From Cryobacterium fucosi (GTDB lineage: Bacteria > Actinomycetota > Actinomycetes > Actinomycetales > Microbacteriaceae), in NCBI RefSeq assembly GCF_004403515.1, contig NZ_SOHH01000053.1, positions 1 to 64,000 of the forward strand: DNA of 64,000 bases, read 5' to 3'. Under the pieces are notes generated by a model. The model saw only the letters and a program-made list of their open reading frames with translations. It was not told the origin of the DNA and searched no databases. A program made the translations under genes and the position numbers. This document shows, piece after piece, positions 1 through 64,000 of this stretch (position 1 is its first letter; each line of letters starts with the position of its first letter).

Positions 1-296
1 AATCTCTGCCCAATCATCCAATTTGATCACCTTCCATAGTGGTTGGTGGTCCTATTGTCAGTTGGCGTTTCTGGCCCTGTTTTCAGTTGGCGTTAACAAC
101 CGCGAACGATCTCATCGAGGTGGCGCGCATGCGAGGTTCCGCAGCGCTTCTAGAGACGGCCTCAGCGTCTTCCTGCTCGGATGGCTCATGCTGATTATGA
201 ACAGCACCACGCTCACACCGCGGGAGAAAAATGGCCGCCCCATCTGAGCTGGCGAAACTCAGGTCGCTGTGTGGTTCTGCTGCGTGGTCCTACCCT
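1..296. other. intergenic, possible insertion-sequence end
   Basis: No convincing gene. A 12-bp direct repeat, TCAGTTGGCGTT, lies at 58-69 and 83-94, separated by 13 bp. Closely spaced terminal repeats of this type occur at the ends of IS21-like elements, so an IS may end here with its body left of the window. No transposase is present to confirm this. Confidence 0.25.
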
Positions 297-779
297 TTAC
301 CTCGCCGCTGCGTGAGCGAAAATCAGTCTGTAAAACCACGATCCGAGACACCAATGGGTCGTGGTGAGGATTGTGCCGCCGAGAGCGACCATTCCTCCCA
401 GCACGAATCCCAGCGCTGATACTCCGTAGTAAAAGGACAAGGCTGAACCTGCAAGTAGCACGGTGGACAGTAAGTATGAAAACCGTCGTGGACTCGGCGT
501 GGGGGGAAGCGCCGGAGCACCAAACATATGGCGAACGCCCAAGTTATAAACCAGATCAAGAATCATGCCACGGGGGAACAGCGCCCCGGTGAGAGGAACG
601 ATTGCTCCCAGTCCAAGAAAAACAGGCGACTGCAAAACCAATCCGAGAACGATTAAGACAGTGCCAACTGCCGGTGTGAATCGTAGGGGCCATGCAAAAC
701 AGAACTTGGCGTCATCATCGAGACCTCCAAATCCTTGCTTATCCAGGTTAGTCTTCGTGAATTCTCTCAATGCCGCCAT
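297..779 (-). CDS. DUF4395-like integral membrane protein
   Basis: 160-residue membrane protein. A polar N-terminus (FGGLDDDAKFCFAWPLRFTP) is followed by hydrophobic segments around residues 30-55 and 90-125, the general layout of DUF4395 proteins, whose function is unknown. I chose the ATG at 779 because AAGGA lies 7 nt upstream; in-frame ATGs at 794 and 815 would add 5 or 12 residues. It is a single gene on the minus strand, downstream of a secreted-protein gene, in the accessory segment left of the element's first att repeat. Confidence 0.6.
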   Translation of the reverse strand: MAALREFTKTNLDKQGFGGLDDDAKFCFAWPLRFTPAVGTVLIVLGLVLQSPVFLGLGAIVPLTGALFPRGMILDLVYNLGVRHMFGAPALPPTPSPRRFSYLLSTVLLAGSALSFYYGVSALGFVLGGMVALGGTILTTTHWCLGSWFYRLIFAHAAAR

Positions 780-924
780 TTTCAATTCCTTCATGCTGGC
801 GATAGATAGCCCCATTTAGCAGCAAGAAACTTATTCGTCTTCTTTTGAAAGTCTGCAACGTCCTTAGGGTATCGCAGCTCGGCCAGTGGGGTCACGTCCC
901 GTTGCGTGGATGCTCCTGTTGATG

Positions 925-1464
925 TCAAGCGACTCTTTGTGCCGTTCCTGAGCCCGAACCCGAACCCGCGTGCATACCCATTCCCAAGCCACTACCCATC
1001 CCCATCCCTTCACCCGGAGTGTGGGTCGCGTTCAGCATCATGTCCATGTAGTTCGTCATCTGTTCCACAGCTGCCACCTTTTCATCAGAGGACAGAGTGC
1101 TGTTGGAATCAAGATTGGTCTTAAGCTCCGCGACCATCGCGTCCTCGAGTCCAGAAACCGATTTGCCCTGGGCTTTGGCGATGTCCGCGACGGACTTACC
1201 CGACTGCAGCCGGTCCTGCAGCTCCGTCTGGCTCAGGCCGAGGTAACTCACGACCGCGGTCATGGGCGAACTCTGTCCGAATACCATGCCGACCATGTGG
1301 CCGGACTGGCGGTCACCAACTGTTGACGAGGTCGTCGACAGCGGCTGGGGAATCGTCCCACCACCGGTAGCCGCCTGCGCTGCGATCACACCGCCACTGA
1401 CAAGTGCTCCGACAAGCCCGAGTCCTGCTATCCCAACGGTCATGTTCTTCCGATTGAACTTCAT
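925..1464 (-). CDS. secreted small protein with signal peptide and Gly/Met-rich tail
   Basis: 179 residues. The basic start MKFNRKN and a hydrophobic core (VGIAGLGLVGALVSGGVIA) ending in AQA form a typical Sec signal peptide. The mature part contains YLGLSQTELQDRLQSGKSVA, a motif seen in secreted actinobacterial and firmicute proteins of unknown role, a helical middle and a Met/Gly/His-rich tail (GMGMGSGLGMGMHAG) that could bind metal (inference). ATG 1464 has GGAAAAG directly upstream; GTG 1476 would add four residues. Function unknown. Confidence 0.6.
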   Translation of the reverse strand: MKFNRKNMTVGIAGLGLVGALVSGGVIAAQAATGGGTIPQPLSTTSSTVGDRQSGHMVGMVFGQSSPMTAVVSYLGLSQTELQDRLQSGKSVADIAKAQGKSVSGLEDAMVAELKTNLDSNSTLSSDEKVAAVEQMTNYMDMMLNATHTPGEGMGMGSGLGMGMHAGSGSGSGTAQRVA

Positions 1465-2115
1465 CTTTTCCAACACCCTTCACATTCAGCCACCAGGTTG
1501 GTGTCTACACACCAGCATGCAGATGGCGCATGAAGCTTCGGACCCCGAGCGTGTGAAGGTTTGATGAAATACGCTAGCTAGGCTCCAACTGATCCGCCCC
1601 GCGCATGCCGCAGCCAGTCCCGCGCCGTTTCATTACGCCATGTCCACTCTCGTGGCTTTGGACATGGACACGAAGAGTGCTCGCCACCAGGCCGTCAACC
1701 AGCGGCGCCACGCTCCCGAACCAATCAGCGGTTAACTCTTGAGGTGCACGCATATCTCGGTCGGGTGACAGTTAAATGCCGGCATGCCGCGTTAGCGGAG
1801 AAACCTTCAGGCCGAAGCGTTGCCCCGAGCCCATGAGCCATGCTTGCATCCGTTCGCGAAGAAGTGAGAACTACGGCGTCCGTCGGTTGTGTCCAATTCG
1901 ACATGTCACGACCTCACTACCCACATCCTTCGGCGCACGGTCGGACAATCTGCCAGACCGAGTGCGCGCGCCCGAGACTGCCGTCGAACTCCGCATCTAT
2001 TCCGCAGATTTAATGATAGAGGACTAAAGCTGATAGCAGGAGAAAGTACCCTTGATCAGGGTTAATCGAAGATGCCGGCAGCCCGCAGAAACCCCTGATA
2101 GAGCCGTACTCTTAC
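1465..2115. other. 650-bp gene-free stretch left of the att repeat
   Basis: No open frame here has a plausible start, ribosome site and recognisable product. An 8-bp inverted repeat (CCATGTCC / GGACATGG, 14-nt loop) lies at about 1638-1667. The segment ends at the tRNA-like 36-bp repeat. No complete tRNA precedes that repeat: the acceptor strand GGCCCCG it would need is absent from the upstream 100 bp. Confidence 0.4.
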
Positions 2116-2151
2116 TCGAAAGGTCACCGGATCGACGCCGGTCGGGGCCAC
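2116..2151 (+). repeat. att site, left copy (tRNA 3'-half repeat)
   Basis: 36 bp identical to 15770-15805. Structure: variable loop AGGTC, T-stem ACCGG/CCGGT enclosing loop ATCGACG, acceptor 3' strand CGGGGCC and discriminator A. The 5' half of the tRNA is not present here. The isoacceptor cannot be assigned because the anticodon is outside the repeat. Confidence 0.85.
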
Positions 2152-2154
2152 AAC

Positions 2155-2181
2155 AAAAACCCCCGGGCAACCGGGGGTTTT
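2155..2181. terminator. bidirectional intrinsic terminator beside the left att
   Basis: An 11-bp perfect stem (AAAACCCCCGG / CCGGGGGTTTT) with a GCAA loop is flanked by A and T runs. It lies between the att repeat and the integrase stop codon (2197), so it terminates integrase transcription and can also stop readthrough from the left. Confidence 0.85.
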
Positions 2182-2196
2182 CTCGTTTCTGGGGAC

Positions 2197-3417
2197 CTAC
2201 CGCTCAAGCCCGCGCTGAGCTTGGGCCATTTTTGGGCTATTACCTCTCGCCGGGCTCTTTCGTTGGGCCATTTTGCTGGCTGGGCCATCGGCGTCGCCGA
2301 GCATCTGATCGAGCGCGGCGCCGGCCCGCAATGCAACGCCCTCGCGAGCGCGTGAATAGCGCTCGGTGACCTGCAGACTTGAGTGGCCGAGGGTCGCCTG
2401 CACGTCGGGCGCGCTGGCGCCGGCGTCGAACAGGATGGTAGCGAAGGTGTGGCGGAGGTCGTGGATCCGCAGCTCGGGCCGGCCGATCGCCTTGCGCAGT
2501 TTCTCCCAGTCGACGCCGCGGCGGGCGTTGTGATTGGTGAGGCGTCCACCATCGGGTCCCGAGAAAAGCAAGTCGCTCGCTTGCTTGCCGCGCGCCGCAT
2601 GCTCGGCGTACGGGCGGAGCGCCTCGATCAGCGGAACCTCGCGTGACTTGTGACTCTTCGGCGACTGCTCGATGAGCTCACCACGCTGGCCAGGACTCAG
2701 CGACCGGCTGACCCGGATGACCCCTCGCTTGAAATCCACGTCGCCGACGCGCAACGCCGTCGCTTCGCCAGCACGCATCCCGGTGTAGACGAGCGCCGCG
2801 ACGTAGCTCCGGTAGGCGCCCTCGGGAACGAGGTCGAGCAGCATCCGCACTTGCTCCAGGGTCAGCGCCCGCGAAACCGGCGAGACCGACTCCCGCATGC
2901 TCGGCCGCTTCACCTCCCGTCCGGGGTTGTAGTCGATGAACCGCGACCGGCGCGCTCCATCCAGGAGTCGGGACAGGACCGCGAGAGCGTCATTCTTGGC
3001 GGAGGCCCCACCCGACCACGCGACCATCGCGGACTCGATCATCGGCGACGTGATGTCCTCCAGCCGAAGCCGGCCCAGACTCGGCTTCACCCGCAGGCGC
3101 CACGCGACACCGTAGTCGCGCGCGGTCGCCGGCCGAACGGAGGACTCGATCGCCGCCCAGTACTTCTCGTGCCACTGCTCGAGGGTCATCGATCCGTTCG
3201 GGTTGCGGCCGGCCACCATCTTCGCGAGCTCGCGCTTGGCCTCGGCAAGGGTGAGGAACATGCGCGTGCGCTCTGCCGCTCCCCCGTCGACGCTGGGGCC
3301 GACGACGCGGATCTGGTAGCGCTGCCGGTCGACGCGCCAGCGGATGCCCTCGGGCAGCGGACGACCGGTGCGCGGATCGACCCGCGTCGGCGAATCCCTG
3401 CTCGGTCGGCCGGCCAT
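2197..3417 (-). CDS. int: tyrosine-family site-specific integrase
   Basis: 406 residues, a normal length for actinobacterial phage/ICE integrases. The order is an N-terminal arm-binding region (residues 1-60), a SAM-like core-binding domain (about 65-170) and the catalytic domain. The active site is visible: Arg in YTGMRAGEATAL, HDLRH, the GHSS motif (ATLGHSSLQVTERYSR) with the nucleophilic Tyr. It would recombine attP with the tRNA 3' end, and its 3' end lies 45 bp from the left att repeat. The ATG shares one base with the stop of the upstream excisionase frame (TGATG), so the two are translationally coupled. The C-terminal tail contains two KMAQ repeats encoded by TTGGGCCAT-type DNA repeats. 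Confidence 0.93.
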   Translation of the reverse strand: MAGRPSRDSPTRVDPRTGRPLPEGIRWRVDRQRYQIRVVGPSVDGGAAERTRMFLTLAEAKRELAKMVAGRNPNGSMTLEQWHEKYWAAIESSVRPATARDYGVAWRLRVKPSLGRLRLEDITSPMIESAMVAWSGGASAKNDALAVLSRLLDGARRSRFIDYNPGREVKRPSMRESVSPVSRALTLEQVRMLLDLVPEGAYRSYVAALVYTGMRAGEATALRVGDVDFKRGVIRVSRSLSPGQRGELIEQSPKSHKSREVPLIEALRPYAEHAARGKQASDLLFSGPDGGRLTNHNARRGVDWEKLRKAIGRPELRIHDLRHTFATILFDAGASAPDVQATLGHSSLQVTERYSRAREGVALRAGAALDQMLGDADGPASKMAQRKSPARGNSPKMAQAQRGLER

Positions 3418-3614
3418 CAGGTCTCGGTGCCGCCGCGGGCGAGAAGCTCATCAATCGTGTCGGCGCTCCAGAGCAGGTGCTTGCCCATGTGGGCGTCGGG
3501 CTCGGGAATCAATCCATCACGTCAAAGCTTGTCGAAGCTCGAGACCGGAACGCGGCACCGCGCGGCCGCCTCGACACGACTCAGGTACTCCACCCTCAGC
3601 GCGGCGTCGACCAT
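3417..3614 (-). pseudogene. excisionase-like HTH gene with in-frame TGA
   Basis: From ATG 3614 the frame reads 65 codons to a TGA that overlaps the integrase start. Codon 31, at 3522-3524, is TGA followed by C. The flanking residues, VPVSSFDKL before and RDGLIPEPDAHMGKHLLWS after, are those of a continuous winged-helix/MerR-type excisionase or DNA-binding domain in which one CGA (Arg) codon has become TGA. Position directly upstream of int is standard for xis. It may be a pseudogene, a leaky-stop gene (TGA-C is a poor termination context) or a sequence error. An intact protein would be 65 residues. Confidence 0.7.
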
Positions 3615-3754
3615 GATGCGCCCCTTCGGCTATTCCGCCGCGGTGCTGGCATCTGGTGCATGCCGACACAAGCGCGGCTATTTGCAGTTACCTGAGATTA
3701 TCACCACCCCGCGGATTTCGGCAAGTACCTGAGGTGCGTGGTTAGACTCGGTGC

Positions 3755-4465
3755 ATGCCCGCTTCCACGCCCCGTCCCGGTGACCAGTCGTACGACGGCT
3801 TGCTCGTCGCCGACGACCTGCCCGACGGGTGGTACCTGCCCAGCCGATTCCCCGGCGAGCGCGACGACGACGCAAGCGAGCAGATCGACGGCGTGCTCGG
3901 GTACAACGACGGCGTCGCCACCGACTCGCAACAGGAGACGCAGAGCGCCTCCGACGAGAACGAGACGATCGACGGACGCTGGCGCTACCTCGAGCACGAG
4001 GCCACGCACACCCGGGTAATGATCCGCCTCCAGCGGCAGCTCCTCGCCGTGCCCGAGGAGATCCGCATCACTGGCGTGATCTACCTGCCCTGGCGCCCGG
4101 GCGACCCGATCACGAGCCAGCTCCTCCGCGAGCTGCCGACGGCCCGTATCGAGGCGGCGATCAACAAACGCCTGTTCGCGATGAAGCGCACCGAAACGAT
4201 CACCGGCGGCAAGATCGTTCTCCCGTCGGGGCGAAAAGTCAGCGAGCGCGACCTGCTCAAGCCGCTCGGCGACCCGAAGAAAGTGCCCGACTTCTACGAG
4301 ATGGTCGCACTGCAGCACGGCCGGCTGACGCAGCAGGGTGATATCAACCCAAGCGCGACGATGGCGCAGCTCAGCGGCGTGGCCCTATCCACCGCCCAAG
4401 GATGGATCACGAAGGCCCGCGACCGCGGGTTGCTGCCGCCGGGGAGGCGCGGCCGGGCGGGGTAG
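3755..4465 (+). CDS. element-encoded protein with C-terminal helix-turn-helix
   Basis: 236 residues, divergent from int/xis. The N-terminal 60 residues are acidic and low complexity (DGWYLPSRFPGERDDD, EQIDG, SASDENETID). The middle is basic and globular. The last 40 residues (SATMAQLSGVALSTAQGWIT KARDRGLLPP, split here) form a helix-turn-helix of the kind used to recognise DNA. I do not recognise the full-length family. Its place next to the recombination genes suggests a role in element regulation or replication, which is inference only. Confidence 0.65.
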   Translation: MPASTPRPGDQSYDGLLVADDLPDGWYLPSRFPGERDDDASEQIDGVLGYNDGVATDSQQETQSASDENETIDGRWRYLEHEATHTRVMIRLQRQLLAVPEEIRITGVIYLPWRPGDPITSQLLRELPTARIEAAINKRLFAMKRTETITGGKIVLPSGRKVSERDLLKPLGDPKKVPDFYEMVALQHGRLTQQGDINPSATMAQLSGVALSTAQGWITKARDRGLLPPGRRGRAG

Positions 4466-4683
4466 GCAGCCCATTGACTGCATCCGCATTCTAAGTCGCG
4501 GGACCGCCCGGACTTGTATCAAGCTAGACAGCGATCTCACCTTCGATCTCGACACGCACCCTCTCAGCGACCTACGAATTGGGTTTTTGTCAGACGCCTC
4601 CGTTAGTGTGTCAATCACCAGTCCCCCCGCCGCCTCTCCACGATGCGCCCTGCGGGGGTCCTTTTTACCCTCAGGCAAACTAC

Positions 4684-5655
4684 ATGACCCAAGAACGCCC
4701 ATACCTCACGCCGGATCAGCGTGCTGCGTACCTCGTCCGCCGCGGCTACATCGAAGCCGGCGAGCTGAGCGACGAGGCCAAGGCGTTTCTGGGTCGCACC
4801 AACTTCCACTACTTCCTGGGCTACGCGCGCAACTTTCGGAAGCTGCGCCGCGACGGGCTCATCGAGGGCGACGACCGCATCGACCGTGTCATCGAGATGG
4901 TGAAGCTCGACCACGAAGTATCCACTCGGTTGTTCGCGTCGCTCAGAACGCTCGAGTGGCGTCTGCGCTCCGCTCTCGTCGATCACCACTGCGTCCTTTC
5001 CCCACCGACGGGATGTTTCCTGAAGTCGGATCACTTCACGGTGATGGCCGCCGAGGCGGCACCGGTCGACGTCATCCTGCGCGATCAGATCGCCCGCTCC
5101 CGCGAGCCCTTCGTGCTCGGCGTCTTCGAGGCCCACGAGAAGGCCAACGGTCGTCGCTGGCTGGAGAGCCCGCGCAAGATGACCGAAGCCAACCGCCTCG
5201 CCGCCATGCAGGACCTACCGATCTGGGCTGCCGTCGATGGGTGGACGCTGGGGCTCCTCGAACGGGTCGTCACCGAGACGAAGCCGGTCTTGATCGACAA
5301 AGAGCAACGCTGGCTGTGGAAGGACGTCGCCGGCACGTTCAGCGTGAGCAACCAGCTGTTCCAGACGCAGCTGAACAGCCTGATCGTTCTCCGCAACCTC
5401 GTGGCGCACCACTCGCGTCTTTGGATGCGTCCGACGACGGTATCGCCGAAGAAGCCGAAGGTTTATGAGAAGGTCTCGCGCGACGCCGACGCCAAGTCGA
5501 TGTACGTCCTATGGCTGACCCTGGCCTCGTTCCTGCGCGCCGGCGGAGGCGATCGTGAGCTGATCGACGATCTCGATGCACTGATTAGTCGCGATCCGCT
5601 TTACGAACGCGGCGTCAAGCAGCCTCTCGGGTCGGCCGAACTAGCTGCGCGATGA
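4684..5655 (+). CDS. Abi_2 family (AbiD/AbiF-type) abortive infection protein
   Basis: 323 residues. The N-terminal half has FHYFLGYARNFRKL and an acidic helix followed by LRTLEWRLRSALVDHHC, as in Abi_2. Near residue 240 is RNLVAHHSRLW, the conserved Arg-x4-His HEPN ribonuclease motif of this family. Abi_2 proteins are thought to cleave RNA and stop growth on phage infection (family knowledge; not tested here). I chose ATG 4684 because family members start with a short MT-x-FLT-like lead; an in-frame ATG at 4579 is possible but adds a non-family-like segment. It is a lone gene with no antitoxin-like partner visible beside it. Confidence 0.85.
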   Translation: MTQERPYLTPDQRAAYLVRRGYIEAGELSDEAKAFLGRTNFHYFLGYARNFRKLRRDGLIEGDDRIDRVIEMVKLDHEVSTRLFASLRTLEWRLRSALVDHHCVLSPPTGCFLKSDHFTVMAAEAAPVDVILRDQIARSREPFVLGVFEAHEKANGRRWLESPRKMTEANRLAAMQDLPIWAAVDGWTLGLLERVVTETKPVLIDKEQRWLWKDVAGTFSVSNQLFQTQLNSLIVLRNLVAHHSRLWMRPTTVSPKKPKVYEKVSRDADAKSMYVLWLTLASFLRAGGGDRELIDDLDALISRDPLYERGVKQPLGSAELAAR

Positions 5656-6076
5656 TCTCTGCTTAGCCCCTCTGACGCCCTTGACGATTCCGGCTCTTTC
5701 ATGAAGTACCGGAGACGGGTTCATGAGACTGCCGCAGCGAACGAAGAAAGGGCCGGTTCGAGATTCCTGTCGAACCAGCCCTTTGCTTTGAGTCGCACTT
5801 GATTCTGTCCAAACCGACGTGCAGCCGCTTCTGGCCTATGTCTCCAATGCGCCCAACATCACCGACAGATCGGCGCAATTGCGTGACTAGCGTAAAAAAC
5901 TAAAGTGTTAGCGGCGTGTAGTGGTCAGGTCAATTGACCGGAACTCGTGACGTGTGCCTAAGGCTCGGGAGACAACACTTCACTTGTGCAAGCGAGAGAC
6001 GTCTCGATAGCGGCGTTGTGCGCTGGGGAAGCCGGCGCCGATTTGGTTTTCGGCATTGTGATCTCGTTCCCGTCTC
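5656..6076. other. 420-bp intergenic region between convergent genes
   Basis: It separates the Abi_2 gene (plus) from the end of the JAB-E1 gene (minus). It contains one strong hairpin (see terminator) and a lower-GC stretch with TAAAAAACTAAAG near 5891-5905. No gene is supported. Confidence 0.5.
5747..5784 (+). terminator. hairpin downstream of the Abi_2 gene
   Basis: The arms AAAGGGCCGGTTCGA and TCGAACCAGCCCTTT pair over 14 of 15 positions around an 8-nt loop. It could serve as a terminator for either converging gene, although the T-run is weak. Confidence 0.55.
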
Positions 6077-7438
6077 CTATAGGAGACCCAGTCGGTGATC
6101 ACCTTCGCCGACTCTCGCCTCAAACCGGCAGTAAGTGCCTGTGTCATAGCGGAGCGCTTCCTGGACGTGGGGACCGAGAAGGTATCGCTGAGGCAGCGGC
6201 GCGCCCTCCCCGCCGGGTCCAACGACGAGGCTCACGAACTGGGCAAGCTGGCCGGCGCTGACGCTGCCGGCGAGGATCGCCGCGTTCTGCCGTTGTCGGG
6301 GACCTCCGCCGGCGCGCTTGATGTACTCAGGATCATCGGCAAGGCCGAGACGCTCTTTCTGTACCTCACCCATGTCTAGCTGGCGGTTGCACTGCAAACA
6401 GGGCAGTCCCGGTGTTGCAGTCTGCACACGCCAAGTTGCTCCGCGCATGGTTCCATCATCAAACACGTCGATTCCGATGCCCCCGTCGATCACCGGGATC
6501 AGGTCGCTGTAGGCGATCTGGTTCAGCATGGCGCGAGGCCATGCGCGGTCGACGCACGAGAATACAACGTCGTAGTCGCGGGCGATGGCGATGCCCTCCT
6601 CGGTGGTGACGCTTGAGACGTACGCCGCGAAGTCGGCCTTCAACGCTGTCGATGCTGAATTCATGAGGCGTGTGGCGACCGCGGCCTTCGGCGTTCGCGC
6701 AGCTGCGTCCGCGCGCGTGGCGCCGATCATGCGATCGAGGTTGACGTCTTCGACGTAATCCATATCCATTGCGCCGACGTGGGTTAGGCCGGTCGCTGCG
6801 AGCCGGGTTGCTACATCTAGGCCGACACTGCCGACGCCCACGACGAGAACGCGAAGCCGCGCGATGTCGTCTTGGGCGGCCGCTCCCCAAGCGGAGACTG
6901 TGCGGTCCTGGTATGCCGTGGCGGCCGCCGAGGGTCGCGCACTGTTGTTCCAGGAGATTCGTAGTGACCGTCCGACGGTACGTACACTCTCTGTCCAGGT
7001 CGGTTCCTTGGCACCGAGCCAAGTGCGGGCGGACCAGCTTGTGTCAATGCCGGCGAGGGTGAGGCCGATGAGCGGGTTGCCGGTGAGGCCGAGGACGAGG
7101 TCAGCGTAGGAACTTTCGGCGTCCCGGTCCCAACGGCTGAGTCCCTGCCATCCACGGCCGTCCGGGTGCGAGTGCAGCAAAGCAATTCCTTCGTTGCGTG
7201 ACGCGGCGATGTTGGCGGCACGGAGCACGTAGTCGCCGGTGAAGCTCGCGTTGCCGTGCACTTCTCGCTCACCAGGCTCGGGAAGCAGGATGGATGTCAG
7301 GAGATAGCTGATTCGGGTAGCACCGCTGGAGATTGAATAAGTGGCGAAGCAGAGGTCTTCGTCGCCGTCGTCGCGGATGAGATGCGTTCGGAGGGCATCC
7401 GCTATGTGGGTGGTCATAGCGACGGAGTGGCGGGGCAT
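6077..7438 (-). CDS. JAB/MPN peptidase - E1-like (ThiF) fusion protein
   Basis: 453 residues. Residues ~10-115 form a JAB/MPN metallopeptidase domain with the zinc motif HSHP...SRWD (His89, His91, Ser101, Asp104). Residues ~175-440 form an E1/ThiF adenylation domain: GVGSVG at 201-206, then MDMDYVEDVNLDR (the Asp and Arg that bind ATP) and VVFSCVDR. A CLQC pair (Cys347, Cys350) may hold a structural zinc or the thioester cysteine. In one chain it could therefore deconjugate (JAB) and activate (E1) the ubiquitin-like protein encoded two genes upstream. Its ATG lies 1 nt after the stop of the E2-like gene. JAB-E1 fusions are known from bacterial ubiquitin-like operons; substrates here are unknown. 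Confidence 0.9.
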   Translation of the reverse strand: MPRHSVAMTTHIADALRTHLIRDDGDEDLCFATYSISSGATRISYLLTSILLPEPGEREVHGNASFTGDYVLRAANIAASRNEGIALLHSHPDGRGWQGLSRWDRDAESSYADLVLGLTGNPLIGLTLAGIDTSWSARTWLGAKEPTWTESVRTVGRSLRISWNNSARPSAAATAYQDRTVSAWGAAAQDDIARLRVLVVGVGSVGLDVATRLAATGLTHVGAMDMDYVEDVNLDRMIGATRADAAARTPKAAVATRLMNSASTALKADFAAYVSSVTTEEGIAIARDYDVVFSCVDRAWPRAMLNQIAYSDLIPVIDGGIGIDVFDDGTMRGATWRVQTATPGLPCLQCNRQLDMGEVQKERLGLADDPEYIKRAGGGPRQRQNAAILAGSVSAGQLAQFVSLVVGPGGEGAPLPQRYLLGPHVQEALRYDTGTYCRFEARVGEGDHRLGLL

Positions 7439-7439
7439 G

Positions 7440-7808
7440 TCAGATCACCTTCGCGATAACGGATCGCACGTGGGCAATCCAGAGCTGGCCGGGGTGCTCA
7501 GTGGGTAGCCAGAAGCTGGTGTCCCATGAGTGGCGGATGTATCCCGGTAGGGCATCGTTCGTGTCGGTGCTGCCCTGTTGCGAAAACTGGGTGCCGGCCT
7601 CGAAATGGAGCCAGTGCGCCGGGACGGCGGGCCATGAGCCCAGCTCATGGATGCTGACACCAGTTCGGATTGAGGTGCCGGCTCGGGAGCCGTCAAGGAT
7701 ATCCAGGTCGTACAGCACGGAAGGACCTTCTCGCCATGCCTTTAGCTCGAAGTCGCCGAGATCGGCGATGAATCCGTCGACGCCATCCCGAGTCGGTCGC
7801 GGATCCAC
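7440..7808 (-). CDS. E2-like (prokaryotic E2 family E-type) protein without cysteine
   Basis: 122 residues from a GTG that overlaps the stop of the ubiquitin-like gene by one base (TAGTG), implying translational coupling. The C-terminal half contains HWLHFEAGTQF, a central GYIRHSWD and a final PGQLWIAHVRSVI, resembling the W-x-W-SRH / L-x-x-V pattern of prokaryotic E2 family E proteins found between ubiquitin-like and E1 genes. No cysteine occurs anywhere, so it cannot act as a canonical thioester-forming E2. It may be an adaptor, or the E1 may transfer directly. Assignment rests on position plus limited motif likeness. Confidence 0.6.
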   Translation of the reverse strand: MDPRPTRDGVDGFIADLGDFELKAWREGPSVLYDLDILDGSRAGTSIRTGVSIHELGSWPAVPAHWLHFEAGTQFSQQGSTDTNDALPGYIRHSWDTSFWLPTEHPGQLWIAHVRSVIAKVI

Positions 7809-8050
7809 TAACCGACCGTCGCGTTCTGCCGGACGGTGAAGAACGCGTCGCCGTCGTTGATCTCGACGACCTTGCCGTCGTTTATCGTCTTGGTCTCCCC
7901 GTCCTTCTTCTTGCGGGCGAGATCGTACTGGCTCGGGTCTACGCCGGCGAGCCGCAGAAGTGAGGCGGCCTCCTGGTGGTCGTCGCGGGTCGTGTACTCC
8001 TTGCCGTCGATGGTGAAGTGGATCAGCTTGCGCTTCTCGTTCTCGGACAT
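7808..8050 (-). CDS. ubiquitin-like beta-grasp protein (multiubiquitin family)
   Basis: 80 residues. The pattern IHFTIDGKEYTTRDDHQEAA, then LLRLAGVDPSQYDL, then GKVVEINDGDAFFTV matches the single repeat of the bacterial multiubiquitin domain. Only one repeat is present, although many family members carry several. It ends ...NATVG with a free C-terminal glycine, so no processing is needed before adenylation. AGAGAAAG lies about 8 nt before the ATG. It is the first gene of the conjugation cassette, 70 bp after the peptidase gene, and has its own promoter-like boxes. Confidence 0.85.
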   Translation of the reverse strand: MSENEKRKLIHFTIDGKEYTTRDDHQEAASLLRLAGVDPSQYDLARKKKDGETKTINDGKVVEINDGDAFFTVRQNATVG

Positions 8051-8097
8051 GTTGCTGCTTTCTCTTGGTGAGAACTCCCAATGAGCCCTTCACCTCG

Positions 8098-8125
8098 TAG
8101 TCGACACAGCCCTAGATTCGTTAGC
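8098..8125 (-). promoter_or_regulatory. putative ECF promoter P2 for the ubiquitin-like cassette
   Basis: Read on the minus strand: -35 box GCTAAC (8125-8120), a 16-bp spacer and -10 box CGACTA (8103-8098), about 47 nt from the ATG at 8050. The stretch GGCTGTGTCGACTAC differs at one base from GGCTGTATCGACTAC upstream of the sigma factor gene. The TAA stop of the peptidase gene lies inside the -35 box. Confidence 0.7.
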
Positions 8126-9122
8126 GACAGTCCACACACACGCCATCCACGACGAGCGCTGCTCCCTTGAGAAGGCCGCACTCGGTGCAAAGGCCCGTGC
8201 TTTGGCGGTTGCACTTGCATTGTCCACAAATGGGGCAAAACGGCTGACGACAAGTCGAACACGGGTATCCCTGAATCCACTTGTCTTGTCCGCAGCAGAC
8301 CAGATGGAGGTGGGGGCGAGCGTCGTAGGCCCGGAGGATGCTCAGGTGGCTTGCTTCGCTGCTCCAGAGATCTCGGTCTGAAAAAATCGCAACGACTGTG
8401 TTGGCCTGCCCCGACGCGTTCGCGTAGAACTCGGCGTCATCGCCCCAAGGCATACGCCACCGAATGCGCTTCACGGCCTCAGCGCCCGGGGCAACTGAAA
8501 ACAGCGGGTGGGCTAATGCGGATTGTCCGCGCCAGGGGTACACCTTTGGCCAGCCCTCGATGGGATCCGGCTGGACGCTGGCGTGACGGACGACGCTCTC
8601 CTCGCGATCGAACACGACGACGGCGCCAAGTCCGGGGAGCCGACGAGCGAGCGCAATGGCACTTGCGTGAAGGCTGGCGTTGGAGCGATCGAACAACTCA
8701 ACTAGGTGAGTTGCTCGGATCACGTCTTTGGAAACCACTGCTTCAATCAGGGAGCTTGGCACGAGTAGCTCTTGTGCAACCGCGTCGCAGACGGTCTCAA
8801 GCAACGGATGAGGGTTGTCCTGCTCGGCCAGCATGTCCTGGAATTTGTCGTCAAGCTCAAGAAGGTGATGGGCCAACTCATGCGCAAGGGTAAAGTTCTG
8901 TCGCCTGGACACCGTCGGCGAGTAGAGGATGACGCCGTCTGCGAGGAAAGAGACGCCATCGCAGCTGCCCATGCCTTCTCGACGCTCGCCGAGGTGTGGC
9001 GCAGGTTGCACCTGCAAGCCAAAGTCTTGGGTCAGTGATCCAAGCGGGTCAGCGGCGAACGATGCGCGCAACGCGGGGCTCACGCGATAAACAGCACGCT
9101 TGACCCAGCCGGAAGTGTTCAT
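8121..9122 (-). CDS. ImmA/IrrE-type metallopeptidase with C-terminal zinc-ribbon cluster
   Basis: 333 residues. Residues ~20-170 resemble ImmA/IrrE peptidases: LAHELAHHLLELD gives zinc ligands His81 and His85 with Glu82, followed by CDAVAQELLVPSSL, the usual downstream acidic helix. Residues ~275-333 are an unusual Cys-rich tail (CCGQ, CSTC, CPIC, CKC, CTEC, CVDC), likely two zinc ribbons. ImmA-type enzymes cleave a partner transcription regulator in response to DNA damage or phage; the partner here is probably the XRE-like protein whose gene overlaps by 4 nt. The tail could sense metal, redox state or nucleic acid (inference). Confidence 0.85.
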   Translation of the reverse strand: MNTSGWVKRAVYRVSPALRASFAADPLGSLTQDFGLQVQPAPHLGERREGMGSCDGVSFLADGVILYSPTVSRRQNFTLAHELAHHLLELDDKFQDMLAEQDNPHPLLETVCDAVAQELLVPSSLIEAVVSKDVIRATHLVELFDRSNASLHASAIALARRLPGLGAVVVFDREESVVRHASVQPDPIEGWPKVYPWRGQSALAHPLFSVAPGAEAVKRIRWRMPWGDDAEFYANASGQANTVVAIFSDRDLWSSEASHLSILRAYDARPHLHLVCCGQDKWIQGYPCSTCRQPFCPICGQCKCNRQSTGLCTECGLLKGAALVVDGVCVDCR

Positions 9123-9739
9123 CGGTCTTCGCGAGGCTCCAGTGTCGAAACAAAGGCATCAAGCGATTCAAGCAGGGCCTCCGTTTCTGGACGATCGCCT
9201 CGGTTAACGGTCGCAAGCAGACGCGATTCGAGCATCGAAGAGGCCGCCGGTAGGGATAGCGACTTCAGTCTCGCCCACCGCTCCGACAGATCGGCGAATT
9301 TGCGTGTTGCGGCGGCCGCGATTAGCCACTCGGGCTTGGTGGGCGTTCGATCGATGATCGCTCCAAGATCGGTACCAAGTTCATCTGCAACGGCGGCGAG
9401 CAGCCCCGGAGTCAAGTCGGTTGGAGCATGTGTCTGCCATCGCGTGACGTCCGCTGCGCTGATCTGCCAGCCGCGATCACGGAGCTTGGCCGCCAAGGCA
9501 CTGGGGGCTAGCCCGGAATTCCTGCGTGCAGTCGTGAAGGCGCGACTTGAAAGGGCCACAGCCGGATCGACAATCAGGCCTAGCATAGCGGCAACTGGAT
9601 CACGTTCGAGCGGCGGCACTGCATCGTTGAGCCGAAGAAGCTCCGCGACCTCTAGGAGTTCTCGGGTGTCCTCGTCCCACGACTCGCTTGGGGCAGCGCC
9701 GGACAAGGCCGCCTCGACGCGCTCGCTCGGATCGGTCAT
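9119..9739 (-). CDS. XRE-like HTH regulator, probable ImmA target
   Basis: 206 residues. A helix-turn-helix spans residues ~70-125 (ARRNSGLAPSALAAKLRDRG, then VTRWQTHAPTDLTPGLLAAV). The flanks are helical and acidic. It overlaps the sigma gene upstream and the peptidase gene downstream by 4 nt each, so the three proteins are probably made in fixed ratio. By analogy with ImmR/ImmA pairs, or with anti-sigma regulation, it could hold the sigma factor or promoter off until cleaved. No membrane segment is present, so it is not a classical transmembrane anti-sigma factor. Confidence 0.7.
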   Translation of the reverse strand: MTDPSERVEAALSGAAPSESWDEDTRELLEVAELLRLNDAVPPLERDPVAAMLGLIVDPAVALSSRAFTTARRNSGLAPSALAAKLRDRGWQISAADVTRWQTHAPTDLTPGLLAAVADELGTDLGAIIDRTPTKPEWLIAAAATRKFADLSERWARLKSLSLPAASSMLESRLLATVNRGDRPETEALLESLDAFVSTLEPREDR

Positions 9740-10254
9740 GCTGCATCCTCATCAACAAGCGCCTCACGCAGTTTCGAAAGCGCGGCGGTGACTATCTGAC
9801 TGACACGAGCTGGCGACACTCCGAGGTCGGCGGCAACAGCATCGCGGGACTCCTCTCGAAGTACTCGCCTCACGAGTACCTGGCCCTCTCGATCCGTGAG
9901 CACATCCATTGCCTTCTCCAGTTTTTGCACCCTGCGCAGAAGGTCGATAGCTTCAACGGCCTCCCCGGGAGTCTGGTCTCCGCTCTCCGGCTGCAGTTCG
10001 GGCGCCAAAGAGCCCCCATGATGCCGCTCAGGGGCGGAGCCGACTATGTCGAGCGCCCGTAGCTTGGCGGCGTTTACCATCATTGCCTCCCAGTTCACGA
10101 CGTCTGCCGGTGGGTTCTTCATCAACGATTCCATCGCATTTTGCACAGCGTCCTCCGCAAGATCACTTCGCCGGAGGATCGAAAGCGCAACGAGGTACAT
10201 CGGTCGACGGTGAGCCAAGTACAGCGGACCCCAGTCCGGTTTCGTTGGTGGCAT
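9736..10254 (-). CDS. ECF-type RNA polymerase sigma factor
   Basis: 172 residues. Region 2 is near residues 15-60 (MYLVALSILRRSDLAEDAVQ), and region 4 is near residues 115-165 (LTDREGQVLVRRVLREESRD, then VSPARVSQIVTAALSKLREA). No sigma-1 or sigma-3 region. Gene order sigma - XRE - peptidase - ubiquitin-like cassette, together with matching promoter boxes before both the sigma gene and the cassette, indicates that it activates its own operon and the conjugation genes. The trigger is not visible. Confidence 0.85.
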   Translation of the reverse strand: MPPTKPDWGPLYLAHRRPMYLVALSILRRSDLAEDAVQNAMESLMKNPPADVVNWEAMMVNAAKLRALDIVGSAPERHHGGSLAPELQPESGDQTPGEAVEAIDLLRRVQKLEKAMDVLTDREGQVLVRRVLREESRDAVAADLGVSPARVSQIVTAALSKLREALVDEDAA

Positions 10255-10552
10255 TCGCTCTCAGTCCTCGACGCGACCGGGGTGTCGCGTCTCACGGTGT
10301 AGTCGATACAGCCACCAATGTTGTTAGCGGCTCCCCTAAAGTCGTCGCCTAAATCATCCACCCGGGGTAATCGCACCGCACCCCGACACGCGGGTCCGAG
10401 TGTTTCACGCCAAGTGAGATATGCCAGAAGCGCCCTCCAGCAATGCGGCCCCTTCGACACTCCGCCTCGTATGCACCACGTGAAGCCCAACCTGAATGGA
10501 CGTATGCTACCGTAGGTAGTTGCAAGAACCTGAGCCAGCTCGGAGGTTTGCG
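10255..10552. other. divergent promoter region, possible oriT
   Basis: 300 bp between the sigma operon (minus) and the relaxase gene (plus). It contains P1. Position directly upstream of a MobF relaxase makes it the natural place for the origin of transfer, but I cannot identify a nic site or a clear hairpin. Confidence 0.4.
10300..10328 (-). promoter_or_regulatory. putative ECF promoter P1 for the sigma operon
   Basis: Minus strand: -35 box GCTAAC (10328-10323), a 17-bp spacer and -10 box CGACTA (10305-10300), about 45 nt before the sigma ATG at 10254. Both boxes and 14 of 15 bases around the -10 match P2. This is the arrangement expected for an autoregulated ECF sigma factor. Confidence 0.7.
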
Positions 10553-13255
10553 ATGAAGGGCGGCGTGATCCTGTTCCGGGGGTCCGGGGCAGACGCGCGC
10601 CGTTACCTAGAGTCGGATCGATCGCGCGCCGACGAGTACGACCTCGACGGCGGGACAGCCCTCGCCGAGTTCTCCGTCGTCGACGGTGATGGCGAGATGA
10701 TCGGCGAAGGCGCGCTCACCCCAGGCGAGTACGCGCAGTGGGTCGACTGGATCAACCCTCTCACCACCGAGTCGATGGGCAAGCCGCGGCTATCGGGAGG
10801 CGGCCGGCAAGGATCGCCGCGGTTCGCCGAGATGGTCGTGAATGCGCCGAAGTCACTGTCGATCGCCGCGGCCCTGCACCCGGCGGTATCCGAAGCGCTC
10901 GACTCCGCGCAGCGCGACGCAGTCGCCGAGATCCGGTCCTGGATCGGCGAGCATTCCGTCACCCGCGTTGGCCCGCGGGGAAGTCAACGATTGGTGCCCG
11001 TGGAGCAGTTGGAGACGGTCGCCGTCTCGCACAAAACCTCGCGGGCCGGTGACCCGCACCGACACATGCACTTCCAGATCGGGACGCGCGTGTGGGCAGC
11101 CGGCGCCTGGCGTGGGCTCGACACCGCGGCGCTGTTCCGTCAGCAGGGCCCGATCCGATCGCTGGGCACCGCCATCATCGCCGCACACCCGCAACTCGCA
11201 GCCGTCCTCAACGACCACGGCCTCACCCTCGACCCCGTGACCGGAGAAGTCGCGGAGCTGCAGCCCTTCAACGCCGTGATGAGCAAGCGAGCCGAGCAGG
11301 TCGCGCGCAATCTCACGCACTTCGAGAAGGAGTGGCGCACGGCGCATCACGACCAGGAGCCTGGCCCGGCTGCAATGTCGCGGCTGATCGCGATGGCGTG
11401 GGATCACGAGCGGCCGCACAAGCGACCGACCGCGCTCGGCAACGAGGCGGCATGGCGTGCAGAGCTCGAGAACGCCGGCTACCGCTCCGACCTCGAGCGC
11501 GCGCCGGCGCATGCGTCGGTCTCGCTGGACGAGGTAAGCGTTCGGGATGTCGCATCGCGCGCGCTCGACCGCTGCGCAGCTGCGGCATCGACGTGGACGG
11601 CGCACGACATCCAGGAGCACGTAACGCGCATCATCACGCAGGCCGGCGTGCGGGCCGACCCCGAACCGCTGCGCGCACTGGTTACGCTCACGACGCGGCT
11701 GGCTGCGGACGATTGCCTGTCAGTCCTACCGCCCGACAGCGCGAATCCTGAGCACGTCGCGCACCTCACGAGTTTGCACGTCATCGCCTCCGAGACCCGA
11801 CTGCGCGACCTGATCACGGCACGTGCCGCGTACGCCGGCCGGGGCCACGCACCGAACCTGATGCATGTCGCGCGCCGCCTCCGGCTCGACCCGGCGCAGG
11901 CACGAGCAGCCGCCGCAGTGGCATCCAGCGATCCGCTCGTGGTCGTTGAAGGCGCTGCCGGCGCGGGCAAGACGACGATGCTCGCCGCCGTGATCGAGGC
12001 CGCCGCTGCTCACGGCCGGACGACGCGGGTGATCACGCCGACGAAGAAGGCGGCCGACGTCGCGCAGCAGGAACTCGGCGTTGCAACCGACAGTGTCGCG
12101 AAGCTCGTGCACGATCACGGCTGGCGCTGGAATCGCGACGACGTCTGGACCCGGTTCGCCGTCGGAGAAACCGACCCCGAGACCGGCGCCCGCTACATGG
12201 GCCCGGCGGCGGCCGCGCGGCTCGTGCGCGGCGAGCGGATCGTCGTGGATGAAGCTGGCATGCTCGACCAGGACACAGCGCTGGCGCTCCTCACCCTCGC
12301 GGACGAGCACGGTGCCACCCTCGCCCTGGTCGGCGACCGCGCACAGCTCGCCGCGATCGGCCGCGGCGGCGTGCTTAACATTGCCGCGCAACTCATCCCT
12401 CGCGTGCACAGCCTGACGGCCGTGCATCGTTTCACCGACCCCGCCTACGCCACACTCACCGTGCAGATGCGACGCGCCGAGGCTCCCGCATCGCTGTTCG
12501 ACCGCTTACGCGCACTGGGCCTCGTCGTCCTACATGAGAGCACGGATGCCCTGCTGGAGACGCTCGCGCGTGAGTGGCGCGAGGGAGACGCCATCACCGT
12601 GGCAACAAACGATGAAGCGCGCGAACTGAATGCTCGCATCCGCGGCCAGAGGCTACTCGCCTGCCAAGTTGACGACTGCCGCACCGCGACCGGTCGCGAC
12701 GGTCTCAGCATCGGAGGCGGGGATGTGATCCAGATCCGGCAGAACGACTCCGCTGTGCGCGTCGCGAACCGGCAGACCTGGATCGTGCAGAGCGTGGGCG
12801 ACGACGGCGCGGTGTGGGCGAAGGAACATACCCCGGGTCGGCGACAACGCACTGTGCGGCTGCCAAGGGAGTACGTCGCCGAGCACACCCATCTGGCCTA
12901 CGCCTCGACCGCATTCGGGATGCAGGGAGCCACTGTGCGTGAGTCGGACACGATCCTCGGCGCCGCTATGGATGCAGCAGGCATCTATGTGGGCATGACC
13001 CGCGGACGGAATTCCAACCGCTTGCACCTCGTCGCGGCTGACCAGGGTGATGCGCGGGAGCAGTTCGTTCTCGCGATGGAACGCGACCGCGCCGATCGCG
13101 GGCTCCGCCAAGCCACGGCGTTCGCGCAGGAGTCTGTGCGCGGCCTCGCGACCGGCACGGACAAGCGGCGTCGTGAAGCTCGCCTGCCGGACAGGACCTG
13201 CTTCAGTCGGGACTCCGCGACCCGGCGCACGCCAGAAGTCGGCCTGAGCCGATGA
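10553..13255 (+). CDS. MobF (TrwC/TraA) relaxase-helicase
   Basis: 900 residues. The N-terminal relaxase domain has catalytic-type tyrosines Tyr18 and Tyr29 and the metal-binding HUH triad His160...His171-x-His173 (DPHRHMHFQI). The C-terminal half is a RecD-like helicase: Walker A GAAGAGKTT near residue 467, IVVDEAGMLD (Walker B), LVGDRAQLAAIGRGG, and YVGMTRGR near residue 820. It would nick at oriT, stay covalently bound to the strand and unwind DNA for conjugative transfer. ATG 10553 follows GGAGG by 7 nt. No coupling protein or secretion gene is nearby, so the element is mobilizable rather than self-transmissible. Confidence 0.92.
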   Translation: MKGGVILFRGSGADARRYLESDRSRADEYDLDGGTALAEFSVVDGDGEMIGEGALTPGEYAQWVDWINPLTTESMGKPRLSGGGRQGSPRFAEMVVNAPKSLSIAAALHPAVSEALDSAQRDAVAEIRSWIGEHSVTRVGPRGSQRLVPVEQLETVAVSHKTSRAGDPHRHMHFQIGTRVWAAGAWRGLDTAALFRQQGPIRSLGTAIIAAHPQLAAVLNDHGLTLDPVTGEVAELQPFNAVMSKRAEQVARNLTHFEKEWRTAHHDQEPGPAAMSRLIAMAWDHERPHKRPTALGNEAAWRAELENAGYRSDLERAPAHASVSLDEVSVRDVASRALDRCAAAASTWTAHDIQEHVTRIITQAGVRADPEPLRALVTLTTRLAADDCLSVLPPDSANPEHVAHLTSLHVIASETRLRDLITARAAYAGRGHAPNLMHVARRLRLDPAQARAAAAVASSDPLVVVEGAAGAGKTTMLAAVIEAAAAHGRTTRVITPTKKAADVAQQELGVATDSVAKLVHDHGWRWNRDDVWTRFAVGETDPETGARYMGPAAAARLVRGERIVVDEAGMLDQDTALALLTLADEHGATLALVGDRAQLAAIGRGGVLNIAAQLIPRVHSLTAVHRFTDPAYATLTVQMRRAEAPASLFDRLRALGLVVLHESTDALLETLAREWREGDAITVATNDEARELNARIRGQRLLACQVDDCRTATGRDGLSIGGGDVIQIRQNDSAVRVANRQTWIVQSVGDDGAVWAKEHTPGRRQRTVRLPREYVAEHTHLAYASTAFGMQGATVRESDTILGAAMDAAGIYVGMTRGRNSNRLHLVAADQGDAREQFVLAMERDRADRGLRQATAFAQESVRGLATGTDKRRREARLPDRTCFSRDSATRRTPEVGLSR

Positions 13256-13437
13256 GGTCCCACGGAAGTGTCATCGGCTCAAAGCGTCGGATTCTGCGGT
13301 AGATGGCATATTCCTAGGCGACTCGACACTTGACGCAATAGGTCACTCACGCGCGGCAGATACGCGGATGTGCCCGGAAGCGGATCGTGTGCGGGCAGAT
13401 TTGGCCTCGCCGTAGCAGCGAGTCGACGGCGTTGGAT

Positions 13438-14022
13438 TCAACGGGGTGCGTTGAGCCAAAGTTCGACGGCAGTCTTATTGGGCCAGCCAGGCGGGCACCC
13501 ACGGGAAGCGTTGACCAGCGTCGTAGCGTGGATGTGGAAGTCACCGAGAGTCATCCGTCCACCCCGCACCATTAGGCGCAATATGTCCCACGTAGACACC
13601 ACCCCGATACCTTCAGCCTTCGCCTCACGAGCGGCATCTCGGTCATCCGTTACAAAAAATCCCCGCATCCGGCGGTGACTCATAATGGCGATCGTCTCGG
13701 CCTCGCCCAGGTGATCGGTGTCCGTGTCGCCCGGCTTGAGCATCCGCTCCCGGATCGTCTGTGTATCGGTGTACTCCGCGCCGACCGGGTAAAGCGCGTC
13801 GCCGAAGATGCTCGGCGCCTTCGCCATGTCCTCCAGTCCCGGCTTAGTCACTCCCTTCGCGCACTCGTTGGCGACCGTCGCACACCAACAGCCTCGGTCG
13901 CCAATCAGTTCGCCGAGTTCGTCCATCAGGCGAATGATCGCGAAGTTGTTCAGGACGGTGTTGTCGGGAAAAAAGAGGGACGGTTCAGGCAAGTTCGAGA
14001 CCCAACTCGGCCGCGAGTTCAT
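13438..14022 (-). CDS. PIN-domain-like nuclease
   Basis: 194 residues. It begins with a beta strand and acidic residue (SLFFPDNTVLNNF), has a central GEAETIAIMSHRRMRGFFVT and an acidic pair in TDDRDAAREA, the spacing of PIN-type ribonucleases. The C-terminus is a short helical extension. Its 5' end overlaps the upstream XRE-ImmA gene by 38 nt if ATG 14022 is used; a TTG at 13992 would shorten the overlap to 8 nt. Paired PIN and XRE-ImmA genes act like a toxin and its regulator in several mobile elements (family knowledge). Confidence 0.75.
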   Translation of the reverse strand: MNSRPSWVSNLPEPSLFFPDNTVLNNFAIIRLMDELGELIGDRGCWCATVANECAKGVTKPGLEDMAKAPSIFGDALYPVGAEYTDTQTIRERMLKPGDTDTDHLGEAETIAIMSHRRMRGFFVTDDRDAAREAKAEGIGVVSTWDILRLMVRGGRMTLGDFHIHATTLVNASRGCPPGWPNKTAVELWLNAPR

Positions 14023-15052
14023 CTACGCCCGGGCCACCGTTGTGCGGTTCGTACTCGTCAGCAATCCAAACCTCGCTCACGCCACGCATCCATGCGAGGT
14101 AGGCCGGACCGAGCAAGCCGGCCTCGACTTTCTGCTCATGCGCTTCCTGCAAGGCCAGAGGGAAGCGTCGGGTCGCAGCGGCATCCATCCGCTCTGTGAT
14201 CTGGTCACCGAACGAGTGCGACCAACTGCGCGCGCGCCGCAACAGCGCTTGTGTTGCGCAGTCGAGCAGTTTCCGAATGCGCTCGTTCCCAAGTCCTAAG
14301 TTGCCGAGTCGGTTGCGTAGCGCCTCGGTGGACACCCCCGTTTCCCAGAGGAAGTCAGCCACCGTCTGCAGTGACGCGGCCTCCCAATCCACCTTGTGCA
14401 CCAGCGATGCGGGGAGCAGCAGCTGAGCAGCGTACGCATTCGCTTCATCTTCGGACTCGAGCCCAACGAGATGCGCGAGCTCATGTGCGAGGTCCCAGTT
14501 CTCACGGAACCAGTTGCCTTTCGCGGGGATCATGATCACCCAACGGCCAGCGATAGTTGCTGTGTAAGCGGTGCCAAGCTCTGGCACCCGAACGACATCC
14601 ACACCGAGATTCGATTCGATGCGGGCGATGAATGGACGCACGAATTCCTCACCGAGAAGTTCACGCATCGCGTCTGACGTGCCCGGCACCCCCTCCATCA
14701 CCACTGAAGGCAGACCGGCTTGAACGTACGCCACGCGCACGTTTTCCAGAGTCTCCTTGTCTTCCTCGAAAGTGGGCACACTGCGCTGGTAAGTGGCCCT
14801 GTCATAGTCGTGACGCGCTGCGAGGACGATGCGGCGGGGATCGGGCTCCCCCGTGACAAGCTCATGCATGTCCGCGTCAAGTGCTTCAGCGATACGTAGC
14901 AACTCCAGCGATGAGATCCCACGCTGGCCCGTCAACGCACGCGACAGGGCATCGGGGGTGAGGCCGACAATCTCGGCGAAAGCCTTGCGTGTCATCGTCG
15001 GCGTCAGCGCGTCAATGCGACTCGCGATCCGCTCTCCAAGCTCCGTGTCCAT
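13985..15052 (-). CDS. XRE HTH - ImmA/IrrE peptidase fusion
   Basis: 355 residues. An N-terminal XRE helix-turn-helix (residues ~20-65: TRKAFAEIVGLTPDALSRAL) is joined to an ImmA/IrrE metallopeptidase with LAHELAHLVGLESEDEANAY (zinc His190 and His194, Glu191; downstream Glu). The C-terminal 100 residues are of unknown fold. Fused XRE-ImmA proteins regulate or activate adjacent toxin genes; here the overlapping gene is the PIN protein. This is a second, independent ImmA-type regulator on the same element. Confidence 0.88.
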   Translation of the reverse strand: MDTELGERIASRIDALTPTMTRKAFAEIVGLTPDALSRALTGQRGISSLELLRIAEALDADMHELVTGEPDPRRIVLAARHDYDRATYQRSVPTFEEDKETLENVRVAYVQAGLPSVVMEGVPGTSDAMRELLGEEFVRPFIARIESNLGVDVVRVPELGTAYTATIAGRWVIMIPAKGNWFRENWDLAHELAHLVGLESEDEANAYAAQLLLPASLVHKVDWEAASLQTVADFLWETGVSTEALRNRLGNLGLGNERIRKLLDCATQALLRRARSWSHSFGDQITERMDAAATRRFPLALQEAHEQKVEAGLLGPAYLAWMRGVSEVWIADEYEPHNGGPGVDELAAELGLELA

Positions 15053-15527
15053 CCCAACATTCTAGGTGTGCGTTGGTAATATCCCAATAGGCTCGCGGGA
15101 TTGCTTACCCCAATGCGTCGCCGACCGCGGCTGGTCCGATGCAACGGATTGGCCTCTCGACGAGGACGACAGAGACGCTCACGACCTGCGGTGACTCACG
15201 CCGAATGGATTTCCCGAGGTTAGATCATTTCTTCAGGGACGGTCTAACGGCGAGATCCAGATGCTCTCAACGAGATCGCGCAAATTCTGGTGGATCGCAT
15301 CCCCCGATAGCTCGCAAGACGCCAGTCGGTCTGGTGCCCCAAGCCTCGCGGCGGCTGCCGCCGGGGCGATCCGTCACCGACTGTCTTCGTCGCACTACTA
15401 TGCCCGCTGCATGCCTGGTGTGACATACATCCTCAGTCGGAGGGCGACGATAGGCTCCCTAAAGGAGACGCCGGATACGGTAGGTGCCATAGAGGGCCGC
15501 ACAGCGCTCCTGACCCGAGGAGCTGAG
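15053..15527. other. 475-bp stretch without a recognised gene
   Basis: Holds the promoter side of the XRE-ImmA gene. No open frame with a recognisable product. It leads into a truncated TIR reading frame at 15528. Confidence 0.45.
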
Positions 15528-15677
15528 ATGGATCTCTTCATCTCGTACGCATGGACGAGCCCGACTCATCAGGGAGTGGTTCTGCCTCCCAGCTCCACCC
15601 AGCGGGCGGAATTGGGTGACTGCGATGAACGGGTTGCGACCGAATCTTGGGCCATTAATGGCCCAAAAAGCAACTGA
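15528..15677 (+). pseudogene. remnant of a TIR-domain gene
   Basis: The ATG, preceded by GAGGAGC, opens MDLFISYAWTSPTH, the first beta strand and loop of a TIR domain. After that the frame shifts: frame +1 continues as REW, the residues expected next, but then degenerates. The 49-codon frame stops at 15677 with no further TIR motifs before the right att. It looks like the 5' fragment of a lost defence gene, and is too short to be functional. Confidence 0.5.
15647..15666. repeat. 20-bp perfect palindrome near the right att
   Basis: TTGGGCCATTAATGGCCCAA is self-complementary. Each half is the TTGGGCCATT word that also occurs twice (2219-2232 and 2263-2273) at the 3' end of int beside the left att. 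It is a candidate integrase or excisionase arm-binding site. Confidence 0.55.
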
Positions 15678-15769
15678 AACCAACTGTGACCATTCAGAAG
15701 AATCCCTGATCAGCGGAATATATCACAACCATAGATACAGTGCGAAAACACCCCCAGGCTCACTGAAAA

Positions 15770-15805
15770 TCGAAAGGTCACCGGATCGACGCCGGTCGGG
15801 GCCAC
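15770..15805 (+). repeat. att site, right copy (tRNA 3'-half repeat)
   Basis: Identical over 36 bp to 2116-2151; flanking bases differ on both sides. No tRNA 5' half precedes it. A strong hairpin terminator follows directly, as expected downstream of a native tRNA gene. Confidence 0.85.
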
Positions 15806-15845
15806 TGAAGACCACTCCCAGGCTTCTACTGGGGTGGTCTTCTTT
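15806..15845 (+). terminator. intrinsic terminator after the right att
   Basis: GAAGACCACTCCCA and TGGGGTGGTCTTC form a stem around a 9-nt loop, followed by TTT. This is the expected native tRNA terminator, marking where the original chromosome resumes. Confidence 0.75.
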
Positions 15846-15915
15846 ACGTTGATGGCGCATTCAGGTGTGGATTCCTCCGCCGGCGCTACCCCCCGATCTG
15901 GTCACAGCACACGAT

Positions 15916-15936
15916 CCCCGAATGGGGGTATGTTCG
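15916..15936 (+). promoter_or_regulatory. EPS leader palindrome, copy A
   Basis: CCCC-GAAT-GGGGG followed by TATGTTCG, 244 nt before the sugar-transferase ATG. Copies B (20457), C (28661, minus) and D (50141, minus) lie upstream of other transcription units of the polysaccharide locus. It could be an activator or repressor site or an RNA hairpin. Confidence 0.5.
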
Positions 15937-16023
15937 CCATGTGAGTAGTTGAGGATCGATCGACTACCTGCCGCACCGGATGCATGGCCCCCTAGACCAC
16001 GTGCCCGGCGCGACCCGACACAG

Positions 16024-16070
16024 AACCTGTAAACCCGAAATGCAGGGAATGCCCGTGATCACGTCCTTGA
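16024..16070 (+). promoter_or_regulatory. second conserved leader block, upstream of the sugar transferase
   Basis: AACCTGTA...CCCGAAATGCAGGGAA...CGTGA. It aligns with 20525-20570 upstream of the Wzz-like gene at about three of four positions over 46 nt, well outside coding sequence. Probably a shared promoter or RNA leader element. Confidence 0.45.
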
Positions 16071-16179
16071 CGTGTCGACTCTTTCGTCGACCCAAAAAAA
16101 TACCCGGCTCCACCCAAGTCGGCAACCAACACCCGAATAGTCGCCTCTCGCGCCTCCTCCCCCCGGAGGCGGGTTCGCG

Positions 16180-17727
16180 ATGACCACTGCCAGAACGCAT
16201 CTGCCGGCGGCCGGCTTGTCGGCCATCGGGCAACGCGCCCGGCTGAGGCTCATCGACCCGGTGGAGACTCCCGTGCGGGGGGTCTTTGCGGATTCGCAAA
16301 CCTCCGGTCTGGTCTGGGCCAAACGGTACCGTTCCAAGCTGAGGATCAGCGACATCAGCATCATCGTGATTGCCGTCGGCATCGTCTTTGTCGCGCGGTT
16401 CGGCACCGAAGCGGCCGTCGTCGCGGCCGGCCCCCTCCGGATCGACTACTGGGTTGTCGCCGTGACGGTCGTGTCGATCTGGATCGTCACGCTCGGCGCG
16501 TTCCACACGCGTGATTCCCGGGTGATCGGGGTGGGAGCCGCCGAATACCGCCAGGTGGTCAACGCGAGCGGCCTGGCCTTCGGCCTGCTCGCCACCGCCT
16601 TCCTGGTCTTCCAGATCGATATCGCCCGGAGCTTCTTCATCTTCGCCCTGCCTCTCGGCATGGTCGGGCTCACGGTCGAGCGATGGCTCTGGCGGAAGTG
16701 GCTTCTCCACCAACGTCATTTCGGGCATTACCTCTCCCGAGTCATCGTGGTCGGCAGCAGGGACGATGTGGAATACGTCGTCCGCCAGATCGCCGAGAAA
16801 TCGGGTGCGGCCTACCACGTCGAGGGTGTGGCCCTCGAAGACGGCGACACGACGGGCATCCTCTCCCGCGGCAATCGGATTCCCGTCGTCGCCGACTCCG
16901 TCCATGTGGCGGATGCGGCGGCGTCCATGGGAGTCGACGCGGTCATCGTGGCCGGTCATCCCCGCGGCGGCAGCACGTTCATCCGGAATCTCGGCTGGGA
17001 CCTCGAAGGAACCTCGGCGGAGCTGGTGCTCTCCAGTCGGTTGACGGATGTCGCCGGCCCCCGAATCCATTTCCGCCCGGTGGAAGGCCTTCCGCTCATC
17101 CACGTGGAGATTCCCCACTTCGAGGGCACGAGGCACGTGCTCAAGAGAACCCTCGACGTCGTCGCCGCCGGTTTCGGCCTGATCCTGATCGCGCCCCTGC
17201 TGGCGGTGATCGCGATCCTGGTCAAGACGGACACCCCCGGCCCGGCACTGTTCCGGCAGGAACGTTGTGGGCGAAACCAGCAGACGTTCCAGATGCTCAA
17301 GTTCCGTTCGATGGTCCAGACAGCCGAGACGGACCTCGCCGGGCTGCTCGACAAGAACGAGGGCTCCGGGGTTCTGTTCAAGATCCGCAACGATCCCCGC
17401 GTGACTCGGGTGGGCCGGGTCCTCCGCAAGTACTCGCTCGATGAGCTGCCCCAGCTCTGGAATGTCCTCGTCGGAGAAATGAGCCTGGTCGGTCCTCGAC
17501 CCCCTCTGCCGATCGAGGTGGACGGCTACGAACGGCATGTGCACCGGCGGCTCTACATCAAACCGGGGCTCACCGGCATGTGGCAGGTCAACGGGCGGTC
17601 GGATCTCGACTGGGATGAAAGCGTGCGTCTCGACCTCTATTACGTGGAGAACTGGTCGCTGGCCGGCGATCTCATGATCCTGTGGCGAACGCTTCGCGTG
17701 CTCACCCATCCCTCGGGGGCCTACTAG
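16180..17727 (+). CDS. polyprenyl-phosphate glycosyl-1-phosphate transferase (WbaP/CpsE-like)
   Basis: 515 residues. An N-terminal membrane region of four to five helices (about 60-170) is followed by a Rossmann-like CoA-binding-type domain (about 190-300) and a C-terminal bacterial sugar-transferase domain. The last has KRTLDVVAAGFGLILIAPLL, FRQERCGRNQQTFQMLKFRS, SLDELPQLWNVL, MSLVGPRPPLP and KPGLTGMWQVNGRSD. It starts repeat-unit assembly by moving sugar-1-phosphate from a UDP-sugar to undecaprenyl phosphate at the membrane. GGAGG lies about 10 nt before the ATG. It is the first gene of a plus-strand unit with the acetyltransferase behind it. Confidence 0.92.
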   Translation: MTTARTHLPAAGLSAIGQRARLRLIDPVETPVRGVFADSQTSGLVWAKRYRSKLRISDISIIVIAVGIVFVARFGTEAAVVAAGPLRIDYWVVAVTVVSIWIVTLGAFHTRDSRVIGVGAAEYRQVVNASGLAFGLLATAFLVFQIDIARSFFIFALPLGMVGLTVERWLWRKWLLHQRHFGHYLSRVIVVGSRDDVEYVVRQIAEKSGAAYHVEGVALEDGDTTGILSRGNRIPVVADSVHVADAAASMGVDAVIVAGHPRGGSTFIRNLGWDLEGTSAELVLSSRLTDVAGPRIHFRPVEGLPLIHVEIPHFEGTRHVLKRTLDVVAAGFGLILIAPLLAVIAILVKTDTPGPALFRQERCGRNQQTFQMLKFRSMVQTAETDLAGLLDKNEGSGVLFKIRNDPRVTRVGRVLRKYSLDELPQLWNVLVGEMSLVGPRPPLPIEVDGYERHVHRRLYIKPGLTGMWQVNGRSDLDWDESVRLDLYYVENWSLAGDLMILWRTLRVLTHPSGAY

Positions 17728-17778
17728 TGGGCAGGTCGGTGGGGAACAATGAGTGATCGACTCGTTGGGGGATCACAG

Positions 17779-18384
17779 ATGATTCAGGAAAGCCGCATTG
17801 CCCCCACGGCGGACGTGGACCCGCTCGCCACGATCGGAGACGGCACGACCATCTGGCACCTGGCCCAGGTGAGGGAACACGCCACGGTGGGTCCCGGATG
17901 CACGTTGGGCCGTGGTGCGTACATCGGTCCGGGCGTCATCCTCGGCTCCAATTGCAAGGTGCAGAACTACGCGCTCCTCTATGAGCCGGCCATGCTCGAG
18001 GACGGGGTCTTCATCGGCCCGGCGGTCGTCTTCACCAATGACGAATTCCCCCGGGCGATCAATCCCGACGGCACGCTCAAGAGCGCCGATGACTGGCACG
18101 CGGTCGGGGTGACGGTCGGCATGGGCGCATCGGTCGGCGCGCGCGCCGTCTGTATCGCGCCGGTCAGGATCGGGCGCTGGGCGCTGGTCGCGGCCGGCGC
18201 CGTCGTCACCAGGGACGTCCCCGACCACGCCATTGTGGCGGGCGTGCCCGCACGTCAGGTCGGCTGGGTCGGCACCGCAGGTATTCCGCTCGTCCGGGCC
18301 GGGGACCTCTACAGGTGCCCATCCACCGGCATCACCTATCGCGAGGTGGACGGCCGGCTCTCGCCTGCCTCCACGGAGACCTGA
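17779..18384 (+). CDS. left-handed beta-helix sugar N-acetyltransferase (WbpD/WlbB-like)
   Basis: 201 residues of hexapeptide repeats (IGDGTTIWHLAQVREHATVG, IGPGVILGSNCKVQNYALLY), with the FTNDEFPRA loop and ending VVTRDVPDHAIVAGVPARQV. This matches acetyltransferases that acetylate the 3-amino group of UDP-2-acetamido-3-amino-glucuronate. The MocA-type dehydrogenase and DegT aminotransferase encoded at 44304 and 40409 or 42161 could provide its substrate. ATG 17779 has GGGGGA 6 nt upstream and gives the family's usual N-terminus; ATG 17749 is an alternative. Confidence 0.82.
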   Translation: MIQESRIAPTADVDPLATIGDGTTIWHLAQVREHATVGPGCTLGRGAYIGPGVILGSNCKVQNYALLYEPAMLEDGVFIGPAVVFTNDEFPRAINPDGTLKSADDWHAVGVTVGMGASVGARAVCIAPVRIGRWALVAAGAVVTRDVPDHAIVAGVPARQVGWVGTAGIPLVRAGDLYRCPSTGITYREVDGRLSPASTET

Positions 18385-18386
18385 CC

Positions 18387-19088
18387 ATGCGCCGCAAACT
18401 CGTCACCGGCATCACCATCACCGCCGTCATCCTCGCGGCGGTCGGGGCGCTTGTCCTCCAGCAATCCAGCACACAGATCAGCCCCGCGGCTGTGTCGAGA
18501 TCGGTCGAGGACGGCCTGCCACCGTCCGCATCCAGTCCGAGATCCCCGGCGACGACCCCGCCGGGAGCCGTGCCGGCACCGAAGCAGGGACCGCCTTCGA
18601 CGGCTGTTCCGTCGCCGAAGAAGACCGTCGAACCGGGCGAAGCCGATCCGGTCGAACCGCGCGAAGCCGATCCGGTCGCACCGGACGCCGGGCCCGGCAC
18701 CCTGCCGGATTCCAAGCCTCTCGCGGCCCTGGTGACGTTGCCCCTGCCTGACACCGCGAGCGCAGTCGGGTCGATTGTGGCCGGGTTCCCGACTCGCGTC
18801 ATCCCCGAGGCACCGCATTCGTCGGTCGGGACGAGCTCGGTTGCGGCCGAAGGCTCCCACCTGCAGGCCACCCTGGCGGCACAGACGACTCTCACCGTCG
18901 TCGAGGTGATGGATTTCTACCGCACCGCCCTGGCAAAACTCGGCCTGTACGACACACCGGCACCGGCCCTCGACGGGTCCACGGCGCTCACGTTCAACCG
19001 CGGGAACAACACCGTCACGATCAGCGTGACAGCGATTGACGGGGGATCCCGCTACGTGGTCTTCGGCGCCTTCTCGGCATCGACCTGA
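18387..19088 (+). CDS. secreted or membrane-anchored Pro-rich protein
   Basis: 233 residues. A single N-terminal membrane helix (residues ~5-26: LVTGITITAVILAAVGALVL) is followed by a long Pro/Ala/Glu-rich linker with a repeated EADPVEP motif (residues 75-100) and a globular C-terminal domain (about 105-233) including MDFYRTALAKLGLYD and FNRGNNTVTISVT. That C-terminal pattern resembles small domains of secreted actinobacterial proteins. It begins 2 nt after the acetyltransferase stop, so is co-transcribed. Role in polysaccharide export or anchoring is unknown. Confidence 0.65.
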   Translation: MRRKLVTGITITAVILAAVGALVLQQSSTQISPAAVSRSVEDGLPPSASSPRSPATTPPGAVPAPKQGPPSTAVPSPKKTVEPGEADPVEPREADPVAPDAGPGTLPDSKPLAALVTLPLPDTASAVGSIVAGFPTRVIPEAPHSSVGTSSVAAEGSHLQATLAAQTTLTVVEVMDFYRTALAKLGLYDTPAPALDGSTALTFNRGNNTVTISVTAIDGGSRYVVFGAFSAST

Positions 19089-19131
19089 TCAATCGACCTG
19101 ACCAGGAGCCGCAAGTCGAGCCGGATCCAGT

Positions 19132-20325
19132 TCAGTATTCCGCGTCGTCGACGATCGTGGCGATGTGGCGGGCGATCTCGAGTGAACTGGTCGCCGCGGG
19201 CGACGGCGCGTTGAGCACGTGGACCTGCCTGAGCGCTCGCTGGATGACGAAGTCGTCGGCCAGGGCCCCGTTGGGGCGGACGGCCTGAGCTCTCACCCCC
19301 GCTCCCGCCCGCACGATATCGCCGCGCCCGATCTCGGGAACCATCCGGGCGAGGCTCCGGGCGAACAGGCGCTGCGAGAATGAGCGGGCCACCTCACCGA
19401 CCCCCGTCCCGATATTGCGCCTCGCCATCCGGAGAAACCCCGGATAGGTGAGTGATTCGATCGCATCGCGCAGGTTGACCGTCCGCCAGTCGTACCCCTC
19501 CCGCGCGAGGGCGAGAACGGCGTTCGGCCCGGCATGGACAGAGCCGTCGATCATCCGCGTGAGGTGCACTCCGAGGAAGGGCAGCGCCGGGTCGGGGACC
19601 GGATAGATGAGACCTCTGACCAGGGCACGTTTTTCCGGAATGAGTTCGTAGTACTCGCCGCGGAAGGGAACGATGCGTACCTCCGGGGTGATTCCGGCGA
19701 GGGCCGCGACGCGGTCCGCATGAAGGCCCGCGCAATTGATGAGCAGCCCGCCCCTCACGCTGCCGCCTGCATGGCCGACAGTCACACCGCTCCCATCGAC
19801 CCGGATGCTCTCCACGCGCGCACCGAGCAGGAGCCGAGCCCCGTTCTCCGCTGCCTTCCGGGCAAGAACACGGCTCACGCCTCCGTAGTCGATGATGCCG
19901 GTGGCCTCGACCCTGAGCGCCTTGACAGCCCTGAGATGCGGTTCGAAGTCGAGTGTCTCCTCGGCCGACAGCACCCTCGTGACCACTGCGTTGGCCGTTG
20001 CCCTCTCCTGCAGGGCGTCCAGGCGTGGGACTTCCTCCGGGGCGACGGCGACGATCAGCTTCCCGCACCGTTGGTACGGGATCCCGTTCTCGAGCGCGAA
20101 ATCGGCCATCGACCGGTTGCCCGCCGTACACAGGCGCGCCTTGAGCGATCCCGCCGCGTAGTACGGCCCGGCATGGACGACGCCGGAGTTGTGGCCGGTC
20201 TGGTGAGCCGCCCAGCCTGATTCCTTCTCGAGCAACGTCACAATCGTCCCGTTTCGAGACAGCCGTTCCGCGACCGCCAGCCCGAGGATCCCCCCGCCGA
20301 TCACGATGACGGACGCTCGTGCCAT
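19132..20325 (-). CDS. lhgO: L-2-hydroxyglutarate oxidase/dehydrogenase
   Basis: 397 residues. An N-terminal FAD-binding Rossmann motif (VIVIGGGILGLAVAERLSRN) starts it, followed by HQTGHNSGVVHAGPYYAAGS, typical of LhgO. The C-terminus has the conserved GAGVRAQAVRPNGALADDF. It oxidises L-2-hydroxyglutarate to 2-oxoglutarate with electrons going to the respiratory chain. GGAGGGG precedes ATG 20325. It sits alone on the minus strand between polysaccharide genes, with its 3' end facing the secreted-protein gene, so it is probably a metabolic insertion rather than part of the pathway. Confidence 0.9.
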   Translation of the reverse strand: MARASVIVIGGGILGLAVAERLSRNGTIVTLLEKESGWAAHQTGHNSGVVHAGPYYAAGSLKARLCTAGNRSMADFALENGIPYQRCGKLIVAVAPEEVPRLDALQERATANAVVTRVLSAEETLDFEPHLRAVKALRVEATGIIDYGGVSRVLARKAAENGARLLLGARVESIRVDGSGVTVGHAGGSVRGGLLINCAGLHADRVAALAGITPEVRIVPFRGEYYELIPEKRALVRGLIYPVPDPALPFLGVHLTRMIDGSVHAGPNAVLALAREGYDWRTVNLRDAIESLTYPGFLRMARRNIGTGVGEVARSFSQRLFARSLARMVPEIGRGDIVRAGAGVRAQAVRPNGALADDFVIQRALRQVHVLNAPSPAATSSLEIARHIATIVDDAEY

Positions 20326-20456
20326 GGATCCCCCTCCCGGGTTGAGCGGCGGCGATTCGGGTGTCGCCCCTGAAGAGCCATCATGCCACCCGAGACTGCA
20401 CGACCACCCGGATGGCGGAGCCACTCTGCACCCCCCTAAAGGGCTACAGCGGTCGG

Positions 20457-20478
20457 CACCGAATGGGGATATCGTCGG
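20457..20478 (+). promoter_or_regulatory. EPS leader palindrome, copy B
   Basis: CACCGAATGGGGATATCGTCGG, written as two parts CACCGAATGGGG and ATATCGTCGG, 222 nt before the Wzz-like gene. It matches copy A at 14 of the 17 positions from CCGAAT through TCG. Confidence 0.5.
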
Positions 20479-20524
20479 CAATCAGAACCGAAATCAATCA
20501 CCGCCGCACAGCGCTCCCGCATTG

Positions 20525-20570
20525 CACCTGTACCCCGAACTGCAGGGAACTATCGTGACTTCGTCCTCGC
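20525..20570 (+). promoter_or_regulatory. second conserved leader block, upstream of the Wzz-like gene
   Basis: CACCTGTA-CCCCGAACTGCAGGGAA-CTATCGTGA pairs with the block at 16024-16070. It contains the near-palindrome CTGCAG. Confidence 0.45.
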
Positions 20571-20700
20571 TCGGTCTGCCCTGCTACCGGCCCAGGTTCC
20601 TCACCTGCCCTCCGGAGCGCTTGGCGCCGCTCGCCACTCCCCGGATCCACGGTGCGCCGGGCGGTATGGCGCTCGGCCATGTCGGATCCGGCGGTCGCCG

Positions 20701-21402
20701 ATGACCTTTCGCGAAATTCTGTCCGCAATGCTCCGGCGCTGGGTCATTCCGCTCACGCTCGTCGCGTGCGCCACGCTCGTCACGGTGGTTCTGGCACGTG
20801 ATGGAGGTGTGTACACCACCACGACGGTGGTGTCGTTCATGCGTCCCGACACGACGAGCCTGTCGCCCAATGGATCAAACGACTTGAGCGTCATCGCATT
20901 CGCGGGGGCCGTGGTGCAGGCGATCAACAACGGCCGACCCCCTGAACGGTATTCGACCGATGAAGCCCCGTACTACGGCGCTGGGGTTCGCGAAGGGGTA
21001 CTCGTCGCGTTGGCGAACTCGGGCAATCAGTGGGTGTCGACCTTCACCCGGTCGGACGTCGAAATCCGCGTCGTCGGGCGTTCATTCGACTGGGTCGAGG
21101 CGAGGCAGAACGAGCTGGTCGACAAGGTCTTGAGCATCGCCAGCTCCCAACAGGTCACATTGGCGAGGTCGTCACAAGACCGGATCACGGCGACAGTGGT
21201 GCCCCTCACCAGGCAGATCGAGCACATTACCGCCTCTCGAACCAGTCAACTTGCCGCCGGCGCCGCGATGCTCGCCGCCGCCGTGACAGTGGGCGCGTGG
21301 GGTTCCGTCACCGCCGATCGTCTGCTGACGAAGCGGCGAGCGGCGGCCACCGCGAGGTCATCGCGCGTGTCCGGTCCAGTGCAGGCAGGAGCCACATCGT
21401 GA
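20701..21402 (+). CDS. Wzz-like chain-length/export protein, first of two
   Basis: 233 residues with the two-helix topology of polysaccharide co-polymerases: membrane helix at ~15-32 (VIPLTLVACATLVTVVLA), a periplasmic-side domain of ~150 residues, and a second helix at ~185-205 (LAAGAAMLAAAVTVGAWG). The C-terminal tail is short and basic. It lacks a tyrosine-kinase domain. Such proteins set chain length with the polymerase and flippase. The stop overlaps the next start by 4 nt (GTGA). Confidence 0.7.
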   Translation: MTFREILSAMLRRWVIPLTLVACATLVTVVLARDGGVYTTTTVVSFMRPDTTSLSPNGSNDLSVIAFAGAVVQAINNGRPPERYSTDEAPYYGAGVREGVLVALANSGNQWVSTFTRSDVEIRVVGRSFDWVEARQNELVDKVLSIASSQQVTLARSSQDRITATVVPLTRQIEHITASRTSQLAAGAAMLAAAVTVGAWGSVTADRLLTKRRAAATARSSRVSGPVQAGATS

Positions 21403-22172
21403 AGTTCACCGAAACGCTTCGCAAACTCTGGAGACGGTGGTACATCGTTCTCCCGGGGATCATCGTCGCCGCGGCGGCCGCGGCAGGTGTGTGGAACGTG
21501 ATTCCCCCGGGATACGAGCGTACCGCGACGCAACTGCTGATCCCCGGTGCCGCCAGCATGCCGGATGGTGCGAATCCATACCTGTTCCTTGGCGGCCTGG
21601 CGCCGGCCGCCGACGTGCTCGTGCGTGCGATCGGCTCGGAGAACGTCCTCAACGAAGTGGTCACGGACCACCCCGGCGTGAAGATCGAGATCTCCCGCGA
21701 CACGACGACCGCGGGCCCTGTCATCCTCATCGTCGTGACGGCGCCCAGCGACCCCGCCGCGGAGCAGGTGCTCGGACTGCTCGTCGACCGCACGGCGACA
21801 GTGCTCAAGGATCTCCAGAGGACGGAGAACATACCGGTGAACAACCGCGTGACTGTTCTGCCGATCACGGTGGACACGCAGAGTGTCCTTCAGCAGCGGA
21901 GTCGACTGATCGGATCCGCCGGTGCCGGAATCGTCGGCGTCGTGCTCACGCTGCTTGTCGCCGGCCTCGTCGACGGATTCAGCGTGAAACGGCGGCGGCG
22001 CACGAGGGCGAGCAGCAGAGGAGAGGTCACCGATCCGCTGCCGGAGTCTCCCCGCTCGTCGGGCGCAACCGGCTCGCCTGCGACGTCACCCGAGCCGTCC
22101 ACGCCGTTCGACGAGTCGCCCTACGACGAGGAGCGAGCTCCGGTTGTGCCTGCCGTCCAACGTGCGCGGTGA
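21399..22172 (+). CDS. Wzz-like chain-length/export protein, second of two
   Basis: 257 residues from GTG 21399. Helix ~17-35 (IVLPGIIVAAAAAAGVW), an external domain with YERTATQLLIPGA, then a second helix ~175-195 (AGAGIVGVVLTLLVAGLVDG). The cytoplasmic tail is long, Pro/Ser-rich and acidic (PLPESPRSSGATGSPATSP). No kinase motif. It may form a hetero-oligomer with the preceding protein. A frame at 21030-22172 that starts further upstream overlaps the first gene and is not the real start. Confidence 0.7.
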   Translation: MKFTETLRKLWRRWYIVLPGIIVAAAAAAGVWNVIPPGYERTATQLLIPGAASMPDGANPYLFLGGLAPAADVLVRAIGSENVLNEVVTDHPGVKIEISRDTTTAGPVILIVVTAPSDPAAEQVLGLLVDRTATVLKDLQRTENIPVNNRVTVLPITVDTQSVLQQRSRLIGSAGAGIVGVVLTLLVAGLVDGFSVKRRRRTRASSRGEVTDPLPESPRSSGATGSPATSPEPSTPFDESPYDEERAPVVPAVQRAR

Positions 22173-22178
22173 GCCGGG

Positions 22179-23552
22179 ATGATCGCCGAGAGCTCGTCAC
22201 AGGGCCCCTTTGCTGGCGTAGAGCGTCCTGGCGCCGGCGCCCGACGAGGGGCCGATGCGGTGACGATGCTCACGGTGTACGTGGTGTTGCTCCTGGCGAT
22301 ACCCTCGGGGGTCGTCGTCAGCGCGCTCGGCTCGCTCGGTAGCCCCTCCCTGATCTGGGGACTCGTGCTGTTGTGCTGGTGGACGGTTCACCGGCTGCAG
22401 GCGCAAGCATTCGACGCACGGGCGGTGTCACAACCGGTGAGGTTCGCATTCGTGGCATTCGTCGTGATTGTGCTCGTGAGCTTCGCGGCCGCCATGCTGC
22501 GCGGCCAGCCGACCGATCAGGTGAGTCCCGCGTTCACCGCACTGATGCGACTGCTGTCCTGGGCGGGAGTGCTGCTCGTCGCGGTCGATGGCATCCACAG
22601 GATGAACGATCTCGCGACCATGGTTCGTCGGATCGGAATCGGCGCCGGGTTGCTCGCGACGCTCGGCCTCCTGCAGTTCTTCACCGGACAGGGGATCGTC
22701 GATTTCTTTGGGACGATTCCGGGGCTGAGCATGGCCGGAGGAATTCAGGAGCGTGCGGGCGTGATCCGTTCCTCCGGAACGGCCATCCATCCGCTCGAAT
22801 ACGCGACCGCGATCAACGCCGCCCTTCCGCTCGTCATCGCCGCCGCGATCTCGCGTGGATTCCGATCGCGCCACGCTCAAGGCGGACTCTGGTGGTGGCT
22901 GCCCGTGGGTCTCATCTCGTTCTCGTCGTTGGTGGCCGTCTCCCGTTCGGCGATCATCGGATTCGCGGTGGCGGTGATCTCGATGATTCCTGCGATTCCC
23001 GCTCGGTACCGCGCCGCGGCGATCGGCGGCGGCGCCGTTGTCGCCGTGTTTGTCTTCGCGGCGCTCCCTGGCTTGCTGTCGACGACCGTCAACCTGTTTT
23101 CGGGTGCGGCAGACGATCCGAGTACTGAGTCCCGAACGAAGGGGCTGGAACGGATTCCCGAGTTCATGTCCACCTCTCCGCTGATCGGTTCCGGATTCGG
23201 CATGTTCCTGCCTCGGTACTACATTTTCGACAACCAATGGGTGCTGATCGCGATCGAGTTGGGCATCCTGGGCATTGTGGCCTTCGCCGCGTTCTTCATC
23301 TCGGGAATCTGGAGCGCCCGGCAGGCGCGACACTCCACTGAGTTCGACGTCCGGCTGCTGGGGCACGCACTCGGCGCATCCCTGTTCAATATCGCCGTGC
23401 TGTTCGTGTTCTTTGATGCGCTCTCGTTCCCGATCGCGGGCGGCATGCTGTTCCTCGTGGCGGGGCTGTGCGGGAACGTCCGCACCGTCGTCCTGGAGAT
23501 GGATCCGGCGGCGCCGCCACCATCGGGTCGCGAGAACACGGCTCGATCATGA
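22179..23552 (+). CDS. O-antigen ligase/polymerase-type membrane protein (Wzy-like)
   Basis: 457 residues, about 10-12 membrane helices. A long external loop around residues 290-340 contains STESRTKGLERIPEF and SPLIGSGFGMF; the IGxG element is typical of O-antigen polymerase/ligase proteins. It would join lipid-linked repeat units outside the membrane. It lies 6 nt after the Wzz-like gene and overlaps the next glycosyltransferase by 4 nt (ATGA), so it is part of one plus-strand unit. Confidence 0.85.
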   Translation: MIAESSSQGPFAGVERPGAGARRGADAVTMLTVYVVLLLAIPSGVVVSALGSLGSPSLIWGLVLLCWWTVHRLQAQAFDARAVSQPVRFAFVAFVVIVLVSFAAAMLRGQPTDQVSPAFTALMRLLSWAGVLLVAVDGIHRMNDLATMVRRIGIGAGLLATLGLLQFFTGQGIVDFFGTIPGLSMAGGIQERAGVIRSSGTAIHPLEYATAINAALPLVIAAAISRGFRSRHAQGGLWWWLPVGLISFSSLVAVSRSAIIGFAVAVISMIPAIPARYRAAAIGGGAVVAVFVFAALPGLLSTTVNLFSGAADDPSTESRTKGLERIPEFMSTSPLIGSGFGMFLPRYYIFDNQWVLIAIELGILGIVAFAAFFISGIWSARQARHSTEFDVRLLGHALGASLFNIAVLFVFFDALSFPIAGGMLFLVAGLCGNVRTVVLEMDPAAPPPSGRENTARS

Positions 23553-24520
23553 CGTATGACTCGAGCACCCCGGATGGCGGCCCGGAGCCGGACGAGCTGC
23601 CCCGTGCCGTGGAGCCGATGCCCCGTGACGTTGCAGCGGTCGTCGTCACCTACAACAGCGCACGCCACGTGGCCGCCCTCCTCGACAGCCTGCCCGACGC
23701 GTTCGGCGACCTCACCTATTCCGTTGTCGTGGTCGACAACGATTCGGCTGACGGGACGCCGGAGCTGCTCCATCGTCGGTCCGACTGCGATGTCGTGCGT
23801 GCGTCGAATGACGGCTACGCGGCCGGAATCAATCGTGCGGTGCTCGCCTCCCCCGAGGCGTCGACCATTCTCATCCTCAACCCCGATGCCACACTCGACC
23901 CTGACGCGGTGCCACGAATGCTTGAAGTGTTCCGACGACGGCACGACGCCGGTATCGTCGCGCCGCGCGTGCGCGAGAAAGATGGCAGCCTCTCCCCCAC
24001 GCTGCGGCGGGGACCGACGCTCGGCCGGGTCGGCGGGTTGAGCTTCACTGGCCTGCCGGTGTTCACCGAGCGGATCGAGATCCCGGGCGAGTACGAAGGC
24101 GAGCACGAGGTCGACTGGGCCGTGGGCGCGATCCTGCTCGTCGACCGACGGTGTTTCGATGCGCTCGGCGGCCTCGACGAGTCATTTTTTCTGTATTCGG
24201 AGGAGACCGATTTCAGCCTCAGGGCTCGGGACGCCGGTTGGACCACGGTCTATACGCCCCGAGCCGGTGCGATGCATGTCGGCGGGGGCTCGGGTGAGAG
24301 CGCGACAACGCATACGATGCAGATGCTCAACCGGGTTCGCCTGTATCGCCGTCGCGCTGGCGACCGGCGCGCGTGGCTCTACTTCGGCATGACGATCGTC
24401 GTCGAACTTCGGCGCGCGGTCCTCGGAGACCGGAAGTCCTGGTCGACGGTGCGTGCGTTGCTGCGGCCCTCGATCCGTCCCCCGCAGCTGGGCGCGAGCA
24501 CCGCGTTCCTGCCCGAGTAG
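23549..24520 (+). CDS. GT2 family glycosyltransferase (rhamnosyltransferase-like)
   Basis: 323 residues. VAAVVVTYNSARHVAALLDS starts the nucleotide-binding fold. VVDNDSADGTPELL and ILNPDATLDPDAV carry the metal-binding acidic residues, and LGGLDESFFLYSEETDFSLR is the acceptor/catalytic segment of rhamnosyltransferase-type GT2 enzymes. It would add a sugar to the lipid-linked repeat on the cytoplasmic face. It is last in the plus-strand unit and converges with the deacetylase gene. Confidence 0.87.
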   Translation: MTYDSSTPDGGPEPDELPRAVEPMPRDVAAVVVTYNSARHVAALLDSLPDAFGDLTYSVVVVDNDSADGTPELLHRRSDCDVVRASNDGYAAGINRAVLASPEASTILILNPDATLDPDAVPRMLEVFRRRHDAGIVAPRVREKDGSLSPTLRRGPTLGRVGGLSFTGLPVFTERIEIPGEYEGEHEVDWAVGAILLVDRRCFDALGGLDESFFLYSEETDFSLRARDAGWTTVYTPRAGAMHVGGGSGESATTHTMQMLNRVRLYRRRAGDRRAWLYFGMTIVVELRRAVLGDRKSWSTVRALLRPSIRPPQLGASTAFLPE

Positions 24521-24526
24521 CGGCGC

Positions 24527-25180
24527 TCAGCGGATCCGCTTGACCGCGCTCGCCAACAGGTTTCGGACATCCCGCACGCCCGCACGATGCGTGATGACCG
24601 AGCGGATCGATTCCACGGTGTCGTCTGAGGTGATGCTGTACCGCGCCTGAAGCCAGGTTGCGGAGCGGGTGGGGAACCGGTCGCTGGTGTACACCGTTTG
24701 GTACCCGCTCCGTTTGAGCCGTCCGAGCAGTTGACGGTCGTACCGCCCGAGCGGGAGGGCGGCGTTCTGGATCACTCCGCCGCTGGCCTCGGCGAGGGCC
24801 GTGCGGGCATCGATCAGCTCTCGGCGGGCGTCGTCGGCGCCGAGCCCGCGCCATGGGGTGTGCGTCCAGCCGTGGCTCCCAATCGTCATGCCGGCGTTGC
24901 GGAGTTCTCGGAGATCGGACGGTGAGAGACTCGCCGGGTCATCCAGGCGGCCGGCGAGCGCGAAGAACGAGGCGCGCAGCGCGCGCTCTCGCACCGCCGG
25001 GAACGCCACCTCGACATCCGACCGATTGCCATCGTCGAAACTGAGCCGCACGTCGGGACGCTCGCGCACCTCATCCAGGATCCGGAGGAAACGCTCCGTG
25101 GCCACCCAGTACCGGGATTCTCCAGGCTCTCGCTCGTGGGCTATGGATCCGATGCCATGGAAGCACAGGTTGATGATCAT
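24527..25180 (-). CDS. polysaccharide deacetylase (NodB-like)
   Basis: 217 residues, somewhat short. NLCFHGIG and VRLSFDDGNRSD supply the first catalytic Asp pair, and TIGSHGWTHTPW supplies the metal-binding histidines of the NodB fold. There is no signal peptide, so it may act on cytoplasmic lipid-linked substrate or be exported by another route. It overlaps the upstream GT2 gene by 4 nt. It would remove N- or O-acetyl groups from a sugar of the polymer. Confidence 0.85.
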   Translation of the reverse strand: MIINLCFHGIGSIAHEREPGESRYWVATERFLRILDEVRERPDVRLSFDDGNRSDVEVAFPAVRERALRASFFALAGRLDDPASLSPSDLRELRNAGMTIGSHGWTHTPWRGLGADDARRELIDARTALAEASGGVIQNAALPLGRYDRQLLGRLKRSGYQTVYTSDRFPTRSATWLQARYSITSDDTVESIRSVITHRAGVRDVRNLLASAVKRIR

Positions 25181-26052
25181 GCCGCTGCCCCGTTCGTCGT
25201 CGACGGTTGCGTCCCACGGGTGCTCTCATCGCGGCCCCAGCCCTCGCCCACCCTCACCGGGCGCCCCGCGAGGAAACCGGCGATGAGCGTGATCGACACG
25301 TAGGGGACGGCAGCGGGCAGCAATCGGGGGTCGGACAGCACGACGTCGCGCAACCAGCCCCAGCGGTCGGCGGATCGAACGCGCCCATTGATCCGCCCCT
25401 CCGCGGCTGCCGTCCGCATCTCGGCATTGCCCCGACGCACGCGAACCAGTCGACGAACCAGGTCCCGGGTGGTGAACGGAGCGGCCACGACGACCTCGAC
25501 ACTGCTCACCTCGGCTTTCTCGGCCTCGCTGAACTGAGAGTCGAGAAACAAGTCGTCGGCGATCATGGCCGGGAATGCGTCGAATCGTGCGCGTCCCTGC
25601 TCAGACAGTGCGATCATCCCACGTCCGAACAGACCGTTCCGGAACGCCGGCAACCTTTCGTTGATCGAGAAGTACGCTCGAACGGGCCAGGGTCGTCCCG
25701 CCGTGTCGAGGCGGCGGCGAGGCACCACGGCGAGCGCGTGCGGGGACTCGGCGAAGCGTTCGATCAGCGCGGCGATGCCTCCGGGAGGCACGAGGATGTC
25801 GGCGTCCAGGTAGATTCTGGGGAAGCCAGTCGCCACACGGTCGCCCGCGTTGACAGCAGCGGCCTTGCCCCGTTCCGGGCGATCGATCACGATGATGCCC
25901 GGACGCGTCGCAATGAACACCGTGCGGTCGGTGCAGCCATTGGCACTGACGACGACCTCGATGGGATCTGACGTCTGCTGGTCGAGCAGCGCGTCGAGGT
26001 TTCGCCCGATGACGTTCTCCTCGTTGTGCGCGGCAATCACGATGCTCGGCAT
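25177..26052 (-). CDS. GT2 family glycosyltransferase
   Basis: 291 residues. MPSIVIAAHNEENVIGRNLD, VVSANGCTDRT and IYLDADILVPPGG (the DxD metal site) are typical GT2 motifs. A hydrophobic segment near residue 255-275 (PAAVPYVSITLIAGFLAGRP) may be a membrane association helix. Two-gene minus operon with the deacetylase. Acceptor unknown. Confidence 0.85.
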   Translation of the reverse strand: MPSIVIAAHNEENVIGRNLDALLDQQTSDPIEVVVSANGCTDRTVFIATRPGIIVIDRPERGKAAAVNAGDRVATGFPRIYLDADILVPPGGIAALIERFAESPHALAVVPRRRLDTAGRPWPVRAYFSINERLPAFRNGLFGRGMIALSEQGRARFDAFPAMIADDLFLDSQFSEAEKAEVSSVEVVVAAPFTTRDLVRRLVRVRRGNAEMRTAAAEGRINGRVRSADRWGWLRDVVLSDPRLLPAAVPYVSITLIAGFLAGRPVRVGEGWGRDESTRGTQPSTTNGAAA

Positions 26053-26139
26053 GGGATTCCTTTCGGCGGGACATCAAGACCAGACCGCGAGTACCTTTGT
26101 CGAGCATGATACCCGTGAAAACGCCGGTTGTGCCGTACT

Positions 26140-27015
26140 ATGCGGCACATGGACCGCGAGAAGATCGACGTTCGACCGATCATGGTCCGCGACGCCGATG
26201 CCGTCTCCGAATTCCTCCACGATCACCTGAACTCGAGGGTCAGTCCTGCGGCGTGGGGCGCCATCCTTGCTCCCCCGTGGGGTGCCGAGCCGCCCAATCA
26301 CGGATTCCAACTCATCGTGGATGACAGGATCGTGGGAGCCTATGTCGCGGTCTACTCCGAACGCGACGTCGACGGCGAACGGCGAAGGTTTTGCAACCTC
26401 GCGGCGTTCTGTGTGCTCGAGGACTACCGCGCCCACAGCCTTCGCCTGATGCGAGCGATCCTCGCACAGCGGGGATTCGAATTCACCGACTTTTCGCCGA
26501 GCGGAAACGTTGTGGCGCTGAATGAGAGGCTCGGCTTCGCCGTGCTCGATACCGCCACCCGGTTGGCGCCGAACCTGCCTCGTTTCCCGCGACGCGGTCT
26601 CACGGTAACGGACGATCCGATCATTGTCGCGGGCGCCCTGACCGGACAGGATGCACGCGTGTACCGTGACCACCGGGACGCCCCCGCGGCTCGCCACATC
26701 GTCGCGATCGCGCAGGAAGAGTATGCCTATCTCATTGTCCGCAAGGACCGCCGGAAGCGGCTTCCGTTCTTCTCAACACCGCTGTACGTCGGAGGAAGCC
26801 GCGAGCTGCTCCGATCGGCGTGGCCGCAGGTCGGCTCCCACCTCCTGTTTCGACACGCGGCACTGGCGACGCTGGCCGAACGTCGGGTGCTCGGGTTCGT
26901 CCCCACCCTCGGTTTCGACCTCACCGCACCTCGGGCGAAGATGCTCCGCAGCAGGAATGTGCGAGCGGAGGCAGTCGACTACCTCTACAGCGAGCTGACT
27001 CTGCTCGAGTGGTAG
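26140..27015 (+). CDS. GNAT-like acyltransferase
   Basis: 291 residues. A GNAT-type core appears near residues 40-130: GFQLIVDDRIVGAYVAVYSE, FCNLAAFCVLEDYRAHSLRL and SGNVVALNERLGF, which matches beta4-beta5 and the acceptor end of the fold. The second half (HIVAIAQEEYAYLIVRKDRR) resembles a duplicated, divergent GNAT domain. It might acetylate a sugar amine of the polymer. ATG 26140, ATG 26149 or TTG 26128 could be the start; none has a strong ribosome site. Confidence 0.65.
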   Translation: MRHMDREKIDVRPIMVRDADAVSEFLHDHLNSRVSPAAWGAILAPPWGAEPPNHGFQLIVDDRIVGAYVAVYSERDVDGERRRFCNLAAFCVLEDYRAHSLRLMRAILAQRGFEFTDFSPSGNVVALNERLGFAVLDTATRLAPNLPRFPRRGLTVTDDPIIVAGALTGQDARVYRDHRDAPAARHIVAIAQEEYAYLIVRKDRRKRLPFFSTPLYVGGSRELLRSAWPQVGSHLLFRHAALATLAERRVLGFVPTLGFDLTAPRAKMLRSRNVRAEAVDYLYSELTLLEW

Positions 27016-27029
27016 GGCACTGACGCTCC

Positions 27030-27076
27030 AAAAAAAAGGGGCGGGTGACCGATCGGCTGATCGGCCACACGCCCGC
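27030..27076 (-). terminator. terminator of the beta-helix protein gene
   Basis: Minus strand: GAGCGGGCGTGTGGCCGATC, AG, CCGATCGGTCACCCGCCCC then TTTTTTTT. A long stem plus an eight-T tail gives a textbook intrinsic terminator directly after the stop at 27079. Confidence 0.9.
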
Positions 27077-27078
27077 TC

Positions 27079-28581
27079 TCAGTTGGCCGCTTGGACGAGA
27101 GTTCCGTCGTCGTAGCTGTTATTGGTCCACACATTGCCCGGTGCGCTGGAGTCGAACGAAGTGATCGGCCCGTAGAAGCCGCACTTGCCGGAGTCCCCGC
27201 GCTGCCAGACATTGTTCGTGAACCGGATGTCCCTGGTTCCGCCGGAGAACGGCTTGTCCGGCGTCGAACCGCCATAGCTGCAATAGCCGCCCGATCCACC
27301 GATGAACAGGTTCCGGTCGATCGTGTTGTTCTTCACGACGGCGAAGTCACCGTAACCGGTCAATGCTGCCGAGCACCCGGCATCCGGGGCCACATCGGGC
27401 GCGTCACACGCGATGGTGTTGCCGCGGATCACAGAGCCTGATCCCATTCGAACTCCGGATTCGTGCGCAACGCCCGTGGCGTCACGGAATTGGCCGTGAA
27501 CATAGGAATCGACGAGCGCGCAGTCAAGGTAACAATTCACGGATCGATTCCCGCCGGTCACCTCAACCCGGGTGGCCGTGAACCGGGCATCACCGATTCC
27601 GGTCCCCATCTGGGCTCCGATGACGACCTCACTGTCGCTGATCGCGAAAGACCCGGTGCCTGAGTCACTGGTTCCAACGGTCCCATTGATGACAGAACGA
27701 GTGATCACCACACCCGGCGCGTCGATCTGCAGTGTGCAGCTCACCCGCTTGGCATCGATGACGGTCCCCGCGGCTGTGATCCGGCAAGGCCCCGCATAGT
27801 CCGAGAGAACAGTCCCGGCCGGCACACCGGTCGTCGCCGCCGACCCGAATCCGGTGGCCGGCGGCGGCGTCGGTGTCGGAGTGGGCGTCGGTGTCGGAGT
27901 GGGCGTCGGAGTGGGCGTCGGTGTCGGAGTGGGCGTCGGTGTCGGTGTCGGCGCGGGAGCGACGCCTGGTGAGAAGACCAGATCAACCCAGTACGAACTG
28001 TTGCGGTAGGAATCGGTCGGGAACTGCGTCGTCGACCCATACTTGTAGACGCCGGATCCAGCCGCGATTCTCAGGTCGGGTGACTGCGATTTCCCGGTGA
28101 AGTCATACGTGGCCGCATACCGCCCCTCCGCTGCGTAGTACGAGACGACATAGGTCTCGCCAGACGTCAACGCAACCTTCCGGTCGAAATCAGCGGTCTG
28201 CCAACCCGACTCCGTCTCGCTCGTGAAGGTGGCGCCGGCAAGCTTCTTTCCTTGCGCCGTCCAGAGGGTTCCGTTGTGGGTCCCCGGTGCCGTGGAAATC
28301 TTCCAGAAGCGCATCCCGGTGGCGGTGCCGTCCGCACGAACGCTGAACCGCGTGCCGACCTCGACCCCGTTGACGTCCGAGTGGGGCACCAGGCGAGTCG
28401 GGGCCGAGCTGCCCATCATCGTACTGCCGGCCGCAGCCGCCGGGCTCGTGGCCCACGGCCCGGTCGACACGATCATGGCGAGCACAATCGCGAACGCGGC
28501 CGCGACACTGCCGACACGGAGGGCGATCCTGGATTTGGATGTGGAACTGGTTGCACTATGAAGTGCCTGGGGGGAGTTCAA
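27079..28581 (-). CDS. secreted DUF4082 - beta-helix protein with Thr-Pro linker
   Basis: 500 residues from TTG 28581 (AGGA about 7 nt upstream). Signal peptide ~20-50 ending AAAAGS. Residues ~55-200 are a DUF4082 domain (FSVRADGTATGMRFWK, GTHNGTLWTAQG, SGWQTADF, YVVSYYAAEGRYA). A Thr-Pro repeat linker (~205-240) leads to a right-handed parallel beta-helix (~245-500) with the NNTIDRN, FTNNVWQR-type turns of pectate-lyase-like folds. It probably binds or cleaves a polysaccharide outside the cell. Copy C of the leader palindrome lies 64 nt upstream. Confidence 0.82.
   Translation of the reverse strand: MNSPQALHSATSSTSKSRIALRVGSVAAAFAIVLAMIVSTGPWATSPAAAAGSTMMGSSAPTRLVPHSDVNGVEVGTRFSVRADGTATGMRFWKISTAPGTHNGTLWTAQGKKLAGATFTSETESGWQTADFDRKVALTSGETYVVSYYAAEGRYAATYDFTGKSQSPDLRIAAGSGVYKYGSTTQFPTDSYRNSSYWVDLVFSPGVAPAPTPTPTPTPTPTPTPTPTPTPTPTPTPTPPPATGFGSAATTGVPAGTVLSDYAGPCRITAAGTVIDAKRVSCTLQIDAPGVVITRSVINGTVGTSDSGTGSFAISDSEVVIGAQMGTGIGDARFTATRVEVTGGNRSVNCYLDCALVDSYVHGQFRDATGVAHESGVRMGSGSVIRGNTIACDAPDVAPDAGCSAALTGYGDFAVVKNNTIDRNLFIGGSGGYCSYGGSTPDKPFSGGTRDIRFTNNVWQRGDSGKCGFYGPITSFDSSAPGNVWTNNSYDDGTLVQAAN
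27866..27955. repeat. minisatellite encoding the Thr-Pro linker
   Basis: Imperfect tandem array of GGCGTCGGTGTCGGAGTG-like 18-bp and 12-bp units, encoding repeated Thr-Pro pairs. Such tracts can expand or contract by slippage and so change linker length. Confidence 0.75.
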
Positions 28582-28644
28582 TACGCGTCCTGACTCGTCT
28601 GAAATTCGAGTTGTCGCCTACTCGATGGTCGTCGAGCGGCACAA

Positions 28645-28661
28645 GTTTACCCCCATCGGGG
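28645..28661 (-). promoter_or_regulatory. EPS leader palindrome, copy C
   Basis: Minus strand CCCCGATGGGGGTAAAC, 64 nt before the TTG at 28581. It differs from copy A by one missing A in the loop. An adjacent GC-rich region (CCCCACGGGGGG) forms a second inverted repeat. Confidence 0.45.
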
Positions 28662-28753
28662 AGGGGCGCCCCCCGTGGGGAGAGCATGTCTGCCCCAATT
28701 AGAACTGAGGATTTCTAACGAGTCAAGCCGAGCGCGAGGGCCTCATCACCGCA

Positions 28754-30535
28754 CTACGGTGCGGTCGTTTCGTTGCATGGGCCCAGACTCGCCACGATGA
28801 GGTTCGTCAGAAAGGCGACCGAACTGGGTCGCGGTGCGATCCGCCCACCCAGCATGTCACCGATCCAGTCCGGTCGGATGAAGGTCGTCAGCTCCGTCGC
28901 CGACAGGAGTTCCGGATGCGCGCGCCAGTGTCCCACGACCTTTTCTGCGAGCTGGAAACCCCCAGCTGGAGGTCGGTTTCCGTGCCGAATGCGTTGGCCG
29001 ACCTTTCGAGTCAGGCGACGGCCCGTGGCCAGGGCGCCGGCTGCCGATCGCCACGGATTCGGGTAGGCCGTGGCGATCGGTGCCGCGCGTCCCTCCAGAG
29101 GAATTCTGCCCAGCTCGGGGTCGAGTGCCATCTGCAATCTGGCGAGGAACAGGGAGTGCGCTTTGTCCTTCGGAGACAGCCTCGAGGCAATGCTGAGAAA
29201 CTGCTGGCAAAGCATCGGGTTGATGACCATCCGCTGGGCGCCGACCGCCGTGTCGGTGACCCCCGCCCATCGCTGCATGCGGTGCCGCAGGTAGAGCTCG
29301 TCCGTGGCCCGGAACCATTCGTCACCGGCTGCCGACAGGGCAGAGGCCACCTCGTCATCGGCCGTCGCGCGAGCCCACGCAGAGAACTCCGGGTCGAGCA
29401 GGCCCGGCTCGACGGCTTCGTTCACGAACATCCGCCACGCCGCGAGCTGATGTGAGTCCTTCCGCGTGAATGTCCGCTCGCGCACGCCGCCGGTGTAGTA
29501 GAAGCCACGGGCAATCTCTCCGCCGAGTCCCGAGATCCGCACACCCTGATCGAAGCTGCCCTCCGCGACGGTGAGGGCGGCGAGGGCGATCGGATCTGAC
29601 ATCCCATCCAGGCGCATAGCGGCCGCCCTGACGAGGTCCCACCCGTCCACGGCGCTCAGGCCGTCGAGAGCGGCGAGGCCGCGCACGTCGTGGCGCATTC
29701 CGTAGCGCTCGGCGAGCTGCCTGGCAACGGTGACGTCCCCGCTGCCGGGCACACCCAGCGTCATCGCGCGGAGCCCGCGACGTCGGGCGACCGGGATGGC
29801 GCTGAGGAGAAGGCGGGAATCCTGCCCGCCGGTGAGTTGCAGGACCGCCTCGGGGTGGTCGTCCAGGAGCGCCTCCAACGAACCACGCAGCATCTCGGCT
29901 GCCGCGGACACGGCCTCCTCCAGCGGGATCCCGGCCTCGCCCGCCCGTTCCGTCGCGCTCACTCGCACGCCATCCGCGTCGAGTCGGGCGATCGCGCCGG
30001 GAGCGAGTTTCTCCACACCTCTGAACACCGTGCGCTGGCCGAGCTGCCACCCGAGCAGAGACTGGACGGCGACCGCAGTGTGGTCCAGTTCGGCACCGCG
30101 GATCCACCCCGCGAACAGCGCCGACGTGGAGAGCACCGGCGCGCCGGCGGCATCCGGGGCGCTGTGATAGAGCTGTCGGAATCCCATCGAGTCGGCGACC
30201 ATGGTCACCCCCTGCTCATCGCCGCGTACGGCGGCGAAGGGCGGGAGCAGTCGTGTCAGACGCGCCGGATTGTGGCGCATGTCTTCGGCGATCTCTGCGG
30301 GCGACACCTCTCCGCGTTCGGTCCTCATGACGCGGGACAGCGCGAGGGTCTGAGTAGACGGGTTCAGCGCGCCCAGGCCCCACGAGGACAGTTTCGCCGG
30401 ACCGCTCACCCTGGTCGTGACTTCCTCGTGAGGCCCGAGCATCCCATCGAGCATCGAATCGTCGCGGTCTACCGCGATGAAACCCGGAAGGGCGCCGTGC
30501 GGCCCCTTCCGGCTAGGCTGCGGCGAGTTTCGCAT
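28754..30535 (-). CDS. asparagine-synthase-like amidotransferase domain protein
   Basis: 593 residues. The C-terminal synthetase domain has the ATP pyrophosphatase loop LQLTGGQDSRLLLSA near residue 240 and further conserved features (LGGEIARGFYYTGG). The N-terminal part resembles a class II glutaminase fold (VADSMGFRQLY, VLSTSALFAG) but has no N-terminal cysteine, so glutamine hydrolysis is unlikely. It would use ATP to form an amide or amine-linked product from a carboxylate. The start at ATG 30535 overlaps the acyl carrier gene by 23 nt. It is last in the minus-strand operon. Confidence 0.75.
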   Translation of the reverse strand: MRNSPQPSRKGPHGALPGFIAVDRDDSMLDGMLGPHEEVTTRVSGPAKLSSWGLGALNPSTQTLALSRVMRTERGEVSPAEIAEDMRHNPARLTRLLPPFAAVRGDEQGVTMVADSMGFRQLYHSAPDAAGAPVLSTSALFAGWIRGAELDHTAVAVQSLLGWQLGQRTVFRGVEKLAPGAIARLDADGVRVSATERAGEAGIPLEEAVSAAAEMLRGSLEALLDDHPEAVLQLTGGQDSRLLLSAIPVARRRGLRAMTLGVPGSGDVTVARQLAERYGMRHDVRGLAALDGLSAVDGWDLVRAAAMRLDGMSDPIALAALTVAEGSFDQGVRISGLGGEIARGFYYTGGVRERTFTRKDSHQLAAWRMFVNEAVEPGLLDPEFSAWARATADDEVASALSAAGDEWFRATDELYLRHRMQRWAGVTDTAVGAQRMVINPMLCQQFLSIASRLSPKDKAHSLFLARLQMALDPELGRIPLEGRAAPIATAYPNPWRSAAGALATGRRLTRKVGQRIRHGNRPPAGGFQLAEKVVGHWRAHPELLSATELTTFIRPDWIGDMLGGRIAPRPSSVAFLTNLIVASLGPCNETTAP

Positions 30536-30770
30536 CGACGAACCCGGCAAGGGTGCCCACCGTCTCGAAGATCTCGGCGCCGAACTCGTCATCGTCCACG
30601 GTGATGTCGAAGCGATCTTCGATGGATGCCACGAGACTCACCACGCCGAACGAGTCCAGTTCCGGCAGCGCGCCGAACAACGCGGTGTCCTCCTGCAGAT
30701 CGTCCGGGCGTTGGCGCAGCTCAAGGGTTTCGATCAGCACGGCGCGAAGGGCGTTCAATGTGTCGGTCAT
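30513..30770 (-). CDS. acyl/peptidyl carrier protein
   Basis: 85 residues. LPELDSFGVVSLVASIEDRF contains the DS motif with Ser40 for phosphopantetheine attachment. Standard four-helix length. AGGAG precedes ATG 30770. Between the PLP decarboxylase and the asparagine-synthase-like gene, it likely carries an activated acyl or amino-acid group to decorate the glycan. A phosphopantetheinyl transferase is not in the window. Confidence 0.88.
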   Translation of the reverse strand: MTDTLNALRAVLIETLELRQRPDDLQEDTALFGALPELDSFGVVSLVASIEDRFDITVDDDEFGAEIFETVGTLAGFVDAKLAAA

Positions 30771-30798
30771 GGTTGCTCCTGGTTGGGACGAGGACTGT

Positions 30799-32025
30799 TC
30801 AGACAAGGACTTCCGCCGGTGCGGGATGTCCGAGGAAAGCGGTTGGGCTGGCGGTCAGGCCGTACGCCCCCGCCTGGAAGATCACGATGAGGTCGTCGAT
30901 GTCCGCCCGGGGCAGCTCGACATCATTCGCGAGCAGGTCGAGCGGGGTGCACAGGCATCCCACGACGGTGACGACCTCTACGGAGGCGAGCTCGGCGCGG
31001 TTTCCGACGGCGACGGGATAGTTGCGGCGGATGGCCTGGCCGAAGTTCCCCGAGGCGGCGAGCTGGTGATGCATGCCCCCGTCGACGACGAGGAAGGTCT
31101 TGCCGCGCGACACCTTGCGGTCGAGTACCCGGGTGACGTATATCCCGCACTCCCCGACGAGGTATCGACCGAGCTCGATGACCGGGCTTGCCTCTGGCAT
31201 CCGCTCCGCGATCGGCCCGTCGACCAGCTCATGGAGATTCGCAGCGACCGCCGCCAGGTCGAGCGCCTGGTCCTTCTCGACATACGGGATGCCGAACCCG
31301 CCACCCAGATTGATGTAGCGCAGCGGTGAGGGCAGGTGCTCCGCGAGGCCGCTCACCAGGTCGACTGTGCGCCGCTGCGCCTCGGCGATGATCGCCGCGT
31401 TCAGGTTCTGCGAGCCGGCGAACACGTGAAAGCCGAGCACGTTCGCTCCCGCCGTTGCGTATTCGCGCAGAACCGCGGGAACCTGCTCCGCATCGATGCC
31501 GAACTGCTGGGGTCCGCCGCCCATCCGCATCCCCGACCCCTTCACGGCGAAGTCGGGGTTCACTCGCACGGCGACGTTCGGCGTGAGCCCGAGTTCGTCG
31601 CCGGCGGCGAGCACGCGGCGGAATTCGGTGGTGGACTCGATCTCGACCAGGATGCCTGCTGCGACCGCCCGCCGGATCTCGGCCGGAGTCTTGCCCGGCC
31701 CGGCGAAGCTGACCTTGTCAGCGCTGATCGTGGTGTCGAGTGCGGTGTGCAGTTCCAACCCCGATGCGATGTCGATCCGGTCGAGCCTGCGTGCCAGATG
31801 TTGCACGATGGCGGGCATGGGATTGGCCTTCATCGCGAAGCTGAGCTCCACCCCTGCGGGGAGCACAGAGCGCAGCCGGTCGACCCGCTGGTCGAGCAGC
31901 GCCCGGTCGTAGGCGAAGAACGGCGTCGACCCGACGCGTGCGGCGAGCCTGCTGAGCGGCATCCCGCCGACCCGGAGTTCGCCGTCCACGGTGCCGAAAC
32001 CGGCCACGTGCTCGTGCGGATTCAT
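30799..32025 (-). CDS. PLP-dependent decarboxylase (diaminopimelate/ornithine decarboxylase fold)
   Basis: 408 residues. PLP-Lys66 is in LSFAMKANPMP; GFHVFAGSQNL and INLGGGFGIPY are the phosphate-binding and substrate loops; VVGCLCTPLDLLAND holds the active-site Cys. Fold type III, alanine-racemase-like barrel. Together with the ligase and carrier genes it parallels the decarboxylase of exosortase A-associated clusters. It would decarboxylate an amino acid to an amine for transfer. It overlaps the ligase gene by 4 nt. Confidence 0.85.
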   Translation of the reverse strand: MNPHEHVAGFGTVDGELRVGGMPLSRLAARVGSTPFFAYDRALLDQRVDRLRSVLPAGVELSFAMKANPMPAIVQHLARRLDRIDIASGLELHTALDTTISADKVSFAGPGKTPAEIRRAVAAGILVEIESTTEFRRVLAAGDELGLTPNVAVRVNPDFAVKGSGMRMGGGPQQFGIDAEQVPAVLREYATAGANVLGFHVFAGSQNLNAAIIAEAQRRTVDLVSGLAEHLPSPLRYINLGGGFGIPYVEKDQALDLAAVAANLHELVDGPIAERMPEASPVIELGRYLVGECGIYVTRVLDRKVSRGKTFLVVDGGMHHQLAASGNFGQAIRRNYPVAVGNRAELASVEVVTVVGCLCTPLDLLANDVELPRADIDDLIVIFQAGAYGLTASPTAFLGHPAPAEVLV

Positions 32026-33587
32026 CCGGACACCTCCGACACGAGGAGGGTGCGATCGTACTTGCCGTTGGGTGACCGGGGCAGCTCGTCGCGAACGTCG
32101 ATGCGGGACGGGACCATGTAGAGCGGCAGGATCTGCCTGAGTGCGGCGGCAAGCGCGTCGACGTCGAGTTCAGGAGCCGTCGGCGTGACCACCAGCACGA
32201 TTCGCTGGCCGAGCGCCGGGTCCTCCTCGCCGAGGGCGACGGTCTCGCGCACGAGGCCGGTGCTGTAGGCGGCCTCCTCGATCTCGCTCGGGCTCACCCG
32301 GTAGCCCGAGGTCTTGATCATGTCGTCTGTTCTGCCCACGAAATACAGGAACCCCTCCTGGTCGGCCACCACCGTGTCCCCCGACCAGACGGCTTTCTCT
32401 GGGGCGCGCCACGGTTGCTCGGGGTGATGCACGAGGCGATAGCGTTCGGCGGTGCGGATCGGGTCATTCCAGTAGCCGAGCGCGACGAGAGCGCCGCGGT
32501 GCACGAGCTCGCCTTCCTCGCCGGGCGCGCACGGCGAACCGTCCGGACGGAGCACGAGGATCTCGGCGTTGGGGATGGCCTTGCCGATCGAGTCAGGACG
32601 TCGGTCGATTTCCGACGGATCGAGATAGGTCGAGCGGAACGCCTCCGTGAGGCCGTACATGAGGTAGGGATCGGCCTCCGTGAAGATCCCCCGGAGGCGA
32701 TCCAGGGTCGGACGCGGCATCCTGCCCCCCGTGTTCGCCCAGTACCGGAGGCGGCGGGCCGCCGCTTCCGGCCATCTCACCTCAGCCAGTTGCAGCCAGA
32801 GCGGAGGCACGCAGGTGAGGCCCGTGACGCCATACTGCTCGCACAGTTTCGCCACCTCACGTGGCAGGAGATAGTTCATCAGGACGCAGTGGGCGCCGAC
32901 CGAGAACGCCGTCGTCACCTGGCTCAGGCCGGCGTCGAAGCTGAGCGGCAGCACGCTGAGGATGACGTCGCCGCCGGTGTTCGCCAGGTAGGTGCTCACG
33001 CTCTCGGCGCCGACGATCAGGTTGCGGTGGCTCAACACGACGCCTTTGGGTTTGCCCGTGCTGCCGGAGGTGTAGAGGATCGCAGCCGGATCGATGTCAA
33101 TCGCCGGCGACCGGCCCGGTTCTCCCGCCGCCGCCTGTCCGTCGGCCCAGCTGCGCACCTGCCAGGCCGCGGCGGGATCCTGCACCGCCTCGCCGACGAC
33201 GATCACTTGCGCGACCAGGCTGTCCGGCAGGACCGAACGGAGCTGGGTGAGCCTGTCCGCCGAGGTGATCAGCACTACCGCGCCGCTGTCGCCGAGGATG
33301 TGGCGAACCTGTGCCGCCTTGAGCACATGGTTGATCGGGACGAAGACGCCCCCGGCTACGGAGACGGCGAAAATCGACGCGACGGTTTCGAGGCGCTTCT
33401 CGAGATAGATCGCCACACGGTCGCCACGGTGCAGCCCCACGGCGAGCAGTTGCGCCGCACAGGCGCGGGACATCCGCCAGGCGTCGGCGTAGCTGACGGT
33501 GGTATTGCGGTAGCTCAACGCCGGGGCATCCGGGGTTGCGGCGGCCGCCTGGCTGAGCAGGTGATGGAGGTTCGTCCTCGCCGGCAT
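32022..33587 (-). CDS. AMP-forming acyl/amino-acid ligase
   Basis: 521 residues. AAILYTSGSTGKPKGVVLSH (ATP-binding), MYGLTEAFRSTY and GRTDDMIKTSGYRVSPSEIE (C-terminal hinge) are ANL motifs, with catalytic Lys in PRSPNGKYDR. It adenylates an acyl or amino-acid substrate and loads it onto the neighbouring carrier protein. It resembles exosortase A-associated acyl-CoA ligases. The start overlaps the end of the glycosyltransferase gene by one base. Confidence 0.87.
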   Translation of the reverse strand: MPARTNLHHLLSQAAAATPDAPALSYRNTTVSYADAWRMSRACAAQLLAVGLHRGDRVAIYLEKRLETVASIFAVSVAGGVFVPINHVLKAAQVRHILGDSGAVVLITSADRLTQLRSVLPDSLVAQVIVVGEAVQDPAAAWQVRSWADGQAAAGEPGRSPAIDIDPAAILYTSGSTGKPKGVVLSHRNLIVGAESVSTYLANTGGDVILSVLPLSFDAGLSQVTTAFSVGAHCVLMNYLLPREVAKLCEQYGVTGLTCVPPLWLQLAEVRWPEAAARRLRYWANTGGRMPRPTLDRLRGIFTEADPYLMYGLTEAFRSTYLDPSEIDRRPDSIGKAIPNAEILVLRPDGSPCAPGEEGELVHRGALVALGYWNDPIRTAERYRLVHHPEQPWRAPEKAVWSGDTVVADQEGFLYFVGRTDDMIKTSGYRVSPSEIEEAAYSTGLVRETVALGEEDPALGQRIVLVVTPTAPELDVDALAAALRQILPLYMVPSRIDVRDELPRSPNGKYDRTLLVSEVSG

Positions 33588-34951
33588 CAGCGTGCGCTCC
33601 GCTCGGCTCGCGCGCTGCGTTCGAGGAGATAGCGGCCGAATTCCTCGGCATCATCGAGGTCGACATAGCGCCGGCCTTCCGGGTCGGTGTCGGCGCACGT
33701 TTCGTCATCGATGGCGGGAACAGGCGCCGCGGGCCGCGAGAGCCCGGACAGCTCGTCGAACACCGACACATACGCCTCGGCCTGCGGGCGCCAGTCCATC
33801 AGCGTCGCCACTCGTGTGCGGGCCCTCCTGCCGAGCTCCGCGCGCAGCGGCGGGTCGTCGATCAGCGTCTCGACGGCATCGGCGAACGCGGTGATGTCGC
33901 CGGACGGGACGTAGAGCAGGGTGTCTCCTCCTGAGACGCGGGTCTCGACCAGGTCGAAGGACACCGCGGGCAGCCCGTACGCCATGTATTCCATGGTTTT
34001 GTTCATTGTCGACAGGTCGTTCAGTGGTGTCTTCAGGTCCGGGCACAGGCCGATGTCGGCTCGGCTGAGGTGCTCTGCGATGGCCACCTTGTCCACCCGT
34101 CCGGTGAAGGTCACGTGGTTGTCCAGTCCCAGCGCGGCCGATTGCGCCCTGAGCGCCTCCAGGCAGTCGCCGAAGCCGAGGAGTGTGGCGGTCACGTTGG
34201 CACGCCCGCGGCGATGCACGAGTTCGTCGACGACGAGCAGCACCTGGTCGACCCCGTCCTGGGGGCCCATGATCCCGAGGTAAACCAGGTTGATCTGCTC
34301 GGCGGGACGCGCTCGATCAGGGTAGATCGGGCGCATTCGACGGGTGTCCGGTCCGCTGCGCACCACCGTCACCTCGTCGGGGCGGCGTCGTCCGCGCCGG
34401 ACGGCGATCGCTTTGTAGGACTCGTTCGTCGATATGACCCGGTGCGCGGTGCGGAATGTGGCGCGTTCGAGCCAGAGCAGGCCGCGGTACTCAAGGCCGT
34501 TCAAACCGCCGCGGGGTTCACCGAACCGGGAGATGAACAGCTCGGGGTTCAGGTCGTGGTGGTCGAACACGAACGTAACTCCGAAGGGACGCCACAACAG
34601 CGCCAGCAGCCAGTAGGTGTCAGGCGGATTGCACGCCTGAATAATGTCGAACGGCCTGGTGCGACGGACCCGCAGTGACAGCCACGCGGTGCGCGCCCAG
34701 CTGTAGGCGAACTCCCAGACGAACCCGAGGGCGCCTTTCGCCTCTCGGGCGGGCGGGTATTTGTAGATGTCCACCCCGTCGATCTGCTGACGCCTGGGGT
34801 CGCCCGGCCCCGTGGGGCAGATCACGCTCACGCGGTAGCCCCGCGCGATCAGAGCCTGGCACTCCAGCCACACCCGCCGGTCCAGCGGAACCGGGAGGTT
34901 CTGCACGATGATCAGCACGTGCGGCGGCTGAGCGTTGATTCCTGTGTTCAT
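33587..34951 (-). CDS. GT4 family glycosyltransferase
   Basis: 454 residues. GT-B fold. VLIIVQNLPVPLDRRVWLEC is the N-terminal sugar-binding start, VDKVAIAEHLSRADIGLCPD and TMEYMAYGLPAVSFDLVETR with SGGDTLLYVPSGD form the nucleotide-sugar site. It adds a sugar to the lipid carrier. ATG 34951 follows GGTGACC; it overlaps the upstream GT4 gene by 4 nt. Confidence 0.88.
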   Translation of the reverse strand: MNTGINAQPPHVLIIVQNLPVPLDRRVWLECQALIARGYRVSVICPTGPGDPRRQQIDGVDIYKYPPAREAKGALGFVWEFAYSWARTAWLSLRVRRTRPFDIIQACNPPDTYWLLALLWRPFGVTFVFDHHDLNPELFISRFGEPRGGLNGLEYRGLLWLERATFRTAHRVISTNESYKAIAVRRGRRRPDEVTVVRSGPDTRRMRPIYPDRARPAEQINLVYLGIMGPQDGVDQVLLVVDELVHRRGRANVTATLLGFGDCLEALRAQSAALGLDNHVTFTGRVDKVAIAEHLSRADIGLCPDLKTPLNDLSTMNKTMEYMAYGLPAVSFDLVETRVSGGDTLLYVPSGDITAFADAVETLIDDPPLRAELGRRARTRVATLMDWRPQAEAYVSVFDELSGLSRPAAPVPAIDDETCADTDPEGRRYVDLDDAEEFGRYLLERSARAERSAR

Positions 34952-36159
34952 GCGCCGGTCACCTCCTCGATGATGATGCGGACGACGGCATCCTGGGTCG
35001 GCGTCCACGACCGTCCGACGACGGATGCGGCGGCAGCCGCGGCGCGCCCGGCGAGGTCGTCGGCGGTCACGGCGGTGCTGAGCGCGTCTGCGAGAGCAGC
35101 AGCGCTCGGCTCCGCCCAGCGGACGTGGGGATTGGGCAGCACAAGGCCGGCGAGCGGGTTGTCGTTGACGACCGGGATGTTACCCGCGGCGAGCATCTCC
35201 TCGGCGACGAGCGTGATGTTGGTGAAGGACATCGCGAGCCCGGCGATCGTCCGCCCGTACAGCTCGTTCAGCGCGGATGTCGACAGGCGACCGTGGAAGG
35301 TGATGGGGATACTGAGTCCACGCGGCGGCGCCCCGTAAACGTGGATCTCCTGATCGGGGTGCCTCCGGTGGAACACCATGAGCGTGAGGCAGGCGAGCTG
35401 GTAGCCGCGGCGCGGGGTCTCCGGCCGGCAATAGAACACGATTCCGCTGCGCACTGTCCCCACGGCGGGCAAGTGATAGACGGCCGAGTCGCAGCCGAAC
35501 GGTACGACATCACTGGCGAGCCCGGTCTGCTCGCGGATCATCCCGTCGAGCATCTCGCCCAGCGCGATGCGCCGGAACGGAAGTCGGTAGGTCATCGCGG
35601 CGAACTCGTGCTCGGCACCCTGCCCGTAGAAGAACGGTTCATAGTCTTGAATGAAGTAGAGCCGACGCATCGGCGAGTGCGCGTACTTGACGATGACATG
35701 AGCGGACTCCCACGATGTCGCGACGACCGCATCGATATCCGCAATCCCGGCACGCGCATCCCGGATCTCCGCGGCCATCCCCGGCCAGTTCTCCCGGATG
35801 ACCGATGTCAGGCGCGCGACGTCGAGACCGTGCTTGTCGTACAGGAACAGCACGCAACCGTGTCCCGCTGCTTCGAGCGCCTCGACGATCCGGAAGAGCG
35901 TGGTGTGGCCGCCGGATCCAGCCGCCGGCGGTGTGGTCACCCAGCCGATGCGGAGCGGTCGGCCGCGCTCGGGACGCATTGAGGGCACGGGGAGCTCGGC
36001 AGGGACTTCGACGAGGAGGTCCTCCAGGTCGAGGTTGAACAGGAGGTCTGCCGCGCCCGTGCTGCGGTAGGCATGCTGCGCGATGCGCTGCCCGATCCCG
36101 GACGAGCCAACGGCCAGGGCTCGACGCGTCTTCCCCAACAGATCTGCTCTTCGGCTCAT
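34948..36159 (-). CDS. GT4-like glycosyltransferase (WsaF-type rhamnosyltransferase)
   Basis: 403 residues. RIGWVTTPPAAGSGGHTTLF, YFIQDYEPFFYGQGAEHEFA and the C-terminal VAEEMLAAGNIPVVNDN match WsaF-type enzymes. These transfer rhamnose in S-layer or polysaccharide glycans; the donor here is uncertain. Overlaps both neighbours by 4 nt. Confidence 0.82.
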   Translation of the reverse strand: MSRRADLLGKTRRALAVGSSGIGQRIAQHAYRSTGAADLLFNLDLEDLLVEVPAELPVPSMRPERGRPLRIGWVTTPPAAGSGGHTTLFRIVEALEAAGHGCVLFLYDKHGLDVARLTSVIRENWPGMAAEIRDARAGIADIDAVVATSWESAHVIVKYAHSPMRRLYFIQDYEPFFYGQGAEHEFAAMTYRLPFRRIALGEMLDGMIREQTGLASDVVPFGCDSAVYHLPAVGTVRSGIVFYCRPETPRRGYQLACLTLMVFHRRHPDQEIHVYGAPPRGLSIPITFHGRLSTSALNELYGRTIAGLAMSFTNITLVAEEMLAAGNIPVVNDNPLAGLVLPNPHVRWAEPSAAALADALSTAVTADDLAGRAAAAAASVVGRSWTPTQDAVVRIIIEEVTGA

Positions 36160-37598
36160 ATCGTGACCACCCCTCCGATGTCTTCCCCCGAGAGCAGGCC
36201 TGGCCGGGTCGAACCGGCGGAACTGCTGCGTGCCGCGTGCCGCAGCACGCCGGCGTGCGCATCGATCATGGCAGCAACGCCGTCGGATGCGTCCTGCGGT
36301 GCGAGTGGCTCATCGCGTTCGCGATGTACCGTGTCCACGATGCACCGGATGGCGTCCCCGAGTTCGGACGAGTTCCGCTGGCTGATCGCTCTCCACCGTG
36401 CGCGTTCAACGCCGGCGTCGGTCACCCCGCTCGCGTCGCCGGACGCGTTGGCAATGAGAACCGAACGAGCAGGATCGCGCGCGACAAGCTCACGGGCCCC
36501 GCCGACATCGCTCAGGATGAGCGGCAGCCCCGCGGCCAACGCCTCCGTCGCGGCAACAGGCCACCCCTCGAAGAACGAGTTCAGCACGAAGGCGTCGGCG
36601 GCGGCGAGTAGCGACCTGGCGTCCGAGCTGTCGAGCAGGTGTACCCGATCGGCGCCGAAACTGCGGCGTCGGATCGCGTCGGATCGCCGAAACTCGACCC
36701 AGTCGGATGGTTCGCCCGCGATCACAAGCTGCGCCGGCACACCCGTGGCCACGCTGGTCAGAAACGATGCCACCGTTCCGGCGATGTTCTTCTGTGCGTC
36801 GTACCGCGCAAGGCACACGAAGACGACGTCATCGTGAAAGCGGGCGCCGACGGCTCGCTCGAGGAGGTCTCGCGCGACACGACGCTGCTGCGTGTCGGGC
36901 GCACGCCGTCCCGGTGCGGCGTTGGGGATCACCGCGATCCGTGCGCGGAGAACGTCCGGCAGGTGAGCCGCATGGAATGTGCGCACAAGTTCGCTGACGG
37001 CGACCGCAGAGGGCGACTGGCTGAGCACCTGCGAGAGCCTGCGCCAACGGGCACGGGAGTAGTGGATCTCAGTGTTGTGCAACACGGGCACGAGCGGCGC
37101 CCCGCTCTCCTGGGCGGCGGCTTCGATGAAGGCCGGCGCGCCGTGGAGCTGGATGACATCCGGGCGGAGCTCGGCGAACGCGCGCCGAGCCGACGCGCGG
37201 TCGGGGACGGAGCGCACGTCGATGCCCAGGTCGCGGATGCGTTGTGCGCGCGCCCCGTCGCCGAAGCACACAACCGCCGGCGTGACCCCCCGCGCGGGCA
37301 GCCAGGTGGCGAGCAACTCCACGACTGAACCGATACCGCCGATGTCCAGTGCGCTCACCGCCAGGACGCAGGTGAGCTGTCCGTCCCGCGTGATCTGCAC
37401 CGCCGACGCCGATCCCGGGTCGGCATCGAGTGCGCGCAAGGCCGGTAGCGGCTTGCGCAGGAGGACTCGTGTGATTCGGTGGACATACCCGTATCGAAGA
37501 CGGGGCGGCAGCATCCCGGTCGCCCCGGTGACGACGCCGAACACCCGCGCGCTCACGCGCCCGCCCACTCGAGTGGCCAGCCTGCTCGCGGCGGTCAT
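36156..37598 (-). CDS. GT4 family glycosyltransferase
   Basis: 480 residues. LDIGGIGSVVELLATWL and FVCLARYDAQKNIAG give the GT-B halves; LNSFFEGWPVAATEALAAGL is the conserved E-x7-E motif near residue 345. The N-terminal 60 residues are basic and hydrophobic and may associate with the membrane. In the same coupled operon as the other glycosyltransferases. Confidence 0.87.
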   Translation of the reverse strand: MTAASRLATRVGGRVSARVFGVVTGATGMLPPRLRYGYVHRITRVLLRKPLPALRALDADPGSASAVQITRDGQLTCVLAVSALDIGGIGSVVELLATWLPARGVTPAVVCFGDGARAQRIRDLGIDVRSVPDRASARRAFAELRPDVIQLHGAPAFIEAAAQESGAPLVPVLHNTEIHYSRARWRRLSQVLSQSPSAVAVSELVRTFHAAHLPDVLRARIAVIPNAAPGRRAPDTQQRRVARDLLERAVGARFHDDVVFVCLARYDAQKNIAGTVASFLTSVATGVPAQLVIAGEPSDWVEFRRSDAIRRRSFGADRVHLLDSSDARSLLAAADAFVLNSFFEGWPVAATEALAAGLPLILSDVGGARELVARDPARSVLIANASGDASGVTDAGVERARWRAISQRNSSELGDAIRCIVDTVHRERDEPLAPQDASDGVAAMIDAHAGVLRHAARSSSAGSTRPGLLSGEDIGGVVTI

Positions 37599-39181
37599 GA
37601 CTGCTCTCGCATCCGCGCGAGAAAGGGAAGACGAGAGCCGATCCCGAACCTGCTCACGATCCTGAGCGCTTCACGGATGGCAGGCCGGGCCATGAGCAGT
37701 GTGATTCCGACGTGCACCGTGAGCATCATGAGCACGATCAGAACGAGCGCAAGCCAGGGGGGAAGCGGCGCGGTCCAGAGCCTGCCGCCCCACCCAGCCG
37801 CTCCCATGCATCCGATGACGGTGACCAGATATACGAACGGCCCTGCGATCACGCGCGGCGTCGTGTGGAGAGCACGTGCGACGAGGAACCAGCGGACGAT
37901 TGTCGCGGCGGTCGCGACGCAAAGAAATCCGACGGCGACGGCGACGAGTCCAAAACGCACCGTGAACACGGTGGTGGCGAATGTCAGGACGTCGATGACC
38001 AGGGCGTACACGAACCATGCGCCAGGTCTGCCCAGTCCATAAAACAAGCCATGATCAAGCCATGCACCGACCGATAGCGTACCGGCGAGGGCGAGGACCT
38101 GCGCAACCTGATAGCTCTGCTCCCACCCGTTGCCGAAGACGATGGGGATCATGAGCGGCGCCGCGACGGCGACGATGGTGAGCGGCAGCGACAGTGCGGC
38201 GTAGGTGACTGTGAGCGCCCGCCCATACGCACCGCGCAATCGCGCAGCCGAGTCACGGATCTTGGCGAAGGCGACGTTCGTGACGGGTACGATCGCGCTC
38301 CCCGTCAGGTCCTGCACGATCTGCACGAGGCGCTGCGCGATGCTCATGTATCCGAGTGCAGTCAGGCCGAGGGTCGCCGAGATGACGGCAGCCTCACCCC
38401 ACGCACGGAGCATCGCAACGAATTCAACACCCAGCACTTGTCCGCCGAAGCGCGCCATCCGCACGAAGTCCACTCGAGAGAACGCCCAGGTCGGATGCCA
38501 GGTGACCGTCCACCACGCCAGCGCGGTCGAGAGGACGGCGGCCACGAGCGACTGTGCAACGAGGGCCCAGACGCCGAGGCCGGAGAATGCCATGATGATC
38601 GCGGCGATCTGGGCGACCATGGCGGCCGTGGCGCCCTGTGCCGCGATCGTCGCAAAGCGCATGTCGCGGCGCAGCAGAGCCGTCGGGACGGAGCCGATCG
38701 CGGTGACGACGACCCAGAGCGAAAGCACCTGCAGGACGGGTATTACGCCGGATGCCGCGAAGATCGCGCCGAGCAGCGGTGAAAGGACGAACAGGCATCC
38801 GCAGAGCAGGATCCCCGCCGTCATCGAAAACCAGAACGCGGTGCTCAGCATTCGCCGGTCGGTCTTCTCCACCTGAACGATGTACGCCGCGAATCCGAGA
38901 TCGGCGAGCAGGTAGAAGAACGGCAGGACCGTCGAGGCTGCCGCCACGGTGCCGAAATCCGCGGGCGTGAGCAGTCGGGTGAGCACCGCGATCGTCACGA
39001 AGCTGAGCACTCGGATCGCCCACTTCTGAACCGTCAACCAGACGACTCCCTCGGCAGCGCTGCGGCCGACGTCGATCGTGGGCAGTGGGTCAATCGACGG
39101 CTCGACGCTCCGCACAACGTCGATCTCGGGTACGTCGGTGAAGAGTTCGGGGCGGGTGTCCCCCTTCCGCTCACCATCCAT
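37595..39181 (-). CDS. polysaccharide flippase (MOP/Wzx-like)
   Basis: 528 residues, about 12-14 membrane helices. The N-terminal lead (residues 1-45) is polar; GVVWLTVQKWAIRVLSFVTI and PLVFLPF-type (VLPFFYLLADLGFAAYIVQ) segments are as in polysaccharide transporters. It flips the completed lipid-linked repeat outward for the polymerase at 22179. GGAGG precedes ATG 39181, which overlaps the upstream glycosyltransferase gene by 11 nt. Confidence 0.88.
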   Translation of the reverse strand: MDGERKGDTRPELFTDVPEIDVVRSVEPSIDPLPTIDVGRSAAEGVVWLTVQKWAIRVLSFVTIAVLTRLLTPADFGTVAAASTVLPFFYLLADLGFAAYIVQVEKTDRRMLSTAFWFSMTAGILLCGCLFVLSPLLGAIFAASGVIPVLQVLSLWVVVTAIGSVPTALLRRDMRFATIAAQGATAAMVAQIAAIIMAFSGLGVWALVAQSLVAAVLSTALAWWTVTWHPTWAFSRVDFVRMARFGGQVLGVEFVAMLRAWGEAAVISATLGLTALGYMSIAQRLVQIVQDLTGSAIVPVTNVAFAKIRDSAARLRGAYGRALTVTYAALSLPLTIVAVAAPLMIPIVFGNGWEQSYQVAQVLALAGTLSVGAWLDHGLFYGLGRPGAWFVYALVIDVLTFATTVFTVRFGLVAVAVGFLCVATAATIVRWFLVARALHTTPRVIAGPFVYLVTVIGCMGAAGWGGRLWTAPLPPWLALVLIVLMMLTVHVGITLLMARPAIREALRIVSRFGIGSRLPFLARMREQS

Positions 39182-40412
39182 CACGCACCCCCTCCGGGGT
39201 CGGCGCGAGACGGAGCGCGTGTCGAGCGATGCGGGCGACCTTCGCGGAGAGCGTTCGACCTTCGAGCGGGAGATCGGCGAGCCAGTCCCGGCTCGTGTAC
39301 TCGCCCTGCACGGTCCGGTAGAAGTCGACAAGTCTGTCGGCCATCGCGGTGAGGGCAAACCGCTCCTCGGCGAAAGCCCGGCCGAAAATCCCGAGTTCGG
39401 CGCGCCGTTCGGCGTCAGCGAGAAGGGGGGCGATCGTCGCAGCAAGCCGCGCCGCCGGGTCCGGTACCACGTCAGGGCTCCAGAAACTGGATCGCGCGAG
39501 GGTCTCGGCGGAGGACGGTTCGAACAGCAACGACCAGCCGGCCTCGCCTTGCACGACAAGCGGTTTCGCGAATGCCAGGGACCGTGCGGCCGAGCCCCCC
39601 ATCCCGAGTACGATGTCGGCCGCAGCGTATGCGGGTCGCGGGTCGGCCATCGGCCCGATCAGCCGGACGGCGTCCCTGCCAACCTCGTCATTGACGGCAT
39701 CCGCTCTGGACTGGGTCGCCGCCACGTTGTCGCCTGTCCCGACGATCGCGAGGGTCGCCCCAGCCGGGGCGAGCACGCGCATCGCGTCGATGGCTGCGCG
39801 GGCGGGGACGGACTTCATGCTTGCGTCGAGTCGGCTCACGATGACCAGGAGCGGGCCGTCACCGATGTGATTCGCACTGCGAAACTGCACGCGGTCGTGC
39901 GCAGCCGGGTGATTCTCGATCAAATCGACAGGCGGACTGATGAGGATGGTGCGACCCGGACGATCATGCTGTTCATCGCGCTGATAGCCCGTTCCGACGA
40001 TCATCGGCATGTGCCTGTAGATCTTGGCCGACACGCTCATTTCGTACACTGTCTGCACCCACGGCGTTCGTGCGAACCGGGAGGGTCCCCAGTAGGTGGG
40101 TCGCGCACCCCCGCCCCATGATCCGTAGACATGCACGAGATCGACCTGGTGCGCTCGGGCGAAGGCGGCGACCTGGCGCGCGCGGGCGAAGATGGTCGGC
40201 GCGGGATCGTACAGACGGATCTCCAGATCACGCGCCGCCGCTATGTCGATCAGTGACGGGCCCTCCGGAATGGTGTCACGTGCGCCCAACAGGATCGACT
40301 CGACGCCTCGACCGCGCATCTGGGCAGCGAGATCGACCGCGTTGATCTGTGTTCCGCCCAGCTGAAGGGAGTTCAGATGCACCAGCACCGTGAGCGGCGA
40401 ATCCTCGGTCAT
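39171..40412 (-). CDS. GT4 family glycosyltransferase
   Basis: 413 residues. VLVHLNSLQLGGTQINAVDL begins the fold; PLLVIVSRLDASMKSVPARA and AYAAADIVLGMGGSAARSLA give the donor-binding half. The usual second Glu is not obvious, so donor or catalytic details may differ. ATG 40412 overlaps the aminotransferase stop by 4 nt. Confidence 0.84.
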   Translation of the reverse strand: MTEDSPLTVLVHLNSLQLGGTQINAVDLAAQMRGRGVESILLGARDTIPEGPSLIDIAAARDLEIRLYDPAPTIFARARQVAAFARAHQVDLVHVYGSWGGGARPTYWGPSRFARTPWVQTVYEMSVSAKIYRHMPMIVGTGYQRDEQHDRPGRTILISPPVDLIENHPAAHDRVQFRSANHIGDGPLLVIVSRLDASMKSVPARAAIDAMRVLAPAGATLAIVGTGDNVAATQSRADAVNDEVGRDAVRLIGPMADPRPAYAAADIVLGMGGSAARSLAFAKPLVVQGEAGWSLLFEPSSAETLARSSFWSPDVVPDPAARLAATIAPLLADAERRAELGIFGRAFAEERFALTAMADRLVDFYRTVQGEYTSRDWLADLPLEGRTLSAKVARIARHALRLAPTPEGVRDGW

Positions 40413-41530
40413 CGCTCGGTTCCGCCCGTGGTCATGGCTGCGGCGAGCGCGGCGCCGACCGCTGCCTGGTGGTCGGCCGTGAGGTGCGGGAACATCGGCA
40501 GCGAGAGGATGCGGCCGGCAGCCGCTTCAGCGACAGGGAACTGTCCTCCCTGGTAGCCGAGGCCTGCGTACGCGGCCGTGAGGTGCAACGGCGTCGGGTA
40601 GTGGATGGCTGCGCCGATGCCCGCGACGCCGAGCTCCGCGAACACCCGGTCGCGGTCGGCGACCTGCACGACGTAGAGATGCCAGACGTCTTCGTTCCCG
40701 GGTCGCGTGGTCGGCACGCGCACGCCGAGCACGTCGGCGAGCATCTCGGCGTACCGGGCGGCGGCGACGCGCCGCGCCGCGTTCCACCCGTCAAGGCGGC
40801 GCAATTTCGCCCGGAGCACCGCGGCTTGCACGGCGTCGAGACGCGAGTTCACGCCCGCCCGGTCGTGCACGTACTTCACGGAACTGCCGTGGGCACCGAG
40901 GTTGCGCACGAAATCCGCGACGAGCGGGTCGTCGGTGAGCACTGCGCCGGCGTCACCGGCTGCTCCGAGGTTCTTGCCAGGGTAGAAGCTCGTCGCGGCC
41001 ACGCGGCCGAGCGAGCCGGCTCGGCCGACGGTCGATGACGCTCCCTGCGACTGCGCGGCGTCTTCCACGATCGCCAGCCCGTGCCGCTCGGCTATCGTGC
41101 CGAGCGTATCCATCGGCGCGGTCTGACCGTAGAGATGAACGGGAACGATCGCCCGGGTGCGCGCGGTGATCGCCGCCTCGACGGCGGCCGGGTCGATGAG
41201 CAGGAACTCTTCGTCCACGTCGACGAAGACCGGTACCGCGCCGATGCGCGTCGCGGCCTCGGCCGTCGCGATGAACGTGTTGACGGGGATGATGATCTCG
41301 TCGCCGGGGCGGATGCCGACTGCTCGTAGCGCAAGCTCGACGGCGTCGGTGCCGTTCGCCACGCCGACGCAGTGCTCGACGCCGATGTATGCGGCGTACT
41401 CCCGCTCGAATGCTGCAACCTCGGGTCCTCCGATGAACGCGGCGGACGTGAACTGCGCTTGCCAGGTGGGGAGCACCTCATCGGCGATCTCCGCCTGTTG
41501 GGCGGCAAGATCGAGGAACGGGACCTTCAT
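40409..41530 (-). CDS. DegT/DnrJ/EryC1 sugar aminotransferase
   Basis: 373 residues. [44 protein letters not shown] and [14 protein letters not shown] (PLP-Lys186) are family signatures. The FYPGKNLG form is usual for 3-amino- or 4-amino-sugar enzymes. It transfers an amino group from glutamate to a keto-sugar nucleotide. One of two such genes in the operon. Confidence 0.9.
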
Positions 41531-42168
41531 GCCGGCACCGCTTCAAGGGGACGAGCCGGAACGCCGACCCAGGTTTCTTCGGGCGGTAAATCCTGCGTGA
41601 GCACTGCTCCCATCCCCAGCATCGCGCGCCTCCCGACTCGGATTCCCTCTCGCACGCTGGCGTTCATGCCCAGGTACGCGCCCTCCCCGATCCACGCATG
41701 ACCTCCGAGCGCTACACCTGCGCACAGCGTGGCGAATGACTCGACGAGGTCGTCATGCGTGAGCGTGACGTTCGGCATCACGACCACGTGCCGGCCGAGT
41801 TCCACGTTCGTGGTCAGCACGACGCCTGCGAGCAGGATGCTGCCCGCCCCCACGGCGCAATCCACCGGCACCACCACACTGGGGTCGATCACGCTGATGT
41901 AGGCATCCTTGGTGCGGCCGTTCTCTGCGAGTCGGGCCGCGATCGCAGCCCGCACGACCCCGCGTCCCGCGCAGATCAACAGACTCGCCCGCGGGTACTC
42001 GGTCACCTGGCCTATTCCGCCTAGGATCGGCAGCCCGTCGAGGTTCTTGCCCCACATGGTCGCGTCGTCGTCGAGGAAGCCGATCGCGGTGTGCTCGCCC
42101 GAGCGCCGCAGCACCGACAGCGCCTCCCTGGCCAGGCCGCTCGCCGCAACCAGCAGTACGTCAACCAT
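41527..42168 (-). CDS. PglD/NeuD-type sugar acetyltransferase
   Basis: 213 residues. An N-terminal Rossmann half ([20 protein letters not shown]) is joined to hexapeptide repeats ([36 protein letters not shown]). This two-domain build is that of PglD, which N-acetylates UDP-4-amino-sugars. It lies between two DegT genes, with 4-nt and 8-nt overlaps. Substrate is probably the product of one of them. Confidence 0.85.
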
Positions 42169-43312
42169 GTCTGACCACCGTGATCGGGGTGAGCAACGCG
42201 GCGATCACGATGGCCTGTTGTGCCGCTTCCAGCTGGTGATACAGCGGCAGGATCAGCGTGGTGCTGGTGAGGTGCTCGGACACCGGCAGCGGGACGCGCA
42301 GCGACGGGCTTCCGGCGTACGCCGGCTGCAGGTGCGCGGACATTATGCCGCGGCGAGCCGAGACTCCGGCTTCGGCCAGTTGCAGCAGCAGCGCCTCCCG
42401 GTCGACCGGGTATTCCTCGCCGACCTCGACCCAGTAGGACTGGTAGTTCGTGGTGCCCCAGCGGGGGTCGCTCACCGGGCGCAGCCCGTCGATCCCGGCC
42501 AGTGCCGCGGTGTACCGGTCGGCGATCTCACGCCGTTTGCGCACCATCTCCGGCAGACGACCCAGTTGCACGATCCCAACGGCCGCCTGCATGTCGGTCA
42601 TCCGATAGTTGAATCCGATCTCCAGATACTCCTCGGCCGGCGCGAGCACGCTCGCCTGCCGGTCACTCGCCGACACGCTCATGGCGTGTTCCCGCAGTCG
42701 TCCGGCACGCTCCGCCCACTCCGCATTCGAGGTCGTCAGCATGCCGCCCTCCCCCGTGGTCAACAGCTTGCGCGGATGGAAGGACCACGCGGCGAGCACG
42801 GCGCCCGCCCCAACGGGGCGGGCACCGTAGGTGGATCCGGCACCACACGCGGCGTCTTCGATCACCACGATGCCCAGCGGATCGCACACGGCTCGAATCG
42901 AGTCGAGGTCCACCGGAACGCCGCCTTGATCAACGACGATCACAGCGCGCGTGCGCTCGGTGACGGCGGCTGCCACGCCGTCTGCCGTGACGCAACCGGT
43001 GACGGGGTCGACGTCGATGAAGATCGGTCGCGCGCCGACGTACGTCGGCGCGTTCGCCGTGGCAATAAAAGAGAATGACGGAACGATCACCTCGTCGCCG
43101 ACCGCGACTCCCGCAACAATCAGCGCCAGGTGCAGTGCGGTTGTGCAATTCGAGGTCGCGACGGCGTGCTCGGCCTGCATCGCCGATGCGAACTCGCGCT
43201 CGAACTGGGCCACCTTCGGCCCCTGGGCCACCCACCCTGACATGATCACCTCGCTGAGCGCGAGTATCTCCTCCGAGCCCATCCACGGCTTCATCACATT
43301 GATGCGGCTCAT
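42161..43312 (-). CDS. DegT-family aminotransferase (second)
   Basis: 383 residues from ATG 43312. [53 protein letters not shown] and [15 protein letters not shown] (PLP-Lys182). The [12 protein letters not shown] form resembles PglE-like or perosamine synthases. Overlaps the SDR gene by 4 nt and PglD-like gene by 8 nt. Confidence 0.9.
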
Positions 43313-44304
43313 GATGCCACGCTCACGCGCCCGGCAGCGATCTCGTCGCGCTGCGGCTGCCACCAGTCGACGAGCTGCCGCAAGCCCTCGTGCAATCCGA
43401 CCCGCGCCTCAAAGCCCAGCTCCTCGCGTGCGGCGCCAGTGTCGGCCAGGCGTCGCACCACTCCGTTCACCTCACGGTCCGGCCCATGCTCAACCGAAAG
43501 GTCGGAGCCCATCACTGCCAACAGCGCCTCGGCCAGCCCCAGAAGGGAGGTCTCGGTTCCGCTGGCCACGTTGTAGACGCCCTCCGTTTGATCGCTTGCG
43601 GCAGCCAGAAGGTTCGCCCTGGCAATGTCCGTGGTGAAGATGAAGTCCATGGTCTGCAGTCCGTCGCCGAAGATGAGCGGCGGCTTCCCATCGGCTATGC
43701 GCTCCATCCAGCGCACCAGCACCTCGGTATAGAGGCCGTGCACATCCATGCGCGGCCCGTACACGTTGAAGTAGCGAAGGGCCACGTAGTCAAGCCCGTT
43801 CATCGCGCGGAAGCTGCGCAGCATGCCCTCATTGAACGACTTGGCGGCACCGTAGAACGTGTCGTTGTTGTGGTGGTGGTGGACCTCGGAGGTGGGGAAC
43901 GACTCGGCAAGGCCGTAGACGGATGCGCTCGATGCGGCAACCAGCTTGCCGACCCTGCTCGCCACGGCGGCCTCGATCACGTTGAATGTCCCGTCGGCGA
44001 GCACCTCGAGGGCCAGCCGCGGATCCTCGGCGCACTGGGTGATCCTGATCGCGGCCTGATGGAAGACGATGTCCATCCCACGTGTCACGGCGCCCACGAC
44101 ATCCCGATCCCGGATGTCGCCCCTGACGAGTTCCACCCGCCCGGTCTCGAAGGCATCGGCGAGATTCGCCTCGCGCCCCCGCACGAGGTTGTCGAGGACC
44201 GTCACCTGCGCGACCCCGGCGCCGAGAAGCTGGTCGACGATCGTCGATCCGATCGTTCCCGCGCCGCCGGTCACCAGAACCCGTGCCCCACTCAGCATCG
44301 TCAT
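43309..44304 (-). CDS. NAD-dependent sugar epimerase/dehydratase (SDR)
   Basis: 331 residues. GGAGTIGSTIVDQL is the NAD site, SSASVYG and the YGAAK catalytic pair follow, with RYFNVYGPRMD. An unusual EVHHHHNNDTFYG loop replaces the standard spacer. It would supply an epimerised, decarboxylated or keto nucleotide sugar to the aminotransferases. The exact reaction cannot be assigned from sequence alone. Confidence 0.85.
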   Translation of the reverse strand: MTMLSGARVLVTGGAGTIGSTIVDQLLGAGVAQVTVLDNLVRGREANLADAFETGRVELVRGDIRDRDVVGAVTRGMDIVFHQAAIRITQCAEDPRLALEVLADGTFNVIEAAVASRVGKLVAASSASVYGLAESFPTSEVHHHHNNDTFYGAAKSFNEGMLRSFRAMNGLDYVALRYFNVYGPRMDVHGLYTEVLVRWMERIADGKPPLIFGDGLQTMDFIFTTDIARANLLAAASDQTEGVYNVASGTETSLLGLAEALLAVMGSDLSVEHGPDREVNGVVRRLADTGAAREELGFEARVGLHEGLRQLVDWWQPQRDEIAAGRVSVAS

Positions 44305-45365
44305 CAGAACTCCCCGACCGGCACGCGATCTACGCTCATCATCACCGCGGCCCCGTTGGCCGCCAGACTCACGCTCGCCGCTTCCAGGACGGACAGTACA
44401 CGCAGCCCCGCCTCGCCGTCGGTGCGCGGCGGACGCCCCTCGCGGATGCTCTCCGCGAACTCGACCGCCATGGCCCCCAGGGCCTCCCGTTCCGGCAATG
44501 CGGGCGACCAGGTGTCGCCGAGCCGATACGAGATCGTGGCCGCCTTTCGCTCGGCACCGTCGAGTGCCTGCAGTTCCAAATCGACGCCGCGGTCATAGAC
44601 GCTGAGTCGCTGCTGCGGGTTGAGGTCGTCCCAGACCAGGGTTCGCCTGGTTCCTCCGACGATCATCTGGCGGATCTTCGTCGGACTCAACCAGTTGACG
44701 TGCACGTGGGCGATTGCTCCGTTGGGCAGCGGCAGAACGAGATAGCCGATGCAGGACTTCCCGGAACCCAGGGGATCCGCACCGTTGGCCGAGACGCTGA
44801 GCGGTCGGAGCCCCCCGGGGAGGATGAAGTCGACGATGGACAGGTCGTGGGGCGCGAGATCCCAGAAAACGTCGACGTCGGGTTGAATGAGGCCGAGATT
44901 GATACGCACCGAGTCGATGAACAGGATCTCACCGAGGGCACCCTCCGCGATCAGCTCTCGAATCTTCAGGACCGCCGGCGTGTAGCAATAGGTGTGGTCT
45001 GTCATCAGGACCAGGCCGCGTTCCGCAGCCGCGCGAACCATGTCGCGTCCGCGTATCCCGGTGTCCGCGAGAGGCTTCTCGACCATCACATGTTTGCCGG
45101 CGTTCAGGGCGGCACGGGTGATGCCGTGATGGCTCCGCGCGGGCGTCGCAATAGCGACGGCGTCGACGTCTTCGGAAGACAGGAGGTCATTGAGTGAGCT
45201 GACCGCGCGGACGCCACCGACCGAGTCGGCCAGCTTCTGGGCGCGAACCTGGTCGATGTCGCAGATCGCCACCAGGTCCCAGTCCGTGCTGTTCCGGAAG
45301 TTCCGTGCGAGGTTGGGACCCCAGTAGCCCGCTCCGATGACGGCGATCCTCAGCTTGGCGTCCAT
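44304..45365 (-). CDS. Gfo/Idh/MocA oxidoreductase (WbpB/WlbA-like)
   Basis: 353 residues. IAVIGAGYWGPNLARNFRNS (NAD site), VAIATPARSHHGI, VMVEKPLA (catalytic Lys) and VFWDLAPHDLSIVDFI. Resembles the 3-dehydrogenases that oxidise UDP-N-acetylglucosaminuronate before amination and acetylation, which fits the DegT and WbpD-like genes here. First gene of the ~16.6-kb minus operon 45365-28754; its ribosome site GGGGGGCAAGG also resembles part of the leader palindrome. Confidence 0.85.
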   Translation of the reverse strand: MDAKLRIAVIGAGYWGPNLARNFRNSTDWDLVAICDIDQVRAQKLADSVGGVRAVSSLNDLLSSEDVDAVAIATPARSHHGITRAALNAGKHVMVEKPLADTGIRGRDMVRAAAERGLVLMTDHTYCYTPAVLKIRELIAEGALGEILFIDSVRINLGLIQPDVDVFWDLAPHDLSIVDFILPGGLRPLSVSANGADPLGSGKSCIGYLVLPLPNGAIAHVHVNWLSPTKIRQMIVGGTRRTLVWDDLNPQQRLSVYDRGVDLELQALDGAERKAATISYRLGDTWSPALPEREALGAMAVEFAESIREGRPPRTDGEAGLRVLSVLEAASVSLAANGAAVMMSVDRVPVGEF

Positions 45366-45437
45366 CCTTGCCCCCCAATCGGATTGTGTGGTTCCGGTGC
45401 TGTCGGTAGGTACGTCGAGCGCTCAGGACGGGATTGT

Positions 45438-48400
45438 CTACGGGGTGGGCACGAAGCGCACGTCAACCCAGTAGTTGTGGCCGACGACCTGGGCCGGGAA
45501 CCCGGTCGAGTAGCTGTAGGCGCCACCGTTTGCGATCGTGGAGAGCGAACCGTTCGTGACCGACGCGGCAAGTCCGCTGAGGTCGATCGCATAGGTCCCG
45601 GATGTCGCGTAGTAACTCGCCCGGTACTCCACCCCGGCCTGGATGGGGACCGGAGTCGCAAAGGAGAGGTCCTGCCATCCGCTCGCGGTCGCCGAGGCGA
45701 AGGTGCCCGTTGCCAGCACCGCCCCCGTTGCGGACCACAATGTACCCTGGTGGGCGCCCGTGTCGGTCGGGCCTCTGAAGTAGCGGATGCCGGTGATGGT
45801 TCCGGTTGTCGACGCCATGAACCGCACGCCCAACTGAACCGACGTGGGGTCAGCCCAGGACAGTTGTGCCGGCGTACTCGTCGAGGAGAAGATCGACACC
45901 CCGGGGAGAGGTGGCGGCGGCGGGGGAGGCGGAGTCACCGCGTACACCAGATCGACGAAGTAGTTGGTGGCGTTCCAGGAGTAGCTGGGGAACCCGCCGG
46001 CAGCGCCGTACAGGTACCGGCCGTTTCCGCTCGCCGGCGCCGTGAGCGGACCGCTGGTCTTGGCCTGGCTGAAGTACGCCGGGGTGGAGGAATATCGTCC
46101 CTGCGGAGCCAGATAGGACACGATGTAGCTCTGGCCGGCGGACAGGGCGAGCGGGGTGCTGAGCTGCGCGGTCTGCCATCCGCTGGCCGTTTCATTGGCG
46201 AAGGTCACGGTCGCCAATCGCACGCCCGCCGACGACCATACCGACCCGGTGTGAGTGCCATTGTTGCCGGCCCCCTTGAAGAACCGGATCGCGGACACCG
46301 TGCCGGCCTGCGACGGAGTGAAGGAGACACCCAGTTCCACGGCGGAGGTGTCGCCGGTGGCAGAGAGCGAGGTGGGTATGTCGCTGCCGAACAGACTGTA
46401 CGAGGTGGTTTGTCCTGCCGCCGCAGCGATAGTGAATGACCAGGCCTGGTTGGCGAGCGTGACCCCCAGGGTCGAGACCACGTTGCTCAGGCTGACGTTC
46501 ACCGTCGCTCCGTTCGGGAGTGCCTGGGTCGGGGTGAGCGTGATCGTCGTGCCGTCACCGGACAGGGCGGTCGATCCCGCTATCGGCGCACCGGCGCTCG
46601 TCGCGGTCAGGGAATACCCGGGCTTGACCGCAGTGGAAAGCTGGGCGGCGATCACCGTACCCGGTGCCACGTCCAGCGCTCCGGCGGCCGGCGTCAGGCT
46701 GACTACCGTGATCGGGTCAGGGGTGCGATTGAAGATGACGTCGACGAGGTAGCTGGTCGAGGACCGCGAGGACGGGAAGGCATCCGCGTAGACGTACGAA
46801 CCGGTATTGGCGCCGGCGCTGAGCGGGCCCTTGGTGATGCCCGACCCGCTGAAGACCCCGGGCGATGCCGAATACGTTCCAAGCGGACTGCGGTAGGAAG
46901 CGATGTAGTCGGTGCCCGGTGTGATGGCCACCGGGGTGCCGAAGTTCACGGTCTGCCAACCGGAGGTGGATTCGTTTGCGAACGTTGCCGTTGCCAGCTG
47001 GGTTCCTCCGGCGGTCCAGAGCGTCCCGGTGTGAGTGCCGGTGTTGCCCGCGCTCTTGTAGAACCGAACGCCTGAAATCGTGCCGGCGACGGTGCTCGAG
47101 AAGCGGACGCCGAGGGTCAGCATGGCGTTGTCGGAAACCTGCAGGAGCGTCGGAACCGTGGCGTCATCGAAGAGGCCGCACGGGCAGATGCCATCGGCCG
47201 CAGGTGGGCGCACGGTCGTGAACGCCCAGGCTCCGCCGGATGCCAGTGACAGCCCAGTGGTGTCCTTGGCCTTCAGGGTGACGGAGTAGGTGACGAACCC
47301 GTTGAGAGCGGTCGACGGCGCGAAGGTGGCCGTTCGGGTGGCGGCGGCGTAGCTTGTGCTGCCGGCCACGGCTGCGCCCAGCTGATCGACGAGCGTGAAG
47401 CTGATCGAAGCCGGGTCGGGGTCCTTGGAGAGCACCGCGCTGATGGTGGTGTTCGTCGGCACGCTGGACGAGCCGGGCAACGGCGCCTGGCCGGTGGCAA
47501 CCAGCGGTGAGTTGTCGGTGGGGTCGAAGATGGCGTCGACGAAGTAGTTGCCCTGCCGGTAGCTGTCGACGGGGAATGACCCGTTGGTGCTGTACACGCC
47601 GGCGGGCGCGGTGCCGAATCCGCCGGCGACGCCGAGTGGAGCACTGGTGACTCCACGGTAGGACCAGTAGTACGTCGCCGCCGCATAGCGGCCCTTCGGC
47701 GCCGAGTAGGACACCGTGTAGGTTGTACCGGTGGTCACCCGCACCGCCGACGCGAAGGTCGCCGTCTGCCACCCGGAGGCACTCTCGTTCCCGAAGGTCA
47801 CCGTTGCCAGGCGCACGCCGGTCGAACTCCACAGGGACCCCGTGTGGGTTCCGGTGTTCGCCAGGCTCTTGTAGAAGCGCACCCCGGTGATGAAACCGTT
47901 CTGGGTCGGTGTGAAGCGCAGCCCCAGCTCAACCGCCGACGCATCGCCGGAATCCGGCAGGGAAGGAATCTGGGCTCCGAAGACGGAGTACGGCCCGGTG
48001 CTCGTGATCCCGACGATCACCGGAGTGGCCGGCCGGTTCAGGCTGTCGTCAATCGCGCGCACCCGGATGCTCTGCGCGCCGACACCGCGCTGGAGGTAGG
48101 TGTACGACCAGGCCGTGGTGCCGGTCGCCGGGTGCCAGCTGACACCGGCGTCGGTCGAGACCTCGACTCCGGCGACGACACCACCGCCGGCATCCGCGGC
48201 CGTGCCGGACACGGTCACGGAGGCCCCATTGGGCACGGAGGATCCGGCTGCCGGCGAGGTCACGGTGACCGTGGGCGCCGTCGTGTCCGTGCTCGCGGTC
48301 GTCGCGATGAGGCCGCTGGAAAGGGTGGCCGGCTGCGCGCCCATGTCGGCGAGCAGGTTGACCTGCGCCTGCTGCATCCGCAGGTCCGCCGGCGCACCCG

Positions 48401-49931
48401 CGCCATCGTGGGTCTGGTCGAGCCCCCAGGTCCACTGGATGCTGCCCGCGGAGAACACGAGAGCGCCGCTGTCGGCCCGGTACATCGTCAGGTGGTGCGT
48501 CGTTGTGCCCGCGGCGACGGTGTTGCCGAAGTCCTGGAGATATTCGGGCGAGGCGCCCACGGTGGTCGACAGCCTGATCTGGCCGGCGGGCCGGAATCCG
48601 TTGTCGAGGTCTTCATTGGATTCGTAGCCGACCGTGTGCGGGGCGAGCGCGGCGGTCGTTCCGGCGGCGAGTGACGTCAGACTGGTGTTGCGCCACAGGC
48701 GGGTCTTGCCCTCCGCTGCCGACACGGTCACCGGCAAGTCGGTGAAGTTCGACTGGTAGAGCGTGCCGCTCACGGCGTTCTCCGGGAGGCCGGCCCCGTT
48801 GGCCTGGGACGCGAACCGGGGGTCGCGCCAGGTTCCGGTCCACTGCGGCGACGGGTCGATCTTGGCGGAGGACCTGGTTTCCTTGTAGCTGACCAGAGTG
48901 CGATAGGCCACGGCGCCGACGGCCGACGGTTCGTATCGGATCCGCCAGTAGGCCTCGTTGCCGGTGAGGAACTGCAGGTTCACCCCGGCATCCCGCGCGG
49001 CCTCGATGTTGGCCCGCTGCGCGCCCGACCAATACTCGTCGTGCCCGACCGAGAGGAAGATCTTGTGGTTGAGCAGCGCCGAGCCGAATCGGTCGGTGTC
49101 GACGTCACTGAAGTAGGACACGTCGTAGCCGTTCCTCTCCATGAATCGCACCAGCGGGTATTCGGCGCTGAAGTAGAAGTCGCGGGCGGTGACGCCGCCG
49201 CGCGTGGCGAACGGGCGGTTGTAGCTGACCTTGTAGGCTCGGCCGACAGCGCCGCCCTGGTACAGGCTTGAGCCGCCGTAGGTGTTGTATGCCTGCCAGG
49301 TCGTGTCGGAGGTCTGGAACAGCACGGCGGAGCGGCTGGCCGAATTGCGCACGACGAAGGTGATGTGGCTCTGCCCGCCGGTGTCGGTGCGGGTGAGCAA
49401 GGCCACGTAGACTCCGGAAACCGCGTCGGCCGGGACCGGCCACGATGCGGACACCGCCCAGTTGCCGCAGTCGTACAGTCCGGTCGGACCGTCCTCCATG
49501 CAGGCGGGCTGGGTCTGGGGCAGCGCAACAGACGGGCTGACGGTGGCGACCTTACGCGCGCCAAGCCCCTGGTACCAGCCGGTCCGATAGATGTCGACCG
49601 TGTAGGCGCGCGCCGGGGTGAGCACCTTGAAATCGACCCTCGTGCCGACGTTCACACTGATGTCGGTCGAGAATCCCTGGATCGTCGAATCGCCCGACCC
49701 GGCGATGTCCCACACTGTGGGACTGGTGCCGGGCAGCGCGTTCTCGCAGACGATGGGATTGGCGGCAGCGCCGCATCCAATTGCGGCCATCGCCGGCGAC
49801 GAACCGGGAAAGACCGCGGAGACGAGGACCACGGCCATCATCATTGCGCCAGCGGTGAAGCGACTCCGCCGTTCGGCCGGCGTTCGGGGCGCCAGCATTT
49901 CGTGGAAAAAACCACTTTTCAAGGTCGACAC
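45438..49931 (-). CDS. giant secreted protein: DMFase-like domain plus four DUF4082 domains
   Basis: 1497 residues from GTG 49931 (GGGAG just upstream). Signal peptide residues ~12-50 (MMMAVVLVSAVFPGSSPAMA). Residues ~50-500 resemble the N,N-dimethylformamidase large-subunit domain (SVGHDEYWSGAQRANIEAAR). Then Ig-like domains (DTTAPTVTVTSPAAGSSVPN) and four DUF4082 domains (each with GVRF-x-K, GTHTGSLW and SGWQT), separated by SbsA-type Ig domains. It is likely surface-bound and may act on or hold the polymer. The upstream in-frame region to 50171 is not signal-peptide-like and is rejected as coding. Confidence 0.8.
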   Translation of the reverse strand: MSTLKSGFFHEMLAPRTPAERRSRFTAGAMMMAVVLVSAVFPGSSPAMAAIGCGAAANPIVCENALPGTSPTVWDIAGSGDSTIQGFSTDISVNVGTRVDFKVLTPARAYTVDIYRTGWYQGLGARKVATVSPSVALPQTQPACMEDGPTGLYDCGNWAVSASWPVPADAVSGVYVALLTRTDTGGQSHITFVVRNSASRSAVLFQTSDTTWQAYNTYGGSSLYQGGAVGRAYKVSYNRPFATRGGVTARDFYFSAEYPLVRFMERNGYDVSYFSDVDTDRFGSALLNHKIFLSVGHDEYWSGAQRANIEAARDAGVNLQFLTGNEAYWRIRYEPSAVGAVAYRTLVSYKETRSSAKIDPSPQWTGTWRDPRFASQANGAGLPENAVSGTLYQSNFTDLPVTVSAAEGKTRLWRNTSLTSLAAGTTAALAPHTVGYESNEDLDNGFRPAGQIRLSTTVGASPEYLQDFGNTVAAGTTTHHLTMYRADSGALVFSAGSIQWTWGLDQTHDGAGAPADLRMQQAQVNLLADMGAQPATLSSGLIATTASTDTTAPTVTVTSPAAGSSVPNGASVTVSGTAADAGGGVVAGVEVSTDAGVSWHPATGTTAWSYTYLQRGVGAQSIRVRAIDDSLNRPATPVIVGITSTGPYSVFGAQIPSLPDSGDASAVELGLRFTPTQNGFITGVRFYKSLANTGTHTGSLWSSTGVRLATVTFGNESASGWQTATFASAVRVTTGTTYTVSYSAPKGRYAAATYYWSYRGVTSAPLGVAGGFGTAPAGVYSTNGSFPVDSYRQGNYFVDAIFDPTDNSPLVATGQAPLPGSSSVPTNTTISAVLSKDPDPASISFTLVDQLGAAVAGSTSYAAATRTATFAPSTALNGFVTYSVTLKAKDTTGLSLASGGAWAFTTVRPPAADGICPCGLFDDATVPTLLQVSDNAMLTLGVRFSSTVAGTISGVRFYKSAGNTGTHTGTLWTAGGTQLATATFANESTSGWQTVNFGTPVAITPGTDYIASYRSPLGTYSASPGVFSGSGITKGPLSAGANTGSYVYADAFPSSRSSTSYLVDVIFNRTPDPITVVSLTPAAGALDVAPGTVIAAQLSTAVKPGYSLTATSAGAPIAGSTALSGDGTTITLTPTQALPNGATVNVSLSNVVSTLGVTLANQAWSFTIAAAAGQTTSYSLFGSDIPTSLSATGDTSAVELGVSFTPSQAGTVSAIRFFKGAGNNGTHTGSVWSSAGVRLATVTFANETASGWQTAQLSTPLALSAGQSYIVSYLAPQGRYSSTPAYFSQAKTSGPLTAPASGNGRYLYGAAGGFPSYSWNATNYFVDLVYAVTPPPPPPPPLPGVSIFSSTSTPAQLSWADPTSVQLGVRFMASTTGTITGIRYFRGPTDTGAHQGTLWSATGAVLATGTFASATASGWQDLSFATPVPIQAGVEYRASYYATSGTYAIDLSGLAASVTNGSLSTIANGGAYSYSTGFPAQVVGHNYWVDVRFVPTP

Positions 49932-50202
49932 ACGTGCTCCCAGACATCCCGGGTGGCTGTGGCCGTTCGGGTAACGACCGCCGTTGCTGGACTCCGTCGG
50001 GGTAGCTAGGCGAAGTGGATGCCGATCCAGCAGGTGTTCGCGGAAACCGACGGAGGGTAAGTGCCGACGGGGAGGTGAGATCCGCTCACAGAAAAGACAA
50101 TGCCATAGGTCAGGGATGCCCGCAGACCCCCGTTCGGGGGTGAATCGGGGGCAACAGGCGCGGCGGAGCACGCCGACTCAGCGGCCAACCCTCCGAACGG
50201 TC
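49932..50202. other. leader of the giant secreted protein, with palindrome D
   Basis: 270 bp between the giant secreted protein (start 49931) and the metallopeptidase stop (50203). It includes copy D of the palindrome and the GGGAG ribosome site. No gene. Confidence 0.5.
50124..50141 (-). promoter_or_regulatory. EPS leader palindrome, copy D
   Basis: Minus strand ACCCCCGAACGGGGGTCT: perfect CCCCCG-AA-CGGGGG stem, 193 nt before the GTG at 49931. Strongest inverted repeat of the four. Confidence 0.5.
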
Positions 50203-51087
50203 CTAGAGCTCGGCGTCCCCGGGGGCGAAGGTGTCGCAGGCCCCTGCGCCCTGTTCGAAGCCGGTGCCGAACCAGCGCTGGCGCTGCTCACTGGAGCCGT
50301 GGGTCCAGCCCTCGGGGTTCACCTGGCCCTGGGTCGCCGCCTGGATGCGGTCGTCCCCGACGGCGGAGGCCGCGCTCAAGGCATCCCGGATCTGAGCCTG
50401 GGTGATCGGTTTGAGGAAGGTGACCCCGTTTTCGTCCGTGATCGTGGTGGCCGCGCCGGTCCAGGCGCCGGCGAAACAGTCGGCCTGAAGCTCGACTCGC
50501 ACCGAGTTGGAGGCGGCCCCGGTCTGGCCGTCCTGCGACTGGGCCAGCACGCCGGTCAGGTTCTGCACGTGGTGCCCCCACTCGTGGGCGATCACGTACA
50601 TTTCGGCGAGCGGCCCGCCTGAGGAGCCGAACCGGGTGCGCAGGTCGTCGAAGAATGCGGTGTCGAGGTAGATGGTCGCATCCGACGGGCAGTAGAACGG
50701 GCCGGTGGCGGCGGATGCGGCGCCACAGCCGGTCCCGGTGCTGTCGGTGAACAGGGCGACCGGCTGCGGCTGCTGGTAGTCGACCCCGAGCCGGGGAAGT
50801 TCCTCGGCCCAGTAGGTGTCGAGAGAGGCGGCGGCCCCCTTCATCCGGCATTCCACGTCGGCGTTCGCCTGCGCGCCGGTCGTGCACTCAGCAAGGTTGG
50901 AGACGCTTCCCGACTCGGCGGCAGGCTGGCCGCCGCCGGCGAGGCCGGACAGGTCGACGCCGAGAAACTGGGAGAGCAGAAACAGGGCGATCACGCCCAG
51001 CCCGCCGCCGCCCACGGCGATCCCCGTGTTCCGGCCCCGCTTGCTGACCCGGCCGCCGCCGATGTTCGCGTTGTCGTTGAACGTCAT
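50203..51087 (-). CDS. YpfJ/KPN_02809-type neutral zinc metallopeptidase
   Basis: 294 residues. MTFNDNANIGGGRVSKRG and GVIALFLLSQFLGVDLSGLA form the usual N-terminal basic lead and membrane helix; VIAHEWGHHVQNLTG is the zinc motif; ELQADCFAGAW and the C-terminal GSSEQRQRWF complete the family pattern. Membrane-anchored, external peptidase of unknown substrate. Ten bases before the iminopeptidase gene's end. Confidence 0.9.
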   Translation of the reverse strand: MTFNDNANIGGGRVSKRGRNTGIAVGGGGLGVIALFLLSQFLGVDLSGLAGGGQPAAESGSVSNLAECTTGAQANADVECRMKGAAASLDTYWAEELPRLGVDYQQPQPVALFTDSTGTGCGAASAATGPFYCPSDATIYLDTAFFDDLRTRFGSSGGPLAEMYVIAHEWGHHVQNLTGVLAQSQDGQTGAASNSVRVELQADCFAGAWTGAATTITDENGVTFLKPITQAQIRDALSAASAVGDDRIQAATQGQVNPEGWTHGSSEQRQRWFGTGFEQGAGACDTFAPGDAEL

Positions 51088-51096
51088 GAGGAGAAG

Positions 51097-52053
51097 TTAC
51101 CCTGCGAAGCGGTCTGTCGCCTCGATGATCGCGTCAAGGTTTCCGGGTTCGTCGAACGAGTGGCCGGCGTCCGGGATCAGGCGGAAGTCCGCCTCCGGCC
51201 AGGCCTGGTGCAGCTCCCACGCGGTGAAGGCCGGGGTGCACATGTCGTACCGGCCCTGCACGATGACGCCCGGGATGTCTTTCAGCCGGTCGGCGTCGCG
51301 AATCAGCTGGTTCGGCTCGAACCAGCCCCGGTTGGTGAAGTAGTGGTTCTCGATCCGGGCGAACGCGACGGCGAAGGACGGTTCCGTGAACCGGGCGATC
51401 GTCTCGGGCTGCTGGAGCAGGGTGATCGTGGACGATTCCCAGGTTGACCAGGCGACTCCGGCGCGTTCCCGCGCGGCCTGGTCCGGGTCGTGCAGTAGCC
51501 GGCCGTAGGCCTCGATCAGGCGTCCCCGCTTGTCGACCGGCACTGGCGCGATGAAGTCCTCCCAGAGGTCAGGGTAGATCGCGGCGGCGCCGCCCTCGTA
51601 AAACCAGTCGAGTTCGACCGGTCGCAGGGTGAAGATTCCGCGCAGCACGAGCTCGGTGACCCGGTCGGGGTGGGTCTCGGCGTAGGCGAGGGCGAGGGCG
51701 CTGCCCCACGAGCCGCCGCAGACCAGCCATCGGTCGATGCCGAGGTGTTCACGCAGTTTCTCGATGTCGGCGACGAGGTGCCAGGTGGTGTTCGTGGCGA
51801 GGTCGGCATCCGCTTCGCTCGCATGCGGCGTGCTCCGGCCGCAGCCGCGCTGGTCGAACAGCACGATGCGGTACTTCTCGGGGTCGAACACCCGCCGCTG
51901 CTTCGGGCTCGAGCCGCCGCCCGGCCCCCCGTGCAGGTACACCGCCGGCTTGCCTTCCGGGTTGCCGGATGCCTCCCAGTAGACGGCCTGTCCGTCACCG
52001 ACCTCGAGCATTCCGGTTTCGTAGGGTTCGATCTCTGGGTAGAAGGTGCGCAT
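51097..52053 (-). CDS. pip: proline iminopeptidase
   Basis: 318 residues. Alpha/beta-hydrolase with the family oxyanion motif HGGPGGGSSP, DQRGCGRSTPH, nucleophile in CGGSWGS and catalytic His in DAGHSFDEPG. It removes N-terminal proline from peptides in the cytoplasm. Single gene; the upstream 140 bp holds no gene. Confidence 0.93.
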   Translation of the reverse strand: MRTFYPEIEPYETGMLEVGDGQAVYWEASGNPEGKPAVYLHGGPGGGSSPKQRRVFDPEKYRIVLFDQRGCGRSTPHASEADADLATNTTWHLVADIEKLREHLGIDRWLVCGGSWGSALALAYAETHPDRVTELVLRGIFTLRPVELDWFYEGGAAAIYPDLWEDFIAPVPVDKRGRLIEAYGRLLHDPDQAARERAGVAWSTWESSTITLLQQPETIARFTEPSFAVAFARIENHYFTNRGWFEPNQLIRDADRLKDIPGVIVQGRYDMCTPAFTAWELHQAWPEADFRLIPDAGHSFDEPGNLDAIIEATDRFAG

Positions 52054-52194
52054 TCCCCGAGCCTATTGGCCGCACCGGGTCGGAGCGAAACCGCGGTGCC
52101 GGGTTCGTCGGCGCCGCATCCGCCCCGTCGCCGCGCCTGGATCGGCAGCCCGCGCCCGCCGGCGCGAGCGCGCCGTGCGGAACCGGGCGCGGCC

Positions 52195-52854
52195 TCAGCG
52201 GCCGACGAGGCCGAGCCGGTAGGCGAGAATGACGACGTGCACTCGATCGCGCAGCCCCAGCTTCGCCAGGATGCGCCCGACGTGGGTCTTCACGGTCGAC
52301 TCGGAGAGGAAGAACCGTTCGGCCAGCTCGGGGTTCGACAGTCCCTCCGCGATCGCCAGGAACACCTCGCGTTCCCGCTCGGTGAGCGCGCCCAGACGGG
52401 AGGCGTCGTCGTCGTCCGCGGCCGGCAGTTTCGAGCCGAACAGCTCGAGCATGCGCCGGGTCACCCGGGAGGAGACCGATGCGTCGCCGGAGGCGACCGC
52501 GCGGATGGCCGCCGTCAGCTCGTTCGGCTGCGCGTCCTTGAGGAGGAACCCGCGCGCGCCCGCGCGCAGGCCGCCGAAGGCGTACTCGTCGAGGTCGAAG
52601 GTGGTGAGGATGATGATCCTGCTCTCCGGGCGGGCCGCGGTGATCTGCCGGGTGGCCTCGATGCCGTCGATCCCGGGCATCCGCACGTCCATCAGGATGA
52701 CGTCGGGCCGCACGCTGGCTGCGAGGGCGATCGCCTCCGCGCCGCCGCCCGCCTCGGCCACGACCGTGAAGTCGTCCTCGGCCTCGAGAACCATCCGGAA
52801 ACCGGTGCGCAGCAGGGCCTGGTCGTCGACCAGCATGATCCGGGTCTGCGTCAT
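52195..52854 (-). CDS. NarL-family response regulator
   Basis: 219 residues. Receiver domain with phospho-acceptor Asp56 (ILMDVRMPG), Thr (IILTTF) and Lys switch residues, then LuxR-type HTH (LTEREREVFLAIAEGLSNPE, AERFFLSESTVKTHVGRILA). ATG 52854 overlaps the kinase stop by 4 nt. Likely controls the ABC exporter just upstream. Confidence 0.93.
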   Translation of the reverse strand: MTQTRIMLVDDQALLRTGFRMVLEAEDDFTVVAEAGGGAEAIALAASVRPDVILMDVRMPGIDGIEATRQITAARPESRIIILTTFDLDEYAFGGLRAGARGFLLKDAQPNELTAAIRAVASGDASVSSRVTRRMLELFGSKLPAADDDDASRLGALTEREREVFLAIAEGLSNPELAERFFLSESTVKTHVGRILAKLGLRDRVHVVILAYRLGLVGR

Positions 52855-54179
52855 TTGTCTGTCTCCGGTTCGTCCACGTCCATCACGGCCCGCACCTGCC
52901 ACCCACCGCCGGGGATCATCACCCCGGCCTCCAGCGTTCCACCGTAGAGCGCGGCGCGCTCGCGCAGCCCGATCAGGCCCCGGCCGGGTCGCTGGGCCGG
53001 GCCCTCGACCCGGCGCCGGCCGTTGTCGGCGACGACGACCTCGACCCGGCCGGGCGCCGACGCCAGGCGCACCGAGACGAGTGTGGGTTCGGCGGCGTAG
53101 CGCAGAGCATTGGTCAGGGACTCCTGCACGATCCGATAGAGCGTGAGCTGCAGGCCGGAGTTGGCCGGGATCCGACCACTGATTTCCAGGCGGGCCGGGA
53201 GCCCGGCTGAACGGAACGAGTCGACCAGGTCGACCAGCTGGTCGGCTCCTGGCTGGGGGTTCAGGGGCGCATCCGCTGACGCCGTGTCGTCTGAGCCTGG
53301 GCCGTTCGGGCCGTCGTGATCAGCCGGGTTTTCCGGGTCTGCCGGGTCTTCGGCCAGCACCCCGAGCAGGCGGCGCATCTCGGTCATCGAACTCCGGCCG
53401 GTGGCCGCGACCTCGCGCATCGCGGCCCTGGACCGCACCGGGTCCTTGTCCAGCAGCGCGTCGGCGCCGTCGGCGAGCGCGACCATGACCGAGAGGCTGT
53501 GCGCGACGATGTCATGCATCTCCCGGGCGATCCGCCCCCGTTCGGTGATCCGGGCCAGCTGGGCCTGCTGGTCGCGCTCTCTGGCGAGCTGGGCGGCCAG
53601 GTCGACCAGGGCCGCGACGTAGCGCTTGCGGTCGCCGATCGTGACGCCGAGGAGGGTTGACGCGAGCATGAGGATCGCGTACTGGCCGGCCACGCTGGGC
53701 CAGGCCGCATAGGTGGCGCCGTCGGCGAGGTACGCGCCGAGCGCCGCGACGCCGACGGCGGCGATCAGCCCGACCCAGGCGCTCCGCACGCCGCGGTAGA
53801 CCGCCACCGCGTACAGCGCGATCAGGACGGGCACCGTGTCACCCTGCCCCTGGCTCGGGAACGACGCGAGCAGCCCGGCGCACGCGACCCCGAGCACGAG
53901 CAGCGGGGCGTGCCGGCGGAAGAGTAACGCGGCTGTGAGCACGAAGGTCACGACAGCGGTCACGACGACGACGGAGGGCCGGGCCGGGCCGCCGGGCGCC
54001 GTCAGGTCGATCAGGACGGTGATCGCCATCGGCACGAAGTACACGGCGGCGACGAGCGAATCGGCCAGCCACGGATGCCGTGCCCAGAACCGCCGGGCGA
54101 CGCCGGGTGGTGTCGGCAGGCGCAGTTCACCCCCGGCAGGCCGGGAAGGCCGTCCGGGGGTGAGCTGCGCGTTTGTCAT
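52851..54179 (-). CDS. DesK-like sensor histidine kinase
   Basis: 442 residues. Five or six N-terminal helices (~40-185) with little external sequence, HisKA_3 dimerisation helix with phospho-His in RGRIAREMHDIVAHSLSVM, and a HATPase domain (VQESLTNALRYAAEP, GLIGLRERAAL). A Gly/Pro/Asp-rich insert (about residues 280-315) precedes the ATPase. It phosphorylates the adjacent regulator, probably on membrane or antibiotic stress. Confidence 0.92.
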   Translation of the reverse strand: MTNAQLTPGRPSRPAGGELRLPTPPGVARRFWARHPWLADSLVAAVYFVPMAITVLIDLTAPGGPARPSVVVVTAVVTFVLTAALLFRRHAPLLVLGVACAGLLASFPSQGQGDTVPVLIALYAVAVYRGVRSAWVGLIAAVGVAALGAYLADGATYAAWPSVAGQYAILMLASTLLGVTIGDRKRYVAALVDLAAQLARERDQQAQLARITERGRIAREMHDIVAHSLSVMVALADGADALLDKDPVRSRAAMREVAATGRSSMTEMRRLLGVLAEDPADPENPADHDGPNGPGSDDTASADAPLNPQPGADQLVDLVDSFRSAGLPARLEISGRIPANSGLQLTLYRIVQESLTNALRYAAEPTLVSVRLASAPGRVEVVVADNGRRRVEGPAQRPGRGLIGLRERAALYGGTLEAGVMIPGGGWQVRAVMDVDEPETDK

Positions 54180-54189
54180 CCTGTGGACT

Positions 54190-55059
54190 CTACGCGTCCC
54201 GCCGCTTCAGCAGCACCGCTGCGCCGGCCAGGCCGGCCGCGAGCCAGCCGAGAACGACGAGCAGGTCGACCCACCATTCGATCGGCACCTGGCTGAACGA
54301 CATCAGCCCGAACATGTTGATGCCGGCGTTGGAGACCAGGTAGGGCAACAGCGAGGTCGCCCAGGCGGCGGGGATCATCTGCAGCACTATCGGCACGAGC
54401 AGCACGATGCCGAGGACGACGGCGATGCCGCCGGCGCCGCTGCGCACGATCGTCCCGATTCCGAGGGCGAAGACCGCGATCAGGCCCAGGTAGAGGGCCC
54501 CGCCGAGCACGGGGAAGAGCACGGCCGGATCGAACAGGCTGGCGTGCAACCCCTTGCCGGAGAGCACGGCCGAGGAGACCAGGTAGGAGCCGACGGTGCT
54601 GACCAGGCCGACCAGGAACGTCGCCACGAACAGCACGGCGGCCTTGGCCCAGAGCGCGGGCAGCCGGTTCGGCACGGCGGCCAGAGTGGACCGGATCATG
54701 CCGGTGGAGTACTCGCCGCTGATGGTCAGCACACCGAGGACCGCGACGATCAGCTGCCCGAAGAACACCCCGAAGGTCGAGGCCTGGGCCACGAAAATGG
54801 CCTGGTTCGCGGCCGGCACCATCGAGACGTCGGCGCCCTGCAGATCGAGCGAGCCGGACATGATCGCGGCCAGCCCGAGCGAGAACGCCACGAGCAGCGC
54901 GTACGACCAGACGGTCGAACGCACGCTGCGCAGTTTGATCCACTCCGAACGGATGAGGCCTGCCGCACTCAGCCGGATGGCCGCCGCGTCCTTCCCGGCG
55001 CCGGACGGTGTCGCGGCCGGCGCCGCCTCGGAGGCAGTGGGCAGTGTGGTCGTGGTCAT
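54190..55059 (-). CDS. ABC-2-type transporter permease
   Basis: 289 residues, six helices. RSEWIKLRSVRSTVWSYALL is the usual start of actinobacterial ABC-2 permeases that work with a DRRA-type ATPase. Overlaps the ATPase gene by 4 nt and lies 10 nt before the kinase gene, forming a sensor-exporter cassette of the type used against antimicrobial peptides. Confidence 0.9.
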   Translation of the reverse strand: MTTTTLPTASEAAPAATPSGAGKDAAAIRLSAAGLIRSEWIKLRSVRSTVWSYALLVAFSLGLAAIMSGSLDLQGADVSMVPAANQAIFVAQASTFGVFFGQLIVAVLGVLTISGEYSTGMIRSTLAAVPNRLPALWAKAAVLFVATFLVGLVSTVGSYLVSSAVLSGKGLHASLFDPAVLFPVLGGALYLGLIAVFALGIGTIVRSGAGGIAVVLGIVLLVPIVLQMIPAAWATSLLPYLVSNAGINMFGLMSFSQVPIEWWVDLLVVLGWLAAGLAGAAVLLKRRDA

Positions 55060-55988
55060 CGTGCTGCCTCCTGCAGTTCCGCGGAGCCGCCCGTGCGGTA
55101 CTCCACCTCGTTTTGGGTGAGGGCCATGTAGGCGTCCTCGAGCGACGCGCCGATGCCGGTGAGTTCGTGCAGCACGATCCCGGCGCCGGCGGCCTGTTCG
55201 CCGATCTCCACGGCGGAGATGCCGGTCACCTCGAGGGTGTCCTGCTCGCCGGCCGTGACGGTGACGTCGGGCTGGGCGAGCAGGGTGGCCAGGCGGGTGG
55301 CCTGCGGGCTGCGCACCCGCACCGTGTTGCTCCCGGCGCCGCCGATGATGTCGGCGACCGGGGCATCCGCTATGACGCGTCCCCGGCCGAGCATGATCAG
55401 GTGGTCGGCGGTGAGCGCCATTTCGCTCATCAGATGGGAGGAGAGGAGCACGGTGCGCCCCTCGGCGGCGAGATGGCGCATCAGGCGACGCACCCACTGC
55501 ACCCCCTCCGGGTCGAGGCCGTTCACCGGCTCGTCGAGGATGAGCACGGCCGGGTCGCCGAGCAGGGCCGCGGCGATGCCGAGACGCTGCCCCATCCCGA
55601 GGGAGAAGCCGCCGACGCGCTTGCGGGCGACGGAGGCGAGCCCGGTGAGTTCGATCACCTCGTCCACCCGGCCGGCGGGGATGCCGTGGGTGGCGGCCAT
55701 GGCCAGGAGGTGGTTGCGGGCCGAGCGGCCGGTGTGCACGGCCTTCGCGTCGAGCAGCACTCCTACCTCGCGCAGCGGCGCGGCGTGTTCGCGGTACGGC
55801 TTGCCGTTCACGGTGACCGAACCGGCGCTCGGCTGGTCCAGCCCCACGATCATGCGCATGGTGGTGCTCTTGCCGGCTCCGTTCGGGCCCAGCAGGCCGG
55901 TCACCTTGCCCGGCTGCACGGTGAAGTCGACCGCGTCGACCGCCGTCTTGCTTCCGTAGCGTTTGGTCAGGGACTGTGCCTGGATCAT
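55056..55988 (-). CDS. ABC transporter ATP-binding protein
   Basis: 310 residues. Walker A GPNGAGKST, signature GFSLGMGQRLGIAAAL, Walker B ILDEP, D-loop NGLDPEG, H-loop SSHLMSEM. C-terminal 80 residues are the usual ABC-2 partner tail. GAGGAG precedes ATG 55988. Export substrate unknown. Confidence 0.93.
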   Translation of the reverse strand: MIQAQSLTKRYGSKTAVDAVDFTVQPGKVTGLLGPNGAGKSTTMRMIVGLDQPSAGSVTVNGKPYREHAAPLREVGVLLDAKAVHTGRSARNHLLAMAATHGIPAGRVDEVIELTGLASVARKRVGGFSLGMGQRLGIAAALLGDPAVLILDEPVNGLDPEGVQWVRRLMRHLAAEGRTVLLSSHLMSEMALTADHLIMLGRGRVIADAPVADIIGGAGSNTVRVRSPQATRLATLLAQPDVTVTAGEQDTLEVTGISAVEIGEQAAGAGIVLHELTGIGASLEDAYMALTQNEVEYRTGGSAELQEAAR

Positions 55989-56128
55989 CCGTCTCCTCGT
56001 TTTCGTCGTGAGGCCGGTGTCGCACACGCGACAACGGCCACACAACGACGGTACGGGCGACGGATGCGGCGCGCATCGGCCGAGCGGACCCTCCTCGCCC
56101 GCCCGGCCTGGTACCTGGGTACGACGCG

Positions 56129-58237
56129 CTACTTCTTTTTGGGGGCCTTCTCGGGGGCGGGGGCCTGCCCGGACGCCCGCAGGGTGCGGTAGTAGTCGCG
56201 GGCCTCGTCCTGGCGGTCTTTCTCGGCGCCGCTGGCGATGCTGGACCGGAGGTGGTCCTGGCTGTAGCCGAAGGCGTCGACCAGGTCGACCGCGTGTGGA
56301 CGCAGCCGGGCGATGATGCGGTCGATGTAGGCCGTCACCGACTGGGCGCGCTGCGCCGACAGCCTGCCGTTGATCAGGTACCAGGCCAGGTGCTTCTCGA
56401 TCAGTCCGAGCCCGAAGAGGTCGCGCAGCCAGGTGAGCACCTGCCGGGTGCCCTCGTCATCGGTGGTCTCGACGGCCTGGGTGAAGGCCTCCCACTGCAG
56501 CAGCTCGCCGTGCGAACGGGCGGCCTCGATCAAGGCATCCTGGTAGGAGTTGAACAGGGCGGCGGCCGTGGCCGGGAGCTTCGCGGCCGGGCGCAGCTTG
56601 CCGGCGATCTCGCCGATCATGGTCTCGACCCGGTCGGTGAGCAGCTCCCGCTGCACGTTGGGCTCCCGGAGGGCCCCGACGGAGCGGGCGGTGGAGCCGA
56701 AGTCGGCGACGGTCTGGGCGAGGGTGCGGAGCCCGGTGCCGTGGTAGGCGCGGTCCGCGGCCTGGGCCACGACGTAGCGGGCGAGCACACCGGTGCCGGC
56801 GTGCGCGAACTTGCGGCTGTAGTCGGTGAGCAGACGCTTGGCGACGAGCTGCAGCAGCACGTTGTTGTCGCCCTCGAAGGTGGCGTAGACGTCGAGGTCG
56901 GCCCGCAGCCCGACGAGACGGTTCTCGGCGAGGAAGCCGGCGCCCCCGCAGGCCTCGCGGGCCTCCTGCAGGGTGTCGAGCGCGTGCCAGGTCGACAACG
57001 GCTTGAGCGCGGCGGCCAGGGTTTCCAGGTCCTGTCGGTCGTCGTCGGTGTCGGCCTTGCCGCTGAAGACCTGGTCGAATTTGACCAGGAACTGGTCGTG
57101 CGCGAAGGTCTGAGCATAGGTCGTGGCCAGACGGGGCAGCAGGCGGCGCTGGTGGCGCTGGTAGTCGAGGATGACCTCTTCGTCGGTGTCGCTGCCGGCG
57201 GTGAACTGGCGCCGCTGGCTGCCGTAGGTGATCGCGATGGTCAGGGCCATCGCCGAGGCCTGGGTGGCGGCGCCGTCGAGCGAGACGCGGCCCTGCACGA
57301 GGGTGCCGAGCATGGTGAAGAAGCGGCGCCCGGGGCTCGCTATCGCGCTGCTGTATTTTCCGTCCACGGCGACGTCGCCGTAGCGGTTGAGCAGGTTCTC
57401 CCGGGGGATGCGCACCTGGTCGAAGTGCAGCCGACCGTTGTCGATGCCGTTCAGTCCGCCCTTGAGACCGTCGTCCTCGCCGCCGATTCCGGGCAGGAAC
57501 GCCCCTGTCTCGTCGCGGAGCGGCAGCCAGAACGCGTGCACGCCGTGGTTCACGCCCTGAGTGATCAGCTGCGCGAACAGCACGGCGGCGACGCCGTCCC
57601 TGGCGGCGTTGCCGAGGTAGTCCTTCCACGCCGCGCGGAACGGGGTCTGGATGACGAATTCCCGGGTCTCGGGGTCGTAGGTCGCGGTCGTGCCGATGCT
57701 GGCGACATCCGACCCGTGGCCGGTCTCGGTCATCGCGAAGACGCCGGGGGTGTCGAGCGTCATGATGCCGGGGAGATAGGCGTCGTGGTGCTTCTTGGTG
57801 CCGAGGTGCAGCACCGCCGCGCCGAACAGGCCCCACTGCACGCCGGCCTTGATCTGGAGGCTGGGGTCGGCGGTGACGAGTTCCTCGAAGCCGGCGATGT
57901 TGCCGCCGTGGTCGTCGGAGCCGCCCAGGTCCTTCGGGAAGGCGCGGTGCACGTGGCCGTTGTCGGCGAGGATCTTCAGCTGGGCGAGCACACGGTCGCG
58001 GTGCTCGGTCATCGACTGGCCCTCGATCCGGTGCAGGTCGGGGCGGGCGGTGAGCTCGCGGGCGAGCACCCGCACATCGGCCCAGGTGCCGAGCAGCTGG
58101 CGGTTCAGGGCGGCGATGTTCACGGTCGGGGCGCCAGGGTGACCGGCCACCGTGACCGGGCCGGTGTCGGCGGCCGAAGAAACCGGGGTCCCGGTCTCGT
58201 TGAGGGCGGTGGAGCGCTGGGCAGTGTCAACCATCAT
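56129..58237 (-). CDS. acyl-CoA dehydrogenase/oxidase family protein
   Basis: 702 residues, the longer acyl-CoA oxidase class. VFAMTETGHGSDVASIGTTA and FRAAWKDYLGNAARDG in the FAD region, LVQGRVSLDGAATQASAMA, and the C-terminal EACGGAGFLAENRL plus ATFEGDNNVLL are typical. Likely performs the first oxidation step of fatty-acid breakdown. AAGGA precedes ATG 58237 (ATG 58234 is equally possible). Strongly open antisense frame at 56252-58276 is a high-GC shadow. Confidence 0.9.
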   Translation of the reverse strand: MMVDTAQRSTALNETGTPVSSAADTGPVTVAGHPGAPTVNIAALNRQLLGTWADVRVLARELTARPDLHRIEGQSMTEHRDRVLAQLKILADNGHVHRAFPKDLGGSDDHGGNIAGFEELVTADPSLQIKAGVQWGLFGAAVLHLGTKKHHDAYLPGIMTLDTPGVFAMTETGHGSDVASIGTTATYDPETREFVIQTPFRAAWKDYLGNAARDGVAAVLFAQLITQGVNHGVHAFWLPLRDETGAFLPGIGGEDDGLKGGLNGIDNGRLHFDQVRIPRENLLNRYGDVAVDGKYSSAIASPGRRFFTMLGTLVQGRVSLDGAATQASAMALTIAITYGSQRRQFTAGSDTDEEVILDYQRHQRRLLPRLATTYAQTFAHDQFLVKFDQVFSGKADTDDDRQDLETLAAALKPLSTWHALDTLQEAREACGGAGFLAENRLVGLRADLDVYATFEGDNNVLLQLVAKRLLTDYSRKFAHAGTGVLARYVVAQAADRAYHGTGLRTLAQTVADFGSTARSVGALREPNVQRELLTDRVETMIGEIAGKLRPAAKLPATAAALFNSYQDALIEAARSHGELLQWEAFTQAVETTDDEGTRQVLTWLRDLFGLGLIEKHLAWYLINGRLSAQRAQSVTAYIDRIIARLRPHAVDLVDAFGYSQDHLRSSIASGAEKDRQDEARDYYRTLRASGQAPAPEKAPKKK

Positions 58238-58556
58238 TGGTCCTTCGTCTTCGCGCGGAATTTTCTTACACGCTAGGTCGATGACCGGACGCGAGGAAAT
58301 AGTGCGTGACGGGGCTACAACAAAGCGTGCCGGCTCCGGCATACGTCTTGTAGGAATCCACAGCCGTATCACGGTTGGGGTCGCGCATGTCCACAAACAG
58401 GCCCGAGCGGGCGTGACCGCCCGGCCCGGTCGTCCTGTCAGATTCGACGGAGATTTTCTCGAGAATGTGGCTTTTGGCTCGAAATCACCGCCTAATCCAC
58501 AAAATCTCCGTCGAACTCGACCGAGCGACGGGGCGCCGAAGTTCGCGGAGGACGGG
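58238..58556. other. 320-bp intergenic region with long inverted repeat
   Basis: Between the acyl-CoA oxidase start and the methyltransferase stop. Holds the 15-bp inverted repeat described separately. No gene seen. Confidence 0.55.
58443..58515. repeat. 73-bp structure with 15-bp perfect inverted repeat
   Basis: Arms TTCGACGGAGATTTT (58443-58457) and AAAATCTCCGTCGAA (58501-58515), with inner GTGG/CCAC pairing. It is followed by no T-run, so may be a small dispersed element (REP/MITE-like) rather than a terminator. Confidence 0.65.
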
Positions 58557-59141
58557 TCACGCAGGGTTGCGGGCGAGGACGTGGAAGACGTGCCAATGCC
58601 GCGGGCCGAAGGCCGATTGGCCCTCTCGGTCGTCCTCGACGAGCTGAAGGACGCTCAGCCCGGAGAGCAACCCGGTGACCTGTTCGAGGCCGTGGAAGTT
58701 CATGTCCGTGCGCGATCCCCAGGAATCGTGGGGGCCGAACAACTCTCCGGCGAAGAATCCGCCCGGTTTCACGGCCGAACGGATGCCGGACCACAGTCGG
58801 GGGAACGCTGCGGGCGCGCAGAACGGCAGCGCGAACCCGGAGTAGACGAGATCGGCGTCCGGCAGGTCGGCGATTTCTTCGAAGCGAGCCTGGGTGAAGT
58901 CGAGACGGGCGAGGTCGTCGGGGGCGAGGTCGTCCATCAGTCGCGTTCTCGCCACCGGGTCCGCATCGTAGGCATGCACCTGCCAGCCGAGGGACAGCAG
59001 ATGGCGGGTCTCCACTCCGGCACCACTGCCGAGGTCGAGCGCGATGCCGGGCGCGGCATCTCCGCGCAGCCTGAGGGTGTCCAGCAGCACCGATCGCACC
59101 GCCCGGCCGGCCTGCGCGTCGTAGAAAGCGGTCCAGTCCAT
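58557..59141 (-). CDS. SAM-dependent methyltransferase (class I)
   Basis: 194 residues. IALDLGSGAGVETRHLLSLG is the SAM-binding motif, followed by VHAYDADPVARTRL and VYSGFALPFCAP. Resembles TehB-type small methyltransferases. Sits 16 nt from recQ; function unknown. Confidence 0.85.
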   Translation of the reverse strand: MDWTAFYDAQAGRAVRSVLLDTLRLRGDAAPGIALDLGSGAGVETRHLLSLGWQVHAYDADPVARTRLMDDLAPDDLARLDFTQARFEEIADLPDADLVYSGFALPFCAPAAFPRLWSGIRSAVKPGGFFAGELFGPHDSWGSRTDMNFHGLEQVTGLLSGLSVLQLVEDDREGQSAFGPRHWHVFHVLARNPA

Positions 59142-59157
59142 GGTTTTTCCCCGGCCG

Positions 59158-61182
59158 TTACGCGCCGGCCGCGACGACCTCGAGGATCGCCGCGCCATAG
59201 GAATCGAGCTTCTTGGCGCCGACCCCGGAGATGGCGTCGAGGTCGGCCAGGCTCGTCGGCCAGGTCGCGGCGATGGCGAGCAGGGTCGCGTCGCCGAAGA
59301 TGATGTATGCGGGCACCCCCTGCTCCTTGGACTGCACGGAGCGCCAGGTGCGGAGCGCCTCGAACAGGGTCTCCTGCTCGGGGCTGAGGTCGGCCGCGGC
59401 TGCCTTCGCCGCGCTCTTCCTCGCCCCGGCCGCCGGGCGGGCGGCCCGTTCGGGTTCGGTGCGCAGTTCGACGGTGCGACGCCCGGCGAGCACCTCGGCG
59501 GCGGCATCCGTGAGCACGAGCGTGCCGTACTCGCCGGAGGTGGCGAGGAACCCCTGGGCCAGGAGCTGGCGCACGACTCCGCGCCATTGCTGGTCGCTGA
59601 GGTCGGCGCCGATGCCCCAGGTCGCCAGCTGGTCGTGGCTGTGCTGGGTGGTGCGCGGGGTCACCTTGCCACGAAGGATGTCGATCAGCTGGCCGGCGCC
59701 GAAGCGCTGGTTGCGCTCGCGCAGCAGGCGCACCACGGTGGAGAGCAACTTCTGCGCCGCCACGGTGCCGTCCCAGCCGACGGGCGGCTCGAGGCAGGTG
59801 TCGCAGTTGCCGCAGGGTTCGCTCGGCTGGCCGAAATAGCGCAACAGGTTCACCCGGCGGCAGCTCACGGTTTCGCAGAGCGCGAGCATGGCGTCGAGGT
59901 GCGCGGAGAGTTTGCGCCGGTGCGCGAGGTTTTCCAAGGCACTCGCCTGCACTGAGCCTGTCGAAGTGTCGATCATGCGGCGCTGCTGCACCACGTCCTG
60001 CAGGCCGTAGGTGAGCCAGCCGGTCGACGGCAAGCCGTCGCGGCCGGCACGGCCGGTCTCCTGGTAGTAGCCTTCGACAGATTTGGGCAGGTCGATGTGG
60101 GCGACGAAGCGCACATCGGGTTTGTCGATGCCCATACCGAACGCGATAGTGGCGACGATGACGACGCCGTCTTCGCGGAGGAACCGGGCCTGGGTGCGGG
60201 CGCGGAGGCCCTGGTCGAGGCCCGCGTGGTACGGGAGGGCGTTGACCCCGTTCTGGCGCAGGAACTCGGCGGTCTGCTCCACGGTCTTGCGGCTGAGGGC
60301 GTAGACGATCCCGGCGTCACCCTGGTGCTCGGCGCGGATGAAGGCGAGCAACTGCTTGCGCGGTTCGGCCTTGCCGACGATGCGGTACTGGATGTTCGGC
60401 CGGTCGAAGCTCGCGACGAAGTGGCGGGCCTGGCCCAGCTGCAGGCGGGTGGTGAGTTCCTTGTGCGTGGCATCCGTCGCCGTGGCCGTGAGCGCGATCC
60501 GCGGCACGTCGGGCCAGCGGTCGGCCAGTTCGGACAGGGCCAGGTAGTCGGGCCGGAAGTCGTGCCCCCACTGCGACACACAGTGCGCCTCGTCGATGGC
60601 GAAGAGCGCGATGGTGCCCCGGTCGAGGAAGCGCTTGGTGGCCTCGGAGGAGAGCCGCTCCGGGGCGACGTAGAGCAGGTCGAGGTCTCCGGCCAGGTAG
60701 TCGCGTTCGACCTGGCCGCGCGCGGCGGAGTCCTGGCTCGAGTTGAGGAACGCGGCGCGCACGCCGACCGCGGTCAAAGCGTCGACCTGGTCCTGCATCA
60801 GGGCGATCAGCGGCGAGATGACGATGCCGGTGCCCTCGCGCACGAGCGAGGGGATCTGGTAGCAGAGGCTCTTGCCGCCGCCGGTGGGCATCAGCACGAC
60901 CGCGTCGCCGCCGCCGATGACCTGGTCGATGATCTGCGCTTGTTCTCCGCGGAACGAGTCGTAGCCGAAGACCGTGCTGAGGGCCTCCGCGGCCGTGGCG
61001 AACTTCGCGCTGGCGCGTCGGGGGGCGGCTACCGGGAGCCGCCCCCCGGCGGCCTGACCGGGCGCGGCGGATTCCCCCGCGAACGCCGCGTCGGCGTGGC
61101 CCTCCGGCGGGGGCGGGGCGTCGAAATCGTCGGGTGGTTCGAACTCGTCAGGATCCCACGGTATTTCGGCGTTCCAACTCAC
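59158..61182 (-). CDS. recQ: RecQ ATP-dependent DNA helicase
   Basis: 674 residues. Walker [21 protein letters not shown] box [30 protein letters not shown], then [19 protein letters not shown] and [11 protein letters not shown] four-Cys zinc site (CETVSC...CGNCDTC), an RQC winged helix and an HRDC domain complete it. Repairs stalled forks and recombination intermediates. About residue 405-411 (STGSVQASA) an insertion is encoded by a copy of a common CACTGAGCCTGTCGAAGTG repeat. Confidence 0.95.
59950..59968. repeat. REP-like motif inside recQ
   Basis: CACTGAGCCTGTCGAAGTG, an imperfect palindrome often dispersed in actinobacterial genomes (recall, not searched). It is in frame within recQ and encodes DTSTGSV-type residues in a loop. 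Confidence 0.5.
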
Positions 61183-61252
61183 CCGGCAACTCTACCTGCG
61201 ACCTCCGACGGCCACCTCTCGACAGACTGGGTCACCGGCGACGAGCCACGGT

Positions 61253-61300
61253 GATCGAGCTTGTCGAGATCCCGGTGGCGGGTCTCGACAAGCTCGACCA
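61253..61300. repeat. dispersed inverted repeat between recQ and copC-like gene
   Basis: GATCGAGCTTGTCGAGA and TCTCGACAAGCTCGACC pair with a 13-nt loop. This type of palindrome is repeated in intergenic regions of many actinobacteria. It may limit readthrough from the copC-like gene. Confidence 0.65.
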
Positions 61301-61311
61301 CCGATGCTCAA

Positions 61312-61980
61312 TCAACGGCGACTGAGCCGAGGGGGCTCGGCGCTCGGCGTCCGGCCGCGCCGATTGACCGCGAGCAGGGTGCCACCGATGGCCAGGACCA
61401 CGGCGCCGAGGGCACCGCCGATCCAGGCCAGGTCGGCGAGGCCGGGGCCGTCGCCGGCCGGGGCGGATGCCGCGGCATCCGGCCCGGTCGTCGACGCGCC
61501 GCCGCAGGTGGGCAGCGTCGGCGACCCCTCGGCCAGTTCCTGGCCGGCGGCAGGCTGCCAGGTGAAGGTGAACTCATCCGACACGGCGTGCCCGTCGGTG
61601 GAGACGACCTGCCAGATCACGGTGTACTCCCCCGGCTGGCCGAGCTGGGCCGTGGTCTCGATGCTCGGCCCGAACGGCGTGACGCAGCCGTCGCCGTAGT
61701 AGAGCGGCGTGACCGCGCCGGCGGGGCCGCGGATCGCCATGGCGTTCCCGGAGCCCTCACCGTGCAGGTTGAGCAGCTGGTCGTTGGTCGTGACCGTGAA
61801 CGTGCCGGGCTGCTCGGTCACGACCGCGCCCTCGGCCGGCGACGAGCCGACCACGGAGTTGTGCGCGAAGGCCGGCGCGGCCGACCACCCGACCAGCGCC
61901 GCGACGACGGTGGCGGCGCCGAGCGCCCTGACCGACCAGCGCCGGGTCGCGGCGCCGGTCGTCACTCTGTTGTCTCGCAT
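61312..61980 (-). CDS. CopC-domain copper-binding secreted protein
   Basis: 222 residues. Signal peptide ending AFAHNS, CopC beta-barrel with SSPAEGAVV, VVSTDGHAVSDEFTFTW (metal histidines) and a C-terminal helix (LADLAWIGGALGAVVLAIGG). It binds copper outside the cell. Adjacent YcnI-like gene supports a copper cluster. Confidence 0.85.
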   Translation of the reverse strand: MRDNRVTTGAATRRWSVRALGAATVVAALVGWSAAPAFAHNSVVGSSPAEGAVVTEQPGTFTVTTNDQLLNLHGEGSGNAMAIRGPAGAVTPLYYGDGCVTPFGPSIETTAQLGQPGEYTVIWQVVSTDGHAVSDEFTFTWQPAAGQELAEGSPTLPTCGGASTTGPDAAASAPAGDGPGLADLAWIGGALGAVVLAIGGTLLAVNRRGRTPSAEPPRLSRR

Positions 61981-61989
61981 GGAACGAGC

Positions 61990-62712
61990 CTAGACCGACC
62001 GCGTGCTGCGTCGTCCGGTCACGGCCAGCACGATGCCGATCGCGCCGACCACGAGCCCGCCCACCCCGAGCACCCGGGCGAGCACATCATCCCCGGCAGC
62101 GCCGCCCGACGACTCCTCGGCATCCGTGGCACCGGCCGCGTGGCCGTGCTCGCCCTCGGCGACGGCAGCGGTCACCGTGATGGACGGCGCGGGGTGCTCG
62201 GGCTCTGCCTCGCCCTCCACGGTGTGCTGGTCCCAGGTCGTGGACCCGCCGGCGCAGGTCTGCAGCAGCGGGAACTCGAGGGTCTTCCCGGCCGCGTCGG
62301 CCGGGAGCGGCACGCTGAGGTCGAAGGTGGTGCGCAGCCCGTCTTCCATCGGGGTGATGGCCGTGTAGACGACCGCGCCGATCCGGGTGCTGATCGTGTT
62401 CCCTTCCTCGTCGCTGATCGGCTCGGCCAGGTCGACCGCGGTCTTGGCCACTGTCCAGTCGGGATTGACCGTGGGGGTGACGCTGACGACGCTCTCCGGG
62501 ATGGTGATGCTGATATTCGTGGTGGGCGAGCCGTCGCAGCCGTGCGGCAGCGCGAAGCTGAGCACCGCGTAGGAGCCCGCCGCGGTGGACGACGGGTTGA
62601 TGTCGATGTGGGCGCTGGCCGCGAGCGGGGCGGCGAGGGCCAGGAAGCTGCCGGCGGCGAGGGCCGAGGCGGCGAGGGCGGTTTTCTGGAACGTCGTTCT
62701 CTGGAACTGCAT
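61990..62712 (-). CDS. YcnI-like (DUF1775) copper-associated protein
   Basis: 240 residues. Signal peptide ending SAH, so the mature protein begins with His, the copper ligand of YcnI. FALPHGCDGSPTTNISITIP, NPDWTVAKT and LPADAAGKTLEFPLLQTC are family signatures. C-terminal helix after a Gly/Glu-rich linker. AAGGA precedes the ATG. It stops 9 nt before the copC-like gene. Confidence 0.88.
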   Translation of the reverse strand: MQFQRTTFQKTALAASALAAGSFLALAAPLAASAHIDINPSSTAAGSYAVLSFALPHGCDGSPTTNISITIPESVVSVTPTVNPDWTVAKTAVDLAEPISDEEGNTISTRIGAVVYTAITPMEDGLRTTFDLSVPLPADAAGKTLEFPLLQTCAGGSTTWDQHTVEGEAEPEHPAPSITVTAAVAEGEHGHAAGATDAEESSGGAAGDDVLARVLGVGGLVVGAIGIVLAVTGRRSTRSV

Positions 62713-62837
62713 GGGGTGTCCTTGCTGTGGGGCGCACCAGCGGGAACGCAGGAAGAGGCCTGCAGGGGTGGGCGCGGTGGCGCAATCGGTCTGGTCTGAA
62801 ATGGTGTCCGACGCGCGGAGCCGGCAGGCGGGCGGCG

Positions 62838-63500
62838 TCAGGCGGGCAGGGAGACCGGCGGCGGGCCGCGACGCCGCATGCTCGAGAGGAGTACAGCCGG
62901 GTCGCGAGGAGTGAGGACCCGAGCGGTTGTCACCGTGCGTCGCGGCGACCGCGGCGACGGCGCGAGGCAGTGGTGCGCGAACAGCGCACGGATGACCAGG
63001 CGCGCGTTCTCGAGGAGACCCCAGAATGCGCGTTCACCGACGCGGAGCGCCAGGATCGTCACGGCGGCGGCGACGAGGTGGGCCAGCCACATGCCCATGC
63101 CGCCGGCGGGGCCGCCGGACATGGCTCCCGGCGTGGCGGCTGAGTCGGACCGGCCTGCCCCGGCCGGGCCGAGGAGCGCGCCTCCGAGCAGGCCGGCGAC
63201 CATCTGATGGTCGTGCGGGGCTCCGGTGGCAGCGGTTCCGATTGAGCCGCCTGACCCGCCGAGCGAGAACAGGCCGTGGAAGATCAGCTGGCTGGCGAGC
63301 ACGGACAGGCTCACCCGCCCGAGCGAGAGGGTGCGGCCGGCCAGCCCGATGCAGACGATGCCGGCGAAGGCGAGGGACAGTGCGACGGGAAGGAGGCCGG
63401 GGCCGGACCCGCCGCCGAGGGTGTGCGACAGCGCGGCGACGAAGGTCGAGAACCCGGCGGTAATCCAGCCACGGGCGAAGCGGGCCCACCGTGTGGTCAC
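62838..63500 (-). CDS. membrane protein of the copper cluster
   Basis: 220 residues from GTG 63500. Four or five helices (~10-90 and ~125-150), a Gly/Met-rich stretch (GAMSGGPAGGMGMWL) and a C-terminal Arg/Pro-rich tail with HHCLAP. Likely a copper-related integral protein by association; no catalytic motif. A start further upstream (63530) is possible. Confidence 0.55.
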   Translation of the reverse strand: MTTRWARFARGWITAGFSTFVAALSHTLGGGSGPGLLPVALSLAFAGIVCIGLAGRTLSLGRVSLSVLASQLIFHGLFSLGGSGGSIGTAATGAPHDHQMVAGLLGGALLGPAGAGRSDSAATPGAMSGGPAGGMGMWLAHLVAAAVTILALRVGERAFWGLLENARLVIRALFAHHCLAPSPRSPRRTVTTARVLTPRDPAVLLSSMRRRGPPPVSLPA

Positions 63501-63619
63501 TGTCGCCCCCCTCGGCCAGGTCGCTCCCACCCTACCCGGCGGCCGGGGCGGAGCAGGACCGTGGCGGGCAGGCAGGCCGCCGCCCCGGCTCCGCCACCGC
63601 TCGATAGGCTGGGCTTCTC

Positions 63620-64000
63620 ATGCTCACCGCGGGACTCGGCCTCATCGGGGCACTCACCTTCGGCAGCGCCGACTTCCTCGGCGGTCTCGCCGCGAAGCGG
63701 ATGAGTTCCATGCTCGTGACGGCGGTCGCCGCGGCATCCGGCCTGGCGGCGCTGCTGCTCGCGCTGCCCTTCGTCGGCGGCTCCTGGTCACCCGAGGCCG
63801 TGTTCTGGGGCGCGCTGTCCGGGGTCAGCGGCGCCATCGCCATTTCGCTCCTGTATGCCTGTCTCGCGATCGGGCCGATGAGCATCCTGTCCCCGCTCAC
63901 CGCGGTGGTCTCGGCGGTCGTGCCGATGGTGGCGGGGCTGGCCGGAGGCGACCGGCTGGCCCCGATCGGCTATTGGGCCCTGGGCCTGGCCCTGGTCGCG
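63620..64000 (+). CDS. EamA/DMT-family transporter (N-terminal part)
   Basis: 127 residues to the window edge, without stop. Ten-helix DMT transporters start with GLIGALTFGSADFLGG and have LYACLAIGPMSILSPLTAVV; four helices are visible. Exports amino acids or related small molecules (family role). Incomplete because the window ends. Confidence 0.85.
   Translation, partial: MLTAGLGLIGALTFGSADFLGGLAAKRMSSMLVTAVAAASGLAALLLALPFVGGSWSPEAVFWGALSGVSGAIAISLLYACLAIGPMSILSPLTAVVSAVVPMVAGLAGGDRLAPIGYWALGLALVA

Follow-up and report, generated by a model that had tools for sequence, protein, structure and literature searches.

The silencing of immune operons and their later activation are incompletely understood. 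The damage-responsive controllers listed so far are CapW/BrxR, CapH+CapP and CapK+CapS, and no sigma factor is described in any of them (PMC13373217, June 2026); CapW, CapH+CapP and CapK+CapS all act through lifted repression. According to the account of Lau et al. 2022 given in PMC13373217, CapH+CapP consists of an XRE-type protein and an M78 peptidase encoded ahead of immune operons, CBASS and Bub among them. Such peptidases cut XRE-type partners, as in CapP/CapH and IrrE/DdrO (PMC13373217, PMC10904395), and CapW or CapH+CapP is found at 219 of 544 Bub operons (PMC13373217).

In the window (the whole stretch of 64,000 nucleotides of Cryobacterium fucosi DNA analysed here), six minus-strand genes occupy positions 6077-10254 in the order sigma - XRE - ImmA - UBL - E2-like - JAB-E1 (Table 1), as the original prediction had it; UBL denotes the ubiquitin-like protein. 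The junctions also agree with what had been claimed: the 4-nt overlaps of the first trio are ATGA at both the sigma/XRE and the XRE/ImmA boundaries, which fits a tight stoichiometry, and the 0-1 nt coupling of the last trio consists of a 1-nt UBL/E2 overlap (TAGTG) and a 1-nt E2/E1 gap. The six products are those that had been named, except that Pfam gives no match for the XRE protein and that the E2-like protein has no conserved cysteine. This gene order is far beyond chance, and homologous loci show the same order. The sigma/XRE/ImmA block and the UBL/E2/JAB-E1 block are separated by 70 nt (8051-8120) with a predicted promoter inside, which the original prediction did not mention. The locus is best read as two modules: a portable sigma-based controller upstream and a Bub-type ubiquitin-like conjugation cassette downstream, as its cargo.

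Table 1. Genes and predicted promoters of the sigma/XRE/ImmA-UBL locus (window coordinates)
Feature	Position	Strand	Basis or remark
Promoter 1 (predicted), CTAAC-N17-CGACTAC	10299..10327	-	44 nt 5' of sigma start codon
ECF-type sigma factor, 172 aa, regions 2 and 4	9736..10254	-	Pfam/TIGR02937
XRE-type HTH protein, 206 aa	9119..9739	-	AlphaFold model: HTH 60-133, C-terminal helices
M78 (ImmA/IrrE/CapP-like) metallopeptidase, HELAHH residues 81-86	8121..9122	-	12 cysteines in C-terminal domain, last ~60 residues
Promoter 2 (predicted), CTAAC-N16-CGACTAC	8097..8124	-	46 nt 5' of UBL start
Single-domain ubiquitin-like protein (BubA-like), 80 aa, C-terminus -ATVG	7808..8050	-	Multi_ubiq, homologues
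E2/UEV-fold protein (BubB-like), 122 aa, no cysteine	7440..7808	-	AlphaFold model
JAB (JAMM)-E1 (ThiF) fusion (BubCD-like), 453 aa	6077..7438	-	ThiF, JAMM motif, BubCD profile match

Directly upstream of the locus, a TrwC/MobF relaxase with helicase is encoded divergently at 10520-13255 (+), and because of this adjoining gene the locus probably lies on a plasmid or other mobile element. An Abi_2 family protein (2.9e-19) is encoded at 4579-5655 (+), convergent with the cassette, and in Rhodococcus WAY2 (L036) an Abi family gene likewise lies 3' of the UBL cassette. A phage or viral origin was rejected: the 50,697 phage records searched gave no match, and the viral contigs gave weak M78 matches only, to the peptidase part, and no UBL cassette.

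The sigma factor matched Sigma70_r4 (2.4e-10) and, above the cut-off, TIGR02937; the region 2 match was weak in the window copy, and among the relatives Sigma70_r2 was matched in 21 of 23 and Sigma70_r4 in 20 of 23. Two features place it in the ECF group. One is that it contains sigma-70 regions 2 and 4 only (about 20 kDa), and the other is the two-part promoter before its own operon, with an AAC-type -35 and a CG-type -10 element. The XRE protein gave no significant match in Pfam, NCBIfam or PADLOC, and its identity as an XRE-type HTH protein rests on an AlphaFold model (22 homologues, mean pLDDT 85) with a predicted XRE DNA-binding domain, for which comparison gave Z 8.3-9.9 to HTH domains including those of CapH and ImmR, SinR and DdrO being close too. 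Ahead of this domain lies a conserved N-terminal segment, PPLxxDPVAAMLGLVPD, which is a candidate site for sigma binding or for cleavage. The ImmA protein matched Peptidase_M78 above the cut-off (4e-6), carries the HExxH motif as HELAHH, and among the PADLOC profiles matches CapP best (2.6e-15); its 12-cysteine tail is likely a sensor or substrate-binding part. Because a search for an inverted-repeat operator of the XRE protein yielded one local repeat (10270-10291) and nothing matching before the cargo, no XRE operator is claimed.

The UBL/E2/JAB-E1 cassette is best called Bub-type. The E1 half of the fusion protein matched ThiF (4e-28), and in the JAB half the JAMM motif (HSHP...S..D) is complete and does not vary among 10 homologues. 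When the E1-JAB profile was compared with PDB, Citrobacter BubCD was matched at 1.9e-27 over 385 positions, and the next protein at 1.6e-11. Since a Prok-JAB Pfam search of the genome missed the window JAB, its identity rests on the JAMM motif and the BubCD match. JAB and E1 are fused in one protein, and not encoded by separate BilC and BilD genes as in the Bil type. The UBL lies just below the Multi_ubiq cut-off (1.8e-4; 22.1 bits versus 24.5), and its C-terminus is -VA or -VG in 10 of 10 homologues, with no Gly-Gly. For the E2-like protein, no significant match was found in Pfam, NCBIfam or PADLOC, nor in PDB by sequence. The structures matched by its AlphaFold model (from only 3 sequences, pLDDT 80) are nearly all E2/UEV folds, with BubB at Z 7.5, and on this model the protein would have an E2/UEV fold. 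It is not a canonical thioester E2, because it has no cysteine and no Cys column is conserved in nine homologues. Protection against phage has so far not been demonstrated for Bub operons (PMC13373217), and an anti-phage role of the window cassette is therefore only presumed.

Matching stretches are found before the sigma gene, GGCTGTATCGACTACACCGTGA, and before the UBL gene, GGCTGTGTCGACTACGAGGTGA. The exact pattern, which was written from these two window sites themselves, gave 2 matches in the window against 0.02 expected, and CTAAC-N14-19-CGACTAC gave exactly 2 matches in the whole 3.44-Mb genome, both at this locus; the reversed control pattern matched 4 times in the same genome. A pattern of this length can thus be matched by chance, and it is the relatives that carry the weight. 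Several features were found in these relatives. One is that, in the 31 loci besides the window that belong to the same branch of triads (the A branch), a slightly relaxed pattern is located before the sigma gene in 27, after ImmA in 27, and at both places in 25. Another is that the site density is 2.2 per kb in these target stretches versus 0.013 elsewhere in the same loci, a difference of about 165-fold. All but 2 of 49 relatives (47) keep the fixed spacing, and the -35 variants co-vary within loci (TAAC/TAAC 19, TAAA/TAAA 4, mixed 0); a CGTCTAC variant is seen in one locus, at both of its sites. The last feature is a TGAG element just 3' of the -10, which is conserved in both promoter sets. 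In the window, the -35 element of Promoter 2 contains the ImmA stop codon. At 13 UBL cassettes without the triad, no such site was found. Judged from these patterns, the paired sites are the hallmark of an ECF sigma factor dedicated to a two-promoter regulon. As originally predicted, transcription of the UBL genes and of the sigma operon itself very probably depends on this sigma factor, since one ECF-type promoter sequence precedes both and is found nowhere else in the genome. This promoter wiring is well supported, and the sigma factor itself would recognize both sites.

The relatives were collected with the peptidase alone, one genome per species (80 loci), and plasmid and genome loci found earlier were added; an initial scan of genome contigs with E1 as the sole query found nothing. 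A sigma-like gene lies upstream in 68 of the 76 loci with a cysteine-rich (or contig-end-truncated) ImmA, two of the eight others being at contig edges, and in 0 of 12 M78 matches without the cysteine-rich tail; these counts are approximate, because genes were called with a simple script and nine of the loci themselves supplied the per-gene profiles, and inflated, because the loci share descent. In an independent draw of 395 class genomes (the window's own included), 15 had this ImmA and 6 this E1 type. These neighbourhoods support the view that sigma, XRE and ImmA act together as a single regulatory unit, which serves Actinomycetota as a modular controller. True sigma factors are encoded in the A branch, to which the window locus belongs. 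The B branch starts with a gene for a protein of some 300-370 aa that is sigma-related only in its C-terminal part (hhalign E 3.9e-6) and matches nothing significantly in Pfam; a different conserved element is present only before the cargo, and no self-promoter matching it was found in B-type loci. Because of this diverged first gene and the element before the cargo only, the feedback is not universal and is claimed for the A branch alone. In many triad loci, the first gene after the cargo promoter encodes a conserved 51-aa basic protein with no Pfam match (MAKNTGxGHRVGAVKxRSEFK...GSPxQHKGVRNEK; L050 9104-9259 and 13 other loci), which is absent from the window. In L050 (9353-9625), L051, L052, L053 and L043, the gene for the 51-aa protein is followed by one for a ~90-aa protein that weakly matches Cas2 (0.0064).

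The genes 3' of the triads cluster into recurring sets. These include patatin, CD-NTase (CBASS cyclase) and Cap2 in Arthrobacter (L050); Cap15 and a cyclase-like gene, of which the former matched Pfam and the latter did not (L053); SAVED-HNH and a cyclase in Mycobacterium triplex (L102); a cyclase and a 1TM effector in Glycomyces (L073); an E1-E2-JAB protein with an MBL-like neighbour (L078) and a set of DUF3892, multiubiquitin, E1 and DUF6527 (L100), both in Streptomyces; and a separate UBL / DUF7665 / JAB operon (L070). When cargo labels were assigned by sequence clustering to checked representatives, the 70 loci of the ImmA tree comprised 23 CBASS-like, 12 DUF6527-type, 7 UBL, 2 MBL, 1 separate-gene UBL and 25 unclassified. 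Since the paired CTAAC-N16/17-CGACTAC sites mark the operon under a given triad, unclassified genes behind such a promoter are candidate defence genes; those behind triad promoters at L044 6469-7380, L055 9416-11212 and L057 6005-6856 (PDC-M36A-like protein, ResIII helicase, HNH protein) are candidates of this kind.

Thirteen UBL cassettes that have this type of E1 but no triad were found in G018, seven plasmid loci and five class-sample genomes. At L035, L036 and L038-L041, a gene for an XRE-M78 fusion or an M78 protein, called HigA or ImmA/IrrE in the annotation, runs divergently from such a cassette and has a small gene next to it; it is apparently a separate CapH-CapP-like regulator. Another sigma-bearing module by UBL cassettes consists of a sigma, an uncharacterized ~290-340 aa protein and a ~615 aa protein, and is located at L042 8690-12209 (Mycobacterium avium plasmid) and L155 from 8822 (genome G157). 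The ~615 aa protein in L042 is a Rad50-like ATPase with a zinc hook, and the module is possibly a second sigma-based controller, tied to DNA-end sensing.

We consider it likely that the locus is a sigma-XRE-M78 controller joined to a Bub-type cargo, in which the XRE protein is cleaved and the freed sigma factor fires its own operon and the cargo from the paired promoters. The gene order, the domains, the paired promoter-like sites, their occurrence only twice in the genome and the cargo swapping support it at the sequence level; the differences of the B branch and the 25 unclassified cargo sets weigh against it. At rest, the XRE protein would hold the system off, either by acting as an anti-sigma factor or by repressing both promoters. 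The trigger would most likely be DNA damage or infection, sensed via the peptidase; by likeness to CapP, ssDNA would be the leading signal, with zinc or redox, which the cysteine-rich domain could sense instead of DNA, as alternatives. ImmA would then cleave or remove the XRE protein, as suggested by CapP/CapH, ImmA/ImmR and IrrE/DdrO; that the XRE fold matches CapH, ImmR and DdrO, all partners of M78 peptidases, is counted in favour of the mechanism. The freed sigma factor would transcribe its own operon, giving positive feedback, and also the cargo, from the two matching CTAAC-N16/17-CGACTAC promoters.

The original prediction had paired this regulator specifically with ubiquitin-like conjugation. 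The six-gene order is indeed also present in Nocardioides QY071, Sinomonas ASV322 (L059) and a Propionibacterium MAG (L066), and a diverged six-gene form in G025 and Mycolicibacterium crocinum. However, two neighbourhood outcomes had been set beforehand as contradicting such a pairing, and the tabulation gave both: most UBL cassettes lack sigma/XRE/ImmA and are under other regulators, often a divergent XRE-ImmA fusion, and most triads carry other cargo, chiefly CBASS and DUF6527-type. On the ImmA tree, cargo type must have changed at least 20 times, and the UBL label 4 times. The specific triad-UBL pairing was rejected on these tables, and a regulator evolved for ubiquitin-like conjugation is extremely unlikely. 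Nor is it at all probable that ImmA and XRE form a toxin-antitoxin or mobile-element maintenance unit that stands beside the cassette by chance: M78/XRE pairs elsewhere are annotated as toxin-antitoxin systems (PMC10538038), the relaxase gene adjoins the locus and several relatives are plasmid-borne, but the paired promoters link the triad with its cargo, immune-type cargo follows the triad in many genera, and chromosomal copies exist.

A plain CapH+CapP controller, in which XRE would be an ordinary repressor at both promoters, cleaved by ImmA, and the sigma factor an accessory activator or a passenger, is unlikely. The HTH domain is CapH-like (Z 8.3), the peptidase is CapP-like, the conserved TGAG element could be an operator, and CapH+CapP is documented beside Bub operons (PMC13373217). 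Nevertheless, the shared promoter is two-part and ECF-type with a constant distance between its parts, which is what a dedicated sigma factor requires, and almost every locus retains the sigma gene. The XRE protein, moreover, has conserved sequence N-terminal to its HTH, whereas in CapH the alignment of the HTH begins at residue 5.

If the sigma-driven mechanism is true, a self-amplifying dedicated sigma factor would provide a logic different from lifted repression, namely an all-or-none switch whose regulon comprises two promoters. On balance, we favour the view that the triad adds a fourth family to the "controllers of associated pathways" and is the first among them to use a sigma factor of its own. 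It would be a switch that is released by the peptidase and amplifies itself, and that Actinomycetota would have plugged into CBASS, Bub, DUF6527, MBL and other immune-type operons. No earlier report of the triad was found in a literature coverage that left out the main CapP and Bub papers, so its novelty is probable, not proven.

As for the cargo, the window cassette resembles Citrobacter BubCD/BubB in having a JAB-E1 fusion and, probably, a UBL and an E2-fold protein, and differs in its single-domain UBL ending in -VG and in its cysteine-free E2, which is too diverged for a PDB sequence match. As for the controller, IrrE(PprI)/DdrO and ImmA/ImmR share the M78 peptidase with an XRE partner, and the XRE model aligns with DdrO and ImmR, but these pairs have no sigma factor and have different targets. 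Like CapW/BrxR and CapK+CapS, the triad is a portable controller before immune operons (e.g. CBASS, Bub, Bil, MBL), while those two, based on WYL and on STAS with a kinase, follow a repressor-only logic with no sigma component described (PMC13373217). CapH+CapP has in common with it an M78 peptidase with HExxH, an adjacent XRE/HTH protein and the placement before immune operons. Unlike CapH+CapP, the window locus is headed by an ECF sigma factor with a matching sigma-type promoter before both operons, its XRE protein has extra N-terminal and C-terminal parts, and its peptidase ends in the 12-cysteine domain.
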